A DNA stretch of 64,000 nucleotides, taken from the NCBI RefSeq assembly GCF_000284095.1, contig NC_017068.1:1550001-1614000 (forward strand), in the 5' to 3' direction. The notes beneath the pieces were generated by a model. It had not been told where the DNA came from. It did no database searches and saw only the letters and a program-made list of their open reading frames with translations. Below are positions 1 to 64,000 of this stretch, in pieces. Positions within the stretch are counted from its first letter, which is position 1; each line of letters begins with the position of its first letter. The DNA is from Selenomonas ruminantium subsp. lactilytica TAM6421. Its GTDB lineage: Bacteria; Bacillota; Negativicutes; Selenomonadales; Selenomonadaceae. A program made the position numbers and the translations under genes.

Positions 1-2
1 TC

Positions 3-140
3 GTCGGCGGCTGTATGTCACTGGCCTTTGGAACTAATGGTGGCGATGAACTCTTTCGGCAATATCCCCGCATAAAGAAAAGCCATCTAAATCAAGCGAC
101 AATTCTCATTACTGTTGTATATCAAACAGGTCGAGATTAG
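3..140 (+). other. Possible C-terminal gene fragment entering from the left edge
   Basis: This frame is open from the window edge to a TAG at 138-140 and encodes 45 residues. It begins VGGCMSLAFGTNGGDELF and continues with a basic stretch. The VGGC near the start could be a lipobox whose signal peptide lies outside the window, or the frame may be chance. I recognise no family. The two other plus frames close within 80 bases, which gives this one slight preference. Confidence 0.25.
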
Positions 141-308
141 AATGCTTACTTTTGGGGGCTGATCAATTATAGACTAACGATAAGCTAAAAACACTTCAGA
201 AAAGTTGTGCTTACTTATGATATTGTATAAAACACCCCATAATGGTTGTGGTTTTGAGCTAAATACCTCGGAAAAGTTGCGTTATCCCCAATAAATCATG
301 GGGAATAT
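141..308. other. Intergenic AT-rich stretch
   Basis: No gene is visible. The segment contains one arm (197-210) of a 14-base perfect inverted repeat whose other arm (375-388) lies inside the next reading frame. A related AAAAGTTG string recurs near 273. TATTGTATAAAA near 221-232 could be a -10 region, but no convincing -35 pairs with it. Confidence 0.4.
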
Positions 309-611
309 ATGAAAAACAAGCAATCCCAAATATTTAGGAGTATTTTTTCAACTGAGACAAGGGGGTTATTTATCGCACAACTTTTCTGGGGGTGTTACAT
401 CTTTTGTGGGGATTATCAAAAGACCTCCCAGCCAATTACGGTTTTGGGAGGTCTTCTTTCTGTTCTGGCGACTTTAGTCGCAATTGCCATCTATATATAC
501 TATAGCACAGAAATTGATTTTATTAAAGAAAAATTAGAAAAAGTCTTGTCTTTTTTGTATAAAGAGTATAATTTTATACAGTTGTTTAAGAATGGAGGAA
601 TCTTACTATGA
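309..611 (+). CDS. Small predicted membrane protein, unknown function
   Basis: This encodes 100 residues and I do not recognise the family. Residues about 43-66 form one clear hydrophobic segment (ITVLGGLLSVLATLVAIAIY). It is followed by a charged, amphipathic C-terminal part with several Lys and Glu that could be a short coiled coil. The start has only a weak purine-rich SD (GGGGA). The stop overlaps the next start as ATGA, and a GGAGG lies just before that start, so the two genes look translationally coupled. A strong hairpin at 420-455 sits inside the frame. Coding is plausible because of the membrane segment and the coupling, but not certain. Confidence 0.5.
   Translation: MKNKQSQIFRSIFSTETRGLFIAQLFWGCYIFCGDYQKTSQPITVLGGLLSVLATLVAIAIYIYYSTEIDFIKEKLEKVLSFLYKEYNFIQLFKNGGILL
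420..455. repeat. Terminator-like hairpin inside a small reading frame
   Basis: The arms AAGACCTCCCA (420-430) and TGGGAGGTCTT (445-455) pair perfectly over 11 bases around a 14-base loop. A T-rich stretch follows on the plus strand. It has the shape of a Rho-independent terminator but lies within the 309-611 frame. Confidence 0.55.
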
Positions 612-964
612 AGAAACTGTTTTTACTATCTATGCTGGTACTCAGTATTTTTCTAGGTCAGGCTGCTACCGAGCCCACCACGACATATGCGGCTGATTGT
701 TATGCCGGTGCAGATGAATATGGCAATATCTTGTGGATTGATAGCAACAGTATCGAAGTTCACTGCATGAATCTTCGTTGCAGAACAGTCATGACATCGT
801 CAGACGGACGGAGACTTGACACTGATTACTATCATTTTCAGAGAGAAAAAGGAACGAATAACTGGTATTATACGAACAAGCAATTCTCCCAGTGGCGATA
901 TGTCGGTAATGATCTTGCTGCACAGGTGATTCTGAATTATGTTCGCAGTAGATGCGAGCAGTAA
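608..964 (+). CDS. Small secreted cysteine-containing protein, unknown function
   Basis: This encodes 118 residues. A signal peptide is evident: MKKLFLLSMLVLSIFLGQAA, with likely cleavage after TYAA near residue 29. The mature part is about 90 residues, has four cysteines (about residues 31, 53, 58 and 116) and is rich in Tyr, Trp and Asp. It could hold two disulphides in the periplasm or at the surface. I do not recognise the family. The start overlaps the stop of the upstream membrane protein gene by four bases (ATGA), and GGAGG lies about nine bases before it. The two proteins probably work together. Confidence 0.65.
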   Translation: MKKLFLLSMLVLSIFLGQAATEPTTTYAADCYAGADEYGNILWIDSNSIEVHCMNLRCRTVMTSSDGRRLDTDYYHFQREKGTNNWYYTNKQFSQWRYVGNDLAAQVILNYVRSRCEQ

Positions 965-1033
965 TGCATCTCATTGATGCAGAGAAATCCATGGTGAACT
1001 CTTTTTCCTGAAGCTGCATTCTTTCGGGAAACT

Positions 1034-1078
1034 CTATAATCTGGTCATCACCAGCCTGGCGAACTTTGCTGTTAGCAT
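1034..1078 (-). CDS. Very short peptide frame with a strong SD
   Basis: This is a 14-codon frame (MLTAKFARLVMTRL) with a full AAGGAGG placed seven bases before the ATG. Nothing else supports it: there is no clear promoter or family. It lies downstream of the predicted toxin transcript terminator. It may be chance or a remnant. Confidence 0.15.
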   Translation of the reverse strand: MLTAKFARLVMTRL

Positions 1079-1090
1079 AAATATTCCTCC

Positions 1091-1119
1091 TTGCCCTTTC
1101 AAGGGGATAGTGATAGAAT
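1091..1119 (+). promoter_or_regulatory. Candidate promoter for an antisense RNA
   Basis: TTGCCC (1091-1096) and TAGAAT (1114-1119) are separated by 17 bases and point rightward. Transcription would start near 1126 and read antisense into the 3' end of the predicted toxin mRNA. This would match the convergent layout of known type I systems such as TxpA/RatA. Both hexamers deviate from consensus, and I see no strong terminator for the antisense RNA. Confidence 0.35.
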
Positions 1120-1130
1120 TAAGCATATAG

Positions 1131-1171
1131 AAAAAGAGGCCGTTGGTGTTTAGCGGCGTCAACGCTCCCTC
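1131..1171 (-). terminator. Terminator of the predicted toxin transcript
   Basis: Read on the minus strand, GAGG-gag-CGTTG (1171 to 1160) pairs with CAACG-g-CCTC (1145 to 1136) and is followed by TCTTTTT. The CCAACGG segment of this stem is also part of the 12-base sequence complementary to the transcript's 5' end, so two folds compete. Confidence 0.5.
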
Positions 1172-1370
1172 TATATCTGTGATTGGGAAGGCTTGAACAC
1201 ACGCAGGTTCCACACTCCTTCCCTTTCAGGATGCCTAAAAGGCGCTGCTTATTTCAGCAAGGTAGCAACGCCAATCAGAACTTGAAGAATAGCCAGCAAT
1301 TGCATGGCAAACTGATACTTCGTCATGGCACTACCTCCCTTCCAGAGGTGGCGCGGACACACCAACGGCC
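1138..1370. repeat. 12-base perfect inverted repeat joining the ends of the toxin transcript
   Basis: GGCCGTTGGTGT at 1138-1149 is the exact complement of ACACCAACGGCC at 1359-1370. These positions are the predicted 3' and 5' ends of the minus-strand toxin mRNA. A 5'-3' long-distance interaction that keeps the message untranslated is typical of type I toxins such as Hok and AapA1. Confidence 0.7.
1249..1326 (-). CDS. Candidate type I toxin: 25-residue hydrophobic peptide
   Basis: The peptide starts MTKYQFAMQLLAILQVLIG and ends in VATLLK: a short polar N-terminus, one membrane-spanning hydrophobic stretch (about residues 6-24) and a terminal lysine. AGGGAGG stands seven bases before the ATG. 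A near-consensus promoter (TTGAAA, 17 bases, TATACT) lies just upstream. The transcript ends carry a 12-base complementary pair, and a terminator follows. Size, composition and mRNA design resemble Firmicute holin-like or TxpA/BsrG-type toxins, but I cannot name a specific family. It lies between a small-gene patch and a dead integrase, a common setting for such loci. Function is inferred and no antitoxin RNA is proven. Confidence 0.6.
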   Translation of the reverse strand: MTKYQFAMQLLAILQVLIGVATLLK

Positions 1371-2717
1371 TTGTATCAGTATAGCATGCGGCTGGCTATT
1401 TTTCAATTGTCTGTCTTTTTTATTTGTGCTGTATCGGATGCACAACATAGCAAGGCAATATCATCCATAAGTGAAAAGATAAAGGCTCGCAAAGGAGTTG
1501 AATTCACTACGGATAAAGACAGGATGAAATATATAGGCTATGGCAGGAAAAGAGGGATGTGGAGGGTCAAGGTAGGGATCTCCGGAGAAATCAAGACGTT
1601 ATCCGAAGGCTTTTTCGGTAAAGAAGACAGCGCCGCAGATAGGAACAAGGCCATGAAGATTCGTGACGGCCTCTGTGAAGACCTGAGTATCAAACTGAAT
1701 TTCATGGCGGCCCAAAAAGAAGCAAAGCCTGTTGACCTGAAAAAGATGACGATAGGGGAGCTCCTGTCTAAATGATATGAGAAGAACGTACTGCCCAGGC
1801 TGACCTCGGAACGCAGCAAGGGATGGTACAATCAGGCGTTCAATGAGCATGTCCTGCCGTTCTTCGGTAATCTGAAGGTGGAAGAGGTGAGCAAGGATAT
1901 CGTGCAGGCCTGGGTTGCGGATTTACGCTGGCACGGAAACAATCACAGGAAAGGGAGAGAGCTTAGCTCTGGTACTGTACGTCAGTGTATCGCAAAATTT
2001 AGGATATTCTGGCGATATCTGATAGAGGAGCGCAGCGTGGCTATCTTAGACCCCTGTGCGCGAATTTCGGTGGATTATACGCCTGTGCGGAAGAAGAAGG
2101 TCTTCAATGACTTAGCCAGGAAGAAGCTGTTGATTGCGGCAGGCAGGAAATATGGCTGGCTCTGGGAGACGCTTTTCCTGTTGTATTTTGAATCCCTCTG
2201 CAGAAGGGGGGAACTGGCAGGCCTTAAATGGCGTTATGTGGACTTTAAGAATAAACGATTCTATGTCGTGAATACGCTCATTGTGGACTATCAGAGGAAC
2301 GTCATTGAAAAGCCATTCCCAAAGACTGAGAACAGCGAGGACTGGGTTCCGCTCTCTGACGATATGTGCCAGAGGCTTTTAAAGCTTAAGGCTATCCAGG
2401 AAAGCAGTGACCCGGCATTTTGTTCCAACAGCTATGTATTCAGGGAAGGCTACAGGGGAGGAACCTGGGATAAGTACATTTTTCCTGAGTTTATCAGCGC
2501 AAGGTTCCGTTATGCCTGCAAGATGGCAGGACTTAAAAACTATACGCTGCACGGGACAAGGAAGACCGGATTCAGCAGGCTGGTCAACAAGGGAGTAGAC
2601 CCGATGGTTGTCGCGTCTATCGGACGGTGGAAGAATCCGAAAGTGCCGTCCCAGCATTACTATCAAGTGGACGAACTTACGAAATCAAATGTGATGAAAC
2701 AGAAGCTGTTCTCTTGA
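1371..2717 (+). pseudogene. Tyrosine recombinase (phage/ICE integrase) broken by an in-frame TGA
   Basis: One frame runs through the region and is interrupted only by TGA at 1773-1775. Changing that codon to TGG would restore continuous sequence (TIGELLSK-W-YEKNVLPRL). The N-terminal part has an AP2-like arm-binding motif (KYIGYGRKRGMWRVKVGIS), then a SAM-like core-binding domain. The catalytic domain shows RRGELAGLKW (first Arg), HGTRKTGFSRL (H-x-x-R), GRWKNP and HYYQVDE (catalytic Tyr). The true start is uncertain; 1524 (ATG) is an alternative to 1371. The downstream piece could restart at 1878 but would lack the arm-binding part. The gene points toward metK, and no att site or tRNA target is evident. 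It marks a decayed mobile element. Confidence 0.85.
1378..1406 (-). promoter_or_regulatory. Promoter of the candidate toxin gene
   Basis: On the minus strand the -35 TTGAAA (1406-1401) and the -10 TATACT (1383-1378) are separated by exactly 17 bases. The predicted start is near 1371, so the message would begin at the GGCCGTTGGTGT arm and run about 240 bases to the terminator at 1131. Confidence 0.7.
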
Positions 2718-2930
2718 AGTTACACAGATGTAAGTTGATAACACTACCCCTCGGAAATGAAGAGATGACACTAAACCCGTTTTCTAATGAAAAAATGGGT
2801 AATTTGGCAGCTGACTGATGATACGACGAAAAAGTTTTCAAGGTTCCTGAAAAGACGGAAAGCCTTGTCAGATAAGGGGTCGTAGGTGTTTTTGGGGGAA
2901 TTATGAACGAGGTTCAAGTTGACAAAAAAC
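2718..2930. other. Intergenic segment between integrase remnant and metK promoter
   Basis: No gene is visible. A weak hairpin (ACCCGTTTT and AAAAAATGGGT, about 2776-2801) may end integrase transcription. An attachment site would be expected around here, but I find no convincing repeat to define one. Confidence 0.4.
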
Positions 2931-2959
2931 TTGACAAATTCCAGTCAGTATCGTATTAT
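2931..2959 (+). promoter_or_regulatory. metK promoter
   Basis: A perfect -35 TTGACA (2931-2936) and TATTAT (2954-2959) are separated by 17 bases. A second TTGACA lies at 2919-2924. The riboswitch aptamer starts about 26 bases after the -10. Confidence 0.85.
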
Positions 2960-2984
2960 TTAACTACAAAATGCTGAATATGTA

Positions 2985-3127
2985 CTCATCAAGAGCGGTG
3001 GAGGGATAGGCCCTATGAAGCCGCGGCAACCATTGACATATGTCAAAACGGTGCCAATTCCTTTAGGTTTTACCTATAAGATGAGAGTTAAGAAGTGTAA
3101 GCTCTCGTTTTAACGAGGGCTTTTTCT
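2985..3127 (+). promoter_or_regulatory. SAM-I (S-box) riboswitch with transcription terminator
   Basis: The S-box hallmarks are present in order: P1 5' strand CTCATCAAGAG, GGTGGAGGGA, GGCCCTATGAAGCC, CGGCAACC, a variable hairpin (GACATATGTC), GGTGCCAATTCC, and the P1 3' strand GATGAGAG ending near 3087. An expression platform follows: the terminator GCTCTCGTT/AACGAGGGC with a U-run (3100-3127). GAGAG at the P1 3' end can pair with CTCTC of the terminator as antiterminator. High SAM should therefore stop transcription before metK. Confidence 0.95.
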
Positions 3128-3192
3128 TATGAATCGGGACGTGTGAGGGTATTCAGCAGTAATTATTTTTTCTACTAGGGAGGTAGATTTCA

Positions 3193-4383
3193 TTGAGTAA
3201 GAAACGTATGCTTTTTACTTCGGAATCCGTAACGGAAGGTCATCCGGATAAAATGGCTGACCAGATTTCGGACAGCATCCTCGATGCCATCCTGGCTGAG
3301 GACCCGATGGGCCGTGTTGCCTGTGAGACGATGGTGACGACGGGACAGGTTCATGTGGTTGGTGAGATTTCCACGAAATGTTATGTGGATATTCCGAAGA
3401 TCATTCGTGATACGGTAAAGGAAATCGGCTATACCCGGGCAAAATATGGTTTTGATGCCGCTACCTGCGGTATTCTCGTATCTCTGGATGAGCAGTCCCC
3501 GGATATTGCCCAGGGCGTTAATGAGGCCATTGAGTCCCGCGAGGGTGAAATGGATGTGGCTGAGGCCATCGGTGCTGGTGACCAGGGCATGATGTTCGGT
3601 TATGCAACGAACGAGACGCCGGAATTCATGCCCCTGCCTATTGCACTGGCTCATCGTCTGGCACGTCGTTTAACGGAAGTCCGCAAGAATGGCACGCTGC
3701 CGTACCTGCGTCCGGACGGCAAGACGCAGGTTACCATTGCTTATGAGGATGGCAAGGCCGTAGCTGTGGACACGATTGTCATCTCCACCCAGCATGATGA
3801 AGAAGTGACGCTGGAACAGATCCGCAAGGATCTTATCGAGCATGTAATCAAGCCCGTTGTGCCGGCTGAACTGCTTAAGGAAGATACGCGTATTTTTGTC
3901 AACCCCACGGGCAAGTTCGTTATCGGTGGTCCGCAGGGCGACTCCGGTCTTACGGGCCGCAAGATCATCGTTGACACCTATGGCGGCTGGGCCCGTCATG
4001 GCGGCGGCGCTTTCTCCGGCAAAGATCCTACGAAGGTGGACCGCAGTGCCGCTTATGCTGCCCGTTATGTGGCCAAGAATATCGTGGCTGCCGGCCTGGC
4101 TGACAAATGCGAAATCCAGCTGGCTTATGCCATTGGGGTGGCGTACCCGGTTTCCGTCATGGTTGATACCTTCGGCACCAACAAGGTGGATGAAGAAAAG
4201 ATTGAAGAACTGGTAAGCAAGCACTTTGACCTGCGTCCAGCAGGCATCATCAAGATGCTCGACCTGCGTCGTCCTATCTACAAGCAGACGGCTGCCTATG
4301 GTCATTTCGGCCGTACCGATGTGGACCTGCCTTGGGAACACACGGATAAGGCAGATGTGCTGAAAAAAGAAGCCGGACTTTGA
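3193..4383 (+). CDS. metK: S-adenosylmethionine synthetase
   Basis: This 396-residue enzyme makes SAM from methionine and ATP in the cytoplasm. Family motifs are GHPDKMADQ (about residue 16), the ATP-binding [12 protein letters not shown] (about 117), [13 protein letters not shown] (about 246) and the P-loop-like [16 protein letters not shown] (about 270). Length is standard. The chosen start is TTG at 3193 because GGGAGG lies nine bases upstream; the first ATG (3208) would remove residues usually present. The SAM-I riboswitch just upstream gives feedback control by the product. Confidence 0.97.
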
Positions 4384-4398
4384 TCCCAGATTGATTGG

Positions 4399-4427
4399 AA
4401 AAACCTCCCTACGGGGAGGTTTTTTTG
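4399..4427 (+). terminator. metK terminator
   Basis: AAAACCTCCC and GGGGAGGTTTT pair around a short loop and are followed by a run of T. Confidence 0.9.
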
Positions 4428-4510
4428 TACGCAAAGGAAGGATATTAGGTGAAAATGTCTAATCATAATACATAGAAAAGTAAGTCAAAACTTGAGAGGA
4501 GTTGATTGCT

Positions 4511-4876
4511 ATGCTGGTTTGGATTGAGCGTTTGGGACGCATGGGAGAAGAGGAGCTTTTTGGCTTTGGCTTGTCTCCTGAGTCGATTACAGGGGAAATA
4601 TTGCTCGACCCGTTGGGGAATACCAGAATATGCAAGGAAAATCCTGCCATGTCAGATAGTCAGATGCTGGTAGTGAAGGCCAGGTTGGACGAGTGGATTC
4701 GCGATCTGGGATATTGTCAGCTGTCATGTATTTCCGCCCCGCATTATGTGGAACAGGAAGAAGAGACACCGAGAAAGTGGCGGCCGCGGGAGCTGGATCT
4801 GCGGCCATTGAATCTGCCCATGAAGGGAGAGCGTTTCCTGGCTGTTCCCGAGGAGGAATGGGCCGTGGCGATATAA
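4511..4876 (+). CDS. Hypothetical cytoplasmic protein
   Basis: This encodes 121 residues with no signal peptide or membrane segment, and I recognise no family. It is acidic, with a Trp/Arg-rich stretch (RKWRPRELDLRPLNLP) near residue 97. The ATG at 4511 follows GAGGAG by nine bases; a TTG nine bases earlier is less likely. It stands alone between the metK terminator and a convergent terminator shared with lgt. Confidence 0.7.
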   Translation: MLVWIERLGRMGEEELFGFGLSPESITGEILLDPLGNTRICKENPAMSDSQMLVVKARLDEWIRDLGYCQLSCISAPHYVEQEEETPRKWRPRELDLRPLNLPMKGERFLAVPEEEWAVAI

Positions 4877-4913
4877 GAAAAACGGGGCTGCTGTTGGGCA
4901 GTCCCGTTTTTCT
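4877..4913. terminator. Bidirectional terminator between the hypothetical gene and lgt
   Basis: AAAACGGGGCTG and CAGTCCCGTTTT pair with one mismatch and are flanked by A-runs and T-runs on both sides. It can serve both convergent genes. Confidence 0.85.
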
Positions 4914-5693
4914 TTAAGTCGCTGATTTTTTTCGTTGCAGATATAAAAAAGCAAAGAAAGCTAGTGTAAAGCCGATGGCGCTGGTGGTCTGACCGCTGGT
5001 CATAAAGCCCAGCACTTTTTCGGCGTAATCGCCTCGCAGGAATTCCAGGGCGAAGCGGGTGAGGCAATAGAGCATCACATAGAGGGAGAAACATTGTCCC
5101 TTTGCGTGTTTTATAGTGCCGCGGAAAATCAATAGCAGGGCAAAGATCACGATATCGAGCTGACCTTCCCAGATCTCTGCCGGCCATAGGGGCTGGGTGC
5201 CATAGGTATGGGCAGCCAGGGTGGTAGCGGGATAGACAATGCCGAAACTGCCACCGGTGGGCGCACCGAAGGCATCCCCGTTCAACAGGTTGGCACAGCG
5301 TCCCAAAGACTGGCCCAGGATGATAGCGGGAGCCAGCACATCCATCAGATGGAGCGTATCGAGTTTATGGTAACGGCAGTAGGCGATGCCCGTGAGCACC
5401 CCTAGGGTTACGCCGCCCTGAATGGCCATGCCGCCCTGCCAGACATTCAATATCTCCGTGAGATGATGGGAATAGTAATCCCAGTCAAAAAAGAACACAT
5501 CCCAGAGCCGGGCGCCTAATAGTCCGGCCAGCCCACAATAGATGCCTAGGTCAACCACATATTTTTCCTCACCCCGGCCATCCTGTTTCACCAGATAATA
5601 GCCAACGCCGGTAGCCAGGATGATGGACAGGGAAATCACCAAACCATAGGAACGGATGGGAAAGTTACCGATAAAGAATAAGTATTGATGCAT
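4914..5693 (-). CDS. lgt: Prolipoprotein diacylglyceryl transferase
   Basis: This 259-residue polytopic membrane enzyme transfers diacylglycerol from phosphatidylglycerol to the lipobox cysteine of prolipoproteins. Visible features are about seven hydrophobic segments, GARLWDVFF, WQGGMAIQGG (the E. coli enzyme has HGG here) and the signature LGRCANLLNGDAFG. Length is typical. It is monocistronic and ends at a terminator shared with the opposing gene. The start ATG at 5693 gives MHQYLFFIGNFPIRSYG, which matches the family N-terminus. Confidence 0.95.
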   Translation of the reverse strand: MHQYLFFIGNFPIRSYGLVISLSIILATGVGYYLVKQDGRGEEKYVVDLGIYCGLAGLLGARLWDVFFFDWDYYSHHLTEILNVWQGGMAIQGGVTLGVLTGIAYCRYHKLDTLHLMDVLAPAIILGQSLGRCANLLNGDAFGAPTGGSFGIVYPATTLAAHTYGTQPLWPAEIWEGQLDIVIFALLLIFRGTIKHAKGQCFSLYVMLYCLTRFALEFLRGDYAEKVLGFMTSGQTTSAIGFTLAFFAFLYLQRKKSAT

Positions 5694-5784
5694 CTGCTTC
5701 GTCTCCTAAAATCTAATCTGTTTTAAATTATAACCGAATGAAAAAATTTTTTCCATAAATTTTACGGCTGACAAGGAAAAACAC

Positions 5785-5813
5785 TTGACAGGATATCCTG
5801 CCTCCGCTATAAT
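5785..5813 (+). promoter_or_regulatory. Consensus promoter of the ylxM-ffh operon with an embedded palindrome
   Basis: TTGACA (5785-5790), a 17-base spacer and TATAAT (5808-5813) match consensus exactly. The perfect 12-base palindrome CAGGATATCCTG (5789-5800) overlaps the end of the -35 and the spacer, a position suited to a repressor. Transcription would start near 5820. Confidence 0.9.
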
Positions 5814-5866
5814 AGCCTATGTCAAGGGGCAAACCTTGGCACCTAATTTTTGAGCAGGTGATTATC

Positions 5867-6235
5867 ATGATGGAGCAGTTCTTATATTTGTCCACACTTT
5901 TTGACTTGTATGGGGCACTCCTGACGGAAAAGCAGCAGGAATGCTTGCGCCTGCACTTGTTCGAGGACTTTTCGTTGTCGGAGATCGGCGAGGAGCTGGG
6001 CATATCCCGGCAGGCGGTTTACGACAATATCCATCGCAGTGAGAAGGCGATGGAGTCCTACGAAAAAAAGCTGGGACTGGCCTCGCGCTATAACAGGGAG
6101 CGTCAGGAGCTGGCAAAAATCTACGAGTCAATCAAAGGGCTAAAGCAGCCGGCCAATGCCAAGGCTGTTGATGAAGTCCTTGACCGATTGGAACCCTATA
6201 TTGGACAGGGACTCGGTCAGGAGGTATCCGTTTGA
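5867..6235 (+). CDS. ylxM: YlxM, putative SRP-associated helix-turn-helix protein
   Basis: This 122-residue protein belongs to the UPF0122 family, found next to ffh in Firmicutes. It has a sigma-70 region-4-like helix-turn-helix (LTEKQQECLRLHLFEDFSLSEIG, then EELGISRQAVYDNI) over residues about 20-60. In streptococci YlxM binds SRP components and modulates targeting. I chose the ATG at 5867 because transcription probably starts near 5820, which leaves no leader for the earlier in-frame ATG at 5819, and an AGGTGA precedes 5867. The stop overlaps the ffh TTG start. Confidence 0.9.
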   Translation: MMEQFLYLSTLFDLYGALLTEKQQECLRLHLFEDFSLSEIGEELGISRQAVYDNIHRSEKAMESYEKKLGLASRYNRERQELAKIYESIKGLKQPANAKAVDEVLDRLEPYIGQGLGQEVSV

Positions 6236-7614
6236 TATTTGAGAGTTTATCTGACCGTTTGCAGGAGACATTCAAGAAGCTTCGCGGTCATGGCAAGCTG
6301 ACGGAAGATGACGTCAACGAAGCCATGCGGGAAGTGCGGATGGCACTTCTCGAAGCAGATGTCAACTTCAAGGTCGTTAAGAATTTCATCAAGACCGTCA
6401 AGGAACGGGCCATTGGTCAGGATATTTTGGAAACCCTGACGCCGGCTCAGGTGGTCGTGAAGATTGTTGATGAGGAACTTACGAACCTCATGGGCGGCAC
6501 GCAGAGCCGCATCAACATGAGTCCGAATCCGCCCACCATCATTATGATGGCTGGTCTGCAGGGTGCTGGTAAGACCACTTCCGCTGGCAAGCTGGGCCTG
6601 TCCCTTAAGAAGCAGGGCAAACGGCCTTTGCTGGTTGCCTGCGATATCTACCGTCCGGCTGCTATCAAGCAGTTGCAGGTAGTAGGAAAGCAATTGGACA
6701 TCCCCGTGTTCTCTATGGAGCAGGGTACGGATGCGGTGACCATTGCCAAATCATCCATTGCTTATTCGCAAAGCCATGCCAATGATGTCATCATCATCGA
6801 TACGGCAGGCCGCTTGCAGATAGATGAAGCTCTGATGCAGGAGCTTCGCGATATCAAGGCGGAGGTCAAGCCTCACGAGATTCTGCTGGTTGTGGATGCC
6901 ATGACTGGTCAGGAATCGGTCAATGTGGCTCAGACCTTCAATGAGAGCCTTGGCTTAGACGGTGTCATCATGACCAAGCTGGACGGCGATGCCCGCGGTG
7001 GTGCGGCCCTTTCCGTCAAAGCAGTCACGAATGTTCCCATAAAATTCGTCGGTGTGGGCGAGAAGCTGGAACCGCTTCAGCCTTTCCATCCGGACCGCAT
7101 GGCCTCCCGTATCCTCGGCATGGGCGATGTGCTTTCCCTGGTGGAAAAAGCTCAGCAGACCTTCGATATGGAAGAAGCCAAAAAGATGGAGAAGAAGCTC
7201 CGCAAGGATGAATTCACCCTTGACGATTTCCTCTCCCAGATGCAGCAGGTCAAGAAACTTGGCTCGCTGGAAAATATCTTAGGCATGATTCCCGGTATGG
7301 GCGGTCTCAAAAAGCAGCTGGAAGGTCAGGATATCGACCTCGACGGCAAGGAAATGCGCCAGATTGAGGCCATTATCCGTTCCATGACGCCGAAGGAACG
7401 CGCTGACATCACCATCATCAACGGCAGCCGCCGCAAACGTATCGCCATGGGCTCCGGCACGAGAGTGCAGGATGTCAACAAGCTGTTGAAGCAGTTTGGC
7501 GAGATGAAAAAGATGATGAAGAAGATGAAAAAAATGCAGAAGGGCAAGGGTTTCCCTGGTCTGGGGTCGCTCGGTAACCTTGGCGGTTTCCCGAAGATGC
7601 CGTTCATGCGTTAA
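6232..7614 (+). CDS. ffh: Signal recognition particle GTPase Ffh
   Basis: This 460-residue SRP54 homologue binds signal sequences and 4.5S RNA and docks nascent chains to FtsY at the membrane. It has an N domain (residues 1-90), a G domain with GLQGAGKTTSAGKLG, DIYRPAAIKQL, DTAGRLQIDEAL and TKLDGDARGG, and a methionine-rich M domain from about 300 with SGxRxxDVNKLLKQF-like sequence. The tail is rich in Met, Lys and Gly. The TTG start at 6232 follows GGAGG by seven bases and overlaps the ylxM stop as TTGA, so the genes are coupled. Confidence 0.97.
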   Translation: MIFESLSDRLQETFKKLRGHGKLTEDDVNEAMREVRMALLEADVNFKVVKNFIKTVKERAIGQDILETLTPAQVVVKIVDEELTNLMGGTQSRINMSPNPPTIIMMAGLQGAGKTTSAGKLGLSLKKQGKRPLLVACDIYRPAAIKQLQVVGKQLDIPVFSMEQGTDAVTIAKSSIAYSQSHANDVIIIDTAGRLQIDEALMQELRDIKAEVKPHEILLVVDAMTGQESVNVAQTFNESLGLDGVIMTKLDGDARGGAALSVKAVTNVPIKFVGVGEKLEPLQPFHPDRMASRILGMGDVLSLVEKAQQTFDMEEAKKMEKKLRKDEFTLDDFLSQMQQVKKLGSLENILGMIPGMGGLKKQLEGQDIDLDGKEMRQIEAIIRSMTPKERADITIINGSRRKRIAMGSGTRVQDVNKLLKQFGEMKKMMKKMKKMQKGKGFPGLGSLGNLGGFPKMPFMR

Positions 7615-7653
7615 TTTTTAAATCATTACACTTTCGAAAGGTGGTGAAATTTC

Positions 7654-7923
7654 ATGGCAGTAAAGATTCGTTTGAACCGTATGGGTGCAAAGAAGAACCC
7701 CTTCTACCGTGTGGTAGTAGCTGATTCCCGCGCTCCGCGTGATGGTCGTTTCATCGAGATTCTCGGTAACTACGATCCCTCCAAGCAGCCGGCAGTTGTC
7801 AGCCTCAATGAGGAAAAGGTTCTTGATTGGATGAACAAAGGTGCTCAGCCGACCGATACCGTTAAAAATCTGTTCAGCAAGCAGGGCATTATGGCTAAGT
7901 TCGCTGAATCCAAGAAGAAGTAA
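7654..7923 (+). CDS. rpsP: 30S ribosomal protein S16
   Basis: This 89-residue protein of the small ribosomal subunit begins [20 protein letters not shown], the family signature. [20 protein letters not shown] follows. GGTGG precedes the ATG. It opens the conserved group rpsP-khpA-ylqD-rimM-trmD, co-transcribed with ylxM-ffh; no terminator is seen in the 39-base gap from ffh. Confidence 0.98.
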
Positions 7924-7938
7924 TTGGAGAGAAGCGAC

Positions 7939-8166
7939 ATGGAAAAACTTGTTGCAGTAATCGCCAAGTCCCTTGTGGAGCATCCGGAGTCCGTGGAGGT
8001 TTCTTCACGGCAGGAGGACGGGCAGACCGTGCTCAGCCTCCATGTGGCAGAAGATGACATGGGTAAGGTCATCGGACGTCAGGGGCGCATCGCCAAAGCC
8101 TTGCGCACCGTGGTCAAAGCCGCGGCCACTCGGGAAAATACGAAAGTCACGGTTGAGATTATTTAA
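7939..8166 (+). CDS. khpA: KH-domain RNA-binding protein KhpA
   Basis: This 75-residue single KH-domain protein (YlqC family) carries the KH motif GKVIGRQGRIAKALRTVV (residues about 39-56). In streptococci KhpA pairs with KhpB/Jag and affects cell division and elongation. The ATG at 7939 follows GGAGAG by seven bases and is preferred to the TTG at 7924. It lies 15 bases after rpsP. Confidence 0.95.
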   Translation: MEKLVAVIAKSLVEHPESVEVSSRQEDGQTVLSLHVAEDDMGKVIGRQGRIAKALRTVVKAAATRENTKVTVEII

Positions 8167-8170
8167 ATGA

Positions 8171-8209
8171 AAAGCGGCAGGATTACCTTTGGGTAACTTG
8201 CCGCTTTTT
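8171..8209 (+). terminator. Intra-operon hairpin after khpA
   Basis: AAAGCGGCA (8171-8179) pairs with TGCCGCTTT (8199-8207), with an inner TTACC/GGTAA helix and a T-run. It looks like a true terminator or attenuator placed inside a conserved gene order, so ylqD-rimM-trmD may be expressed less than rpsP. Confidence 0.8.
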
Positions 8210-8243
8210 CCTATGAAAAAAGACAAAGAAAAGAGGAACTGTC

Positions 8244-8675
8244 ATGGATTCTATTTCACTGAAAGTGCCTGTAACCATCAAGGCAAAATTAACGGAAAAA
8301 CTCAAAAACAAGATTCTCACGGATTTGACGGAAGGTATCAACCGCGCCGAGCTGGAAGTGCAGCAGCTCAACATCCAGGAAAAGCGCGTAATGCAGGAAA
8401 ACCAGCCGGCCAATGCCGAAGCTCCCACGGCTGAAGAAATTCAGCGCCTGCAGGCTATTCAGGCTCATTTCGGTGAGGAACGTAATAAGCGCCTGCAGTT
8501 CCGCGAGGAATCCCTGGCCCGCAAGGAAGAGATGGAAAAGATGGTCCTGGGCGCTGAAATCGTGCAGGGCACCCTCGAACATCAGGTAGAAGTTCATGTG
8601 GGCGACGATATGCGTGAGATCATGAACGTGGAAGTGCTGGTGGAAGATGACAAAGTTATCGCCATTCGCAGCTAA
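8244..8675 (+). CDS. ylqD: YlqD family protein
   Basis: This 143-residue protein has the position (between khpA and rimM) and character of the YlqD family. The N-terminal part is basic and helical, the middle is a probable coiled coil rich in Gln and Glu (residues about 35-95), and the C-terminus (VEVHVGDDMREIMNVEVLVEDDKVIAI) is beta-rich. Function is unknown. It overlaps the start assigned to rimM by 29 bases. Confidence 0.85.
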   Translation: MDSISLKVPVTIKAKLTEKLKNKILTDLTEGINRAELEVQQLNIQEKRVMQENQPANAEAPTAEEIQRLQAIQAHFGEERNKRLQFREESLARKEEMEKMVLGAEIVQGTLEHQVEVHVGDDMREIMNVEVLVEDDKVIAIRS

Positions 8676-9192
8676 GAAAAACAAGCGCGACAAGAATCGC
8701 GTGACCATCGGCAAGGTGGGCGCTCCCCATGGTATCCATGGGGAAATGCGCATCATCCCGCTGACGGACTTTGTGGAACGCTTCGAGACTATGACGGAGG
8801 TCATGGTGGGCACGGAAATGCTCCATATCGAAAGCTGCAAGTACCACAAGCAGTATGTGCTGATGAAGTTCAGGGAATACCCTGTCCGTGAAGCTGCCAT
8901 GAGTCTTACGGGCAGGCTGCTGACCGTTGACCGCAGCGAGGCTGCTCCCTTGAATGAAGGGGAGTATTACACCTTTGATATCATCGGTCTGACCGTTTAC
9001 GATATGGATGGCAACGAATTGGGCAAGGTGGAAAATGTCCTGCGCACCGGCAGCAATGATGTCTATCAGGCCCGCCGTACGGATGGCGGGGAACTTTTGA
9101 TTCCTGCCCTCAAAGCTGTGGTCAAGGAGATTGACGTGCCTGGCGGCCGTATGGTGGTTGATATGCCTGAGGAGATTTCCGATGCGCATTGA
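8647..9192 (+). CDS. rimM: 16S rRNA processing protein RimM
   Basis: RimM binds S19 and helps mature the 30S head. The RimM N-domain starts at VTIGKVGAPHGIHGEMRIIP, and the PRC-barrel domain follows (YTFDIIGLTVYDMDGNELGKVENVL). The start is ambiguous. ATG 8647 gives 181 residues with a basic extension and lies inside ylqD. GTG 8701 would give a 163-residue protein matching the usual N-terminus, though its SD is poor. The 3' end overlaps trmD by 11 bases. Confidence 0.93.
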   Translation: MTKLSPFAAKKNKRDKNRVTIGKVGAPHGIHGEMRIIPLTDFVERFETMTEVMVGTEMLHIESCKYHKQYVLMKFREYPVREAAMSLTGRLLTVDRSEAAPLNEGEYYTFDIIGLTVYDMDGNELGKVENVLRTGSNDVYQARRTDGGELLIPALKAVVKEIDVPGGRMVVDMPEEISDAH

Positions 9193-9916
9193 TATGGTGA
9201 CCATCTTCCCGGAGATGTTCTCCGGCCCCTTTGGTGACAGCATTACCAAGCGGGCTGTGGATAATGGCATCCTCGATATCCATTTCACCAATTTCCGGGA
9301 CTTTGCCGAGGATAAGCATCATCATGTGGATGACAGCCCCTTTGGGGGCGGTGCGGGCATGGTCTTGAAGCCGGAGCCCATGTATAAGGCTGTACGGGAC
9401 GTATTATCTCGCACAGAGCAGTATGCGGCTAATCGCCGAGTGCTGATCATGGATCCTTCCGGGCCTACCTTCAACCAGGCCAAGGCCAAGGAATTGGCGG
9501 GCTACGACCAGCTGATTTTTATCTGCGGCCATTATGAAGGTTTCGATGCCCGCATTTATAAACTGGCTGATGAGGCCATCTCCATTGGTGACTTCGTGCT
9601 GACCGGCGGGGAACTGCCGGCCATGGTCATTACCGACGCGGTATCTCGTATGCTGCCGGGGGTGCTGGGGCATGAAGATTCCGCTCCTACTGATTCCTTC
9701 TATGAAGGACTGCTGGAATTTCCACAGTATACCCGTCCCCGGGAATTCGAGGGGATGGCAGTGCCAGAGGTACTCCTGAATGGCGATCATGCCAAAATCC
9801 GTCAATGGAGGCGTGAGCAATCCCTGCTCGTTACAAAAAAATATCGTCCGGATCTGCTGGCCAAGGCAGACTTATCCGCGCAGGATAAGGAATTCCTGGC
9901 CACTGACAAGTCCTGA
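9182..9916 (+). CDS. trmD: tRNA (guanine-N1)-methyltransferase
   Basis: This 244-residue SPOUT methyltransferase makes m1G37 in tRNAs and prevents +1 frameshifting. Visible motifs are MRIDMVTIFPEMF at the N-terminus, DDSPFGGGAGMVLKPEP, FICGHYEGFDARI and the knot region SIGDFVLTGGELPAM. The start at 9182 gives the canonical N-terminus and overlaps rimM. A hairpin follows; rplS, the usual next gene, is absent. Confidence 0.97.
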   Translation: MRIDMVTIFPEMFSGPFGDSITKRAVDNGILDIHFTNFRDFAEDKHHHVDDSPFGGGAGMVLKPEPMYKAVRDVLSRTEQYAANRRVLIMDPSGPTFNQAKAKELAGYDQLIFICGHYEGFDARIYKLADEAISIGDFVLTGGELPAMVITDAVSRMLPGVLGHEDSAPTDSFYEGLLEFPQYTRPREFEGMAVPEVLLNGDHAKIRQWRREQSLLVTKKYRPDLLAKADLSAQDKEFLATDKS

Positions 9917-9920
9917 ATGA

Positions 9921-9965
9921 AACAAGACTGCATGCAAGTATAAAATATTTGTATGCAGTCTTGTT
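9921..9965 (+). terminator. Hairpin after trmD
   Basis: AACAAGACTGCAT and ATGCAGTCTTGTT pair over 13 bases. The T-run after it is weak, but the stem probably ends the operon. Confidence 0.7.
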
Positions 9966-10121
9966 ACTATGAAATTTTAGTCAGTCAAGCCGCTAAGCGC
10001 AGAATGATTTAGATTTCGTGTAAGGGCGTAGTTTGCTGGAGAGAATATAGCAGGCTGTAGTAAAAATATGACTTTTGCGGTATAATATTAAACATGGCAC
10101 ATGATACGGAGGTGTTTTCTG

Positions 10122-10994
10122 TTGATTAAGAAGGGAATAATTCTGGCCGGGGGATCGGGGACGCGGCTTTATCCGCTGACTAAAGTAGTGTCCAAGCAGC
10201 TGATGCCGATTTACGACAAGCCGATGATATACTATCCGTTGAGTACGCTGATGTTGTCAGGGATCAAGGATATCCTGATCATCACCACGCCGCAGGACAG
10301 TGAACTTTTCCAAAAACTGCTGGGGGATGGCAATCAGCTGGGAATCAGCATATCCTATGCCGTACAGCCCAGCCCGGACGGTCTGGCACAGGCTTTCCTG
10401 ATCGGGGAGGATTTTATTGCCGGTGACGGTTGTGCTCTGGTCTTGGGCGACAATATCTATTATGGTTCCGATCTGGCCAAGTCCGTGCAGCGGGCTGCAT
10501 CTGTGGAAGAGGGTGCTACGGTTTTTGCCTATTATGTTTCCGATCCGGAACGATATGGCGTTGTGGAATTCGACGAGCAAGGCCATGCGCTGAGTCTTGA
10601 GGAAAAGCCAGCTGAGCCTAAGTCGAATTATGCGATTACAGGTTTATATTTCTATGATCAGGATATTGTAAGTATTGCCAAATCCATCAAACCATCGGCA
10701 CGTGGGGAATTGGAAATCACCGATGTAAATAAGGTTTATCTTGAAGCGGGCAAGCTGTCTGTGGAGAAAATGCGCCGCGGCTTTGCCTGGTTGGATACCG
10801 GGACACATGAGTCCCTGCTGGATGCGGCATCTTTCGTGCGCACCATCCAGGCACGTCAGGGACTGAAAATTGCCTGTATCGAGGAAATCGCCTATCGTAT
10901 GGGTTACATTGATGAAGAACAGGTCTTGCGCCTGGCAGAGCCCTTGGCCAAGAATGAGTATGGCCAATATCTGCAACAGATTGTAACGGAATAA
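10122..10994 (+). CDS. rfbA: Glucose-1-phosphate thymidylyltransferase
   Basis: This 290-residue enzyme makes dTDP-glucose from glucose-1-phosphate and dTTP, the first step of dTDP-L-rhamnose synthesis. The N-terminal nucleotide-binding motif [20 protein letters not shown] is complete, followed by [26 protein letters not shown] and [10 protein letters not shown] are also family motifs. Start TTG 10122 follows GGAGG by nine bases. A TATAAT at 10081-10086 is likely its -10, though the -35 is weak. It heads rfbA-rfbC-rfbB. Confidence 0.96.
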
Positions 10995-11011
10995 ATGGGA
11001 GTTTTGGGATA

Positions 11012-11572
11012 ATGAAAGTAGCAGAAACAAAGTTAAAAGGTGTATATATTGTAGAACCACAGGTCTTTGGTGATGCCCGGGGCTGGTTTACAGAGAGCTG
11101 GTCGGAGAAAAAGCTCGCGGAAGCTGGCATCAAGGCTAATTTCGTGCAGGATAATCATTCCTATTCAGCCCAGAAGGGGACTTTGCGCGGCCTGCATTAT
11201 CAGTTGAATCCCATGTGTCAGGCCAAGATGCTGCGCTGCACCCGAGGGAACATCTTCGATGTGGCTGTGGATATCCGCAAGGGTTCTCCCCAGTATGGCC
11301 AGTGGGTGGGGGTGGAGCTGTCGGCGGAAAATCACCAGCAGCTCTTCATTCCGCGCGGCTTTGCCCATGGGTTCATCACCCTTACGGATGATGTGGAAGT
11401 ACAGTACAAGGCAGATAATTATTATGCGCCGGAGTGCGATGGCAATATCCGCTGGGACGATCCGGAAATTGGCATCGAATGGCCGTTGAAACCGGTGATC
11501 CTTTCGGACAAGGATAAGGTTGCACCTTTGCTCAAAGAGCGCATGGATTTGAATTTTATTTATGAGGGTTAA
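11012..11572 (+). CDS. rfbC: dTDP-4-dehydrorhamnose 3,5-epimerase
   Basis: This 186-residue cupin-fold enzyme epimerises dTDP-4-keto-6-deoxyglucose at C3 and C5. The catalytic His is in TLRGLHYQLNP. DNHSYS and FIPRGFAHGFITL are family motifs. It lies 17 bases after rfbA and 23 bases before rfbB. Confidence 0.96.
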   Translation: MKVAETKLKGVYIVEPQVFGDARGWFTESWSEKKLAEAGIKANFVQDNHSYSAQKGTLRGLHYQLNPMCQAKMLRCTRGNIFDVAVDIRKGSPQYGQWVGVELSAENHQQLFIPRGFAHGFITLTDDVEVQYKADNYYAPECDGNIRWDDPEIGIEWPLKPVILSDKDKVAPLLKERMDLNFIYEG

Positions 11573-11595
11573 ATAGTTTAAGGGGATTATTTTCT

Positions 11596-12639
11596 ATGAA
11601 TATCGTTGTTACCGGTGGTGCCGGTTTTATTGGTTCGAATTTTGTTTATTACATGCTGAAAAATCGTCCGGAAGATAAGATCATCTGCTTTGATAAGCTG
11701 ACTTATGCGGGCAATATGGCTACGCTGGATGAAGCCATGAAGAATAAGAACTTCAAGTTCATCCGTGGGGACATTGCTGACCGCAAGGCCGTTTATCGAC
11801 TGTTTGAAATGGAAAAGCCGGATGTGATCGTGAACTTTGCCGCAGAGTCTCATGTTGACCGGTCAATCGAAAATCCGGAAATCTTCCTGCAGACCAATGT
11901 GATCGGTACCAGCGTCCTGCTGGATGCCTGCCGCAAGTATGGCATTGACCGTTACCATCAGGTGTCCACGGATGAAGTTTATGGCGATCTGCCCCTGGAC
12001 AGACCGGATCTGTTCTTTACGGAAACAACGAACCTGCACACGTCCAGCCCGTATTCAGCCTCAAAGGCATCGGCAGATCTGCTGGTCATGGCATATCATC
12101 GCACCTATAAGATACCGACGACGATTTCCCGCTGTTCCAACAATTATGGTCCGTTCCATTTCCCGGAAAAGCTGATTCCACTGATGATCATCAATGCGTT
12201 GGGCGGCAAGAAGTTGCCGGTATATGGTGATGGCCTCAACGTGCGCGACTGGCTCTATGTGGAAGATCATTGTGCCGCCATCAACCTGATCCTGCAGAAA
12301 GGCAAGGTCGGTGAAGTCTATAATATCGGCGGCCATAATGAAAAAGCCAATATCGATGTGGTCAAGACCATTCTGCAGCAGCTTGGCAAGGGCGAAGACA
12401 TGATTGAATACGTCACGGACCGCAAGGGACATGACCGCAGATACGCCATCGATCCGACCAAGATCCATGACGAACTGGGGTGGCTGCCGGCAACCAAGTT
12501 TGAAGATGGCATCAAGGCAACCATCCAGTGGTATCTGGATAACCGGCATTGGTGGGAAGAAATCATCAACGGTGAATACCAGGATTATTATGAACGGATG
12601 TACGAAAAGAATTCCGATTTGGAATATGCACGCATCTGA
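11596..12639 (+). CDS. rfbB: dTDP-glucose 4,6-dehydratase
   Basis: This 347-residue short-chain dehydrogenase/reductase converts dTDP-glucose to the 4-keto-6-deoxy sugar. It has the NAD-binding GGAGFIGSN, AAESHVDRSI, the STDEVYGDL active-site segment and YSASKASAD with the catalytic Tyr/Lys. The last rhamnose gene, rfbD, is not here; the next gene is convergent polC. Confidence 0.96.
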   Translation: MNIVVTGGAGFIGSNFVYYMLKNRPEDKIICFDKLTYAGNMATLDEAMKNKNFKFIRGDIADRKAVYRLFEMEKPDVIVNFAAESHVDRSIENPEIFLQTNVIGTSVLLDACRKYGIDRYHQVSTDEVYGDLPLDRPDLFFTETTNLHTSSPYSASKASADLLVMAYHRTYKIPTTISRCSNNYGPFHFPEKLIPLMIINALGGKKLPVYGDGLNVRDWLYVEDHCAAINLILQKGKVGEVYNIGGHNEKANIDVVKTILQQLGKGEDMIEYVTDRKGHDRRYAIDPTKIHDELGWLPATKFEDGIKATIQWYLDNRHWWEEIINGEYQDYYERMYEKNSDLEYARI

Positions 12640-12783
12640 TCTGCGAAATTTTTTATGCAGAAAAAACGGACCTCACAGAATCGTTTCTAAGGGGTTTGTT
12701 TTTATTTTTAGGTATAAAGTATAGGACAGGAATTTAAAATCGCTGACAGAGGCTGTTAGCGGCAATAAAAATCTTTCCAAAAT

Positions 12784-12818
12784 ATAACTTCCGATAATTT
12801 ATACTTATCGGAAGTTAT
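12784..12818. repeat. 14-base inverted repeat hairpin
   Basis: ATAACTTCCGATAA (12784-12797) and TTATCGGAAGTTAT (12805-12818) are exact complements. No T-run follows on either strand. Its role is unknown; it lies between rfbB and the convergent polC. Confidence 0.7.
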
Positions 12819-12841
12819 CCACAGAAATTTGTTGATAAGTA

Positions 12842-12889
12842 AAACCCGGTTGATTTTATCTGCAGTAAATCCAACCGGGTTTCCTTTTT
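12842..12889. terminator. Convergent terminator between rfbB and polC
   Basis: AACCCGGTTG and CAACCGGGTT enclose a 19-base loop, followed rightward by TTCCTTTTTC. It probably ends rfb transcription and could also slow transcription leaving polC. Confidence 0.75.
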
Positions 12890-12917
12890 CTATTAGCTAA
12901 AAAATATTTGTCTGCAT

Positions 12918-15900
12918 TTAACAGAACAATGCTATCTGATCTGTCTCCCCCATGCCACCCAAGCAGCCATGATCTTTAAGGATATCAATATTTGTCTTGG
13001 AGATACCGGTACGGCGGCGCAGATCTTCAATGCTGGTAAAGATACCATCCCGGCGGGCTTCCACAATGCTTTGGGATGCTTTGGCACCCATGCCTCCCAA
13101 ACTTGCCAATGGCGGCAACAATGACTTTTCATGGATGATGAACTTCTCGGCGTCTGATGTGTAGATATCTACATTCTCACAATCATAGCCTCTGAGATAC
13201 ATCTCCCAAGCCAGCTGCAATACAATCAATGTGGCATTCTGCTTGGCATCCAGTTTTTTCTCCTTGGAGATCTCCTCCAGCTCTTTGATCTTTTCGCCAA
13301 CAAATTCCTGGCCGCGGGCGATGACGTTGGCATCGAACTCATCGGCACGGATGGAAAAATATGCTGCGTAATAAGCCAATGGATAATGCACCTTGCAGAA
13401 GGCGATGCGGTAAGCCATCATAACGTAGGCCGTCGCATGGGCCCGGGGGAACAGATATTTGATCTTCTGGCAGGAATCGATATACCATTGGGGAATATCC
13501 CCATCCTGCAGCTTCTTCACCACATCCGGATCGATGCCCTTCCCCTTTCGCACTTTTTCCATGGTCTTGAAGGACAGCAATGGATCGATGCCGTGATGGA
13601 TCAGATACATCATGATATCGTCACGGGCCGAGATGGCATTCTTGATGGTACACTGGCCGCTGCGGATCAGATCCTGGGCATTGCCCAGCCACACGTCGGT
13701 ACCATGGGAGAAACCAGAGATGCGTACCAGGTCCGAGAATACATCGGGGTTGGTATCGTCAATCATCTGTCGGGTAAAGGGCGTACGGAATTCGGGAATG
13801 CCAAAGGTTCCGGAGGTTGCCCCCAGCTCTTCCGGCGTTACTCCTAATGCATCCGTACAGTTGAACAAGGACATGGTGGCCACATCGTCAAAGGGAATGG
13901 TCTTCGGATCGCGGCAGGTCAAATCCTCCAGCATCTTGATCACAGTCGGATCATCGTGGCCCAGGATATCCAGCTTAACCAGACGGCTGCTGATGGAATG
14001 GTAATCGAAATGGGTAGTGATGGTACCGCAGTTCATATCATTGGCCGGATGCTGGATGGGTGTGAAGAAATGCACGTCCATATCCCGGGGCACTACCATG
14101 ATGCCTGCCGGATGCTGGCCCGTGGTGGACTTAACGCCCATACAGCCATGGGCCAATCGGTCGATATAGGAGATATGCTTCTTTATCCCCTTTTCTTCAA
14201 AATACTTTTTCACATACCCAAAGGCAGTCTTATCCGCCACGGTCTGGATGGAACCGGCACGGTATACATTGTCCTTGCCGAAGAGGATTTCCGTGTACTT
14301 ATGGGCCACGGGCTGATAAGTACCGGAGAAGTTCAGGTCGATATCGGGAACCTTGTCCCCATCGAAGCCCAGGAATACGGCGAAGGGGATATCATGGCCG
14401 TCCTTGATGAGCGGTGTGCCGCAGACAGGACAATCCATATCCGGCAGGTCATAGCCGCAGCCGTAGGAACCATCAGTGATAAACTTGCTGTACTGGCAAT
14501 GGGGGCAGCGCCAATGCGGAGGCAAAGGGTTAACCTCGGTAATGCCTGTCATGGTGGCGATAAAGGACGAACCTACGGAACCACGGGACCCTACCAGATA
14601 GCCATCGTCGTTGGATTTTTTCACGAGACGCTGGGCAATCAGATACAATACGGAGAAGCCATGACCAATGATGGGTTTCAGCTCCTGCTGGAGCCTGGCT
14701 TCCACGATTTCCGGCAGATTCTCGCCATACATGGCTTTGGCCCGGTTATAGGACATGGATTCGATTTCCTCGTCGGCACCGGGAATCATGGGGGAATAAA
14801 GATCATCCGGAATGGGTTTGAACTTCTCAATCATATCGTTGATCTTCCGAGGATTGGTCACCACGGCTTCATAAGCCGCCTCTTTCCCCAGATATTCAAA
14901 CTCCGCCAGCATTTCCTCCGTGGTCCGGAGATACAGGGGCGGCTGCATATCCGCATCTTCAAAGCCTTTTCCTTTCATCAATATAGCGCGGTAAATATAG
15001 TCATCGGGATTCAGGAAATGCACATCGCAGGTAGCCACAAGCATCTTGCCCAGTTTTTTGGCCAGCTCGGCCACCTTGAGGTTGATGTCAATCAAATCCT
15101 GGTCGGTATTGATATCCGGAAATTTATCGCTACGCTTGAGGAAGTCGTTGTTATGGATGGGCTGGATTTCCAGATAATCGTAGAAGGAGGCAATTTCGAT
15201 AAGCTGCTCCTCACTCTGCCCCTCCACAATGGCTCGGATCAGCTCCCCTGCTTCGCAGGCAGAACCAATGATGATGCCATCCCGGAATTCCTCGATGATT
15301 TTCTTGGGCAGACGGGGCTGACGGTGGAAATATTTGACATGGGACAAGGAAACCAGCTGATAGAGATTCCGCAGGCCGTTGGGATTTTTCGCCAGAAAGA
15401 TGATATGGTTAGCCCGCTTCTGTTCAAAATCGTCACCGGTCAGATAACCTTCCATGCCATAGATGACCTTGATATTGAGTTTTTCAGCAGCTTTGGCCGC
15501 ATCCGGATACGCCTGCACCACGCCGTGGTCCGTGATGGCAATGGCCGGCCAGCCCCAGCTGTCGGCAGTCTTGATCAGGTCTTTCACGGATACCACGGCG
15601 TCCATGGCACTCATGGTGGTATGGGCATGAAGCTCCACCCGCTTGACTTCGGCGTTATCCTGCCGCTTCTTCATTTCCTTTTTCGCCAGGGAATCCACAA
15701 AGACCACATACTCATTCATATAGGTATCAAATCGCACAGAGCCCTTGATACGCACGGCCATGCCCTCTTTGAGCTTGCCCATGATCTCGTCATAATCTTC
15801 TTCCTGACCATTGCGTCCCTTGCCGGGCTTGAAGAATTTCTTGCAGGCAATGCCGTCGGATTCATCGGACAGGCAGAAAGCCAGCATCTTCGTGCCGGTC

Positions 15901-16766
15901 TTGAACTCGATCGTCTTGAGGCCAGAGCCGGCACCTTCACCGATAAAACCTTCCAGAATGACGCTTTTCGTCTCACCTTCCAGCTCAGCGATAAGCTGCC
16001 GCTCGCCCATGATGCTGCGGCCAAAGATGGTATTGCCAGCCCCCTGAACCACCACAGGACGGGAAAGATCTTCCCGCTTGGGCGCTGGTGCGGCCTTAGG
16101 CTTATGCTCGCTGGCTGCCTTCGGCGCCGGTGCTGCTTTAGGAGCAGCCTTGACTTCTGTCTGAGCCTCGGCCACTCGTTCCTTATGCAGGGCCGCATGA
16201 TATTCGGGAGTATCAAAGCAGTCATCAACCGAAAGATTCTGCAGGACTTCATCACTGGCCTCGCAGGTTACGGGGCAACGATAGCCCAGCATATCCTTGA
16301 TGGCTCTGCCCATAAGCTGGGTTACCGCATGGGCCCGCATGATCTCGCCGCCAAGCTCACCGGGAACCTTGATAATAAGTTTGCTTCCGTCAACCACATA
16401 TTTCGAGCGTTTCAAAAGCTGGAAGACTGTGGGATTGCCCTCGGCTACAATAGTAACCAGCTGCGGCCAGACCTTGCGGATGCCATCGTCGATATCAATG
16501 ATATCTTGATAGAAAATAACCGCCTGCAGATTACACTTGCCCTTGATCTGCTCAGCCGCCCGCTGCAAGAGTGCATCCGGAATAAGCGTCTGGCTGGTCA
16601 ACGCAATTTCCCAAAGGCTGGTCTTGATACTGACCTCCACATGACGGATCACCGCATTCTTGAGCAGTGTCTTCTCCTCGTCCTGCAAAGTCATCCCCTG
16701 CACCAACTGCCAAAACATATTCTCCTGTTGCGGAACAATGCGATACTTCTGCATACGAACAAACAT
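12918..16766 (-). CDS. polC: PolC-type DNA polymerase III alpha subunit lacking the inserted exonuclease domain
   Basis: At 1282 residues this is about 155 shorter than the B. subtilis PolC of 1437. Order: N-terminal domains, an Ala/Lys/Pro-rich linker, an OB domain, PHP (HAHTTMSAMD, ITDHGVVQ, CDVHFLNPDD), a CPHC...CPVCG zinc motif, polymerase core (GSRGSVGSSF, DKVPDIDLNFSG, VKLDILGHDDPT) and a clamp-binding tail QIALF. Between YGMEGYL and HIIFLAKN, where PolC normally carries the DEDD exonuclease (VFDxETTG), there are only about ten residues. PHP metal ligands look intact. Start: ATG 16766 has an AAGGAG only one base away; ATG 16754 is thirteen bases away. Both are imperfect. Confidence 0.95.
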   Translation of the reverse strand: MFVRMQKYRIVPQQENMFWQLVQGMTLQDEEKTLLKNAVIRHVEVSIKTSLWEIALTSQTLIPDALLQRAAEQIKGKCNLQAVIFYQDIIDIDDGIRKVWPQLVTIVAEGNPTVFQLLKRSKYVVDGSKLIIKVPGELGGEIMRAHAVTQLMGRAIKDMLGYRCPVTCEASDEVLQNLSVDDCFDTPEYHAALHKERVAEAQTEVKAAPKAAPAPKAASEHKPKAAPAPKREDLSRPVVVQGAGNTIFGRSIMGERQLIAELEGETKSVILEGFIGEGAGSGLKTIEFKTGTKMLAFCLSDESDGIACKKFFKPGKGRNGQEEDYDEIMGKLKEGMAVRIKGSVRFDTYMNEYVVFVDSLAKKEMKKRQDNAEVKRVELHAHTTMSAMDAVVSVKDLIKTADSWGWPAIAITDHGVVQAYPDAAKAAEKLNIKVIYGMEGYLTGDDFEQKRANHIIFLAKNPNGLRNLYQLVSLSHVKYFHRQPRLPKKIIEEFRDGIIIGSACEAGELIRAIVEGQSEEQLIEIASFYDYLEIQPIHNNDFLKRSDKFPDINTDQDLIDINLKVAELAKKLGKMLVATCDVHFLNPDDYIYRAILMKGKGFEDADMQPPLYLRTTEEMLAEFEYLGKEAAYEAVVTNPRKINDMIEKFKPIPDDLYSPMIPGADEEIESMSYNRAKAMYGENLPEIVEARLQQELKPIIGHGFSVLYLIAQRLVKKSNDDGYLVGSRGSVGSSFIATMTGITEVNPLPPHWRCPHCQYSKFITDGSYGCGYDLPDMDCPVCGTPLIKDGHDIPFAVFLGFDGDKVPDIDLNFSGTYQPVAHKYTEILFGKDNVYRAGSIQTVADKTAFGYVKKYFEEKGIKKHISYIDRLAHGCMGVKSTTGQHPAGIMVVPRDMDVHFFTPIQHPANDMNCGTITTHFDYHSISSRLVKLDILGHDDPTVIKMLEDLTCRDPKTIPFDDVATMSLFNCTDALGVTPEELGATSGTFGIPEFRTPFTRQMIDDTNPDVFSDLVRISGFSHGTDVWLGNAQDLIRSGQCTIKNAISARDDIMMYLIHHGIDPLLSFKTMEKVRKGKGIDPDVVKKLQDGDIPQWYIDSCQKIKYLFPRAHATAYVMMAYRIAFCKVHYPLAYYAAYFSIRADEFDANVIARGQEFVGEKIKELEEISKEKKLDAKQNATLIVLQLAWEMYLRGYDCENVDIYTSDAEKFIIHEKSLLPPLASLGGMGAKASQSIVEARRDGIFTSIEDLRRRTGISKTNIDILKDHGCLGGMGETDQIALFC

Positions 16767-16798
16767 ACTCCTTACAAGTCAGCTTTATTTTTCTTTTG

Positions 16799-16827
16799 GT
16801 ACTTTTCTTTGCCCCAAAGAAAAGTAC
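16799..16827. repeat. Dispersed palindromic repeat, partial copy 1
   Basis: GTACTTTTCTTTG (16799-16811) and CAAAGAAAAGTAC (16815-16827) form a 13-base perfect stem with a CCC loop, flanked by TTCTTTTG and ATA. The same hairpin ends the larger repeat at 29363-29458 and 45869-45983. It lies between the transglycosylase gene and polC. Confidence 0.85.
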
Positions 16828-16836
16828 ATAGACAAC

Positions 16837-17448
16837 TTATTCTGGGTAAAGTTCTCTATACTTCTTGCGGTCTCCAATGACCTGTCTCACATAATCCCGG
16901 GTTTCCTTAAAAGGAATGGCATCAATATCATGGAATTCATAGTTCCAATCATTTTCCTCCATCCACGATTTGACATTGCCGCGCCCCGCATTATAGGCGG
17001 CCAGCGCCAGCACATCATTGCCCTTGAATTCCTTCTCTAATTCGGCCAGATACCAGGTTCCATAGCGGATATTGCGGTCCGGTTCATGGAGATTCTCCAG
17101 ACTGTAGTTCCGGTCACCAATCTGTCCCGCAATCCATTCCGCCGTATCCGGCATCAGCTGCATAAGCCCCACTGCCCCACGATGGGAACGGGCCGTATGC
17201 TTGAATTTACTTTCGCTCTTGATGACGGCAGCGGTCAGGTTGCTGTCCACATGATAGACCTCCGCATATTTCATCACCGTATCATGATAGGGGTACACAT
17301 AAAAATACTTGCGTTGTACAGGCTCGAACTGCAATACAAAGAATGCACTCAAACTCACAAGAAAAATAAATAAAGCAACGCAAAAGCAGGTGGCCATGCG
17401 TCGCTGAATACGCCGATTTTGCTGGACCCTGTCACGAAATCCCTGCAT
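16837..17448 (-). CDS. Membrane-anchored lytic transglycosylase (SLT family)
   Basis: This 203-residue protein has a basic N-terminus and one membrane anchor (CFCVALFIFLVSLSAFFVLQ, residues about 20-40), then an SLT domain facing the periplasm. The catalytic Glu is in IKSESKFKHTA, followed by GAVGLMQLMP and AYNAGRGNVKSW. It cleaves peptidoglycan with 1,6-anhydro ends. ATG 17448 follows AAGGAGT; an earlier start would add 50 residues read from coaE. It overlaps coaE by 17 bases. Confidence 0.9.
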   Translation of the reverse strand: MQGFRDRVQQNRRIQRRMATCFCVALFIFLVSLSAFFVLQFEPVQRKYFYVYPYHDTVMKYAEVYHVDSNLTAAVIKSESKFKHTARSHRGAVGLMQLMPDTAEWIAGQIGDRNYSLENLHEPDRNIRYGTWYLAELEKEFKGNDVLALAAYNAGRGNVKSWMEENDWNYEFHDIDAIPFKETRDYVRQVIGDRKKYRELYPE

Positions 17449-18040
17449 GGGTCCACTCCTTCCAAAGTTTTTCTGCCTGGGCAAAACTTTCCTCCAGGCT
17501 GCCATTGTTGTCGATGAAACTGTCCGCCCGCTGTTTTTTCTCTGCCAGCGGCATCTGGGCTGCAATGCGCCCCTTTGCCTCGGCCTCTGTATAACCATTG
17601 CGCCGCATCAGGCGTTCCAGCTGGGTGGCTTCATCCACAAACACCAAACAATTCTCCTCTGTCATTTTATCCCATCCGGCTTCAAAGAGCAATGGCACAT
17701 CGAGGATAATGACCGGAAAATTTTTTCGCTGCATACACTCGATCTGCTGCCGCATCACATGGGCCAGTATCGGATGGGTATGGTCATTGAGCCACTGGCG
17801 CTCATTCTCATCGGCAAAGACCTTCCGTCCGATAGCCCGGCGGTCAAGGGTGCCATCGGGCTGGAGGATACCCTCACCAAAATGCTGCACATAGATCTTA
17901 TAGAGTACCCGTCGGGGCTTGGACAGATGATGGGCAATGACATCCACATTGAGGACCGCCGCGCCTTTTTCCCGGAAGAATTTGGCCATGGTGCTTTTGC
18001 CACTGGCGATACCGCCGGTAAGACCGATAATCCTTGCCAT
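17432..18040 (-). CDS. coaE: Dephospho-CoA kinase
   Basis: This 202-residue P-loop kinase performs the last step of coenzyme A synthesis. Visible motifs are GLTGGIASGKST, DVIAHHLSK and the lid Arg region. ATG 18040 follows GGAGGG by six bases and overlaps the mutM stop (TAATG). It is part of polA-mutM-coaE, an order also seen in Bacillus. Confidence 0.95.
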   Translation of the reverse strand: MARIIGLTGGIASGKSTMAKFFREKGAAVLNVDVIAHHLSKPRRVLYKIYVQHFGEGILQPDGTLDRRAIGRKVFADENERQWLNDHTHPILAHVMRQQIECMQRKNFPVIILDVPLLFEAGWDKMTEENCLVFVDEATQLERLMRRNGYTEAEAKGRIAAQMPLAEKKQRADSFIDNNGSLEESFAQAEKLWKEWTHAGIS

Positions 18041-18870
18041 TAGCATCCCTCCTGACAATGGGGACAAAAGTGGGTGCCTCTGCCGCCAACGGTAATGCGT
18101 TCAATGGCTGTATGGCAATTGCGGCAGGGTTCCCCTTTGCGTCCATAGACATAGAGGTGTTCCTGATGGCTGCCCTTGCCGCCTTCCCCATTCTGATAAT
18201 CGCGGAAGGTGGTGCCGCCATCTTCGATGCCGGCGGCAATCACCTGATTGACACTTTCCCATAGCCGTCTGCATTCCTCTGCTGACAGAGATTTAGCCGG
18301 CCGCAAAGGATGAATGCCGGCCAAAAACAAGGCTTCATCCGCATAGATATTGCCAATACCGCCAATGTATTTCTGATTGAGCAGAAAGGACTTGATGGCT
18401 GTTTTCCGCTGACTGGCCGCTTGCTCCAGATACGCCGGCGTAAACTCCACTGACAATGGCTCCGGCCCCATCTCGGCCAAGCCTTTCAGCATAATCAGCT
18501 CCTGCGGTTTGAGCCCATGGATGGTGCCTAAGGTGCGGGTATCCCCATAGACAAGCGCGCCTCCGTTCTCCAGCTGAAAGATAACTCTGGCATGGCTGTC
18601 AGCAGTATTTCCCGTAGGCTCGTAAACCAGCCGTCCGGTCATGCGCAGATGAAAGACGACTTCGTTATCGTTATCCAGCTCCATCAGGAGATACTTGCCG
18701 CGGCGGGCCATCTTTTTGATGGTCCGGCCCGTGACCAGGGCGCGGAATCCTTCGGTATCTGGCCATTTGATCATGCGGGGCAGGCGGATGTCCAGATCCA
18801 TGATTTTTTTCCCTGCCACCTGCGTATCCAGGTAGCGGCGGATGATTTCAACTTCCGGCATTTCTGGCAT
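18040..18870 (-). CDS. mutM: Formamidopyrimidine-DNA glycosylase
   Basis: This 276-residue base-excision enzyme removes 8-oxoguanine and nicks the strand. MPEMPEVE at the N-terminus places the catalytic Pro right after Met, which fixes the start at 18870. The C-terminal zinc finger shows CRNC and CPHC, and the helix-two-turn-helix segment contains NIYADEALF. It starts one base after the polA stop. Confidence 0.96.
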   Translation of the reverse strand: MPEMPEVEIIRRYLDTQVAGKKIMDLDIRLPRMIKWPDTEGFRALVTGRTIKKMARRGKYLLMELDNDNEVVFHLRMTGRLVYEPTGNTADSHARVIFQLENGGALVYGDTRTLGTIHGLKPQELIMLKGLAEMGPEPLSVEFTPAYLEQAASQRKTAIKSFLLNQKYIGGIGNIYADEALFLAGIHPLRPAKSLSAEECRRLWESVNQVIAAGIEDGGTTFRDYQNGEGGKGSHQEHLYVYGRKGEPCRNCHTAIERITVGGRGTHFCPHCQEGC

Positions 18871-18871
18871 C

Positions 18872-21481
18872 TTACTTCGCCTCCGCCCAATTCTTGCCTG
18901 CATGGATATCGATAAGCAACGGAACGGATAACTCCGTTACCTGTTCCATGGCTTCCTTGAGGATTTTTTCCACCTGTTCCCGCTCGCTGTCAATGACTTC
19001 CAGCACCAATTCATCGTGAACCTGTACCAAAATACGGCTCTTTACATCGGCTTCTTTCAGCTTATGATAGACGGCAATCATAGCCAACTTGATGATATCC
19101 GCAGCCGCCCCCTGAATAGGTGTGTTCATAGCCATTCTTTCCGCTAAGGATCGCTGCATAAAGTTGCGGCTGTTGATGGCGGGCAAATCCCGGCGACGGC
19201 CAAAAATCGTCGTCACATAGCCATCGGCATGGGCCTTTTCCACCGTATCGTCGATGAACTTCTTGACGCCGGTATAGCGGGCAAAGTAATTGTCAATGTA
19301 CTGCTTGGCATCCTTTTTGGCAATATGCAGATCCTTGGCCAGGCCAAAGTCGCTGATGCCATAGACAATGCCGAAGTTGACCGCCTTGGCATGGCTGCGC
19401 TGCTGGCTCGTCACTTCATCCAGCGGCACATTGAAGACCTCTGAAGCCGTGCGGGCATGGATATCCTGATTCTGCCGGAATGCATCCATGAAGCGTTCAT
19501 CCTGAGACGCATGGGCCAGGATGCGCAGTTCAATCTGGGAATAGTCCGCCGATAACAGGCAATCATAGCCATCACCTGGTTCAAAGAGCGCCCGGATGGC
19601 CTTACCTTCCTCCGTACGCACGGGGATATTCTGCAGATTCGGATCGGAACTAGAGAGTCTGCCCGTAGCCGTCACGGTCTGGTTGAAGGTGGTATAGATA
19701 CGGCCTTCCTTACCAATCAAGTCACGCAGGCCATCGATATAGGTGGATTTGAGCTTGCTCAAAGTGCGGAAATGCAGGACCTGTTCCACAATCGGATGTT
19801 TGTCCCGCAAGGCTTCCAATACTTCTGCATTGGTGGAATACCCGGTCTTGGTCTTTTTCACCGGAGGCAGTTCCAGACGCTCGAACAGGACTTCTCCCAA
19901 CTGCTTGGGGGAGTTGATATTGAATTCCATGCCGGCCAGCAAATGGATATCTGCCTGCAGAGATTCCAGCCGGCTTTCCAGCTCACGGCCTTTTTTATCC
20001 AGCTCATCCCGGTTGATATAGATGCCGTTCTGCTCAATGGCAGCCAATACTTCCACCAGCGGCAGTTCAATCTCCCGGTAGAGCTTATCCAACTGCAATT
20101 CGCCCAACTTAGCGTTCAGAATGGGCTGCAATCTTGCCAATACATGTGCCTGCCAGGCAGCTTCCTCATATTCGTCGGCAAAAGCAGCAGGCTTGACTTC
20201 CTGCGGCAGATACTCCGCAGCCAGGCGTTCCAGCTCGTATTTGCTGGCCTCAGGATTCAAGAGATAAGCCGCCAGCTCCACATCAAAATAGCGATCTGCC
20301 GGAGTAAAGCCTGCCTGATAGTAAGCCTTGAGGTTATAGACAGTCATATCCTTTTGCGCACAAATCTCTTTGGCCAAGGCCAAATCTTCGTCAGCATCCA
20401 CCAAAATCATGTTCTGTGCAGGCAGGGTGCAGATGAGCAAAGCCTTTACGCGAGCAAAGGGCTTCTCCTGCGCAAAAATGCCACTAACAGCTAAACTGTC
20501 AGCTGCAGTCAATTCCCTCTGCAGATCCTGTCCCTGCAGCCGCGTATAGTGCAGGTCTGCTGCAACTGCCTCCGGCATAAAGAATTCCAGCACGGGATTA
20601 TCATCGCCTTCTCCATAGAGTTTGGTGAAGTTCTTCCAGACTGCCTTCAGCTCATAAGCATCACAGAAAGCACGCATCTTCTCGTGGTCCGGGGTGATAT
20701 CATAGCTGTCCCATGCCAGTTCCATATCCGGCACATTGCATTCAATGGTGGCCAGCTCTTTGGAAAGCACCGCCTGTTCTTGATTGTTTACCAGATTTTC
20801 CTTGAGCTTCTTGCCGGAGACTTCGTCAATATGTTCATAGACACCTTCCAGGGAGCCATAGGCAATCAGGAGCTTCCCGGCAGTCTTGGGCCCCACATTG
20901 GGCACGCCGGGAATATTATCCGAGGTATCCCCCATCAAGCCTTTGTAGTCAATCAATTTGATAGGCTCAAAGCCGTATTCTTCTTCAAAAGCAGCCTCAT
21001 CATATTCCTTGATGTTGGTTATACCTTTCTTGGTCAGCAGTACTTTCAGATTAGGCCGCACCAACTGCAGGGCATCCTTATCCCCCGTCACCACCAAAAC
21101 ATCGTGACCTGCTCCTGCCGCCTTTGTCGCCAAGGTGCCGATGATATCATCCGCCTCATAGCGTTCCTTTTCGATAAATGAGATACCAAAAGCTGCTGCA
21201 AATTCATGCAGCAGCGGAATCTGGGCGAGGAGCTCTTCCGGTGTTTTGTCCCGGGTTCCCTTGTAGTCAGCATACCGTTCCGTACGGAAGGTCTTTCTGC
21301 CCTTATCAAAGGCAATGACCAGTTTATCCGGCTTCAGCTCACTCAACAGCTTCGTGAGCATATTGGAAAAGCCGAAGATGGCATTGGTATGGTGGCCCTG
21401 GGAATCCGTCAAGTCAGGCAGAGCGTAAAAAGCACGATACATCAGGCTGCTGCCATCCAAAATCACAAAACGCTGGTTCAA
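18872..21481 (-). CDS. polA: DNA polymerase I
   Basis: This 869-residue enzyme removes RNA primers and fills gaps. Residues 1-290 are the 5' nuclease (DGSSLMYRAFYAL, GDKDALQLV, IPGVPNVGPKTA). Residues about 300-480 are a 3'-5' exonuclease-like domain without the usual DxE acids (VSGIFAQ where FDTET is expected), so proofreading is probably absent, as in many Gram-positive PolI enzymes. The polymerase follows with DYSQIELRILAH, RSHAKAVNFGIVYG and VQVHDELVLEV. Confidence 0.97.
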   Translation of the reverse strand: MNQRFVILDGSSLMYRAFYALPDLTDSQGHHTNAIFGFSNMLTKLLSELKPDKLVIAFDKGRKTFRTERYADYKGTRDKTPEELLAQIPLLHEFAAAFGISFIEKERYEADDIIGTLATKAAGAGHDVLVVTGDKDALQLVRPNLKVLLTKKGITNIKEYDEAAFEEEYGFEPIKLIDYKGLMGDTSDNIPGVPNVGPKTAGKLLIAYGSLEGVYEHIDEVSGKKLKENLVNNQEQAVLSKELATIECNVPDMELAWDSYDITPDHEKMRAFCDAYELKAVWKNFTKLYGEGDDNPVLEFFMPEAVAADLHYTRLQGQDLQRELTAADSLAVSGIFAQEKPFARVKALLICTLPAQNMILVDADEDLALAKEICAQKDMTVYNLKAYYQAGFTPADRYFDVELAAYLLNPEASKYELERLAAEYLPQEVKPAAFADEYEEAAWQAHVLARLQPILNAKLGELQLDKLYREIELPLVEVLAAIEQNGIYINRDELDKKGRELESRLESLQADIHLLAGMEFNINSPKQLGEVLFERLELPPVKKTKTGYSTNAEVLEALRDKHPIVEQVLHFRTLSKLKSTYIDGLRDLIGKEGRIYTTFNQTVTATGRLSSSDPNLQNIPVRTEEGKAIRALFEPGDGYDCLLSADYSQIELRILAHASQDERFMDAFRQNQDIHARTASEVFNVPLDEVTSQQRSHAKAVNFGIVYGISDFGLAKDLHIAKKDAKQYIDNYFARYTGVKKFIDDTVEKAHADGYVTTIFGRRRDLPAINSRNFMQRSLAERMAMNTPIQGAAADIIKLAMIAVYHKLKEADVKSRILVQVHDELVLEVIDSEREQVEKILKEAMEQVTELSVPLLIDIHAGKNWAEAK

Positions 21482-21515
21482 GCGAATTCCTCCTATTCAA
21501 TTACTTCTGCTCGTA

Positions 21516-22835
21516 TTACTTGGTCTTTTTGTCCTTAGACTGTTTCGTCCCGACTTTGGCCTCTGCCTTGCTTTCCGTTTTTACTTCAGCTTTAGCATCA
21601 TTTTTTACCTCAGACTTATCGGCACTATGATCGATTTTCTGCGTGGCATCGATTTTTCCATCCTGGTCAACTTTGGCAGGTTCCTGCTTTTCAACCGGTA
21701 CGAATTTCATGACATAGTTATTGTTGTCCAGTGCGCCCCCAAGCTTGAAGAGCGTCTTGGCATCTTCTGCCTTGCAGTAAAGCACATCCTTCTTGTCCAC
21801 ACCGGGAGCCGTGCCTAAGGTGCTGATCAGCTTCTGTGTCGTAGAATCCCAGCCTAAGTTGACATGGGCGGCATCAGCCAGATCGATTGCCGGCAAATAC
21901 ATGACGCCATCCTGCTCAACGGCCTTGTTCTTCATCTTCTCGCCATTGACATAGAGCGGATAAACCTTGGCTACATAAGTGGGCTCACCATCGGAAGCAT
22001 TGATCTTTGCTTCGATATCCTCATTGCTGACGAAATTGGCTACACCATAGCCGGCCAGCCACTTATTGACATCTTCCACGCTGAGATTCTGCCAGCCATA
22101 ACCATCCGGATAGATATAATAGACAACGGTGTTGTCATCCAGCTTTTCAACCACAACGCGGTTGTAAGTGATTTCTACCGGCGTACCGATTTTCACCATA
22201 TCGAAGAGTGCTTCCACATCCTTCTCATGCATGCGGATGCAGCCATTGGATACATAATGGCCGATGGAATTGGGGCGATTGGTACCATGGATGCCGTAAT
22301 TGCCCTGAATCTCCATCCAACGATAACCCAGCGGGCAATCCGGGCCGGAGGCAATGCTTCTGCCCGTAGAAGGATCCGTCCAGGTCGGATTATAGTCCTT
22401 AGAACGAATCTTGTAATAGCCTACCGGAGTCGGCGTGGAAGCCTTGCCCGGGCCAATGGGATACAGGCGGATCTTTTTGTTGCCTTCAAACAGGGCCAAA
22501 GAGCGGGCGGCAAGATTGATGGAAATCTTCTTTTCCAGAGACTTCTTTTCCGTTTCTGCCGGAGCCGGTTTCTCCTGCTTGTTTTCGACAGCAGGTGCAG
22601 GCGCAGCCTGGGCAGCAGTGCTTTCCTCAGGCTCTGCCTTCGGCTGCTGAGCGGCTACCGCTGCCTGACCGGCAGCTACGGCAGCTGCCTTCTCCTCCAT
22701 CGTCGGTTCCTTTATCTGGACGGACATGTCCGCAAAGGTAGGAACGTGATCTGTTGGCTCTGCTGCCACATAGGAACTCACACCACCGGTCAGTAAAGCC
22801 GCACCGACCAAACCCGCACAAATATTCTTGAGCAT
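21516..22835 (-). CDS. L,D-transpeptidase (YkuD family), secreted
   Basis: This encodes 439 residues. A signal peptide (about 1-25) is followed by an Ala/Pro/Glu-rich linker to about residue 100. The YkuD domain has IHGTNRPNSIG and the catalytic SNGCIRMH (Cys near residue 200). A copper-amine-oxidase-N-like domain follows (VNGEKMKNKAVEQDGVMYLPA), then a Lys/Asp-rich tail. It likely makes 3-3 cross-links or attaches proteins to peptidoglycan. Three TGAC-NN-GTCA palindromes lie just upstream and may regulate it. Confidence 0.92.
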   Translation of the reverse strand: MLKNICAGLVGAALLTGGVSSYVAAEPTDHVPTFADMSVQIKEPTMEEKAAAVAAGQAAVAAQQPKAEPEESTAAQAAPAPAVENKQEKPAPAETEKKSLEKKISINLAARSLALFEGNKKIRLYPIGPGKASTPTPVGYYKIRSKDYNPTWTDPSTGRSIASGPDCPLGYRWMEIQGNYGIHGTNRPNSIGHYVSNGCIRMHEKDVEALFDMVKIGTPVEITYNRVVVEKLDDNTVVYYIYPDGYGWQNLSVEDVNKWLAGYGVANFVSNEDIEAKINASDGEPTYVAKVYPLYVNGEKMKNKAVEQDGVMYLPAIDLADAAHVNLGWDSTTQKLISTLGTAPGVDKKDVLYCKAEDAKTLFKLGGALDNNNYVMKFVPVEKQEPAKVDQDGKIDATQKIDHSADKSEVKNDAKAEVKTESKAEAKVGTKQSKDKKTK

Positions 22836-22862
22836 ATTGAAATCTCTTCTCTCTCATAAATT

Positions 22863-22899
22863 TGACCAGTCAAAACTGACTTGTCAATTTGACCGGTCA
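22863..22899. promoter_or_regulatory. Three tandem TGAC-NN-GTCA palindromes
   Basis: TGACCAGTCA (22863-22872), TGACTTGTCA (22877-22886) and TGACCGGTCA (22890-22899) follow each other at 13-14-base steps in the divergent region between the L,D-transpeptidase and the HAD gene. Spacing near one-and-a-third helical turns suggests cooperative repressor sites. The regulator is unknown. Confidence 0.6.
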
Positions 22900-22992
22900 C
22901 CTTTATATCCTACCATTTGCCCGTGTATTTTTCAAGGCAATAATCATAACTTTTCCCTGCGTTGTTTCCCTCTGAGCGTATTCCGTGTTATC

Positions 22993-23016
22993 ATGTAAGA
23001 TAATCAGATCTTACAT
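22993..23016. promoter_or_regulatory. 9-base inverted repeat upstream of the HAD gene
   Basis: ATGTAAGAT (22993-23001) and ATCTTACAT (23008-23016) surround a six-base centre just before the SD. It may be an operator or a leader hairpin. Confidence 0.5.
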
Positions 23017-23033
23017 ACGAAAGGCGGCCTTTG

Positions 23034-23678
23034 ATGAAAAACTATCAATTATATCTTTTTGACTTTGACTATACACTTGCTGATTCTTCGGCGGGTATTG
23101 TAAAATGCTTTCAGACTACTCTGGAAAAGTCAGGCTTACCTGCCGTAGAAAAGGACACTATCTGCCGCACGGTTGGCCTGCCCATGCGCGAGGCTGTTAT
23201 GCGCATTACGCAAAACCGGGATGAAGCTGCCTGTGATGCCTTTATCGCTGCCTATAAAAAAGAGGCTGACCGCTATATGACACCAATGACGCATTTTTAT
23301 CCGCAAACCATCCCCTTGCTTACCGAGTTGAAGGCCCGTGGCGCCAAAGTTGGTATTATATCCAGCAAGACGCGCAGCCGCATTGCCGAGAAATTTGTGC
23401 AGGATGGCTATGCGCATCTTATTGACCATATTATCGGCAGTGATGACGTAAAAACACTCAAACCCAGCCCTGAAGGCATCCTTGCAGCCCTGCAGCACTT
23501 TGGCCTTGAGCATGACAAGATTCTTTATACCGGGGATAATCTTGTTGACGCCCAGGCTGCGCAAAACGCCAAAGTGGATTTTGCCGCTGTGACAACTGGC
23601 ACTACCCCTGCTGCTGATTTTGCTGCTTACCCGCATATCGCTATACTGTTTGATATTGGACAGCTTATCAATTTATAA
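23034..23678 (+). CDS. HAD-family phosphatase (phosphoglycolate phosphatase-like)
   Basis: This 214-residue HAD hydrolase has motif I DFDYTLADS, motif II SS in IISSKTRS, motif III Lys in LKPSPEG and motif IV GDNLVDAQAA. The helical cap between motifs I and II resembles phosphoglycolate phosphatase and PpaX. The substrate cannot be told. The start is ATG 23034 after AAAGGCGG; TTG 23031 is an alternative. It is monocistronic. Confidence 0.88.
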   Translation: MKNYQLYLFDFDYTLADSSAGIVKCFQTTLEKSGLPAVEKDTICRTVGLPMREAVMRITQNRDEAACDAFIAAYKKEADRYMTPMTHFYPQTIPLLTELKARGAKVGIISSKTRSRIAEKFVQDGYAHLIDHIIGSDDVKTLKPSPEGILAALQHFGLEHDKILYTGDNLVDAQAAQNAKVDFAAVTTGTTPAADFAAYPHIAILFDIGQLINL

Positions 23679-23693
23679 ATAATACAGGACGAT

Positions 23694-23739
23694 AAAAGGC
23701 TGCCGTACAAGTAAGCTATACTTGATACGACAGCCTTTT
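23694..23739. terminator. Bidirectional terminator after the HAD gene
   Basis: AAAAGGCTG and CAGCCTTTT, with an inner AAGT/ACTT helix, form a long stem that can serve both convergent genes. Confidence 0.85.
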
Positions 23740-23771
23740 GGCATGAGGATTATGATTTAATCATGTGATTT

Positions 23772-26687
23772 TTACAGTGCCGGCCGCACTTCGCCAAACA
23801 CTTCTTTATGCGCATTGATCTTTTCCTGGCCACCGAAGACGCAAAGGACATTTTTCTTCATGCAGTCTTCTACCAGCTGAGAGAGTTTCTGCACATCGGC
23901 CTGACGGGTGTCGAGGATTTCATCCCGGGATTTCTGCCGGTCGGCTTCGGTAATACCCCGGAGCCAGCAGGTGGCAGCGGCACTGCCTTTCATCTGCGGT
24001 GTCAGCGGCGTGTCGATATTGCTCATGGTGCCGATGATATACTTGTCCATCTCCCGTTCGGAGGCGGCAAAATTCCGGAGATAATCTGCCGTGCCGTTGA
24101 AGACATCCAGGGTTTCCGTGAGATTCGGATCGCGGTAGGAGCCGAAATACATCATGCCGTTGCGGTTGAAGCTCGTGAAGGCTCCATAGGCCCCACCCTG
24201 GACACGGATTTTCGTCCAAAAGTAGTCATAGCGCAGGATGGTTTCCAGCACATGCATGGTGCCCGTGAACTTATGGCCCAGTTTCAGGAAGTTTGCGCCC
24301 TTGCCCACATACTGCACGCGGCTGGAAGAAGTGAGGCCCTCGTTAAGCGCCTGCAGATCCCAATGGTATTCCTGTGCAGGATAGATTTCCTGGCCCAGTT
24401 CCTGCTGGAACTTGTCGAACTCAGCCGCAAAGCCATCGTAATATGGAGCGCCATCCGTAACGCTGACAATCAGGTTATGCTGATTGAAGATCTTCTGTGC
24501 CAACTCGCTGAGTTTAGCGGCAATAGCGGGCAAATTGGCCGGGAAACCCGCCAGTAATTCCTTGATAAAGGGATAGAAAGGCAGACCGCCTTCATCGGCA
24601 TAGCGGCCGGCTGGTGTCAGATAGCCTGCCAAGCGGGCGCTGACCACCTGATGGGCACTGCGCTGCAGATTAAGCTCAATGGTTGCCTGTTCCTGTTCCA
24701 GCAGCTCCCGGATGCGCTTTTCATCGCTGAATTTGCTGGTCATGAGGATTTCCTGCAGAAGTTCCAGTAACTGCGGCAGTTTTTCCCGCAGGACCTTGGC
24801 CTTGATCTTGAATTTCGGCGTATTGGAATCCGGCTCGTTATTGCGCGTATAGGTCACCATATCATAGGTAATGCCGCCGGTATGGAGGTTCTTGCGGTTG
24901 GCAAGTTCCGCATAAGTGCTCTGTTCCGTATCCACATTGCCGATAAGCTCACTCAGCAGGAAGGCATAGGCAATATCTTCCTGGGGCACTACCTGGGCAT
25001 CAAAGAGCAGGCTCAGATAAACGATGCCATTGGTCTCAATATCGCTGAACAGCACCTTGGTACCGGCCAGATCCTTTTCTTCCAAAGGAAGTTCATAGGC
25101 CTTGCGGCGGATATCGCTGAGTTTCAGCAGCGGGATGGTCTTCAGGGCTTCTTCCGAATCCTCGCTCTGCTGACGCTTCTTCAACGCTTTGTTTTCCTCA
25201 ATCAGCTGTTCGATTTCAGCGGCGCTCATGGATTTTTTGCGCTCGGCCAGCATATCAGCCTGTTTCTGCTCACGTTCTGCCGCCATCTTTTTGTCCGGTG
25301 ACATGGTCAGCAGGGCTGCATGGGTATTGTTCAGGAAATAGCGGCGGATAAGGTCTTCGAAGTAACCATTCTGCAGGCCATCCTTCATGGCTTTGATGAT
25401 GGGTTCATAGGCCAGAACTTTCTCCGGTTCTCCGTCATAAAGCCAGGTCTTCATGATGCGGATGCCATAGATCAGTCCCTTGGGGGCCGAGCCGAAGTCG
25501 GATTCCCGCAGGCGGAATTCCAGCAGGTTGATGGATGCTTCCAGCAGGGTGCGGTCAATGCCTTCCTCTGCCAGCTTTTGCAAGGTTTCACGAACAATGT
25601 TGTAGAATTTGTCCGCCCTATCTGCTTCGGAATTGCTGATGATGATGCTGAAGAAGGGCTGCAGGATATCCTCTTCAAAGGAAGAATCCACATCCTTGCC
25701 CAGCTGAGCATCAATCAGCGCCTTGCGCAGGGGAGCTGCCGGCGTCCGCAGCAGGGCATGCTCGAGGATTTCGAGCCCCATCATATCCGTAAGGTTCAGG
25801 GACTCGCCCACCACCCAGCTCAGGGACAGGAAGGACTTTTCTGCCGTGTCCTCATCGGGGCTGGCCGGATAATGGAGATCCTGCCGCTTCAGGCCAGTAA
25901 AAGCCTGCTGCTTTTCGATATGGGAATCGAGAGTGATGCGGTCAAAATGGGACAGATATTCCTTATTCAGATAAGCCAGTTTTTCCTCGATATCCATATC
26001 GCCATAGAGATAGATATAGCTGTTGGCCGGATGATAGTAGCGCTGATGGAAGTTCTTGAACATCTCATAGGTCAGCTGCGGAATGGCTTCCGGATCGCCG
26101 CCGGATTCATAGCCATATGTATTGTCCGGATAAAGGGCCGCCATCACCCTGCTTTCCAGCAGATCATCGGGGGCCGAGAGTGCGCCCTTCATTTCATTAT
26201 AGACAACTCCACTATAGGTCAGCGGTGCCTGGGCATCATCAATCTCATAATGCCAGCCCTCCTGCATCAGGATCTGGGGATTTTCCAGCATGTTGGGATA
26301 GAATACCGCATCGAGATAAACATCCATCAGGTTTTGGAAGTCCTTGTCATTGCGGCTGGCCACCGGGTACATGGTCTTGTCCGGATAGGTCATAGCATTG
26401 AGGAAGGTATTCAGGGAACCCTTCACAAGCTCCACAAAGGGCTCCTTCAGAGGATATTTGCGGCTGCCGCAAAGGGTGGAATGCTCCACGATATGGGCGA
26501 CACCGGTATCGTCAAAGGGCGGCGTGCGGAAGCTGATGGAAAACACCTTGTTATCGTCATCGTTCTGCAGGAAAAAGAGGCGGGCACCGCTCTTTTCATG
26601 TTCGAAAGTCCAGGCAACGGAGTTGGTCTCCTTGCTTTCACTGCGATTTATTACATTAAATCCATGAATATGGTCATTAACCTTCAC
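23772..26687 (-). CDS. M16C zinc metalloprotease (presequence protease / Cym1-like)
   Basis: This 971-residue peptidase has the inverted zinc motif HIVEH (in GVAHIVEHSTLCGS, about residue 54), followed by EPFVELVKGSLNTFLNAMT with the third ligand. It has four homologous domains and a central coiled-coil linker (EKKMAAEREQKQADM), as in PreP. It probably degrades peptides in the cytoplasm. The GTG at 26687 follows AGGAGT by six bases; upstream in-frame codons belong to the spacer and the neighbouring gene. Confidence 0.92.
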   Translation of the reverse strand: MKVNDHIHGFNVINRSESKETNSVAWTFEHEKSGARLFFLQNDDDNKVFSISFRTPPFDDTGVAHIVEHSTLCGSRKYPLKEPFVELVKGSLNTFLNAMTYPDKTMYPVASRNDKDFQNLMDVYLDAVFYPNMLENPQILMQEGWHYEIDDAQAPLTYSGVVYNEMKGALSAPDDLLESRVMAALYPDNTYGYESGGDPEAIPQLTYEMFKNFHQRYYHPANSYIYLYGDMDIEEKLAYLNKEYLSHFDRITLDSHIEKQQAFTGLKRQDLHYPASPDEDTAEKSFLSLSWVVGESLNLTDMMGLEILEHALLRTPAAPLRKALIDAQLGKDVDSSFEEDILQPFFSIIISNSEADRADKFYNIVRETLQKLAEEGIDRTLLEASINLLEFRLRESDFGSAPKGLIYGIRIMKTWLYDGEPEKVLAYEPIIKAMKDGLQNGYFEDLIRRYFLNNTHAALLTMSPDKKMAAEREQKQADMLAERKKSMSAAEIEQLIEENKALKKRQQSEDSEEALKTIPLLKLSDIRRKAYELPLEEKDLAGTKVLFSDIETNGIVYLSLLFDAQVVPQEDIAYAFLLSELIGNVDTEQSTYAELANRKNLHTGGITYDMVTYTRNNEPDSNTPKFKIKAKVLREKLPQLLELLQEILMTSKFSDEKRIRELLEQEQATIELNLQRSAHQVVSARLAGYLTPAGRYADEGGLPFYPFIKELLAGFPANLPAIAAKLSELAQKIFNQHNLIVSVTDGAPYYDGFAAEFDKFQQELGQEIYPAQEYHWDLQALNEGLTSSSRVQYVGKGANFLKLGHKFTGTMHVLETILRYDYFWTKIRVQGGAYGAFTSFNRNGMMYFGSYRDPNLTETLDVFNGTADYLRNFAASEREMDKYIIGTMSNIDTPLTPQMKGSAAATCWLRGITEADRQKSRDEILDTRQADVQKLSQLVEDCMKKNVLCVFGGQEKINAHKEVFGEVRPAL

Positions 26688-26736
26688 AAAATCACTCCTG
26701 TACTGCAATTTGTTCTCAAAATATAATAATAGTATA

Positions 26737-27717
26737 TCACTGAACGAGCAGACTCTCAAGTTCTTCGCGGGTAACCGCATAAGTACCCAGACGGGCCACA
26801 ACCCGGCTGGCAGCCAGATTGGCCAGATATGCCCCCAGGGATACCGGCAGCCCCCCTGCCAGCGCCATACCGAAGACGGCCGTCACCGCATCGGTAGCAC
26901 CTAAGACATCAAAGAGTTCCTGGGCTTTCGTGGGAATATGCACGGTTTCATTTTCCTGCACGAGGGCCATGCCCTTCTGTGAACGGGTAGCAATGATATT
27001 CTTGATATGGAATTTCCGCATCAGGTAGTGGCAGGCTTTTTCCACGGCCGCGTCCTCATTTTCAATGGGCTGCAAAAGCTGCTGATTGATACGCTTGAGG
27101 TTGGCAACCACATAATCCGCATTGCGGTAATTTACCCAGGATGAGGTGCTCATATCCACCACTACCGGTACGCCATGATTGTGGCACTTCTCGATGATCC
27201 AACTGCAAGAAGCATCGGTGCAGGCCCCATTGGCATGGTCTGAGATAATCACACAATCCAGGCTTTCGCTGAGCTTGTCGCCGATATACTGTTCATAGCG
27301 GGCCATATCCTGCAGATCAATGGCCTGCTTTGCCTCAAAATCCAGCCGGAACATCTGCTGATTACCGCTCATGATGCGCACCTTGGTGGTGGTGGGCCGG
27401 TTGGTGTAGATCAGGCCGCTGGCATCGATGCCATAGTGCTGGAATTTTTCCACCAGGCTCTCACAATGGGAATCCTCACCCACAAAGCCCGCTATACTGA
27501 CCTTGCAGCCCAATACAGCCAAACTGTAGGCGATATTGGCACTGCCACCTAATTTCTCTGAGGATGACTGTACCCGGGTGATTGGTACCGGTGCCTCGCC
27601 AGATATACGGGTAACTTCCCCGTAATAATATTTATCCAGCATGATATCCCCCACCACCAAAACATTGCATTGTTCCGTCTTGGTGGCCAAAAATTCCCGT
27701 AAGCGCTGTCCGTCCAT
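26737..27717 (-). CDS. PfkB-family kinase related to the heptose-7-phosphate kinase HldE
   Basis: This 326-residue ribokinase-fold protein resembles the kinase half of HldE (RfaE): GDIMLDKYYYGEVTRISGEAPVP near residue 23, LGGSANIAYSLAVLG and GNQQMFRLDFE. The family GAGD anion-hole motif reads GATD (DVLGATDAV), keeping the Asp base but replacing Gly by Thr. VDPKG-like segments are also altered (VDMSTSSW). No adenylyltransferase half is attached. It may be the HldA-type kinase for LPS heptose or a related sugar kinase. The M16C protease gene starts 50 bases downstream. Confidence 0.8.
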   Translation of the reverse strand: MDGQRLREFLATKTEQCNVLVVGDIMLDKYYYGEVTRISGEAPVPITRVQSSSEKLGGSANIAYSLAVLGCKVSIAGFVGEDSHCESLVEKFQHYGIDASGLIYTNRPTTTKVRIMSGNQQMFRLDFEAKQAIDLQDMARYEQYIGDKLSESLDCVIISDHANGACTDASCSWIIEKCHNHGVPVVVDMSTSSWVNYRNADYVVANLKRINQQLLQPIENEDAAVEKACHYLMRKFHIKNIIATRSQKGMALVQENETVHIPTKAQELFDVLGATDAVTAVFGMALAGGLPVSLGAYLANLAASRVVARLGTYAVTREELESLLVQ

Positions 27718-27879
27718 AATGCCGCCTCCTCATATTTTGTAACATATTCGTATATTCGCTAAGGAAAAGGAAAATCCTGCTATACAACTTTACATATAAG
27801 ACCTATCAATACTGTAAAATTCATGTTATAATAAAAGACAAGGATTTATTATAAACAAACAGATAGGAGATGTTGCTTT

Positions 27880-28233
27880 ATGATGGCCTTGAACTTTCAA
27901 GCTGCCAAGCATAAGAAAATGCTGATGGAACGCACGAAAAACTGCACCGTGCGTTTAGGGGATGTAAGCCAGCTTTATCCCGAAGGTTCCATCGTCTGGA
28001 TTACCACCGGGGTAAAAGGTGAGCCGAAACACAAACTCTATCCTGCATATCTGGATAAAGTAAGGGTAAAAACCATGGGCACCCTGACTTCCAATGATTT
28101 AGGTCATCAGAATCCGGAAATCAATTCTCAGGAAGAACTGGTAGCAGATTTCGAGAAAATCTACAAGCGCCGTATCCTGATGGAAGATACCGTGACCGTA
28201 ATCTATTTTACGGAAGTTCACGAAGATTTATAA
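27880..28233 (+). CDS. ASCH-domain-like protein
   Basis: This 117-residue protein resembles the ASCH/PUA-like RNA-binding fold. NCTVRLGDVSQLYPEGSIVW is followed by a conserved pattern of the type KVRVKTMGTLTSNDL and a C-terminal strand DTVTVIYF. ASCH proteins are thought to bind RNA. The ATG follows AGGAGA. It is divergent from the kinase gene. Confidence 0.75.
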   Translation: MMALNFQAAKHKKMLMERTKNCTVRLGDVSQLYPEGSIVWITTGVKGEPKHKLYPAYLDKVRVKTMGTLTSNDLGHQNPEINSQEELVADFEKIYKRRILMEDTVTVIYFTEVHEDL

Positions 28234-28248
28234 AATTATTTTTGAAAT

Positions 28249-28290
28249 AAAAAAGGAACCATTGCCTGAATAGGTATGGTTCCTTTTTTA
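28249..28290. terminator. Bidirectional terminator
   Basis: AAAAAGGAACCAT and ATGGTTCCTTTTTT pair between two convergent genes. Confidence 0.9.
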
Positions 28291-28300
28291 TATATGGAAA

Positions 28301-28504
28301 TCAGTTTCTGATGGAAGCCAGAACATCAGAAGCATTCAGGTTATTAGCCGTCATGTATTCCGTCAGTTCTTTGAAGTCATCCTGAGCTTTCTTGGATTTC
28401 AGTTCAGTCAGCTGAGCTTTCAGCGCTTTGACTTCTTCCTGCTTCTTAGCAATTTTTGCTTCGATAGCATTGATCTTTTCGTCGTAATTTGCCTTTCTTG
28501 CCAT
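28301..28504 (-). CDS. Small coiled-coil protein
   Basis: This encodes 67 residues. Residues about 8-45 are a heptad-like Lys/Glu/Ala-rich helix, and the C-terminus (FKELTEYMTANNLNASDVLA) resembles a short helical cap. Function is unknown. A good SD (GGAGAG) precedes the ATG. It lies downstream of hisA across a terminator and may be transcribed alone. Confidence 0.75.
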   Translation of the reverse strand: MARKANYDEKINAIEAKIAKKQEEVKALKAQLTELKSKKAQDDFKELTEYMTANNLNASDVLASIRN

Positions 28505-28534
28505 TTTTATCTCTCCTTCAATAAAAATAAATTA

Positions 28535-28564
28535 TCTGCTATCATTGTAGACAATAATAGCAGA
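28535..28564 (-). terminator. Terminator after hisA
   Basis: TCTGCTATTATT and AATGATAGCAGA (minus strand) pair with one mismatch and are followed by TAATTTATTTTT. Confidence 0.75.
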
Positions 28565-28601
28565 TTTGGCAAGTTTTTTTTGAGAAATTTTCCGAAAAAT
28601 A

Positions 28602-29327
28602 TCAGCTTTTGGCGATTTTGATTGCTTCCGGCAAATCCAAGGTTCCCATGTAAATGGATTTACCCGCGATTACACCTTCGATGCCAAAAGCTTCCTTTTC
28701 TTTTAAAGCCTTGATATCCTCCAAGGATTTTACCCCGCCGGAAGCGACAATCTTTACGCCGCTTTCCTGTGCCAGTTTAACGGTAGCTTCTACATTAACG
28801 CCACTTAACGTGCCATCCCGGGAAATATCCGTATAGATGATGGTCTTGACGCCGGCTTTTTTCATTTCCTTTGCCAGTTCAATCACACCGATATTGCCGG
28901 ATTTCCCCCAGCCTTCCACGGCCACGATTCCATCTTTGGCATCAATGCCTACGACAATACGCTCTCCATATTTCGCACAGGCCTCTTTGACCAGTTCAGG
29001 ATTTTTCACCGCTACGGAACCGAGAATAACCCGGGTAATTCCCAAGTTGAGCAGTTTATCAATCTGCTCCATGGTACGGATTCCCCCACCAAGCTCCGTA
29101 GGGATATTCACCGTTTTCAGGATTTCCTCAATAGCCGCCAGATTCTGCGAAGAACCAGCCAAAGCTCCATCTAAATCCACTAAGTGGAGATACTCAGCCC
29201 CCTGCTCCTGCCACTTAGCTGCCATAGCAGCCGGACTATCGGAAAACACCGTTTCCTGATTAAAGTCACCTTTCAGCAACCGAACACACTTACCCCCACG
29301 AATATCAATAGCCGGAAAAATAATCAT
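28602..29327 (-). CDS. hisA: ProFAR isomerase
   Basis: This 241-residue TIM barrel isomerises ProFAR to PRFAR. FPAIDIRGGKCVRLLKGDF at the N-terminus and GGGIRTMEQ and DISRDGTLSGVN later are signatures, with catalytic Asp residues in AIDIRGG and YTDISRDG. It is the last his gene here; hisF and hisI do not follow. It is separated from hisH by a 147-base gap holding a structured repeat. Confidence 0.96.
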   Translation of the reverse strand: MIIFPAIDIRGGKCVRLLKGDFNQETVFSDSPAAMAAKWQEQGAEYLHLVDLDGALAGSSQNLAAIEEILKTVNIPTELGGGIRTMEQIDKLLNLGITRVILGSVAVKNPELVKEACAKYGERIVVGIDAKDGIVAVEGWGKSGNIGVIELAKEMKKAGVKTIIYTDISRDGTLSGVNVEATVKLAQESGVKIVASGGVKSLEDIKALKEKEAFGIEGVIAGKSIYMGTLDLPEAIKIAKS

Positions 29328-29362
29328 ACAATAATTCCCCCATCGTGCAAACTCGTCGCCCC

Positions 29363-29458
29363 GGCGCCCAAGGAAGGGCGCCCGTGGCCGTAAATCCCCG
29401 GATGGGATTTCAGGCCACAGTTTCTTTTGGTACTTTTCTTTGCTCCAAAGAAAAGTAC
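29363..29458. repeat. Dispersed structured repeat, full copy 2
   Basis: Three hairpins are in a row: GGCGCCC/GGGCGCC (29363-29369, 29376-29382); GTGGCC+AAATCCC pairing with GGGATTT+GGCCAC (29384-29418); and GTACTTTTCTTTG/CAAAGAAAAGTAC (29430-29458). It sits between hisH and hisA inside the operon. Comparison with the copy at 45869-45983 shows paired compensatory changes. Confidence 0.9.
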
Positions 29459-29474
29459 ATAACTACGCATTAAC

Positions 29475-30089
29475 TTAAAGCCGACAAAAGTTTTCAATTA
29501 TATGCAAACCAATATCTCCTGACTTTTCCGGATGAAACTGCGTAGCAAAGATATTATCCTTCTGCACCGAAGCAGTAAGTCGCTCCCCATAATCAGTAGC
29601 AGAGGTCACTACTGATTTATCTTCTGGCACCGCATGATAACTATGCACGAAATAAACATATTCCTTATCCTGCCCCAGCCCGGCAAATAAATCCTGCTCC
29701 CGTCGAGGCTCAGCAATATGCAGCCGATTCCATCCCATATGGGGAACTTTCAAGCCTTCTGCCTGAATTCTTTTCACCTGACCGGGAATCAGGCCTAAGC
29801 CTTTTGCCTCCGGCGATTCCTCGCTGCCAGCAAAGAGAATCTGCAGCCCCACGCAAATGCCCAACAGGGGCTTGCCAGCAGCCACTTCCTCTTTGAGCAA
29901 AGGAATCAGTCCGCTTTCTTCAAGGTTTTTCATGCAGTCGCCAAAGGCGCCCACGCCAGGCAGAACAAGTTTTTCCGCCGCCTTGATTTCCTCGGGATCA
30001 TTGGTGATTTTTGCCTCTGCCCCTAATGCAGCAAAGGCTTTTTCCACACTAAATAAATTGCCTACACCATAATCAATTATCGCAATCAT
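29475..30089 (-). CDS. hisH: Imidazole glycerol phosphate synthase, glutaminase subunit
   Basis: This 204-residue class I amidotransferase releases ammonia for HisF. Visible are IDYGVGNLFSVEKA, the nucleophile elbow LGICVGLQILF and the catalytic His/Glu in FATQFHPEKSG. The partner hisF is not in the window. It begins 12 bases after hisB. Confidence 0.96.
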   Translation of the reverse strand: MIAIIDYGVGNLFSVEKAFAALGAEAKITNDPEEIKAAEKLVLPGVGAFGDCMKNLEESGLIPLLKEEVAAGKPLLGICVGLQILFAGSEESPEAKGLGLIPGQVKRIQAEGLKVPHMGWNRLHIAEPRREQDLFAGLGQDKEYVYFVHSYHAVPEDKSVVTSATDYGERLTASVQKDNIFATQFHPEKSGDIGLHIIENFCRL

Positions 30090-30101
30090 CAGCAGCCCTC
30101 C

Positions 30102-30689
30102 TTAGAGCATACCTTTCGTTGAAGGAACCCCCGTAACTTTCGGATCATTGCTTACGGCAATGCGCAGTGCATGTCCCAAAGCCTTGAAAATCGCTTCAAT
30201 CTTATGATGGGTATTCGTGCCATAAAGAATTTTCACATGGAGCGTAATTCCCGCATGAACCGCAAAGGCACGCAAAAATTCTTCCGTAAGTTCCGTATCA
30301 AAACCGCCCACCATGGGTGCCATTTCTCCTCCATCATAGACCAGGAATGGCCGCCCGCTGATATCCAAGGTCACAAAGGCCAAAGCCTCATCCATGGGCA
30401 GATAGAACGTGCCATAACGGCAGATACCCTTCTTATCGCCAATGGCTTCCTTAAAGGCATCGCCCAAGGCAATGCCGATATCTTCCACGCTGTGATGACC
30501 GTCCACTTCCAGATCCCCGTCACAGCGCAATTCCAAATCCAGCAGGCCATGGGCCGTCATGAGATTCAGCATATGATCGAAAAAACCAATGCCGGAATCA
30601 ACCACAGCCTTACCCGTGCCATCAAGATTCAAATTCAAGGCAATCTTTGTTTCGGCGGTTTCTCTTTTTATTGAAGCAACTCTGCTCAT
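30102..30689 (-). CDS. hisB: Imidazoleglycerol-phosphate dehydratase
   Basis: This is the 195-residue monofunctional enzyme. Manganese-binding motifs DGHHSVEDIGIALG and GTNTHHKIEAIFKALGHAL are complete. FFDHMLNLMTAHG matches the family. It overlaps hisC by four bases. Confidence 0.97.
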   Translation of the reverse strand: MSRVASIKRETAETKIALNLNLDGTGKAVVDSGIGFFDHMLNLMTAHGLLDLELRCDGDLEVDGHHSVEDIGIALGDAFKEAIGDKKGICRYGTFYLPMDEALAFVTLDISGRPFLVYDGGEMAPMVGGFDTELTEEFLRAFAVHAGITLHVKILYGTNTHHKIEAIFKALGHALRIAVSNDPKVTGVPSTKGML

Positions 30690-31756
30690 GCCCGTCCCTC
30701 CACAAAAGCTTTTATTTCATTGTACCAGGCATCATTTTCTTCCCGCAGGCCCATGGAAATGCGCAGACAGTTTTCCAGCCGCGGTGCCTTGCCAAAGCTG
30801 CGAACGCCGATGCCTTTTTCGGCAAGATATTCATTTAATTCTTCAGCTTTGGCGTATTTTATGAGAACAAAATTCGTTTCCGAAGGATAAACCGTTACCC
30901 CAGGCAATTTGTCCAATAAAGTCATCATACGTTTACGTTCCGCAATCATCATCTGGATGCGAGGCACATATTCATGACGCATCTGATAGACAATATCTGC
31001 CGTAACCAGGGACAAGACATTCATATGATAAGGCATATAGGACTTGTCAATCATTTCCACGATTTCCTTCGCGGCCAGCATATAACCCACACGGGCAGAT
31101 GCCAAACCATAGGCTTTGGAGAAAGTCCTGGCCACGATCAGATGGGGATATTGGCTCAACAGGCTCATGGCTGTCTGGCCGTAAAATTCCATATATGCTT
31201 CATCAATCAACAGGGCACAATTGCCATGGATATTGGCGGCAATATACTCAATATCCGCCAGGCTATAGCCAGTGCCTGTGGGATTATTGGGATTGCAGAT
31301 AACCGCCAAACCTGCCTTTTCGTCGTTGACAACCTGAACAAATTTTTCCTTATCCAGGGAATAATCCTCGTTGAGTTCCACGGCAATTCCCTGCGCCTGA
31401 GCAGCCTTGGCATAGATGCCATACATGGAAAAGGAAGGCACGGGATAGACGATTTTTTTCGCTTTGGTACCGCCAAAGCAGTAAAAGAGTTTTTCAATGA
31501 TTTCACTGGAACCATTGCCCAGCAGAACATTTTCTTTCTGCAGATTGTGATTGTCGGCAATCTGTTCGCAGAGATAGTCGTATTCCTCATTGGGATAGCG
31601 GTTGAAGGCAACCCGGGAAAGGCGGCCCATCACTCGGTCTTCTACCATGGGCGGCAGATTCATATTGCATTCATTGGCGTTGACTTTTATATTCCAGTCC
31701 CGTTCCACCACATCATAGGATGGCATATCCTTCAGACCGGTACGGTATTTCAACAT
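30686..31756 (-). CDS. hisC: Histidinol-phosphate aminotransferase
   Basis: This 356-residue PLP enzyme of fold type I has the PLP-binding Lys in RTFSKAYGLASARVG. NANECNMNLPP and NPNNPTGTGYS are conserved. It overlaps hisD by one base and hisB by four, in line with a single operon. Confidence 0.96.
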   Translation of the reverse strand: MLKYRTGLKDMPSYDVVERDWNIKVNANECNMNLPPMVEDRVMGRLSRVAFNRYPNEEYDYLCEQIADNHNLQKENVLLGNGSSEIIEKLFYCFGGTKAKKIVYPVPSFSMYGIYAKAAQAQGIAVELNEDYSLDKEKFVQVVNDEKAGLAVICNPNNPTGTGYSLADIEYIAANIHGNCALLIDEAYMEFYGQTAMSLLSQYPHLIVARTFSKAYGLASARVGYMLAAKEIVEMIDKSYMPYHMNVLSLVTADIVYQMRHEYVPRIQMMIAERKRMMTLLDKLPGVTVYPSETNFVLIKYAKAEELNEYLAEKGIGVRSFGKAPRLENCLRISMGLREENDAWYNEIKAFVEGRA

Positions 31757-33096
31757 TAATTGTTCCTCCTCAAACGAATGGCATTGGCATGTGCCTGCAG
31801 GCCTTCGGATTCCGCCAGGCGGATGATATCCTCGCTGACTGCCGAGAGCGCCGGCTGGGTATAGGAAATCAGGCTCGTGCGCTTCATAAAGGTTTCCACG
31901 TTCAGCACGCTGTAATAGCGGGCTGTCCCCCCCGTGGGCAGAACATGGTTAGGCCCGGCAAAATAATCCCCCAGCGGTTCCGGGGAATAAGCGCCCAGGA
32001 ACACAGCTCCCGCATGGCGCACATAGGGCAGCAGCTGGAAAGGTTCTTGGGTCAAAAGTTCCAGATGTTCCGGTGCAGAGGTATTGGCAAAGCGCAGAGC
32101 CTGCTGCATATTCTCCGCAATGACAATCAGGCCGTTCCGGTCCAAAGATGCCCGGGCGATTTCCTGACGGGGCAGTTTCTGCAGCTGGTTTTCCGCTTCA
32201 ATCGCTACCTTACGAGCTAAAGTCTCGCTATCCGTAATCACAATGCTGGAAGCCAAGGGATCATGCTCGGCCTGGCTCAGCATATCTGCCGCCGTATAGA
32301 CGGGATCTGCGCTTTCGTCGGCCACAATCAGGATTTCACTGGGACCGGCTAGCATATCGATGTCCACATGGCCATAGACTTCCTTCTTGGCCAAGGTTAC
32401 GAAGATATTGCCCGGGCCTGTGATCTTGTCCACACGGGGGATGGTTTCCGTGCCAAAGGCCAGCGCCGCAATGGCCTGAGCGCCGCCAATCTTATAGATC
32501 TTCTTGACGCCAGCCAGCTTTGCCGCCACCAGCACATAGGGATTGATAGCGCCGTTCTTGGGCGGCACCATCATGATGATTTCGCCCACCCCTGCCACAG
32601 CTGCGGGCATGGCGTTCATGATCACGGAAGACGGGTAGGCCGCCGTGCCGCCGGGCACATAGATGCCAACCCTGTCCAAGGGAATCAGGGACTGCCCCAG
32701 GATGGAGCCCTGCTCCCGATAAGTCATCCAGGAATTGGGCTTCTGCTCCTCATGATAACGTCGTACATTCTCAGCCGCCCGCTTCAGAGATTCCACTACC
32801 TCAGGATCTGCCTGTTTTTCAGCGGCGGCAAATTCTTCTTCCGTCACCAGCAAATCCCGAATATCGCATTCAACCTTGTCAATCAATTTGGTATAGCGCA
32901 GAACGGCTTTATCGCCCTCAAAGCGCACATCCCGCACGATCTGGGCTACCAATTCCGCCGCCGTCATATCCTTGCCAAAGGTCACCTTATTGGCTTCCCG
33001 GATTTTGGGGCTCAGTTCCACTTCATCAAAGGCAGGTTTCTGCAACATTTTATTGATGGCTGCCTCGCCTAATTCACTTGCTTTGACTATCTTCAT
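31756..33096 (-). CDS. hisD: Histidinol dehydrogenase
   Basis: This 446-residue zinc- and NAD-dependent enzyme oxidises histidinol to histidine in two steps. Signatures are RVGIYVPGGTAAYPSSVIMN, AGPSEILIVAD and LSQAEHDPLASSI; the C-terminal His region is at SAPEHLELL and GPNHVLPTGG. It overlaps hisG by four bases. Confidence 0.97.
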   Translation of the reverse strand: MKIVKASELGEAAINKMLQKPAFDEVELSPKIREANKVTFGKDMTAAELVAQIVRDVRFEGDKAVLRYTKLIDKVECDIRDLLVTEEEFAAAEKQADPEVVESLKRAAENVRRYHEEQKPNSWMTYREQGSILGQSLIPLDRVGIYVPGGTAAYPSSVIMNAMPAAVAGVGEIIMMVPPKNGAINPYVLVAAKLAGVKKIYKIGGAQAIAALAFGTETIPRVDKITGPGNIFVTLAKKEVYGHVDIDMLAGPSEILIVADESADPVYTAADMLSQAEHDPLASSIVITDSETLARKVAIEAENQLQKLPRQEIARASLDRNGLIVIAENMQQALRFANTSAPEHLELLTQEPFQLLPYVRHAGAVFLGAYSPEPLGDYFAGPNHVLPTGGTARYYSVLNVETFMKRTSLISYTQPALSAVSEDIIRLAESEGLQAHANAIRLRRNN

Positions 33097-33755
33097 TTTG
33101 CTGCCTCCGCTTCTAAGACTTTCCGCAATTCTTCCACCAAAGTATGAATCCGGTCAAATTTCAATTTGAAGCTTACCCGGTTGGCAATAAGCCTTGCCGT
33201 AGCTTCCTGGATGGAGACGATTTCCTCCAAATCGTTTTCCCGCAGGGTGGTGCCCGTTTCCACGATATCCACGATACTCTCGGAAAGCCCCACAATAGGC
33301 CCTAATTCGATGGAACCATTAAGCTTGATATACTCCATCTGCATGCCGTGCTGACGGAAGAATTTTTCCGCAATGCGGGGGAATTTCGTAGCCACTCTCG
33401 TATGGTTATAATCCATAAGCTTGGCCCGCTTCTCGGCCTTGGGCACCGCCATCATCAGATGGCATTTGCCAAAGCCCATATCGAGCAGCTCATAGACATC
33501 TTTTTCCGCCTCGATAAGCACATCCTTGCCGATGATGCCGATATCGGCTGCGCCATATTCCACATAGGTGGGCACATCGGCGGTCTTGGACACGATGAAT
33601 TTGATTTTCTTTTCCTCATTGGTGATGATGAGTTTCCGGGATTTATCGGAAAGGCCTTCGGCGGTATAGCCAATCTTGGCCAGTAAATCTGCCGACAGGC
33701 CAAAGAGTTTTCCCTTTGGCAGGGCAATCGTAAGATACTCCATTTCAGACTTCAT
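33093..33755 (-). CDS. hisG: ATP phosphoribosyltransferase, short catalytic form
   Basis: This 220-residue HisG_S condenses ATP and PRPP. It has LTIALPKGKLF, ADIGIIGKDVL and the PRPP loop VDIVETGTTLREN. The C-terminal regulatory domain is absent, so it needs HisZ, which is encoded upstream. ATG 33755 follows GGAGG by seven bases; the longer frame would begin inside the palindrome cluster. Confidence 0.97.
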   Translation of the reverse strand: MKSEMEYLTIALPKGKLFGLSADLLAKIGYTAEGLSDKSRKLIITNEEKKIKFIVSKTADVPTYVEYGAADIGIIGKDVLIEAEKDVYELLDMGFGKCHLMMAVPKAEKRAKLMDYNHTRVATKFPRIAEKFFRQHGMQMEYIKLNGSIELGPIVGLSESIVDIVETGTTLRENDLEEIVSIQEATARLIANRVSFKLKFDRIHTLVEELRKVLEAEAAK

Positions 33756-33783
33756 ACACAAGCCTCCAATTCTATCCTTTGAC

Positions 33784-33806
33784 TGACTGGTCAAACTGAC
33801 CGGTCA
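33784..33806. promoter_or_regulatory. Two TGAC-NN-GTCA palindromes upstream of hisG
   Basis: TGACTGGTCA (33784-33793) and TGACCGGTCA (33797-33806) are 13 bases apart, the same spacing as the sites before the L,D-transpeptidase gene. They lie in the short gap between the HD gene and hisG. Confidence 0.55.
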
Positions 33807-33810
33807 GATG

Positions 33811-34323
33811 TCAGTTCAGTTCGTCCGCCGCCCGCAATAGCTTCAATTCCGGCGGTTCATTTTTCTGCTCCAAGGCATGATGGTAGCGGATGATTTCCGC
33901 CTCCTGCACCATGCCAATACGTTTCAATTTATCCGCACCTATCTGTGCGTGGTTATAGGAAATATACATGATATGTCCTAGATATCCTGTACCTTTACGC
34001 GCTAATTTTTTTGCCAATTCCGGGAGAAAATGCTTCAACAGCACTGCCCATACCTTGCCGAAAACATCCATATCTCCCTGCTGCTTGCCTACATCATGAA
34101 GCAGGGCGGATCGCAGAAGCAAACTTTTGTCTCCTGCAGGCTGTTTTTCCCATAATTCCAGGGCGGTACGGGCTACATGCAAGGCGTGATACTGGTCTGC
34201 CGGGTGCATGGCGTAGAAAAGCTCCTGGGCCGCGGGTGGCAGGTTCTCTGCCAGCCATTTTTTATCCGTTGCCGTAATGTGCGCCGTAATGGCCAGAAAA
34301 AATTGCCTGATGCGTTGTATCAT
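33811..34323 (-). CDS. HD-domain metal-dependent hydrolase in the his operon
   Basis: This 170-residue protein has an HD fold: YHALHVARTALEL (His), LLHDVGKQQG (HD pair) and further His residues in YNHAQIGADKL and IIRYHHALEQ. Family members hydrolyse phosphates, often nucleotides or tRNA ends. The substrate is unknown. It overlaps hisZ by four bases and precedes hisG, so it is firmly in the operon. It is not a known histidine enzyme. Confidence 0.85.
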   Translation of the reverse strand: MIQRIRQFFLAITAHITATDKKWLAENLPPAAQELFYAMHPADQYHALHVARTALELWEKQPAGDKSLLLRSALLHDVGKQQGDMDVFGKVWAVLLKHFLPELAKKLARKGTGYLGHIMYISYNHAQIGADKLKRIGMVQEAEIIRYHHALEQKNEPPELKLLRAADELN

Positions 34324-35504
34324 TGTATGTATTCCAAAGCAGCGTAATTTTTCTGCTGTTGGCTGTCTTTCGCCGCTGCTTCTGTCTGGCTGCTAACAGC
34401 CAGTTCCACCGACTTGCCTTCTGCCCGCAAAGCAGCAGCCCGCTCAATGGCCTGCGTTTCCTTCCCTGCAGCATAACCCACATAGATATCACGGGGCAGA
34501 CTGTGCATAGGCAGCTGCTGCCGTTCAATGGCCAGCAGGATGCGTTCAATGCCTAAGGCAAAACCCGTAGCCGGGCAGGCCGTGCCGAAATCTGCCAGCA
34601 GATGGTCATAGCGGCCGCCGCCACAGAGGGGATAACCCAGCCCCGGCGCATAGACTTCAAAGACCATGCCGGTATAATAGCTGAAATCCCGGATGATGCC
34701 CAGGTCAAAGCGCACATACTGTTCGACTTTGTAGGCCTTCAGCAGGCGGTAGATTTCTGCCAGATTATCCAAAGCCCGGCGGCTCTGCTCATTGAGGGCC
34801 AAATCGTAAGCTTCCTTCAGCAGTTCTTCCCCGCCATTCAGCAGCGGCAGTTTCTTCAAGACCGTCTTGGCATTTTCCGGCAGATTCAGAGCATCCACCA
34901 GTTCATTGAGTTCCACCAGATTGCGGCGCTCCATGGCTGCTTTCAGGTTGTCCTGTTCCTCTTTACTCAGGCGATACTGATTGAGGATGCCCGTCAGGAA
35001 TTCCACCTGCCCCAGGCAGACGGTGAATTCCGTAAGGCCGGAACGCAGGAGACCTGTGACGGCCAGCGCCACCACTTCTGCATCAGTTGCAGGACTGCCA
35101 GGGCCCATGAGCTCCACCCCTGCCTGATAGAATTCACACTGGCGTCCTGCCTGCGTCTGTTCATAGCGGAACACGCTGCTGATATAGGAAAGTTTCAAGG
35201 GCAGCGGGCTGTCCTGCAGACGGGTACTGACCAGACGGGCGATGGGAGTAGTCATTTCGTGGCGCAGGGCCAATGTCTGATTTGACTTGTCAAACAGCTT
35301 GAACAGATGATCCCCGATATTCTTGCCGCCTCCCAGGCTCAGCGTATCCAGATACTCAATGGAAGGCGTAACCACTTCTTCATAACCCCACTGGGCGAAG
35401 AGCTCTGCCAGACGGGTTTCCACCACCCGCTTGCCTGCTGCCTCAGCGGGCAGGAAATCCCTGGTGCCATACGGGATTTTCAGTAAACTGCAATCTTTTT
35501 CCAT
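34320..35504 (-). CDS. hisZ: ATP phosphoribosyltransferase regulatory subunit
   Basis: This 394-residue HisRS-like paralogue forms a complex with HisG_S and carries histidine feedback. It shows PYGTRDFLPAEA and a FRYEQTQAGRQCEFYQAGVE segment like the class II catalytic core, plus LGIERILLA. The anticodon-binding domain of a true HisRS is not evident. Context with short HisG supports HisZ. ATG 35504 follows GAGGGGAG by eight bases. Confidence 0.93.
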   Translation of the reverse strand: MEKDCSLLKIPYGTRDFLPAEAAGKRVVETRLAELFAQWGYEEVVTPSIEYLDTLSLGGGKNIGDHLFKLFDKSNQTLALRHEMTTPIARLVSTRLQDSPLPLKLSYISSVFRYEQTQAGRQCEFYQAGVELMGPGSPATDAEVVALAVTGLLRSGLTEFTVCLGQVEFLTGILNQYRLSKEEQDNLKAAMERRNLVELNELVDALNLPENAKTVLKKLPLLNGGEELLKEAYDLALNEQSRRALDNLAEIYRLLKAYKVEQYVRFDLGIIRDFSYYTGMVFEVYAPGLGYPLCGGGRYDHLLADFGTACPATGFALGIERILLAIERQQLPMHSLPRDIYVGYAAGKETQAIERAAALRAEGKSVELAVSSQTEAAAKDSQQQKNYAALEYIQ

Positions 35505-35545
35505 GAACACTACTCCCCTCAATTATTTCTGAACGTAATTTTCAA

Positions 35546-35848
35546 TCATTCTGCGTTGTCTGCCGGCAACCGATCCAGCACAATCTTATAGCCGTCAGCG
35601 CCGTAGTTCAGACAGCGCTTCACCCGGCTGATGGTAGCGGTGCTGGCACCGGTACGGGCCACGATATCATCGTAGATATGGCCGCCCTGCAGCATCCGGG
35701 CTACTTCGAGTCGCTGAGACAGGGCCTTGAGCTCACTGATGGTGCAGATGTCCTCGAAGAACTGATAGCATTCTTCCAGGGATTCCAAGGATAAAATGGC
35801 CTTAAAGAGCATATCATTCTGTGCATCACGCAGTTTAGGATTAACCAC
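35546..35848 (-). CDS. yerC: TrpR/YerC-family regulator, probable his operon repressor
   Basis: This 100-residue protein has a TrpR-like helix-turn-helix: ISELKALSQRLEVARMLQGG, then DDIVARTGASTATISRVKRCL. Members of this family are found with his genes in Firmicutes and have been predicted to control them (HisR). Here it is the first gene before hisZ, 41 bases away. It uses a GTG start after GAGGAGG. Histidine sensing is an inference. Confidence 0.88.
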   Translation of the reverse strand: MVNPKLRDAQNDMLFKAILSLESLEECYQFFEDICTISELKALSQRLEVARMLQGGHIYDDIVARTGASTATISRVKRCLNYGADGYKIVLDRLPADNAE

Positions 35849-35930
35849 TTGTTCTCCTCCTCACTTTACTTTTTATCTTTAATCCTTTAGTTTGCGAAAT
35901 TATGTCACTCATTATAGCATAACCGTAAAC

Positions 35931-35975
35931 AAAAAAAAAGCCCTAGAAAGATTTTTCCTTTTTCTAAAGCTTTTT
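35931..35975. terminator. Terminator-like hairpin upstream of yerC
   Basis: AAAGCTTTAGAAA and TTTCTAGGGCTTT (minus strand) pair imperfectly and run into nine T. It should end transcription from the oxidoreductase remnant. A TATAAT at 35916-35911 just after it may be the -10 of the his operon, though its -35 is poor. Confidence 0.75.
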
Positions 35976-36082
35976 GTTTCATAATGTGATGTTTAAAAAT
36001 ACATTTATACTCTCATTGTGGATTTTATTTCCTCTCTTCATCGAGGCGATATCCCCCAACCTTTTCTGACGCAGGAGTGCTC

Positions 36083-36407
36083 TTATAACATGCTGACATA
36101 GCTGCGTTTTTCAGCAGGAATTTTATCCCAGACGATTTCATTGGCAGCAATCTGCTTTTTCAGCCCCCAGGCTGCAGCGATACCTGCCGCTTCGCCAATG
36201 CGGGCCACCGCCCGCCACACACACATCCACGGCGAACAACACGGGAATCTCCTTGCCGGCATAGGTCATAGTACCGCCAGACTTGCGGGCGGCCTCCACG
36301 GTAACTGCCCCGCCAATAGCGCCTTCTGCCAGAACCCCCACGGTGGCCATGCCTGCCATTTTCATAAAATCACGGCGGGATATCGGAATCAAAAAAGATT
36401 TTTCCAT
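36083..36407 (-). pseudogene. Collapsed Tat-exported FAD-dependent oxidoreductase
   Basis: The N-terminal frame has a twin-arginine signal (ISRRDFMKMAG), then the start of a Rossmann fold (FAVDVCVAGGGP). Directly after GGGP the sequence continues in another frame as RIGEAAGIAAAWGLKKQIAA and ends SYVSML at 36083, which reads like the C-terminus of the same family. Thus the FAD-binding N-terminus and the C-terminal helix are fused out of frame by a large internal deletion. Intact members are several hundred residues long. ATG 36407 is the likely original start. Confidence 0.85.
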
Positions 36408-36499
36408 ACTACGAATGTCCTCGGATAAAACAGAATAATACACTTTACCTGCTCAGAGCTGCACCTTCAGTCCATGCAATCAGTCAGGGTTGCTGACGC

Positions 36500-37201
36500 T
36501 CATTTTGGGGAAGCATGCTCCGGAACGGCTGCCGTCATATATTCCTCGAAAGTCATGCCCCTGCGGCAGATTTCCTTAGCCACATCTTTCCCTACATAAC
36601 GAAAATGCCATGGTTCGTAACTGTAACCGGTAATGCTTTCCTTCCCCTGTGGATAACGCAGTATGAATCCATAATCAGCCAACAAAGGGTGTATCCTGGC
36701 AAAGATATCTTTTTGGGCTATCATCTCGTCGTTATCATCGACAACCTTACCATCCACTACCAAACAGATATCCACCGCCAACCCGGTATGATGCTCGGAA
36801 TAACCGGGGACAGCTACATATTTTTTAACATAGTCCTCTCCATATTTTTGGGTAAATTCCTTCACGATCTCCTGCTGTCGGGCTACACTCCGATAAATGG
36901 AATCCATCTCAATCTGAATACCTTGCTTCAACAAAGCTTCCCGCAATTGAACAAAATGAGCATATGTGTCGCGCTCAATCTGGAATTCGCGCCCCATGGA
37001 ATTCTTCACCGTCACCAAAGGTACCTTGGCTTCATAATCAGCGGGAAGTTTGTGCGTCTTATTCACCAAGACAAGATAATCTATGCCACTTGCCTGTTTG
37101 GCTTCTGCCACCCAAACATGGTTTGTACTCCATGTCGGCATAATTGGATTCAGCGCACACGCAGACAGCATGGCGATAAGGATTTTTTTGCTTTTGAACA
37201 T
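36500..37201 (-). CDS. D-alanyl-D-alanine carboxypeptidase, M15B (VanY-like)
   Basis: This encodes 233 residues. A signal peptide occupies about 1-34. The VanY domain has IYRSVARQQEIV, the zinc site SEHHTGLAVDI and the C-terminal EPWHFRYVG with the last His ligand. It trims the terminal D-Ala of peptidoglycan stems in the periplasm. ATG 37201 follows GAGGAGG closely; the ATG 24 bases earlier has no SD. Confidence 0.92.
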   Translation of the reverse strand: MFKSKKILIAMLSACALNPIMPTWSTNHVWVAEAKQASGIDYLVLVNKTHKLPADYEAKVPLVTVKNSMGREFQIERDTYAHFVQLREALLKQGIQIEMDSIYRSVARQQEIVKEFTQKYGEDYVKKYVAVPGYSEHHTGLAVDICLVVDGKVVDDNDEMIAQKDIFARIHPLLADYGFILRYPQGKESITGYSYEPWHFRYVGKDVAKEICRRGMTFEEYMTAAVPEHASPK

Positions 37202-37211
37202 TTTTTCCTCC

Positions 37212-37364
37212 TCAATTGTTTCCATTATTTTCCCTGATTATTTCGCCATATTTGCCGTCATTTCCTGCCCCCCAGCCAATCATCATGCCATCCTCTCTAG
37301 CCAGGATTCCATAGGATAATCTGGCATCTTCTGTTACCTCTCTGCCAAACCAGTCTGGTGGCAC
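37212..37364 (-). pseudogene. Possible C-terminal fragment of a CYTH-domain protein
   Basis: A 50-codon frame begins GTG and reads PPDWFGREVTEDARLSYGIL. The pattern W-(F/L)-G-x-E-V-T-x-D-x-R-x is like the end of bacterial CYTH (triphosphate tunnel) domains. It fills most of the gap between the MFS gene and the M15 peptidase. An AAGGAG lies 13 bases upstream. It may be a remnant or a genuine small gene. Confidence 0.4.
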
Positions 37365-37392
37365 AAAAGATTACTACTCCTTCAGATATTTA

Positions 37393-38544
37393 CTAACGCC
37401 GCAGGCGTGGCACCATCGCCGCCACTAGAATATCCACACCCAAAAGTGCTGCGAGAACCAGAAAAGCTCCTGAAAAGCCAAAATGCTCGTGCAGGTAACC
37501 AAAGGATGCGGATATGACCATCGCCCCCACACCGGTTGCCACTGTGATAGCCGCCGTAACCGTCGCCGTGCGTCCACCGGCAAAATCTGCCACATAGGTC
37601 AGCACATTGGGATAGACGCCGCCGCAAAAGAAGCCGCAGACAAATACGACAATAAAGGCCAACAGTTCCTGCGTCAGCACAGCCAACAAGGCCAGGGTCA
37701 AAGCCGCGCCCAACGGGACGATATAGATAAGCCGGCTGCGGTAATCCGCCAGGAAAGCACAGAGGAAGCGCGACGGAATCATGGCCAGCCAGAATAGCGA
37801 TAAGGCCAGATAGCCACGGGAGGAATTCATTGTATCCTGCATGAAACTGTTCAGGAAAAAGCACAGGCCATTTTCCACCCCGACATAGATGAACATAATG
37901 ATGCACAGCAAGGCTGCGCCCTTGTAATAGATGCCGCCTTCAGCTTTGGCCAGTTCAGCAGGCGATGATTCTTCCCGGGGAGCAAAACTCGTTTTGGCCA
38001 GGCCAACGGTAAGGACAAGAAAGATGAGCGCGCTCAGGGCAAAGAAGGTCCGCCAGCCCCAGGGCGTTTCCAGGGAAGCGCCCACCACCAACGGCGCTAT
38101 GACAGCACCAAGGGCAAACATGGCGGTGATATAGCCCATGCGGCGATTGCGGGTAAGGGGATAGGCATCCTGCATCCCGGCAATGGCTACATACTGCACG
38201 ATGCTGCAGGCAAAGCCCAGCACAAAGATGCCCAGAGCAAAAATCAGGGAATTGGTGGCCAATAGGATAATGGCTGCCGATATCACCCGGCAGGCTGTAA
38301 ACACCACCAACATGATCTGCTTGCCAATCTTATCGGCCAAAGCACCGAGCAGCAACGGTGCAATCATGGTGGCAAACAGCTCCACGGCAGCCAACATTCC
38401 CTGCTGACCGATCGACAGATCAAATTCCTGCCCCACATAGAGCAGAGACGCCTGATAACCGCCTGTCTCGAAACCATTCATGAAAATGGACAACAGGAAT
38501 AATACGGATAAATCATTTTTCGCCCAAAAACTCAATCTTTCCAT
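37393..38544 (-). CDS. MFS transporter
   Basis: This 383-residue protein has about twelve membrane helices. LGALADKIGKQIMLV after helix 2 matches the MFS loop 2-3 motif (GxLaDrxGrr). MNGFETGGYQASLLY in helix 1 and LADYRSRLIYIVPLG in the second half are typical. The substrate is unknown. AGGGGG precedes the start. Downstream lie the CYTH fragment and the peptidase gene. Confidence 0.88.
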   Translation of the reverse strand: MERLSFWAKNDLSVLFLLSIFMNGFETGGYQASLLYVGQEFDLSIGQQGMLAAVELFATMIAPLLLGALADKIGKQIMLVVFTACRVISAAIILLATNSLIFALGIFVLGFACSIVQYVAIAGMQDAYPLTRNRRMGYITAMFALGAVIAPLVVGASLETPWGWRTFFALSALIFLVLTVGLAKTSFAPREESSPAELAKAEGGIYYKGAALLCIIMFIYVGVENGLCFFLNSFMQDTMNSSRGYLALSLFWLAMIPSRFLCAFLADYRSRLIYIVPLGAALTLALLAVLTQELLAFIVVFVCGFFCGGVYPNVLTYVADFAGGRTATVTAAITVATGVGAMVISASFGYLHEHFGFSGAFLVLAALLGVDILVAAMVPRLRR

Positions 38545-38657
38545 AGTCCCCCCCTCTAATCTTTCGGCTGTTCAAGCGGCAATCCCTTTTTGATATAATT
38601 TGCCATCCGTTTCATTATTCCTGTCCACAGGACAAAAATATTCCGAGAACGACAAAA

Positions 38658-38688
38658 CGAGCGCCGGATCAAAAATATCCAACGCTCG
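38658..38688 (-). terminator. Terminator after the HlyD-like gene
   Basis: CGAGCG and CGCTCG with an inner GGAT/ATCC helix. TTTTG follows on the minus strand, and a T-run follows on the plus strand too. Confidence 0.8.
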
Positions 38689-38712
38689 CTTTTATATCAT
38701 AGCAATATATAC

Positions 38713-39729
38713 TTAATTCCCTAATGGGAAGGTGATCTTTCCCGGCATTCCCGACTTGATGACAAATTCCGGCTCCGCAGGCAGGGAAATCTTGACTGTC
38801 GTCAAGCTGTTTGCCTGATCAGAATCTGCTTCATCAGCTTCCGGCACAACTATATCCTGTACGGTACCTTGAAGTTTATGTCCATCCAATTCGTAATTGA
38901 CAAATTCCCCTAAGCGTACGTTAGCTGCCTGATTTTCGGTCAGTTTAGCCTCAAGCCAGGCATCATTGCTGGCCTGGATGCGTGCCACTTCCTGATCCGT
39001 CTTTAACTCACTGTCAGCGGCAATGCCATCAGCCAGACTCACCACGCCAGTGGCAGTGGCTACAATCTCCTTGACCTGCTGGTCGCTTTTGGCATTGGCT
39101 AGGGCAGCTTCTGCCTGTTTGACCTGCAATTCCGCCTGTTTCAAAACTTCAGGGCTGGTGGGAATCACCGTGGTCTGAGCAGGTGCTGGAGCCGCAGCAG
39201 GCGCCGAGCTGGCAGCAGCCTTGGCTGCGGCATAGGCGGCCGCTGCCTCATCCCGCTTGGCCGCACTGATAGCCCCCATATTGAACAGCTCATTCATGCG
39301 CTGCATCCGGGCATAGGCATCAGCAGCCCGGCGCTGTGCACCACTGTCAACCGTTGGCGCCGCTGTCGGAACCTGAGGTTGTGCCACCGTAGTTCCCTTT
39401 TGCAGCTGGGCAAAACTTTGCTGGGCCAGCTGCACATTCTGTTCCAGCTGGGCGATATCCTGATCGGTAATCTTGGATTCCACCCGGGCAATCACAGCGC
39501 CTTCTTCCACATAGTCGCCATCCTGCACCAGAACTTCCGTAATCTTGCCCTCACCTTTGGCCGTGATAACCGCTTCATTTCCTACCACCGACGCATCGCT
39601 TATCGTAAAGCTGCGCTGACTATGCTGGTAGAAATACAAGCCGCCGCCAGCCAAAGCTGCCAGAGCAATCAAGCCGATCAAGCCAAAGCGGATAAAATTC
39701 TTGGCTTTTTCTGTAATATCTACTTCCAT
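38713..39729 (-). CDS. HlyD-family membrane fusion protein
   Basis: This encodes 338 residues. An N-terminal membrane anchor lies at about 14-34. A lipoyl/biotinyl-like barrel half follows (EGKITEVLVQDGDYVEEGAVIARVES), then an Ala/Gln-rich coiled coil (about 90-220), the second barrel half (VATATGVVSLADG) and a beta-barrel domain. Such proteins bridge an inner-membrane pump to an outer-membrane channel. No ABC or MFS pump or TolC gene adjoins it, so its partner is elsewhere. Confidence 0.9.
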   Translation of the reverse strand: MEVDITEKAKNFIRFGLIGLIALAALAGGGLYFYQHSQRSFTISDASVVGNEAVITAKGEGKITEVLVQDGDYVEEGAVIARVESKITDQDIAQLEQNVQLAQQSFAQLQKGTTVAQPQVPTAAPTVDSGAQRRAADAYARMQRMNELFNMGAISAAKRDEAAAAYAAAKAAASSAPAAAPAPAQTTVIPTSPEVLKQAELQVKQAEAALANAKSDQQVKEIVATATGVVSLADGIAADSELKTDQEVARIQASNDAWLEAKLTENQAANVRLGEFVNYELDGHKLQGTVQDIVVPEADEADSDQANSLTTVKISLPAEPEFVIKSGMPGKITFPLGN

Positions 39730-39777
39730 CTATATCCCCCCTGGGATTATGAGTTTACATCACTTTCAGACTATCCA

Positions 39778-39851
39778 AAGGCCCGGCGTAACCATTTCTG
39801 GAGCGTTTGACGCGCAGCGTCTCAGCGCAAGAAATGGTTATGCCGGGCCTT
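39778..39851. repeat. Long nested hairpin between alaS and the HlyD-like gene
   Basis: AAGGCCCGGC pairs with GCCGGGCCTT (39778-39787, 39842-39851). AACCATTTCT pairs with AGAAATGGTT (39790-39799, 39830-39839). An inner GACGC/GCGTC helix tops the stem. It probably terminates alaS transcription, although no T-run follows. Confidence 0.8.
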
Positions 39852-39875
39852 GATTAGCCTAACTTAGTATATCGC

Positions 39876-42503
39876 TTAGCCCAGCTGAGCTTTAATGACT
39901 TCCACAGCCTTATCAAATGCCTGGGGCAGTGCCTCTGCATTCTTGCCGCCTGCCTGAGCCATATCCGGGCGGCCGCCGCCGCCGCCACCGACAACTGCGG
40001 CAGCTTCTTTGATGATCTTGCCGGCATGGATGCCCTTGGCATTGGCTTCCTTCGTAGCCTTGACCACCAGATTTACCTTGCCATCATTAGCGCAAGCCAG
40101 TACCACAACACTCGGGGTATCCAGCTTGGAGCTGGTCATATCGGCCACTTCACGGAGCTCGTCCATGCTGCCGGCATTGGTCTTGCCGCAAACCACGTTG
40201 ACGCCGTTCACTTCCTGCAGACCGGCAATGAGCTTAGCCGCATCGGCCTTGTCACGCATAGCAGCCACTTCGTCCAGCTGCTTCTGTATGGCCTTCATTT
40301 CGCCCTGTACCTTTGCAATCTGAGCCGGTACATCCTCTTCCTTGGTCTTGAGCTTAGATGCAGCTTCGGCAAGGATAGCCATCTTGCCATTTGCATAGTC
40401 CAGAGCAGCCTTGCCTGTGATGGCCTCGATACGGCGTACGCCGGAAGCTACGCCACTTTCGCTGACAATCTTGAACATGCCGATCTGACCGACGTTAGCC
40501 ACATGGGAGCCACCGCAGAGTTCCATGGAGAAATCAGGAACTTTGACCACGCGTACCACATCGCCGTATTTTTCGGAGAACAGGGCCATGGCACCGGCTT
40601 CTTTGGCTTCATCCAGGCTCATATGAGAAATTTCCACATCCTGACCTTTGAGGATCTCATTATTCACCAGCTCTTCCACATCAGCCAGCTGCTGAGCCGT
40701 CACCGGTTCAAAGTTGGTGAAGTCAAAGCGCAAGCGTTCCGGTGTAACGGAAGAACCAGCCTGGCTGATCTGGTCGCCCACGACCTTCTTGAGGGCAGCC
40801 TGCAACAGATGGGTAGCCGTATGGTTGCGGGCGGAAGCCAGTTTCTGTGCCTTGTTCACAGCAATCTGCACTTCGTCGCCGACTTTCAGCTGGCCTTCTT
40901 CCACATAGGCCACATGGTAAACCGTGCCATCCGGCAGCTTCTTGGCGTTGCTGACGCTGATATGGCCCAGTTCGGAGGTCAGGATACCTTCGTCACCAAC
41001 CTGTCCGCCGCCTTCTGCGTAGAACGGCGTGGTCGTAAGGATTACGCCAGCTTCCTGGCCATCAGTGATTTCATCCACCAGCTTGCCATCCTGCCAGATA
41101 GCCACAACTTTGGCAGCCGTAGCCTTTTCATCTACCGTCAGCTTGCTGACGTCAATGGAGGACAGGTCAGGCACAGCCACACGGGTATTTTCAGCACGGG
41201 CGTTACGGGCGCGGGTGCGCTGCTCATCCATGGCCTTGTCAAAGCCTTCCTTGTCCAGTTCCAAACCATTTTCGTGGAGGATTTCCTCCGTGAGTTCCCA
41301 GGGGAAACCGAAGGTATCGTAGAGGCGGAACGTAACTTCGCCATCCAGAGCCGTCTTGCCAGCAGCCTTGACCTTTTCGATCTCAGCGCCCAAAAGTTCC
41401 ATACCCTGATTGAGGGTGGCAGCAAAGCGGTCTTCTTCGAGGCTGATGACCTTCTTGATGTAGTCAGCCTTGTTGACCAGTTCTTCGAAGTCCTTGGCAC
41501 CACGATAGATTTCCACAGCAGCATTGACCGCACCTTCCAGGAACTTGTCCTTGATGCCCAGCATGCGGCCATGACGGATGGCACGGCGCAGGATACGGCG
41601 CAGCACATAGCCGCGGCCTTCGTTGGAGGGCAGGATACCATCCATGATCATGATGGCCATGGAACGGGCATGGTCGGCGATAACCTTCAGGGAGATATCC
41701 TTTTCCGCATCTTCGCCATAGGTCACGCCAGCAACGCCAGCAGCGTATTCGATAATCGGGAACAGCAGGTCCGTCTCGAAGTTGGTCTTCTTTTCCTGGA
41801 CGACGGAAGCCAGACGCTCGAGGCCGCAACCCGTATCGATGTTCTTATGGGCCAGGTTCTTGTAGGAACCATCTTCCTGCTTGTCGTACTGGGTGAACAC
41901 CAGGTTCCAGATTTCCAGATAACGGTCGCAGTCACAGCCCACAGCGCAATCCGGGCTGCCGCAGCCGCGTTCCTCGCCCAGGTCGATGTAGATTTCGGAG
42001 TCCGGACCGCAGGGGCCAGGGCCGATTTCCCAGAAGTTGTCGTCCATCTTGACGATATGATCCTGGGGGAAGCCCGGCTGAGACTTCCAAATCTCGATGG
42101 CTTCATCATCATCGGGGTAAACCGTTACCCAGAGTTTGTCTTTCGGCAGTTCCACCACTTCCGTCAGGAATTCCCAGGCCCAGGGAATAGCTTCGCCCTT
42201 GAAGTAATCGCCAAAGGAGAAATTGCCCAGCATTTCGAAGAAAGTCTGATGGCGGGCAGTGCGGCCTACGTTCTCGATATCGCCGGTACGCACGCAGCGC
42301 TGGCTCGTGGTCACACGCGTACGGGGCGGTTTCATCTTGCCCGTGAAGAACGGCTTCAGCGGCGCCATACCGGCACCAATCAAAAGCAGCGTCGGATCAT
42401 CCTGTGGAATCAGGGAGAAACTGGGCAGGCGTAAATGCCCCTTCTTTTCTGCAAAGAACTGCAAATAAGCTTCGCGCAGTTCGTTACCACTCATATACTT
42501 CAA
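39876..42503 (-). CDS. alaS: Alanyl-tRNA synthetase
   Basis: This 875-residue class II synthetase has a catalytic domain with GAGMAPLKPFFTGKMKPP and RHQTFFEMLGNFSFGDYFK. The editing domain has HTATHLLQAAL and CGGSHVANVGQIG. The C-Ala domain contains VVGGGGGGRPDMAQAGG. Length is normal. The TTG start at 42503 has GGGGG at a suitable distance, whereas ATG 42494 does not. Gene order differs from Bacillus, where alaS directly precedes ireB. Confidence 0.97.
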   Translation of the reverse strand: MKYMSGNELREAYLQFFAEKKGHLRLPSFSLIPQDDPTLLLIGAGMAPLKPFFTGKMKPPRTRVTTSQRCVRTGDIENVGRTARHQTFFEMLGNFSFGDYFKGEAIPWAWEFLTEVVELPKDKLWVTVYPDDDEAIEIWKSQPGFPQDHIVKMDDNFWEIGPGPCGPDSEIYIDLGEERGCGSPDCAVGCDCDRYLEIWNLVFTQYDKQEDGSYKNLAHKNIDTGCGLERLASVVQEKKTNFETDLLFPIIEYAAGVAGVTYGEDAEKDISLKVIADHARSMAIMIMDGILPSNEGRGYVLRRILRRAIRHGRMLGIKDKFLEGAVNAAVEIYRGAKDFEELVNKADYIKKVISLEEDRFAATLNQGMELLGAEIEKVKAAGKTALDGEVTFRLYDTFGFPWELTEEILHENGLELDKEGFDKAMDEQRTRARNARAENTRVAVPDLSSIDVSKLTVDEKATAAKVVAIWQDGKLVDEITDGQEAGVILTTTPFYAEGGGQVGDEGILTSELGHISVSNAKKLPDGTVYHVAYVEEGQLKVGDEVQIAVNKAQKLASARNHTATHLLQAALKKVVGDQISQAGSSVTPERLRFDFTNFEPVTAQQLADVEELVNNEILKGQDVEISHMSLDEAKEAGAMALFSEKYGDVVRVVKVPDFSMELCGGSHVANVGQIGMFKIVSESGVASGVRRIEAITGKAALDYANGKMAILAEAASKLKTKEEDVPAQIAKVQGEMKAIQKQLDEVAAMRDKADAAKLIAGLQEVNGVNVVCGKTNAGSMDELREVADMTSSKLDTPSVVVLACANDGKVNLVVKATKEANAKGIHAGKIIKEAAAVVGGGGGGRPDMAQAGGKNAEALPQAFDKAVEVIKAQLG

Positions 42504-42608
42504 ACAAATCTACCCCCATTAGGTATATTTTTGCAGCAGAATGAGAAATCTGCCGTAATTTACAAACTTAACGTTCCTATTTTAGCACAAAACCGCCCAT
42601 AAATAAAA

Positions 42609-42636
42609 GGGCTTGCACTATTTTTTTCACAAGCCC
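42609..42636 (-). terminator. Terminator after the secreted protein gene
   Basis: GGGCTTG and CAAGCCC flank a T/A-rich loop, followed on the minus strand by TTTTATTTAT. It lies ahead of alaS. Confidence 0.8.
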
Positions 42637-42645
42637 CTGATTTCT

Positions 42646-43614
42646 TTATTTCTTAGTCATTGGCACTTCCTTCGGCTGCAGGCCGGCAAAGATGTTCAGA
42701 TCCGTTGCAGATTTACGCACATCCTCCGGAACCGTCAGGCTCTTTTCCTTCACACCTATATAGGTCGTATATGCGTGCAATTCGCTATAATAGGCCAAAG
42801 CCTCCAAAAGTTCCCGTTCATCATTCTTCAGCTGCATCCTGCCATCAGCGGCCTCCTTCAGTACAGCCTGGGCATAGCCACGCATGATATCCGTGAAATC
42901 CATGCCTACGGTTATGGTACGCCAATTTTTCTTATCCACCACCCAGTTTACCGCCACATCTTTGTTTTTCAGCACGACAGACAGGCGCTGCATGATTTCC
43001 TGCTGATTCTTTCGTTCTTCCGGCGTTGTCTTGAGCAAATCATTCTTGCTGTACTTCATCAGCAAGTCAGCTGTCTTCGCCCCATCCAGCAAGATATTCA
43101 TGCTCCGCTGCTTTTCATCCTCTTTCAGGATGGTTACCGATTTCACTGCAGCCATCGTTTCCGTCAGGTTCTCCACATTCGTGGACTTCAATGACTTCGT
43201 CAGTTCTGCCGAAACTCCCGGCACCGCTATCTTATACCACGTCTCTCCCTGCCGGGCATAAAAGGCCAGGCTGTCCTTTTCATGTTCGATATAAAAGGGA
43301 ATCTCCATCTGCGTTGTATTCCCTTTTTCCTGTTCCGTGAAGCCTAAGTTGATTTTTCCTGCCATGTGCAGGAAACCATTTGCCAATACCTGCCCTTGCA
43401 GATCCAGGTCAGCATGAAAGGTCGGTCCCAGAAAATTGACATTTTCCACGAATGCGCGGTTATCTTCCTTAGCCGCTACCGCCATATAAGCTTCCCGAAA
43501 AGCCGTCATGCCATCCATAGCCGGTTCCGCCCCCGCCTGACTGCCTCCGAGGAAAAACGTACCTCCAATTGCTAAAACCATGCCTGCCCGTTTGCACCAT
43601 TTCATATTCCACAT
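42646..43614 (-). CDS. Secreted protein of unknown function
   Basis: This encodes 322 residues. A signal peptide occupies about 1-30 (CKRAGMVLAIGGTFFLGGSQ then AGA). The mature part is rich in beta-strand patterns in its first half (GPTFHADLDLQGQVLANGFL and a MEIPFYIEHEKDSLAFYARQ segment) and helical later. It vaguely recalls periplasmic lipid-binding folds, but I cannot assign a family. ATG 43614 follows GGGAGG by ten bases. Confidence 0.75.
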   Translation of the reverse strand: MWNMKWCKRAGMVLAIGGTFFLGGSQAGAEPAMDGMTAFREAYMAVAAKEDNRAFVENVNFLGPTFHADLDLQGQVLANGFLHMAGKINLGFTEQEKGNTTQMEIPFYIEHEKDSLAFYARQGETWYKIAVPGVSAELTKSLKSTNVENLTETMAAVKSVTILKEDEKQRSMNILLDGAKTADLLMKYSKNDLLKTTPEERKNQQEIMQRLSVVLKNKDVAVNWVVDKKNWRTITVGMDFTDIMRGYAQAVLKEAADGRMQLKNDERELLEALAYYSELHAYTTYIGVKEKSLTVPEDVRKSATDLNIFAGLQPKEVPMTKK

Positions 43615-43703
43615 GCTGATGACACCTCCCATCTTTGCTGATTTCTTCCTGCTTTCCCTGTTTTCCTGCTGACAGCTAAAAACTATTTATCCCCAATACA
43701 CGA

Positions 43704-43746
43704 ATCCCCTTTCGCCACCGTCAATCCATCGGGCACGAAAGGGGAT
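43704..43746. terminator. Hairpin downstream of the SIMPL gene
   Basis: ATCCCCTTTCG pairs with CGAAAGGGGAT over 11 bases with a 21-base loop. No strong T-run follows on the minus strand. Confidence 0.6.
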
Positions 43747-43757
43747 GTTGTAGAATA

Positions 43758-44459
43758 TTATTTGCTTAACAGATATTCAATATGCACATTGGCATCAAGA
43801 GAAATCACGCCTGGTTCAATATTCGTTGCCGCTGCCTTGGAAGCCATCAGCATATCGCCATTATAAGAACGGGCCTCGATATAGCCAGTGTTCTCTGACA
43901 CATTCTTTATGCCGACAATCTGTCGCCCCAGACCGCTGGCAATGATATTCGCCTTGTTGCGGGCATCGGCAATGGCCTGGGATAGGGCCGCCTTGCGCAC
44001 AGAACTCTGGTCGCTGACGGAATACTGCAGGGAATTGACCTCATTGGCCCCGGCATTCAAAGCGGCATCCACAATCTTTCCTGCCTTGGCTATATCACGG
44101 ATATGCACCCGCAGGGAATGACTGGCCGTATACCCGCTTATTTCCCGGCTCCGCCCTTCTTTATTGCTATAATTGGGGTGAAAAGAGTAATTCCGGCTCT
44201 GGATGTCACTGGCCGCAACCCCAAGCCCTTTCAGTGCCTGAGTGATAGCAGCAGATTTCTGCGCATTCTCTGCCTGCGCCTGACTGGCACTGCGCCCTTG
44301 GGAAACAACGCCAATCACCAGCTCCGCCTGGTCGGGAGCAATCGAAGCACTCCCCCGCCCGTCAACGGACAACACAGGAAGCTCCTCCGCCGCCTGAGCC
44401 AGCGGGGAAAACAATAAAGTCAAAGCCATTACCGGCAAAAACAATCGAGCAAGTCTCAT
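43758..44459 (-). CDS. SIMPL-domain (DUF541) secreted protein
   Basis: This encodes 233 residues. A signal peptide occupies about 1-23 (LFLPVMALTLLFSPLAQAA). The SIMPL domain is typical: VDGRGSASIAPDQAELVIGV, QSRNYSFHPNY, GYTASHSLRVHIRDI and AIADARNKANIIASGLG. E. coli YggE and Brucella BP26 are relatives. ATG 44459 follows GGAGG by seven bases. Confidence 0.9.
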   Translation of the reverse strand: MRLARLFLPVMALTLLFSPLAQAAEELPVLSVDGRGSASIAPDQAELVIGVVSQGRSASQAQAENAQKSAAITQALKGLGVAASDIQSRNYSFHPNYSNKEGRSREISGYTASHSLRVHIRDIAKAGKIVDAALNAGANEVNSLQYSVSDQSSVRKAALSQAIADARNKANIIASGLGRQIVGIKNVSENTGYIEARSYNGDMLMASKAAATNIEPGVISLDANVHIEYLLSK

Positions 44460-44527
44460 ATCGAAACCTCCAAACACATCGAGAAGAAAAATCCTGACAC
44501 ATTGCAATGCGTGCTATCAGGGATTAA

Positions 44528-44727
44528 GTGCGGCGGGGTACAGCAGCCAGCAGGAGCATGAGACGGGAAGCGTCAAGAACTTATTTTTTGCCAAACCGCT
44601 ATTCTAGCGTGAAAAGTCTACTGTCTGAGCGCAGCGAGTTTTGACTTTTCGCGATACCTAATTAAAGGCCAAAAATAAGTTTAGCTTCCCGTCTTAGCGG
44701 AAGATGGCTGCTGTGCCCCCGCCGCAC
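44528..44727. repeat. 200-base nested palindrome
   Basis: Four nested helices are visible: outer GTGCGGCGGG...CAGCAGCCA with TGGCTGCTG...CCCCGCCGCAC; GACGGGAAGC (44562-44571) with GCTTCCCGTC (44684-44693); AACTTATTTTTTG with CAAAAATAAGTT; and GCGTGAAAAGTC with GACTTTTCGCG (44643-44653). It lies between the M24 peptidase and SIMPL genes. It contains no gene. Confidence 0.85.
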
Positions 44728-44749
44728 GCCTTATACCACAAGCCCCAAA

Positions 44750-45829
44750 TCAACGAGCTCCAATCTCAATCAGTTCCTTAGGCGCCTTAGTCAGTGCTTC
44801 GCATCCGGTTTCCGTCACCAGCACCGTATCTTCAATGCGCAGACCGCCCCAGCCCGGCAGGTAAACGCCCGGTTCATCCGTCACCAGCATCCCCGGCTGC
44901 AGTGCCTCACAGGTGCTCTTCGGCGACAGGCGCGGTTCCTCATGGATTTCCAGCCCCAGGCTGTGACCAAGACCATGACCGAAATACTGGGCCAGATCAT
45001 ACTTGGCCAGATTAGCACGCACGGCCTCATGAACCGCTTTACCAGACACCCCCGGCTTGATCTTATTCAAACCCAACAGCTGGGATTCCAGCACAGCTTT
45101 ATAAACCTTGCGCTGCTTTTCATCGGCTTTGCCAATGCAGATGGTACGGGTGATATCCGAAGCATAGCCATTATAGAAAGCGCCAAAATCCATGGTCAGG
45201 AACTCACCCTCATGGATGACCTTGTCCGTAGCAATGCCATGCGGCAGGCTGCCCCGCACACCGGACGCCATGATGGTAGTAAAAGACGGCCCTTCCGAAC
45301 CATTTTCCCGCATGCAGTTCTCCAGATGAGCTGCTGCTTGCACCTCCGTCATGCCCGGACGAATATAGGTCAGCATATCCGCAAAGGCAATATCCACAAT
45401 CTCGCAGGCCCTGCGGATATTTGCAATCTCCTCTGCATCCTTGATCTGACGCAGGGTATCCAGCTTCAACGGCGTCTTGAATTCGCAGCCATCCAGGAAT
45501 TCACCCAGTTTGGCGAAATAATCATAGATCAGGTCATTGCCTTCAAAACCGACTTTCTTCGCGCCAATCTTCTTCACACACTCCGCCGTCTTGGAAAGCA
45601 AACCGTCCTTCTGCTCCACAATCTCAAACAACGGCGCCTGCTGCCCCGCCTGCTCTGTATAACGGCTGTCCGTAATCAGCATAGCATCCTTCTGGCCAAT
45701 AACAAGCGTAGTATCATCACCACGGAACCCACTGAAATAATGCAGATTCACATATTTCGTGATAATCACCGCATCCAAATCTTTCTCTGCCATCAAAGCA
45801 CGCAAAGCCTGCAACCGACTGTCCTTCAT
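44750..45829 (-). CDS. M24 metallopeptidase (Xaa-Pro peptidase)
   Basis: This 359-residue protein has an N-terminal creatinase-like domain and a C-terminal pita-bread fold. Metal ligands appear in LTMDFGAFYNGYASDITRT (two Asp), GHGLGHSLGLEIHEEP (His, Glu) and VTDEPGVYLPGWGG (Glu). It releases X-Pro dipeptides or N-terminal residues before Pro in the cytoplasm. Upstream on the same strand lie a structured repeat and aroQ. Confidence 0.94.
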   Translation of the reverse strand: MKDSRLQALRALMAEKDLDAVIITKYVNLHYFSGFRGDDTTLVIGQKDAMLITDSRYTEQAGQQAPLFEIVEQKDGLLSKTAECVKKIGAKKVGFEGNDLIYDYFAKLGEFLDGCEFKTPLKLDTLRQIKDAEEIANIRRACEIVDIAFADMLTYIRPGMTEVQAAAHLENCMRENGSEGPSFTTIMASGVRGSLPHGIATDKVIHEGEFLTMDFGAFYNGYASDITRTICIGKADEKQRKVYKAVLESQLLGLNKIKPGVSGKAVHEAVRANLAKYDLAQYFGHGLGHSLGLEIHEEPRLSPKSTCEALQPGMLVTDEPGVYLPGWGGLRIEDTVLVTETGCEALTKAPKELIEIGAR

Positions 45830-45868
45830 AAACTACGTCAACTCCTGTGAAAAAATCGTGGTAACCCC

Positions 45869-45983
45869 GGCGCCCAAGGAAGGGCGCCTGCGGACGTAAA
45901 TCCCCGGAAGGGATTTCAGTCCGCTGTTTTCGCCTGTGCCCGCCAGGGTATTTGGTCCTTTTCTTTGTGCCAAAGAAAAGGAC
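45869..45983. repeat. Dispersed structured repeat, full copy 3
   Basis: The same three-hairpin layout as at 29363-29458 is present: GGCGCCC/GGGCGCC; GCGGAC+AAATCCC with GGGATTT+GTCCGC; and GTCCTTTTCTTTG/CAAAGAAAAGGAC. Two stems differ from copy 2 at both paired positions, keeping the pairing. An extra stretch of about 19 bases separates hairpins 2 and 3. It lies between aroQ and the M24 gene. Confidence 0.9.
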
Positions 45984-45984
45984 A

Positions 45985-46422
45985 TCAACTCTTTAACTTG
46001 TAGATAATGGCCTCGAGAGCTGCCAAATAGCTCTCAACCCCCAATCCACATATCTGTCCCATAGCGACAGGGGCTATAACCGAATTATGCCGGAACTCCT
46101 CCCGCTTGTGGATATTGGAGATATGCACCTCAATCAAGGGCACCTCCACCGCCGCAATGGCATCCCGCAGGGCAATGCTGTAATGGGTAAAGGCTGCCGC
46201 ATTGAAGATGATGTAATCATACACGGCCCGGGCCGCCTGAATCTTATCCACCAGCACGCCTTCATGATTGGACTGGAAGCAATCCACCTCAATACCAGCT
46301 TCAGCGCCCCGCTTCTGCAGCATTTCCTCAATGTCTTTCAATGTGGTACTGCCATAAATCTCCGGCTCCCGGGTTCCCAGCAGATTGAGATTCGGGCCGT
46401 TCAATACCAAAACCTTCTTCAT
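45985..46422 (-). CDS. aroQ: 3-dehydroquinate dehydratase, type II
   Basis: This 145-residue dodecameric enzyme of the shikimate pathway has NGPNLNLLGTREPEIYG (catalytic Tyr), SNHEGVLVDKI, NAAAFTHYSIALRDAI and EVHISNIHKREEFRH with the catalytic His. Start at ATG 46422: the earlier ATG six bases upstream is too close to GGGGG. Confidence 0.96.
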   Translation of the reverse strand: MKKVLVLNGPNLNLLGTREPEIYGSTTLKDIEEMLQKRGAEAGIEVDCFQSNHEGVLVDKIQAARAVYDYIIFNAAAFTHYSIALRDAIAAVEVPLIEVHISNIHKREEFRHNSVIAPVAMGQICGLGVESYLAALEAIIYKLKS

Positions 46423-46448
46423 AGACATCCCCCTTCAGGATCATATGG

Positions 46449-46730
46449 TCAATAGCGAATATCAAAACGCCGTTCCATGGCGATAACATCCCGGACTTCC
46501 AGCCCGAAACTCTGCACCTTGATGAAGTAATTGCCCTGACGGATAACTTCTTCCAGCCGGTCAATAGCTTCCTGGGTGCCCTGCACTTCCATGGTCACCG
46601 TGCCATCGTCCATATTCTTCACCCAGCCCGTGATGCCAAGTTCCAAAGCATTCTGCTGCACAAACATGCGGAAGCCTACACCCTGCACCCGGCCTGTTGC
46701 CGTGCCAAAATAACGAACCAAATCTGCCAT
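46449..46730 (-). CDS. acyP: Acylphosphatase
   Basis: This 93-residue enzyme hydrolyses acyl phosphates. GRVQGVGFRMFVQQNA holds the phosphate loop and catalytic Arg; GWVKNMDDGTVTMEVQG has the catalytic Asn. ATG 46730 follows GGGAGGT by seven bases. It lies between the trhP and aroQ genes. Confidence 0.95.
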   Translation of the reverse strand: MADLVRYFGTATGRVQGVGFRMFVQQNALELGITGWVKNMDDGTVTMEVQGTQEAIDRLEEVIRQGNYFIKVQSFGLEVRDVIAMERRFDIRY

Positions 46731-46810
46731 GATAATTACCTCCCTCAAGTTGCGATATTACAAATTACAGCTTACATTGTACTATTTCTATCAACATTTG
46801 TAAACAAAGT

Positions 46811-48043
46811 CTATTTATTTACAATATCCCGCCGCAAAATCGTATAAGCTTCCACCGGCTGTTCCATCTTCATGCGGATGATCTGCTGGGGATGGGGGGC
46901 CACGGCGATTTCCTCGTTGGTCTCATTGTCAATCATGGACGTGATCTTCTGCCGGTAAAGCGGCCCCGTGGGCTGGAATACTTCGATTTCCTGCCCCACC
47001 TTCATATTGTTGCGCTGTTCCACCACTGCATAGCCCGTGGCTGCATCATAGGCGCGCACCAAGCCCACAAAATCCGAGGTCTGGTCATAGGAGGTCTTGC
47101 CGTAGATCTGGTCTTCGGCGTCCGGCTGATGATAGTAGAAACCTGTCGTATAGGCCCGATGGGAAACCTTCTCCAGTTCATCCATCCATTCCTGCTTGAC
47201 CGTGAAATTTTCCGGATCAGCAAAGTAGCTGTCAATGGCCAGACGATAGGCCTTGGTCACGCTGGCAGCATAGTGGACGCTCTTCATGCGGCCTTCAATC
47301 TTGAGGCTGTCCACGCCGCTTTCGATGACATCTTTGATATGAGGCATCAGGCACATATCCTTGGAGTTCATGATATAAGTACCCCGCTCGTCCTCCTCGA
47401 TGGGGAAATACTTGCCCGGTCTCGTCTCTTCCACCAGCGCATATTTCCAGCGGCAGGACTGGGCACAGCTGCCCCGGTTGGAGTCACGGCCCGTGAAGTA
47501 ATTGGACAGCAGGCAGCGGCCGGAATAGGAAATGCACATGGCACCATGCATGAACATCTCCAGATCCACATCACATTTTTCCCGGATTTCCCGGATCTCG
47601 TTGAGGCTCATCTCCCGGGCCAGCACCACGCGCTTGGCCCCCATTTCCTTCCAGGCATTGACCGTTGCCCAGTTGGTGTTGTTGGCCTGAGTGCTGATAT
47701 GCAGCTCCATATCGGGGATCAGCTTGCGGCACAGGGAAAACACGCCCAAATCCGCCACCAATAAGGCATCCACCTGGATTTCCTGCAGATAGCGCAGGTA
47801 TTCCGGCAATTTTTCGATATCACTGTTATGGGGAAAAATATTGACTGTCACATAGACCTTTTTCCCCCGCTCGTGGGCAAAGTCTACGGCTTCCTTCAGT
47901 TCCTCATAGGTGAAATTGCCGCCAAAGGCCCGCAGGCCAAAGGCCTTGCCCCCCAGGTACACCGCATCGGCACCATAGAGCAGGGCCATCTTCATCTTTT
48001 CCAAATTCCCTGCCGGGGCAAGGAGTTCTGGTTTTTTCAGCAT
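46811..48043 (-). CDS. trhP: U32 peptidase-family tRNA hydroxylation protein
   Basis: This 410-residue U32 protein has ELLAPAGNLEKMKMALLYGA, a cysteine cluster (SGRCLLSNYFTGRD, then GSCAQSCRWKY) and SLKIEGRMKSVHYAA. The TrhP/YrrO subgroup makes 5-hydroxyuridine at tRNA position 34 from prephenate. The adjoining methyltransferase gene, as in the Bacillus yrrM-yrrN-yrrO cluster, supports TrhP over a protease. Confidence 0.88.
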   Translation of the reverse strand: MLKKPELLAPAGNLEKMKMALLYGADAVYLGGKAFGLRAFGGNFTYEELKEAVDFAHERGKKVYVTVNIFPHNSDIEKLPEYLRYLQEIQVDALLVADLGVFSLCRKLIPDMELHISTQANNTNWATVNAWKEMGAKRVVLAREMSLNEIREIREKCDVDLEMFMHGAMCISYSGRCLLSNYFTGRDSNRGSCAQSCRWKYALVEETRPGKYFPIEEDERGTYIMNSKDMCLMPHIKDVIESGVDSLKIEGRMKSVHYAASVTKAYRLAIDSYFADPENFTVKQEWMDELEKVSHRAYTTGFYYHQPDAEDQIYGKTSYDQTSDFVGLVRAYDAATGYAVVEQRNNMKVGQEIEVFQPTGPLYRQKITSMIDNETNEEIAVAPHPQQIIRMKMEQPVEAYTILRRDIVNK

Positions 48044-48640
48044 TTATAAAACTCTCCTCGTGACGGCGAGTCCATCGCCGTTTTCCAATATTTCCGTTAC
48101 AAAGGGGGGCTGGCTGACCAGCCCGATATATTCCCGCAGCCGCTTCACAATCGTCTTGAAGCGGCGGGGCGTGGGCACATCGCCCTTGACATAGCCGCGG
48201 AACAGGACATTGTCCGCCAGTATGGTGGCATTATCCGCCAGCATGGGCTGTATTTTGTGGAAATAATCCACATACTGCCCCTTGGCCGCGTCAATGAAGA
48301 CGAAGTCAAATTTTTGACCGGTCAGCTGCAGTTTGGTCAGATTTTCCGCTGCATCCCCGCCGATAATGCGAATCCGGCCAGCATAAGCTGACCGGTCAAT
48401 ATAGCCCTGTGCCGTCCTGATCCGTTCGTCACTGAGCTCCAATGTGGTGATTTCAATGTCTTCCGCACCATGCATGGCCATCAGCAGGCTGGAATAGCCA
48501 ATAGCCGTACCGATTTCCAATACCCGCTGCGGTCTGGCCTCCTGTACCACTTGCAGGAACGCCTGCCGCCCGCGCTCATTGATGATGGGGACATGATGGA
48601 GGGCAGCGAAGTCCTCCATCTCCCGTAATAAAGTTTCCAA
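48044..48640 (-). CDS. trmR: tRNA 5-hydroxyuridine O-methyltransferase
   Basis: This 198-residue SAM-dependent methyltransferase has VLEIGTAIGYSSLLMA (SAM loop), IDAAKGQYVDYFHK and ADNVLFRGYV like the catechol-OMT type. Its position between mltG and trhP matches Bacillus trmR (yrrM), which converts ho5U34 to mo5U34. A TTG start is used after AGGTG. Two TGACCGGTCA palindromes lie within the coding sequence (48315 and 48389). Confidence 0.88.
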   Translation of the reverse strand: METLLREMEDFAALHHVPIINERGRQAFLQVVQEARPQRVLEIGTAIGYSSLLMAMHGAEDIEITTLELSDERIRTAQGYIDRSAYAGRIRIIGGDAAENLTKLQLTGQKFDFVFIDAAKGQYVDYFHKIQPMLADNATILADNVLFRGYVKGDVPTPRRFKTIVKRLREYIGLVSQPPFVTEILENGDGLAVTRRVL

Positions 48641-48642
48641 AA

Positions 48643-49776
48643 TTATCGCACCTGTTCTACAATCTGCTGATGTTCAGCATAGGTATTTGAATAATGATTA
48701 TGACCCTGACGATCTGCTACGAAATAGAGATAATCCGTATCAGCCGGGTAAAGCACAGCCTCGATCGCTGCCATGCCGGGGCTGGCCACCGGTCCCGGCG
48801 GCAGTCCCTTTATCTGGTAGGTATTGTAGGGGGACTCAATCTTCGTATCCTTGATGCTGACATCTTCCTTGGGCTCATCGAGCAGATACTGAATCGTGGT
48901 ATCCGTCTGCAGAGGCATGCCAATCTTGAGGCGCTTGAAGAACACCTGCGCAATGATGGGCCGGTCCTCCGCATACATGGCCTCTTTTTCTACCAGCGAT
49001 GCCATGGTTATGAGCTCATGGATGGACAGATTGAGCTCTGCCGCCCGCTGCCGCATTTTCGGTGTCAGCCTGGTATCCATGTCCTCAGCCATCATCTTCA
49101 GGATGCCATCCACAGATGGATCTTCATGGAGCACATAAGTATCCGGAAACAGGAACCCTTCGCAGGCGTAGCGGATGTCCTTATCCCGCTTGATATAGCT
49201 ATAAGGCGCATAATCCTTGGCCTTGCGCAGGAATTCATCCTCATCCACCAGCCCTTCATCGCTGAGCCGCTTGGCGATTTCCTTCACGCCAAACCCCTCG
49301 GGGATGGTGAATTTCACCTGGGTGGTTTCCCCGGCTACCAGTTTGGCAATAATCTCTTCCGGCGGCGTATTGGGCTTGAACGCATAGGTTCCGGACTTGA
49401 ATTTGTCGGCAGCACCGCTTTTCTTGACCTTCAGCCAAAATTTCTTCTTATTGGTGATAACACCATGCTTGACCAGTTCATCACCGATATCGCTGGCACT
49501 CATGCCCTTCTTTACCGATACGAAAATCGTCTGATTGGGATCCAGATCCTTGGGCACAGCCTTATCGTCCATACTGAAAAACAATGCCGTCATCAGGGCA
49601 ATCGCCACCATAAAGGCAGCTGCTATAGCCGTCCAATGTTTCCAGGTCAAAGAACCCAGCCACGACGGGCTGCTTTTCTGCCCATCATGAATATTACCCA
49701 ACGCCACATCTTCACCATGCAGCCATTTACCCAGTTTATCCTTGAACTCCCCAAGCTTGGAAAGCAACTCCCCCAC
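48643..49776 (-). CDS. mltG: Endolytic murein transglycosylase MltG
   Basis: This encodes 377 residues. A cytoplasmic N-terminus and membrane helix (about 47-70) precede a LysM-like part (IFVSVKKGMSASDIGDELVK) and the YceG domain with the catalytic Glu in ASLVEKEAMYAEDR. ESPYNTYQIKGLPPGPVASP is the family signature. It sets glycan strand length. It uses a GTG start. A terminator lies between it and the DUF1292 gene. Confidence 0.95.
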   Translation of the reverse strand: MGELLSKLGEFKDKLGKWLHGEDVALGNIHDGQKSSPSWLGSLTWKHWTAIAAAFMVAIALMTALFFSMDDKAVPKDLDPNQTIFVSVKKGMSASDIGDELVKHGVITNKKKFWLKVKKSGAADKFKSGTYAFKPNTPPEEIIAKLVAGETTQVKFTIPEGFGVKEIAKRLSDEGLVDEDEFLRKAKDYAPYSYIKRDKDIRYACEGFLFPDTYVLHEDPSVDGILKMMAEDMDTRLTPKMRQRAAELNLSIHELITMASLVEKEAMYAEDRPIIAQVFFKRLKIGMPLQTDTTIQYLLDEPKEDVSIKDTKIESPYNTYQIKGLPPGPVASPGMAAIEAVLYPADTDYLYFVADRQGHNHYSNTYAEHQQIVEQVR

Positions 49777-49810
49777 ACCAACATCTCCCCATCATATTTT
49801 TTGGCAAAAT

Positions 49811-49845
49811 AAAAAAACTGCCATCCGTAAACTGAATGGCAGCTT
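49811..49845 (-). terminator. Terminator after the DUF1292 gene
   Basis: CTGCCAT and ATGGCAG pair, followed on the minus strand by seven T. It separates ireB-ruvX-DUF1292 from mltG. Confidence 0.85.
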
Positions 49846-49853
49846 CTACCTAT

Positions 49854-50183
49854 TTACTCTTGTTCCGATTCTTCAACCAGAGCATCGTAGGCTTTCTGTA
49901 CCGCCTCGAATTCCTCATCGGTGGGCTCCACATACTCGTCTTCGCCATCGGCGCCTTTGACGATCTTTGCGATGATGACATCTTCTTCCTCATCTTCGCA
50001 GCCACAGCCACAACCGCAGTGGTCATGACCATCTTCCTCATTATGGATGCCAATCAGCAGAGCATATTTCTCCTCGCCTACAGGGATGATCATCTCTTCT
50101 TCGTAATAGTATTCATTGCCTTCCTCATCGGTCATGACAACGACTACGCCTTCTTCATCCTGCATATCTTCTTTATGTGCCAT
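49854..50183 (-). CDS. DUF1292 protein with a His/Cys-rich insert
   Basis: This encodes 109 residues, very acidic. The core (VVVMTDEEGNEYYYEEEMII and YALLIGI) matches the YrzB/DUF1292 family, found between ruvX and mltG in Firmicutes. A central segment GHDHCGCGCGCEDEEED (about residue 53-69) holds two His and four Cys and looks able to bind metal. ATG 50183 follows AGAGGTG. Function is unknown. Confidence 0.85.
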   Translation of the reverse strand: MAHKEDMQDEEGVVVVMTDEEGNEYYYEEEMIIPVGEEKYALLIGIHNEEDGHDHCGCGCGCEDEEEDVIIAKIVKGADGEDEYVEPTDEEFEAVQKAYDALVEESEQE

Positions 50184-50228
50184 TTTCTTCACCTCTTACA
50201 TTTTCTCAATAACTTATTTTATCCTATC

Positions 50229-50645
50229 TCAATGAAGACTGTCAAGCCAACCTTGCAGGATAAACACTGCCGCCATCTTGTCGATGACCTTGCGCCGCTT
50301 CTTGCGGGACACATCCGCCTCAATCAGGGAACGGGTTGCCGCCACCGTCGAAAGCCGTTCGTCCCAGAAATGCACGGGCAGATCCGGATGACGCTTGCTG
50401 ACCTCGGCCATGAAATCCTTGACAATCTGGCAGCGTTCGCCCTCCGTGCCATTCATATTCTTGGGATAGCCGGACACGAGCTCATCCACTTCGTACTGAG
50501 CAATCAATTCGTCCAGACGGTTCAAGTCTGCTTCCAGCTCACCCCGGCGGATAGTTTCTACTCCCTGGGCTGTCAGGCCTAATAAATCACTTACCGCAAT
50601 CCCTACTGTGCGGTCACCAATGTCTAACGACATATATCGCTTCAT
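50229..50645 (-). CDS. ruvX: Holliday-junction resolvase-like / pre-16S rRNA nuclease YqgF
   Basis: This 138-residue RNase H-like nuclease has [15 protein letters not shown] (catalytic Asp), [15 protein letters not shown] and [13 protein letters not shown]. YqgF processes the 5' end of 16S rRNA. It overlaps ireB by four bases. Confidence 0.95.
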
Positions 50646-50893
50646 TTAAGTTTCTCCAAATAGGAACGTACCAGTTCCTCCAACAATTCATCGCGTTCCA
50701 GCTTGCGGATAAGGCTCCGGGCTTCCTTGTAGCTGGTCACATAGGCCGGATCGCCGGAAAGCAGATACCCCACCAGCTGATTGACGGGATTATAGCCCTT
50801 CTCCACCATGGCGGCACTGGCCTGACGGATAATCGTCTCGGCTTTGTTTTCCTCTCCGCCAATTTTAAACATCATCGTTTCTTCACTTACCAT
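50642..50893 (-). CDS. ireB: IreB-family regulatory phosphoprotein
   Basis: This 83-residue protein (UPF0297) has [22 protein letters not shown] and [18 protein letters not shown]. In Enterococcus IreB is a substrate of the kinase IreK. It heads ireB-ruvX-DUF1292. Confidence 0.94.
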
Positions 50894-50975
50894 GAGAATC
50901 CCTCCTGATAATTTAAGCTAAAATATATGATACCATATTTCCGCGATAATTCCTACTGATTTTAATGAAAAGAAC

Positions 50976-51014
50976 AGTTCTGCCCCAACCAATCTGCAAG
51001 GTTGGGGCAGAACT
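50976..51014. terminator. Strong terminator between the aminotransferase and ireB genes
   Basis: AGTTCTGCCCCAACC and GGTTGGGGCAGAACT pair perfectly over 15 bases. T-runs lie on both sides. Confidence 0.92.
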
Positions 51015-51026
51015 TTTTATCTTGCT

Positions 51027-52211
51027 TTATTTATACTCAGCAGCCAATTTCTTGAACAGAGGCAGAGATTTTTCGATGGTCTCCGTCTTGATGCAGTACG
51101 CTGCACGGAAATAGCCTGGGCAGCCAAAGTCAGTGCCCGGAACTAACAGCAGATCATATTTCTTAGCACGCTCACAGAATGAATAATCATCCTCTTCCAA
51201 GCACTTGGGGAAGAGATAGAAAGCACCCTGGGGCTTGACACATTCAAAGCCTGCATCGATAAGGCCCTGATACAGGAGCTGACCGTTCTTGACATAAGTG
51301 CTGATGTCTGAAGGTTTGTTGGCACAACGCCCCACCAACAGCTGCCACAGAGAGGGCGCATTGACATGAGTCAGTACGCGGGCGGCTCCGGCAATGGCGC
51401 CGTAAACCTTGCCAAAGTCAGCTACACTGTCAGGTACTACGATATAGCCGATACGCTCGCCCGGCAGGGAGAAGGACTTGCTGTAGGAATAGCAGACCAG
51501 GGTGTTGTCGTAGTATTTGGGGATATAGGGCACCGTGTAACCTTCAAAAGCGATTTCCCGATATGGTTCATCGGAGATGATGAAGATGGGGTGATGGTAT
51601 TCCTCTTCCTTGGCCTTAAGGATTTCTGCCAGCTTCTTGATGGTCTCCTCGGAATACACAGCACCGCTGGGATTGTTGGGGCTATTGACGATAACTGCCT
51701 TGGTATGGTTGGTCACGAGCTTTTCAAAGGCTGCAAAGTCAATCTGCCAGTCTGCCGGCTGGGCAGGCACCACCACGAGCTTGCCGCCCACGGATTCCAC
51801 AAAGGCCCGGTATTCTGGGAAGAAGGGCGCAAAAGTGATGTACTCGTCCTCCGGCTGGGACAGTGCCTTGAAGCAGATGGTGATAGAAGCAGCCGCTCCG
51901 GCGGTCAGGAAGAGATTCTTCCCCGTGATATTCATGGCAAAGCGATTGTTGATGCTCTTGGCCAGCTCTTCCCGTACGCCGGGATTGCCCGGTGCCACCG
52001 TATAGCCGTGAATAGCAGAAGGCTCCATATTCGTCAAAATATCCACCGCAGCTTCCTTGATAAACTCCGGCGTGGGCACATTGGGGTTACCCAGGCTGAA
52101 GTCGTAGACATTCTCTTCCCCTACTTCAGCGGCCCGCTGACGGCCGAACTCAAAGATGGTGCGGATGGTGGATTTCTTCGTACCCAATTCATACATTTTG
52201 TTGTTGACCAT
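51027..52211 (-). CDS. PLP-dependent aminotransferase, class I/II
   Basis: This 394-residue fold-type I enzyme has FSLGNPNVPTP, NSPNNPSGAVYS and the PLP Lys in SYSKSFSLPGERIGY. It resembles aspartate/aromatic aminotransferases of the AAT-Ib group, but the substrate cannot be told. It is monocistronic, bounded by terminators on both sides. Confidence 0.88.
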   Translation of the reverse strand: MVNNKMYELGTKKSTIRTIFEFGRQRAAEVGEENVYDFSLGNPNVPTPEFIKEAAVDILTNMEPSAIHGYTVAPGNPGVREELAKSINNRFAMNITGKNLFLTAGAAASITICFKALSQPEDEYITFAPFFPEYRAFVESVGGKLVVVPAQPADWQIDFAAFEKLVTNHTKAVIVNSPNNPSGAVYSEETIKKLAEILKAKEEEYHHPIFIISDEPYREIAFEGYTVPYIPKYYDNTLVCYSYSKSFSLPGERIGYIVVPDSVADFGKVYGAIAGAARVLTHVNAPSLWQLLVGRCANKPSDISTYVKNGQLLYQGLIDAGFECVKPQGAFYLFPKCLEEDDYSFCERAKKYDLLLVPGTDFGCPGYFRAAYCIKTETIEKSLPLFKKLAAEYK

Positions 52212-52298
52212 ATGGATTACCTCGCTTATAAAATGAAAATTGTATCTTTAGACGAAACACTGTTTACATATTAACATATTTATACCACAAAATAAAGA

Positions 52299-52339
52299 GG
52301 GAGCCTGCTTCGCCAAGATTTTTGACTTGTCAGGCTCCC
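52299..52339 (-). terminator. Terminator after ahbB
   Basis: GGGAGCCTG and CAGGCTCCC pair, followed on the minus strand by TCTTTATTTTG. The loop contains TGACTTGTCA. Confidence 0.85.
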
Positions 52340-52352
52340 TTATTCGACCTCT

Positions 52353-52847
52353 TCAGTTTTCCATAAAGTACCGCATTGCAGTTTTCTTCCACTCATGGCG
52401 GGAATATAACATCACATGATTGCTGACATGGCAGGCCTCTCCCAGGTCAGCCACCACTTGCTCGCATTCTTTCCGGCTATGGCCATGGACCATGGTATAG
52501 AGGTTATAGGGCCAATCCGGGGCCGTATTGCGATCATAGCAATGAGATACAGCAGGACTGGCTGCCATCTGCCTGGCGATTTCATCCAGCCGATCAGCAG
52601 GAACTTCCCAGGCTACCAGGACATTGGCCTTAAACCCCACTTCCCGATGGCACAGCACAGCGCCCATCTTGCGGATTTTCTTCGTCTCCTGCATGGCCTT
52701 GACGCGCTCCAAAAAGATCTCTTCACTGACTCCTACCTGCTCCGCCAGTGTCTTATAGGGTTCTGCCACCAAGGGGAAATCCCCCTGCAAAGCGCGGACA
52801 ATACGCTTATCTAATTCACTGATTTCTTCTAAGACTTTTGCTGCCAT
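52353..52847 (-). CDS. ahbB: Siroheme decarboxylase subunit AhbB-like
   Basis: This 164-residue Lrp/AsnC-fold protein has an N-terminal winged helix (LDKRIVRALQGDFPLV) and an AhbB signature: KMGAVLCHREVGFKANVLVA, VSHCYDRNTAPDWPYNLYTM and LYSRHEWKKTAMRYF. AhbA/AhbB remove two acetate carboxyls from siroheme in the alternative heme route or toward heme d1. It lies 14 bases after ahbA. Confidence 0.88.
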   Translation of the reverse strand: MAAKVLEEISELDKRIVRALQGDFPLVAEPYKTLAEQVGVSEEIFLERVKAMQETKKIRKMGAVLCHREVGFKANVLVAWEVPADRLDEIARQMAASPAVSHCYDRNTAPDWPYNLYTMVHGHSRKECEQVVADLGEACHVSNHVMLYSRHEWKKTAMRYFMEN

Positions 52848-52861
52848 ATGTCCTGCCCCCC

Positions 52862-53320
52862 TTAATGCAGTTTGAACTGTACGTTGATCTTGTATTTCTT
52901 GTTAGCCTTGAGATTCAGCATATCCTCCACCCCGTTCAGGGACTGGACTTCGCTGAGAATCTTCGTCTCTGTTTCCAGATTCGGCGTCAACAGAGTGAAC
53001 CACAGATTATAGCGCCCCTCCCGCTCATAGTTATGAGTGGCGCCGGGATAGTGATTGATGGCCTCAGCCACAGACTGCATCTTTGACGGTTCAACCTTAA
53101 GCGCCACCAAGGTGCCCTTGTAGCCCAGATTGTTGGAGTCAAAAAACGTGCCAATACGCCGCAGATATCCTTCCTGTTTCAACTCCTGAACCCTCGTCAG
53201 CACCGTCTGCTCATCGGTGCCCAGTTCTTCTGCCAGCCTGGCAAATGGACGGCTGCAGACAGGCAGGCTCCCCTGCAGCAGATTCAATAAGGATTTATCG
53301 AAATCCGTCAAAGCCATCAT
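52862..53320 (-). CDS. ahbA: Siroheme decarboxylase subunit AhbA-like
   Basis: This 152-residue paralogue of the next gene has a winged helix (LTDFDKSLLNLLQGSLPVCS), RRIGTFFDSNNLGYKGTLVA, and ATHNYEREGRYNLWFTL in place of the AhbB CYDR motif. ATG 53320 follows GGGAGAGGG; the longer frame would add an unlikely extension. AhbC and AhbD are not in the window. Confidence 0.87.
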   Translation of the reverse strand: MMALTDFDKSLLNLLQGSLPVCSRPFARLAEELGTDEQTVLTRVQELKQEGYLRRIGTFFDSNNLGYKGTLVALKVEPSKMQSVAEAINHYPGATHNYEREGRYNLWFTLLTPNLETETKILSEVQSLNGVEDMLNLKANKKYKINVQFKLH

Positions 53321-53410
53321 AACAATCCCTCTCCCCTGTTCCGTCATCGAGATTCTTTCGCAATTCCCATTGATTTTGCGCAATATGAATCCGATTCATA
53401 TTTTCTATTC

Positions 53411-54034
53411 TTATTCTAGCAGACTATCCCCGATAACGTCAAGTAAATCTGAACGGCCTTCATTTTTCAGGGAAGAGTACGGCAGCACAGAAATTTCCTT
53501 GATTCCCAGTTTGCGCTTGATGGCAGCGATATTCTTCGCGCGCTCATTCTTGCCGATCTTGTCCACCTTCGTCGCGATGATCAACACAGGCAGTCCGTTA
53601 TCCACCAGCCAATTGAACATTTCCACATCGGATGCCATCGGCTCATGACGGCTGTCGATTAGCTGGCAGACAAAAGAAAGCCTCGGAGAATTCAAGAGGT
53701 ATTCTTCGATAAACTTCGACCAGATCTTGCGCTTTTCCTTGCCAGTCTTAGCATAGCCATAACCGGGCAGGTCAACGAGGTAAAAGGCCTTGCGTTCCTC
53801 GGCTTCCTCAATCTTCACCCCCACCTCGAAGAAGTTGATAGTCTGCGTCTTACCGGGCTGGGAGGATACCCTGGCCAAGTTATTGACTCTTGTCAGGGAG
53901 TTTATCAGGGAGGATTTGCCCACATTGGAGCGGCCGATAAAAACGATTTCCGGCAAGTCGCCCTCAGGATACTGATCTTTTTTCACCGCAGAAGCCACAT
54001 ACTGGCCCTGGGTGATGATTACGCGTTCTTTCAT
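53411..54034 (-). CDS. engB: Ribosome biogenesis GTPase YsxC/EngB
   Basis: This 207-residue GTPase assists 50S assembly. Visible are the P-loop GRSNVGKSSLINSL, switch II LVDLPGYGYAK and TKVDKIGK for guanine. It follows lon downstream of a hairpin, as in Firmicutes. Confidence 0.96.
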   Translation of the reverse strand: MKERVIITQGQYVASAVKKDQYPEGDLPEIVFIGRSNVGKSSLINSLTRVNNLARVSSQPGKTQTINFFEVGVKIEEAEERKAFYLVDLPGYGYAKTGKEKRKIWSKFIEEYLLNSPRLSFVCQLIDSRHEPMASDVEMFNWLVDNGLPVLIIATKVDKIGKNERAKNIAAIKRKLGIKEISVLPYSSLKNEGRSDLLDVIGDSLLE

Positions 54035-54054
54035 TTATTTATTCATCTCCTTTA

Positions 54055-54080
54055 AAAAGCCTTCCCCTGAGGGAAGGCTT
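54055..54080. terminator. Terminator between lon and engB
   Basis: AAGCCTTCCC and GGGAAGGCTT enclose a CTGA loop with T-runs on both strands. engB may be transcribed partly by read-through. Confidence 0.88.
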
Positions 54081-54084
54081 GATT

Positions 54085-56388
54085 TTATTTCAACAATGCA
54101 ATCTTCAATACTTCATCCATGGATTCCACGGGCTTGAATTCCAGCTTCTCCCGCACAACTTCCGGGATATCGTCAATATCCTTTTCATTGTCCTTGGGCA
54201 GGACGATGGTCTTCATGCCCTCCCGGTAAGCGGCCAGCACTTTTTCCTTGAGGCCGCCGATGGGCAGCACATGGCCCCGCAGGGTGATTTCCCCGGTCAT
54301 GGCCACATCGCTTCTGACCTTTTTGCCGGTCAGAGCTGAAATCATGGCAGTAGCCATGGTGATGCCTGCAGACGGGCCATCCTTGGGAATGGCACCTTCC
54401 GGCAGATGGATATGGATATCCTCTTTTTCATAGAAATCCTCGGCCAGTTTCAGTTTGTCCGAGCGGCTGCGCACATAAGTCAGGCCAGCCTGTGCCGATT
54501 CCTGCATCACATCGCCGATCTGACCGGTCAGGATCAGTTTGCCCTTGCCTTTGAGCACGGTTACTTCCGTGGGCAGGATGGTCCCCCCCACCTCTGTCCA
54601 GGCCATACCAGTGACCACGCCCACCTGGGGCTTCTTGTTGGCCTTGGTATCCTGGAACTTCACCTTGCCCAAAAAGTCCGTGAGATTTTTCTTCGTGACC
54701 TTGATGGGGGCTTCTTCACCTTCCACGATCTTGCGGGCGGCCTTGCGGCAGACACTGCCGATTTCCCGTTCCAGCTCGCGGACGCCGGACTCCCGGGTAT
54801 AATCGCTGATGATCTTCTGCAATACTCCGACACCGAAGCTGATATCCTTGGCCTTCAGGCCATTCTGGGTACGCTGGCGCGCCACCAGATAGCGCTTGGC
54901 AATCTCCAGCTTCTCTACCTCGGTATAGCTGGACAACTGGATGATCTCCATGCGATCCCGCAAGGGACGGGGAATATTGCCTAAGTTATTGGCCGTGACA
55001 ATCCAGAATACCTTGGAAAGGTCAAAGGGAAGGTCAACAAAGTGATCACTGAAGGTGGAATTCTGGGCCGGATCGAGAACCTCGAGCAGAGCTGCCGACG
55101 GATCACCATGGTAATCCCCGGATAGCTTATCGATTTCATCGAGCAGGAACACGGGGTTCTTCTTGCCCACCTTGCGCAGGCCGTCGATGATGCGTCCCGG
55201 CATGGCGCCCACATAGGTGCGGCGATGACCGCGGATTTCCGCTTCATCCCGGACGCCGCCTAAGGAGGCCCGCACGAACTCGCGGCCTGTAGCTCTGGCT
55301 ACGGAGGTGGCCAGCGAAGTCTTGCCTACGCCGGGCGGCCCGACCAGGCAGAGAATCGGCGCACTCTTATCCTTGGCCAGTTTATGCACCGCCAGATAAT
55401 CCAGGATCCTGTCCTTGACCTTGGTCAGGCCATAATGGTCTTCATCGAGGATTTTCTTGGCAACGGCAATGTCCACCGTATCTTCAGATTCCTCATTCCA
55501 GGGCAGTTCCAGCAGGCAGTCGATATAGTTGCGGATCACCCCGGCTTCCGCGTGCATATTGCTGAAGGTATCGAGGCGGTTCAGTTCCTTTTCCACGGCT
55601 TTCTGTACGAATTCCGGGTAATTCCCCTCCTGCAGTTTCTTGCGGGCTTCGTCAATCTCACTCTTGTTGCTGTCGCCGAGTTCCTGACGGATGGCCTTGA
55701 TCTGCTCCCGCAGATAGTAATCCTTCTGGATCTTGTCCATCTGCTTGCGCACCTGCTTGCCAATCTTATGCTCCATCTGCAGGATTTCCATTTCCCGGGT
55801 GAGCACGCCATAGAGTTTTTCCAGACGTTCTTTGACATCGATAGCCGCCAGGAGTTCCTGACGGGTTTCCACCTTGAGGTTCAGATGGCTGGCAATAAGG
55901 TCTGCCAGTCTGCCGGCATCGTCAATGATTGCCACAGAAACCAAGGTTTCGGGCGGAATCTTCTTGGACAGGCGCACCCATTCCTCAAACTGATGCACGA
56001 CAGCGCGGTTCAGCGCCTCCATATTCATGGAGGTATCGATCTTGTCGGTGAATTCTTCTACATCAACCGCATCGAAATTCTCCTGCTCATGGAATTCATG
56101 GATCAGTGCCCGGCGCTTGCCTTCCACCAATACGCGCACCGTATCACCGGGCAGTTTGATGACCTGGCGGATCTCCGCCACCACCCCTACGGGATACAAT
56201 TCTTCAAAGGTGAATTCCTCGGCTTCCGCATCCGTCTGCGTCGTAAGCATGACCTCACGGTTTTCCACCATGGCTTCTTCAATAGCCGCCATGGAACGAT
56301 CCCGCCCCACATCAATATGAATCATCATATAAGGGAATACGACCATGCCCCGCAAGGGCAGCAATGGCAATGTACGCAATTCAGCCAT
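54085..56388 (-). CDS. lon: ATP-dependent protease Lon
   Basis: This 767-residue AAA+ serine protease has an N-terminal LON domain ([20 protein letters not shown]), a helical region, the AAA+ module with [15 protein letters not shown] and [11 protein letters not shown], and a protease domain with the catalytic Ser in [11 protein letters not shown] and Lys in [13 protein letters not shown]. It degrades misfolded and regulatory proteins. Confidence 0.97.
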
Positions 56389-56427
56389 TTGACTCCCTCC
56401 TTTTTCCTAAAATAATAATATATAAAC

Positions 56428-56456
56428 AAGGCGCTGCCGCAGCAACGCCTCGCCTT
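56428..56456 (-). terminator. Weak hairpin between clpX and lon
   Basis: AAGGCG and CGCCTT enclose a GC-rich inner stem (GCTGC/GCAGC). Only a short T-rich tract follows. Confidence 0.45.
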
Positions 56457-56470
56457 ACGCCTGCCATAAG

Positions 56471-57736
56471 TCAGGCAGATGCTTCACTGTTCTGCACCTT
56501 CTTGTCGATGGTCAGAACAGGATCTTTTTTATTGTTTACCGTCTCTTTGGTCACATGGCAGGCCGTGACACCTTCAATGGAAGGAATGTCATACATCACG
56601 TTGCACATGATGCTTTCGATGATTGACCGCAAGCCACGGGCACCGGTTTTGCGTTTCAAGGCTTCCTTAGCGATCAAACGCAAGGCGTCATCCTCAAAGG
56701 AAAGCTTCACGCCATCCAGTTCCAAAAGCTTCGCATACTGCTTGACCAAAGCGTTCTTCGGCTGGGTCAAGATGCTGACCAAAGCATCTTCGTCCAAAGA
56801 ATCCAAAGTCACTACCACCGGTACGCGGCCGATAAACTCCGGAATCAGACCGTGTTTCAGCAAATCCTCCGGCAGGAGCTTTTTGAGGGTTTCCCCTACA
56901 CTGCGCTGCTGCTTCTTGGATTTGATATTGGCGCCAAAGCCCATCTGTTTCTGGCCGATACGGCTTTCGATAACTTTCTCAATGCCGTCAAAGGCACCGC
57001 CACAGATGAACAGGATATTCGTGGTATCAATCTGGATCAGCTCCTGATGGGGATGCTTGCGCCCCCCCTGCGGCGGAACCGACGCCACCGTACCTTCCAA
57101 AATCTTCAGCAGGGCCTGCTGCACGCCTTCACCAGACACATCACGGGTGATGGAGGGATTTTCCGACTTGCGGGCAATCTTATCGATTTCATCGATGTAG
57201 ACAATGCCCCGTTCGGCTTTCTCCACTTCGTAATCGGCAGCCTGGATGAGCTTCAGCAGGATATTCTCCACATCCTCACCCACATAGCCGGCTTCGGTCA
57301 GAGCCGTGGCATCAGCGATGGCAAAAGGTACATTGAGTATCTTGGCCAAAGTCTGCGCCAACAACGTCTTGCCGCTGCCCGTAGGACCGATCATCAGGAT
57401 GTTGGACTTTTGCAGTTCCACATCATCCCCCTTGGAAAGGCCCATATTGATGCGCTTGTAGTGGTTGTAGACAGCCACGGCAAGGCTCTTCTTGGCATCG
57501 TCCTGCCCGATTACATACTGGTCTAAGATCGCGCGGATGTCCTTCGGTTTTGGGACGTCCTTCAGTTCTACCTCTGCTTCCTCACTGAACTCTTCTTCAA
57601 TGATCTCATTGCAGAGCTCAATGCATTCGTCGCAGATATAGACGCCGGGACCTGCAACCAGCTTCCTTACCTGCTCCTGCGTCTTGCCGCAAAACGAGCA
57701 TTTGAGCTGACCTTTTTCATCCCCAAACTTCAACAT
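56471..57736 (-). CDS. clpX: ATP-dependent protease ATP-binding subunit ClpX
   Basis: This 421-residue unfoldase of ClpP has a zinc domain ([11 protein letters not shown] and CDECIELC), Walker [13 protein letters not shown], Walker [11 protein letters not shown] and the ClpP-docking IGF-like loop region. ATG 57736 leaves 11 bases after clpP; the longer frame would overlap the clpP end. Confidence 0.97.
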
Positions 57737-57747
57737 GACACCACCCC

Positions 57748-58359
57748 TCAATCTTTAGCGTCGTTTTTCTTCGTCTTTTTGGGACGGGTAATCACTTCAT
57801 CCACAATGCCATAAGCCTTGGCTTCGGCTGCGGTCATGAAGTTATCGCGTTCCGTGTCATTATTGATTTCCTCTGCGGTCTTGCCCGTGGAAGAAACAAA
57901 GATATCATTGATGGTTTCACGGATGCGCTGAATCTCACGGGCCTGAATCTGAATGTCCGTGGACTGCCCCTGGGCACCACCCAGCGGCTGATGAATCATC
58001 ACCCGGGCGTTGGGCAGAGCGAAGCGCTTGCCCTTTGCACCAGCTGTCAGGAGCACTGCCCCCATGCTGGCCGCCTGTCCAATGCAGATCGTGGACACGT
58101 CCGGCTTGATATACTGCATGGTATCATAGATAGCCAGGCCAGCGGTAACCACACCGCCGGGGCTGTTGATGTAGAGATAGATATCCTTGTCCGGATCTTC
58201 CGATTCCAAAAAGAGCATCTGTGCTACTACTACATTGGCTACACTATCGTCAATCTGACCGCCCAGAAAGATGATCCGATCCTTGAGCAGGCGGGAATAG
58301 ATATCGTATGCCCGCTCGCCACGGTTAGACTGCTCTACTACCATAGGTACATAATTCAT
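57748..58359 (-). CDS. clpP: ATP-dependent Clp protease proteolytic subunit
   Basis: This 203-residue serine peptidase has the catalytic Ser in [14 protein letters not shown] and His in [14 protein letters not shown]; Asp is in [11 protein letters not shown]. It forms the degradation chamber for ClpX. It lies 27 bases after tig. Confidence 0.98.
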
Positions 58360-58386
58360 TGGAATACCCCCATATACAGGGAAAGA

Positions 58387-59673
58387 TTAGGCAATGCTGT
58401 CGATGATGAACTGTGCCGTCTTCTTGCGCAGTACCGTTGCAGCCAGATCGCCAACGCGTCCCTGTTCCTTGATGATTTTCTGAACCTGCTGCGGCGTAGC
58501 ACCATAAGCGGCAGCCATGCCAGCAACTTCAGCGTCGAGGTCTTTCGCCTCAACCTTGATGTCCTCAGCTTTGGCAACTTCTTCCAGCATGAGGTCCGTA
58601 CGAACGTTCTTCTCAGCCGTTTCACGATAATCTTCGCGGATCTTGTTGATGTCCGTGCCAGCGTACTGGAGGTAAGCATCAAAGCTCATGCCCTGCTGTT
58701 CGAGACGCATAGCCATTTCGCGGATCATGGATTCCACGCGGTTGTCAATCATCACAGCCGGGATGTCAACAGTGATGTTGTTGGTTGCCATTTCGATAGC
58801 TGCGCTCTTCTGGTCGTTTTCAGCCTTGCGCTCAGCGTTTTCTTCCAGGTTCTTGCGGATATCAGCCTTGAGCTCGTCCAGCGTCTCGAACTTGCTGACC
58901 TTCTTAGCCAGTTCGTCGTCCATAGCCGGCAGTTCTTTCTGCTTAATGCTGCGGATCGTGCATTTGAAGGTAGCAGCCTTGCCAGCCAGTTCCTTAGCAT
59001 GATATTCTTCCGGGAACGTTACGTTGACTTCCTTCTCTTCGCCAATCTTGGCACCGATCAGCTGATCCTCAAAGCCCGGGATGAAGCTGCCGGAACCAAT
59101 CTGCAGCGGATAATCCTGGCCTTTGCCGCCTTCGAATGCTTCGCCATCTACGAAACCTTCGAAATCCAGCGTCGTGAAATCGCCATCTTTGACTTCGGAA
59201 CCTTCCGGAGCATCAACCATCTTGCCCTGACGATCCTGGAACGTCTTGAGCTGCTTTTCCACATCTTCGTCGGTAACAGCTTCCACGTTCTTCTCAACCT
59301 TCAGGCCTTTGTAATCGCCCAGCTTGACTTCCGGACGCGGCGTAACCGTAGCCTTGAAGACGAGATCTTTGCCATCTTCGAGGGTTTCGATGTCGATCTG
59401 CGGACGGCTTACCGGCTCGATCTTCTGCTCTTCGAGAGCATCAGCAAATGCCTTGGGGCCGACGATGTCGAAAGCTTCCTGCATGATAGCATCCATGCCC
59501 ACGTTGCGCTCGATGATCTTGCGCGGAGCCTTGCCCTTGCGGAAACCCGGAATATTTACACGGTTGCTGAGACGCTTTACAGCCTTTTCCACTGCTTTGG
59601 AAACTTCCGCAGCTTCAACCTCCACCGTCAGAGTAACCTGCTGGTTTTCACCATTTTCAACCGTAACTTTCAT
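58387..59673 (-). CDS. tig: Trigger factor
   Basis: This 428-residue ribosome-associated chaperone has the N-terminal ribosome-binding signature NIPGFRKGKAPRKI, an FKBP-type PPIase domain (DGDFTTLDFEGFVDGEAFEG) at about 155-240 and a helical C-terminal domain. AGGAGG precedes ATG 59673. It opens tig-clpP-clpX-lon-engB. Confidence 0.97.
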   Translation of the reverse strand: MKVTVENGENQQVTLTVEVEAAEVSKAVEKAVKRLSNRVNIPGFRKGKAPRKIIERNVGMDAIMQEAFDIVGPKAFADALEEQKIEPVSRPQIDIETLEDGKDLVFKATVTPRPEVKLGDYKGLKVEKNVEAVTDEDVEKQLKTFQDRQGKMVDAPEGSEVKDGDFTTLDFEGFVDGEAFEGGKGQDYPLQIGSGSFIPGFEDQLIGAKIGEEKEVNVTFPEEYHAKELAGKAATFKCTIRSIKQKELPAMDDELAKKVSKFETLDELKADIRKNLEENAERKAENDQKSAAIEMATNNITVDIPAVMIDNRVESMIREMAMRLEQQGMSFDAYLQYAGTDINKIREDYRETAEKNVRTDLMLEEVAKAEDIKVEAKDLDAEVAGMAAAYGATPQQVQKIIKEQGRVGDLAATVLRKKTAQFIIDSIA

Positions 59674-59832
59674 TGTCTGAAACGACCTCCTGTATTGTCT
59701 AAATCAAGGTATGAACATGATTTGACGCACTTAACCGCAAACATGCCATACTTGTTATATCATATCATAGAACGGGAGGATTTACAAGATTTATATGACG
59801 ATATCCGTGCCCAGTACGCAGATATAATAAAA

Positions 59833-59868
59833 ACTGTGAAAAAAGCAATGGCTTGCTTTTTTCACAGT
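59833..59868. terminator. Terminator after prfC
   Basis: ACTGTGAAAAAAGCAA and TTGCTTTTTTCACAGT pair perfectly around TGGC, followed on the minus strand by TTTTATTAT. Confidence 0.9.
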
Positions 59869-59882
59869 CCGAAAGTCAGGTG

Positions 59883-61508
59883 TTATGCTTCCTTCTTATC
59901 AAAAGGTACATGATTGAGAATAAGGTCAGGATTGTTATCCATAATCCAGCCCAAAGCCCATTCGTTATTGACCAGCAGCACCGGATTGTTGTGACGGTCA
60001 TAAACGAACATGCCGCGGTCAGCCCCCTTGAGTTCTGCCGGCGTCACTTCATGACCATCTTCAAAGGCCATCCAACGGGCAACTTCATAAGGCTGCATAT
60101 TCATTTCAATATCTACATTATATTCGTTCTTGAGACGGTACTCCAGCACTTCAAACTGCAGGGTACCAACCGTGCCGACGATGTAGGATTCCGTACCAGC
60201 ACCAGCCTGCTGGAAGAGCTGGATGGCGCCTTCCTGCGTCAGCTGCTCAATGCCTTTGACGAACTGCTTGCGCTTCATGGTATCCTTAGCCTGCACGCGG
60301 GCGAATTTTTCGGGCGGGAATACCGGGAAATCGGCATATTTGAACTTGTGGGAAGCATCGCAGACCGTATCGCCGATGCCAAACACACCTGGATCGAAAA
60401 GGCCGACGATATCACCCGGATACGCTGTGTCAATGATCTGACGATCCTGGGCCAGGAACTGCTGGGGCTGAGCCAACTTCAACATCTTACCCGTACGCTC
60501 ATGCCATACTTCCATATTGCGCTCAAATTTGCCAGAGCAGATGCGGATAAAGGCCAGACGATCGCGATGGGCTGGGTTCATATTGGCCTGAATCTTGAAC
60601 ACAAACCCCGAGAACTGCTCGTCATTGGCCGGGATCAGTCCATCCGATGATTTGCGGGGCTGCGGCGTGGGTGCCATGGAAATGTAACCTTCGAGAAAAT
60701 CCTGCACACCGAAGTTGGTCATGGCCGAGCCGAAGAACATCGGCGTGAGTTCACCGGCATTGACCTTTTCCATGTCAAATTCTTCGCCGGCTTCATTCAA
60801 AAGTTCCAAATCCTCCTGCAGGGCTTCCCATACATCTTCACCGACGCGCTCGATAACCTGCGGATCATTGGGCTCAAAGACATCCGCTACACGGGCTTCC
60901 TGACCATGGGTGGTGTCAGCAGCAAAGAGCAGCACCTTGTCATTGCGGCGGTCATACACGCCCATATACTGGCCATCCTGACCAATAGGCCAGTTCATCG
61001 GATAGGAACGGATGCCCAGCACATTTTCGATTTCATCCATCAAATCGATTGGCGCCTTGCCGAAATGGTCCAGCTTGTTGACAAAGGTAAAAATGGGAAT
61101 GCCGCGCTGCTTGCAGACCTTGAAGAGTTTCTTGGTCTGAGCTTCGACGCCCTTGGCCACGTCGATAACCATGACAGCACTGTCCACTGCCATCAACGTG
61201 CGGTAAGTATCTTCACTGAAGTCCTGATGGCCCGGCGTATCGAGAATGTTGATGCGGCAGCCATCATAGTCGAACTGCAGCACGGACGAAGTTACGGAGA
61301 TACCACGCTGTTTTTCGATTTCCATCCAGTCTGACACTGCATGACGCTGGGTCTTGCGGGATTTGATAGAACCGGCCAGATGAATGGCACCACCGTAGAG
61401 CAAAAGTTTTTCCGTCAAAGTCGTCTTACCAGCATCCGGGTGAGAGATGATGGCAAAGGTACGACGCTTTTCAATTTCTTTATTCAGTTCTGCGCTTAAA
61501 GCTGACAA
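59883..61508 (-). CDS. prfC: Peptide chain release factor 3
   Basis: This 541-residue translational GTPase recycles RF1/RF2. Visible are AIISHPDAGKTTLTEKLLLYG, DWMEIEKQRGISVTSSV, DTPGHQDFSEDTYR and NKLDHFGKAP. The TTG at 61508 follows GGAGG by seven bases and gives MSALSAELNKEI; ATGs further upstream lack SDs. Confidence 0.95.
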   Translation of the reverse strand: MSALSAELNKEIEKRRTFAIISHPDAGKTTLTEKLLLYGGAIHLAGSIKSRKTQRHAVSDWMEIEKQRGISVTSSVLQFDYDGCRINILDTPGHQDFSEDTYRTLMAVDSAVMVIDVAKGVEAQTKKLFKVCKQRGIPIFTFVNKLDHFGKAPIDLMDEIENVLGIRSYPMNWPIGQDGQYMGVYDRRNDKVLLFAADTTHGQEARVADVFEPNDPQVIERVGEDVWEALQEDLELLNEAGEEFDMEKVNAGELTPMFFGSAMTNFGVQDFLEGYISMAPTPQPRKSSDGLIPANDEQFSGFVFKIQANMNPAHRDRLAFIRICSGKFERNMEVWHERTGKMLKLAQPQQFLAQDRQIIDTAYPGDIVGLFDPGVFGIGDTVCDASHKFKYADFPVFPPEKFARVQAKDTMKRKQFVKGIEQLTQEGAIQLFQQAGAGTESYIVGTVGTLQFEVLEYRLKNEYNVDIEMNMQPYEVARWMAFEDGHEVTPAELKGADRGMFVYDRHNNPVLLVNNEWALGWIMDNNPDLILNHVPFDKKEA

Positions 61509-61553
61509 AGTGAATCCTCCAATAGTCATATTACATCGATACAAACACATTTA

Positions 61554-61573
61554 CCCCTGTCTTTTCGCAGGGG
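61554..61573 (-). other. Hairpin in the prfC leader
   Basis: ACCCCTG and CAGGGGT pair around a T/C-rich loop about 45 bases before the prfC start. It may stabilise or control the leader. Confidence 0.4.
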
Positions 61574-61616
61574 TTTGCATACCAATAACAATCATTCTAC
61601 CATAAAAATAAAAAAT

Positions 61617-61641
61617 TGGCACGGGATTTTTGCCCGTGCCA
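61617..61641 (-). terminator. Terminator downstream of the hydrolase gene
   Basis: TGGCACGGG and CCCGTGCCA pair; ATTTTTTATTTTT follows on the minus strand. Confidence 0.85.
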
Positions 61642-61715
61642 GCTTTAGTATGATGAAAAACATATCGTCATACTCAACACCTTTGCATAAGTAAGGCTTC
61701 CTGCCCAGCCAAAAA

Positions 61716-61753
61716 GGCACCATGCCAAAGTATTTATCCCATGGCATGGTGCC
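61716..61753. repeat. 12-base inverted repeat hairpin
   Basis: GGCACCATGCCA (61716-61727) and TGGCATGGTGCC (61742-61753) are exact complements with a 14-base loop. It is a second stem just after the hydrolase gene, before the T-run terminator. Confidence 0.7.
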
Positions 61754-61781
61754 CCATCGTCATATATTTCTTTACTTAGAT

Positions 61782-62753
61782 TTACTTCATATATGTTTCC
61801 AGAAAAGCAAATACCCGTTGAAAATATTCCTGAGGAGCAGTATTTTTTGCATCGGCATGTCCTGCTCCCGCTACGATGAATTTTTCCTTAACGGGGGCTG
61901 ATGATGCTGCATATAGTTTATCCATCATCTCACAAGGAACCAGTTTATCGGCATCGCCATGTATGAACAGCATGGGCACATCGGTATGAGGAACACTGCG
62001 TAAAGGTGCTGCATCCGAGATGGCGGATCCAATCTTCACAGGGCTGACAATATCCACACAGTTCATTATGGGAGATTCCGGCAGGCCAAATAATTTGTCA
62101 AGCTGCACAGTGAACATATCATAGGCACTGGTATAGCCACAGTCTTCAATGGCAGCCACCACATTTTGCGGCTGCTTTGCCGTCGTCATCATCACCGTGG
62201 CCGCCCCCATGGAAATCCCATGCAAGGCAATTTTAGCGATCTCATTCTTCTGGGCGATCTCTTTTGCCCAAAGGGCGATATCATCGCTCTCCTTTACCCC
62301 CATGGTAAAGTATTTCCCTTCACTTGCTCCGGCAGCACGCAGATCCGGCGTCAGGACGTTGTAGCCATGCTTTATGTACTCATCAGCATAATCCCAGACA
62401 AAACTCTGATTGCGCCCATATCCATGCACCAGGATTACCCAGCGGTTGCTGGGCTCTGGGGGTGAAAAATGGGTGGCCACAAGTTTCAGCCCGTCCGGAG
62501 AGATTATCGTCCATAGTTCATTTTTGGCCTGCGGTTTAGCTGGCGCATCCAGTCCCGGCTCCACAATTGCCGCAGCCGCTTCCGGTATGGCCGTGGGGTC
62601 TTCCGGATTGCCCCGCAGCAGGGCATAGTCTACGAACCCACTACCGATAAGATAGCCTGCTCCCGCCAGCAACAGCAGAAGTATGACGCACAGACTTAAA
62701 AAGATTTTTTTGCTCTTGATAATTGCCAACATCTTCTTTCCCTTCTTATGCAT
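61782..62753 (-). CDS. Membrane-anchored alpha/beta hydrolase
   Basis: This encodes 323 residues. One membrane helix (IFLSLCVILLLLLAGAGYLI, about 15-37) anchors an external hydrolase domain. The oxyanion segment is VILVHGYGRNQS, the nucleophile is HGISMGAAT, the acid is near IHGDADKLVP and the His is in GAGHADAK. It resembles the BAAT/Bem46-like esterases of Firmicutes. The substrate is unknown. The start is taken as ATG 62753; ATG 62732 is possible. Confidence 0.85.
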   Translation of the reverse strand: MHKKGKKMLAIIKSKKIFLSLCVILLLLLAGAGYLIGSGFVDYALLRGNPEDPTAIPEAAAAIVEPGLDAPAKPQAKNELWTIISPDGLKLVATHFSPPEPSNRWVILVHGYGRNQSFVWDYADEYIKHGYNVLTPDLRAAGASEGKYFTMGVKESDDIALWAKEIAQKNEIAKIALHGISMGAATVMMTTAKQPQNVVAAIEDCGYTSAYDMFTVQLDKLFGLPESPIMNCVDIVSPVKIGSAISDAAPLRSVPHTDVPMLFIHGDADKLVPCEMMDKLYAASSAPVKEKFIVAGAGHADAKNTAPQEYFQRVFAFLETYMK

Positions 62754-62843
62754 CAAATTCCCCAATCAGCCGCCAAGGAAGGGACGATATTCTTGAGGTC
62801 TTCCTAATTTTCTTACGCATATTCAGTCCCCCCCATCGTCAAG

Positions 62844-64000
62844 TTACAATTTACGACTGTCCTCTCTTGAGTTTTTTTTATAGCCATAAAATTTCAGTCC
62901 CAGCATGGTGATATCATCAGATTGTTCCGCTTCTCCAGCATAGACGCCCACATCCTGCCGAACGGCAGCGAGGATTTCTCGCACATTTTTTTCTCCCTGG
63001 ACATTCAGCGTTTCCTGCAGACGCTCTTCCGAATACATCCCTCCTGCCTCATTCATGGCCTCCGTCACACCGTCCGTATAAAGGAAAATCATCTCTCCTG
63101 GCTGCAGGACAAGGCTGTGGGACTCATACATCCCCTCCTCGTTTACACCGAGCATCATATGCTTTTTCTTATGCCGCAGATAACGGAACCTACCATTTTC
63201 CTGCACCAGTGGCGGATTATGGCCGCCGTTTACATAGATGAGTTCTCCCGTAACCAGGTCAAGCTGGGCAATAAACACGGTGACAAACATCATTTCCTCA
63301 TTTTCCCGGCATAGCTCCTGATTGGCCAACATCACGACAGCAGCAAAATCATCGGGGTCTTTGGCCATCAGCACCAGATTTTTCAGCGTCGTTTTGGCGC
63401 GCATCATGTAGAGCGCTGCGGGAATGCCCTTGCCAGACACATCGGCGATGGTGATGACCAGATGATTCTCATCCGTCAGGTAAAAATCGTAGAAGTCCCC
63501 TCCCACGCCCTTAGCGGCATCCATGGAGGCATAGATCTGAAATTCCTGGCGGCTGGTCAGGAAATCCTGTGGCAGCGCCCCCAGCTGAATGTTTTTGGCC
63601 ACCGAAAGCTCAGCTGCCGCTTTCTCCTTCTCTGCCGTCACCTGGGACAGGTTCTCGATATATGCTTTCAGCTCATCCGTCATAGCATTGAAGCAGACGG
63701 CTAGATGTTCAATCTCATCACCGGTTTTTATCTCCAACTTCTTGTCCAGATTGCCGCTGGCAATTTCCCTTACGCCATCAGCCATCTGCTTTATGGGCTG
63801 AACGAATCGGTCTGAAAGCCGCTCTGACATGAAAAACATGATGACAATCATGATGAGCAGCGCCAGCAGAGCCGCCTGCAAAAGGAAAAGATATTCACGC
63901 TGCAGGTTTTCCTTGAAATTATCCATCTGCCCCATAAAATAATTCTGGCTTTCCTGAAGAGAAGAGGAAATATCCTCCTGTGACACCAAAAGACCAAGGC
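62844..64000 (-). CDS. HAMP/PP2C (SpoIIE-like) sensor phosphatase, N-terminus beyond the window
   Basis: The reading frame stays open to the right edge, so the sensor part is missing. Visible parts are a membrane helix (LLQAALLALLIMIVIMFFMS), a HAMP domain (VQPIKQMADGVREIASGNLD), a coiled coil and a PP2C SpoIIE domain with GVGGDFYDFY, ITIADVSGKGIPAALYMM and EQSDDITMLGLKF. Such proteins dephosphorylate anti-anti-sigma factors. No anti-sigma partner gene is present here. Confidence 0.92.
   Translation of the reverse strand, partial: LGLLVSQEDISSSLQESQNYFMGQMDNFKENLQREYLFLLQAALLALLIMIVIMFFMSERLSDRFVQPIKQMADGVREIASGNLDKKLEIKTGDEIEHLAVCFNAMTDELKAYIENLSQVTAEKEKAAAELSVAKNIQLGALPQDFLTSRQEFQIYASMDAAKGVGGDFYDFYLTDENHLVITIADVSGKGIPAALYMMRAKTTLKNLVLMAKDPDDFAAVVMLANQELCRENEEMMFVTVFIAQLDLVTGELIYVNGGHNPPLVQENGRFRYLRHKKKHMMLGVNEEGMYESHSLVLQPGEMIFLYTDGVTEAMNEAGGMYSEERLQETLNVQGEKNVREILAAVRQDVGVYAGEAEQSDDITMLGLKFYGYKKNSREDSRKL

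Follow-up and report, generated by a model that had tools for sequence, protein, structure and literature searches.

A dispersed three-hairpin repeat of Selenomonadaceae and its possible role between genes of Selenomonas

The hairpin repeat analyzed here was found in the window, i.e., a 64,000-nt stretch (C1:1550001-1614000) of a genome of the Selenomonas ruminantium group with 3.63 Mb and 10 contigs (G000, the home genome), in which contig C1 comprises 3,003,680 bases and whose layout is similar to that of S. ruminantium TAM6421. It is best read as a MITE-like repeat family of Selenomonadaceae, 106-125 nt long with three hairpins. In Selenomonas, this repeat may be kept as a sense-oriented intercistronic hairpin cassette at the 3' ends of genes, working by analogy with REP or ERIC sequences; this role is proposed tentatively, as its chance of being correct is put slightly below even. 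Intergenic hairpin repeats are common. The element described here is distinctive in its heavy compensatory change, its gene-sense orientation (26 of 27 sites), and its anchoring to stop codons inside core-metabolism operons. Orthologous sites that are occupied in some genomes and empty in others make an effect on expression directly testable, and a nearly invariant ANGGAN loop points to a possible connection with CsrA.

Copies, distribution, and covariation

Two full copies and a partial one are present in the window, at the positions where a previous reading of the letters alone (herein referred to as the sequence-only reading) had placed them: 29363-29458, 45869-45983, and 16799-16827. As also claimed there, all three lie between minus-strand genes. 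The core of copy 1 (29357..29462, sense strand minus; 115 bits with the covariance model, and sequence) is located between hisH (29475..30089, TIGR01855) upstream and hisA (28602..29327, TIGR00007) downstream, both on the minus strand. Stem 3 (29430..29458; fold and sequence), with 13 bp and a 3-nt loop, is the first hairpin after the hisH stop codon. Stem 2 (29384..29418; fold and covariation) has 6 + 7 bp with a 2x2 internal loop, and stem 1 (29363..29382; fold and loop conservation) has 7 bp; all three are assigned to the minus strand. On the plus strand, the stem 1 loop reads C[AAGGAA]G (29369-29376).

Copy 2 (45863..45987, minus strand; model match of 101 bits, and sequence) fills the gap between aroQ (45985..46428, minus strand, TIGR01088), whose stop codon touches the element, and a downstream Xaa-Pro peptidase-like gene (44750..45829, minus strand; best match PRK09795, under the curated cut-off). 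Its stems are located at 45869-45888, 45890-45924, and 45955-45983 of the minus strand. An additional small hairpin separates stem 3 from stem 2 and accounts for the 18 nt by which copy 2 exceeds copy 1. This hairpin (45925-45954 in the window) was also observed at loci L016 and L019. The partial copy consists of stem 3 only (within 16785..16831, minus strand, 37 bits) and lies between a lytic transglycosylase-like gene (16837..17598, minus strand; NF047373, under cut-off) upstream and polC (12918..16766, minus strand; PRK00448, TIGR01405) downstream. It is probably a remnant, since the full element was found at the orthologous site (10,11) in G004 and G012.

The paired differences between the two full copies were likewise found as described: stem 2 is GTGGCC/GGCCAC in one copy and GCGGAC/GTCCGC in the other, and stem 3 is GTAC/GTAC versus GTCC/GGAC. 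The stem 1 sequence, with up to 3 mismatches, has 2 matches in the window and none in 100 shuffles, and the stem 3 half-site, with up to 2 mismatches, has 15 window matches versus 4.6 expected. The minus-strand fold energies of copies 1 and 2 are 6.2 and 5.3 SD, respectively, below those of dinucleotide shuffles. No family was assigned to the element at gathering score in an Rfam search of the window. The sole Rfam family found in the window was the SAM riboswitch RF00162 (2983-3087, plus strand; 93 bits, E 5.5e-21).

Further copies, in whose absence the sequence-only reading would have dropped its claim, were found with a covariance model built from 19 copies. The home genome contains 19 full copies and one remnant, all on C1; the other 32 matches were weaker opposite-strand matches at the same places. 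The model found no copies on the remaining nine contigs, which total 628 kb; as 20 randomly placed copies would have an approximately 2% chance of this, the absence is no more than suggestive. Of 300 genomes sampled from the class (Negativicutes), 35 contain the element. All but one of these belong to Selenomonadaceae, across five genera; the remaining genome belongs to another family and has 6% contamination. The largest number of matches was found in G144 (76), followed by G274 (47), G266 (35), and G214 (24), and matches in the genus Selenomonas include 20 in the home genome, 9 in G012, and 7 each in G006 and G011. In addition, all 63 stretches with the stem 2 pattern in named genomes came from Selenomonas, Selenomonadaceae, or Selenomonadales records. 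In G274, for which 44 of the 47 matches were listed, all 10 listed copies on contig C8 (2,141,647 bases) lie within 1.69-2.10 Mb, the first 1.69 Mb being free of them. No element was found in 72,556 plasmid records, a set that may leave out close relatives of the window, and viral contigs had no match to two exact patterns, which variants escape. The repeat family was not found described in the titles and opening parts of abstracts searched, a body of literature that leaves most subscription papers outside.

The three-hairpin structure is kept by compensatory change. Among the 19 copies of the home genome, two-sided changes were found in 12 of 33 pairs, and 95.9% of cells are paired; four of five measures were never reached by 500 shuffles, while the fifth (pair types) was reached by 40 of them. 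For 76 distinct copies of the genus, the corresponding values are 23 of 33 pairs and 97.4% of cells, compared with 10.3 pairs and 88.7% for shuffles and no more than 9 pairs and 50.4% for slid controls, the alignment having been fitted to the model and hence leaning towards it. At the outer end of stem 1, the last two base pairs are open in 26 and 24 of these 76 copies. Since the covariation score exceeds those of all 500 shuffles and all slid controls, the claim of a preserved fold, which was to fall if a larger set lacked covariation, stands.

One-sided intermediates are scarce. In 123 pairwise comparisons of the same site across species, which are not independent, 338 compensated changes were found versus 118 one-sided ones, the latter comprising 30 to or from G-U and 88 breaking changes; an additional 34 changes were two-sided and breaking. 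This scarcity allows DNA-level correction or copy exchange besides selection on RNA. A single site can also hold differing stem 2 versions in different species. On the sense strand of 118 distinct copies, G-U occupies 38 of 3809 cells (approximately 1%) and A-C 19, with 23 versus 9 in stem 3 and 15 versus 10 in stems 1 and 2. An A-C cell on one strand is G-U on the other. The excess of G-U over A-C on the sense strand counts for action in mRNA, whereas the rarity of G-U is unusual for an RNA helix, is compatible with a DNA-level cause, and counts against it.

Gene context and proposed role

Genes were called with a home-made hexamer-scored ORF caller trained on the Selenomonas group, with approximate starts; it replaced a longest-ORF caller that gave differing neighbours at several copies. 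Both neighbours run in the sense direction at all 20 copies of the home genome and at 59 of 61 copies (60 loci) in 11 congeners, the two exceptions being one site in two species. The 81 copies in the genus represent 27 sites, 21 of which are common to at least two species. All 27 sites are between co-directional genes, and the element is sense to both neighbours at 26 of them. The context counts cover 13 of 14 listed matches in G003 and 14 of 15 in G004, where those left out are weak partial matches; 3 of 4 in G009, where the fourth is a reverse-strand match over an included copy; 3 of at least 13 in G022; and none of those in G006 (7) or G007 (4). Of the 56 pairs of adjacent genes in the window, 49 have both genes in the same direction, and the gaps within these pairs account for 5138 of 6912 intergenic bases; therefore, co-directional neighbours alone are often expected.

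Additionally, the element is anchored to the upstream stop codon. The gap on the stop side is smaller than that on the start side at 21 of the 26 sense sites (p 0.0025), and at 19 of the 26 no more than approximately 20 nt separate stem 3 from that codon. At six of the remaining seven sites, the stop codon is 33 to 148 nt away. At the seventh, site (45,46), the caller extends the gene into the copy and thereby gives a spurious stop gap of 1532 nt; this site was retained in the counts.

NCBIfam names were assigned to 30 neighbour proteins. They include the linked pairs pgk/tpiA, hisH/hisA, purC/purE, and kdsB/kdsA, as well as heptose kinase/ADP-heptose epimerase, flgF/flgG, radical-SAM protein/RNase G, and lytic transglycosylase/polC; obgE and RNase R lie downstream of other copies, and some pairs, such as serS/sodium transporter, are not clearly linked. 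The pgk/tpiA site may be the oldest location of the element, because it is occupied in eight species and holds the sole match in four genomes (G001, G010, and, with stricter filters, G023 and G026).

Within the genus, the placement and orientation of the copies agree with an element that acts in mRNA between genes, as one part of the sequence-only reading had it. Judging from fold and position, the element would act in polycistronic mRNA. The first hairpin, approximately 10 nt after the stop codon, and the two that follow would together act as a barrier where the upstream cistron ends. Such a barrier would shield this cistron from 3'-to-5' decay or delay the terminating ribosome; the element would also unlink the translation of the two cistrons. 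Transcription should pass through the Selenomonas copies, because they have no U-tract. For comparison, REPs located no more than 15 nt from a stop codon were reported to lower translation in Escherichia coli (available excerpt of PMC12306157), and ERIC sequences between genes alter the stability of upstream mRNA depending on their orientation (accessible part of PMC2229807).

The same orientation of all copies, noted in the window by the sequence-only reading, holds in Selenomonas but not in all relatives, where it is mixed or reversed. The samples from other genera, mostly the better matches, comprised 27 of 47 matches in G274, 20 of 76 in G144, and 3 of 35 in G266. In G274 (genus g20), both neighbours run in the sense direction at 20 of the 27 examined copies. 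In G144 (g19), 12 of the 20 examined copies are between convergent genes, and 9 have both gene ends within 150 nt. Among the named loci with scored neighbours, 41 copies are sense to both neighbours and 9 antisense to both, the rest being mixed or incomplete; nearly all non-sense copies there come from two metagenome genomes. Strict sense orientation is thus a property of Selenomonas, mostly also of g20, and not of the whole family.

The genera also differ in the sequence behind stem 1. For copies longer than 80 nt, T makes up on average 20% of the 12 nt that follow this stem in Selenomonas (g1, 61 copies), 27% in G274 (27 copies), 62% in G144 (20 copies), and 49% (19 copies) and 62% (6 copies) in two metagenome genomes. 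These values bear on the alternative that the element is an intrinsic transcription terminator in all lineages, Selenomonas included. The high T content in G144, the convergent genes with close ends, and a G144 copy called terminator-like on both strands (at a locus where calls are not more frequent than in shuffles) speak for it, as does a T-rich stretch behind stem 2 on the antisense strand in Selenomonas. However, a terminator scan found no terminator-like site on either strand of the two full window copies, T averages 20% in the 61 genus copies, and many copies separate linked genes, so that a terminator there would have polar effects. By sequence, the GC-rich hairpin with a U-tract behind it that marks an intrinsic terminator is absent from the two full window copies and from the g1 average and present in G144, and termination as the common function is very doubtful. 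In the sister genus, the same cassette with a T run behind stem 1 at gene ends would be a likely terminator. The contrast between intercistronic copies without a T run in Selenomonas and terminator-like, convergent ones in the sister genus would offer a natural series from a selfish repeat to a working gene-end element.

Gain, loss, and mobility

Copies of the element are gained, as shown by the MITE-like presence and absence at orthologous sites. The hisH/hisA gap holds the element in 6 genomes and is empty in 4; at the empty loci (L128-L131), as read from their sequence, the hisH stop overlaps the hisA start, and insertion would thus likely remove translational coupling. In G003 and G006, the hisH stop codon is inside the inserted DNA, i.e., it is supplied by the element. 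These two genomes share the flanks and only G006 has the extra hairpin, which therefore comes or goes inside the element. Presence and absence were found at further orthologous sites, several of them poorly aligned. At other sites, stem 3 is all that one strain retains, and most of the element is missing from another; remnants like that at window position 16799 can therefore arise by loss.

The family could also be a selfish DNA hairpin element, mobilised in trans by a putative, perhaps single-strand-directed transposase, with accidental effects on mRNA. The replication fork would then set its orientation, and the needs of the enzyme, hairpin-templated repair, or copy exchange would keep its stems. 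Presence and absence at orthologous sites, two-sided changes nearly without G-U intermediates, and several stem 2 versions at one site across species are consistent with such an element. So is the polarity of the copies: GC skew identifies the sense strand as the leading strand for all 20 copies of the home genome, and the sole antisense site of the genus also opposes the skew. The home genome has too few copies beside lagging-strand genes to tell an effect of gene direction from one of the replication fork.

A second dispersed hairpin repeat (GCCTTCCCCTTGAGGGGAAGG...GGATGAGGTG) was observed behind several copies, e.g., at C1:2426907-2426975 beside L018. All 11 of its matches in the home genome have the same leading-strand polarity, and polarity is therefore not special to the three-hairpin element.

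Several results do not fit a selfish element. The search of the home genome with PF01797 for the RAYT transposase proposed in the sequence-only reading found none (positive controls matched in 5 of 14 genomes). Y1 genes are present in 13 of 22 genomes of the genus without correspondence to the copy number of the element; they are absent from G000, G006, G011, and G012, with 20, 7, 7, and 9 element matches, respectively. No match to the element model was found at six Y1 loci (L152-L157) with E up to 1. By eye, these loci of congeners are IS605-like, with tnpA (Y1) followed by a tnpB-like sequence and with other ends; the home genome lacks such elements. A Y1/RAYT protein as carrier in the home genome was rejected on the absence of PF01797 together with the element-free Y1 loci. 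No constant target-site duplication was seen by eye at the junctions, several of which are poorly aligned. Nor is a closing stem, or terminal inverted repeat, formed by the flanks claimed here: some copies look paired, but the flank duplex energy (-7.65) equals that of permuted pairs (-7.77), a comparison that tests covariation rather than consensus complementarity. Finally, closeness to stop codons is left without explanation by a selfish element; this anchoring tips the balance towards transcription over replication as the source of the orientation. A purely selfish element thus appears unlikely, though far from negligible, and the intercistronic cassette acting in mRNA remains our preferred reading.

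The stem 1 loop and comparison with known systems

The conserved loop of stem 1 makes more sense on the plus strand, which weighs against the cassette acting in mRNA. On this strand, the hexaloop C[ANGGAN]G has A in 151, G in 154, G in 154, and A in 154 of 155 copies, with both N positions free, and is closed by a C-G pair in 154 of 155; the copies are related, and these counts are not independent. Eight of 163 copies without a hexaloop hairpin were set aside. With loop length unforced, ANGGA was found in 151 of 160 hairpins among the 163 copies. The plus strand thus has the form of a CsrA ligand, as the high-affinity form for CsrA/RsmE is given as a C-G-closed stem bearing an ANGGAX hexaloop (available part of PMC4005645).

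The functional RNA could accordingly be that of the window plus strand, in which a CsrA-type hexaloop is followed by stem 2 and a T-rich stretch, the copies binding or titrating CsrA. The near-invariant loop argues for this possibility. CsrA is present in 31 of 32 element-bearing genomes, but also in 16 of the 20 genomes tested that have no element, a difference too small to lean on. The best sub-threshold Rfam match at copy 1 is rsmX on the plus strand (16.4 bits, with 56 needed; E 0.61), which is at chance level. Two CsrA paralogues were observed in the home genome (C1:2596722-2596880 and C1:1672597-1672731) and in several congeners, and one in the tested genomes of g19 and g20. Against a plus-strand function, gene direction places the predicted ANGGAN loop on the untranscribed strand in Selenomonas; no conserved antisense promoter was seen by eye, and a scan of the two window copies found no plus-strand promoter just upstream of stem 1. 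Such a function is accordingly judged improbable. It is slightly less probable still that the repeat is a dispersed CsrA ligand, i.e., tens of chromosomal cassettes with a candidate high-affinity ANGGAN hexaloop on the plus strand. If it were, antisense transcripts of operons or the 3' UTRs of convergent genes in sister genera would titrate or recruit CsrA, and a mobile repeat would have become a distributed post-transcriptional sponge. No comparable dispersed CsrA-sponge system was found in titles and opening parts of abstracts on CsrA loops and Selenomonas repeats.

Among known systems, hairpins bound by CsrA/RsmE (RsmX/Y/Z, CsrB) share the C[ANGGAN]G hexaloop on a stem; the repeat, a predicted ligand, differs in carrying it opposite to the mRNA strand of the genus and in being dispersed rather than one sRNA gene. 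Intrinsic terminators resemble the G144 copies, with stem 1 and a T run near gene ends, and differ from those of Selenomonas, which have no T run. Correia/NEMIS, RUP, and other bacterial MITEs are likewise small and non-coding, show presence and absence at sites, and have stop codons at an end, whereas neither a terminal inverted repeat nor a target duplication nor a partner transposase was found for this element.

With REP/BIME of enterobacteria, the element shares dispersed intergenic palindromes, a share of REPs being located within 15 nt of a stop codon (available excerpt of PMC12306157). The sequence-only reading, which proposed a REP-like element or a structured RNA between genes, was right about the kind, but membership among REPs in the strict sense is not supported. 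A REP is a single palindrome of 20-40 nt with GTAG or CGTC as a tag on one of its ends (length from the accessible part of PMC3733652), whereas the core here has 106-125 nt, typically about 110, and three hairpins; the element is also present in tens of copies, in a genome without Y1/RAYT, and no alternating arrays were seen. ERIC/YPAL sequences have 7-bp terminal repeats and target duplications (table in the available text of PMC2229807), neither demonstrated here. By description rather than by sequence, the element is like them in being intergenic and of similar length (approximately 127 bp in ERIC), and ERIC sequences are co-transcribed and affect upstream mRNA in an orientation-dependent manner (same partial source).
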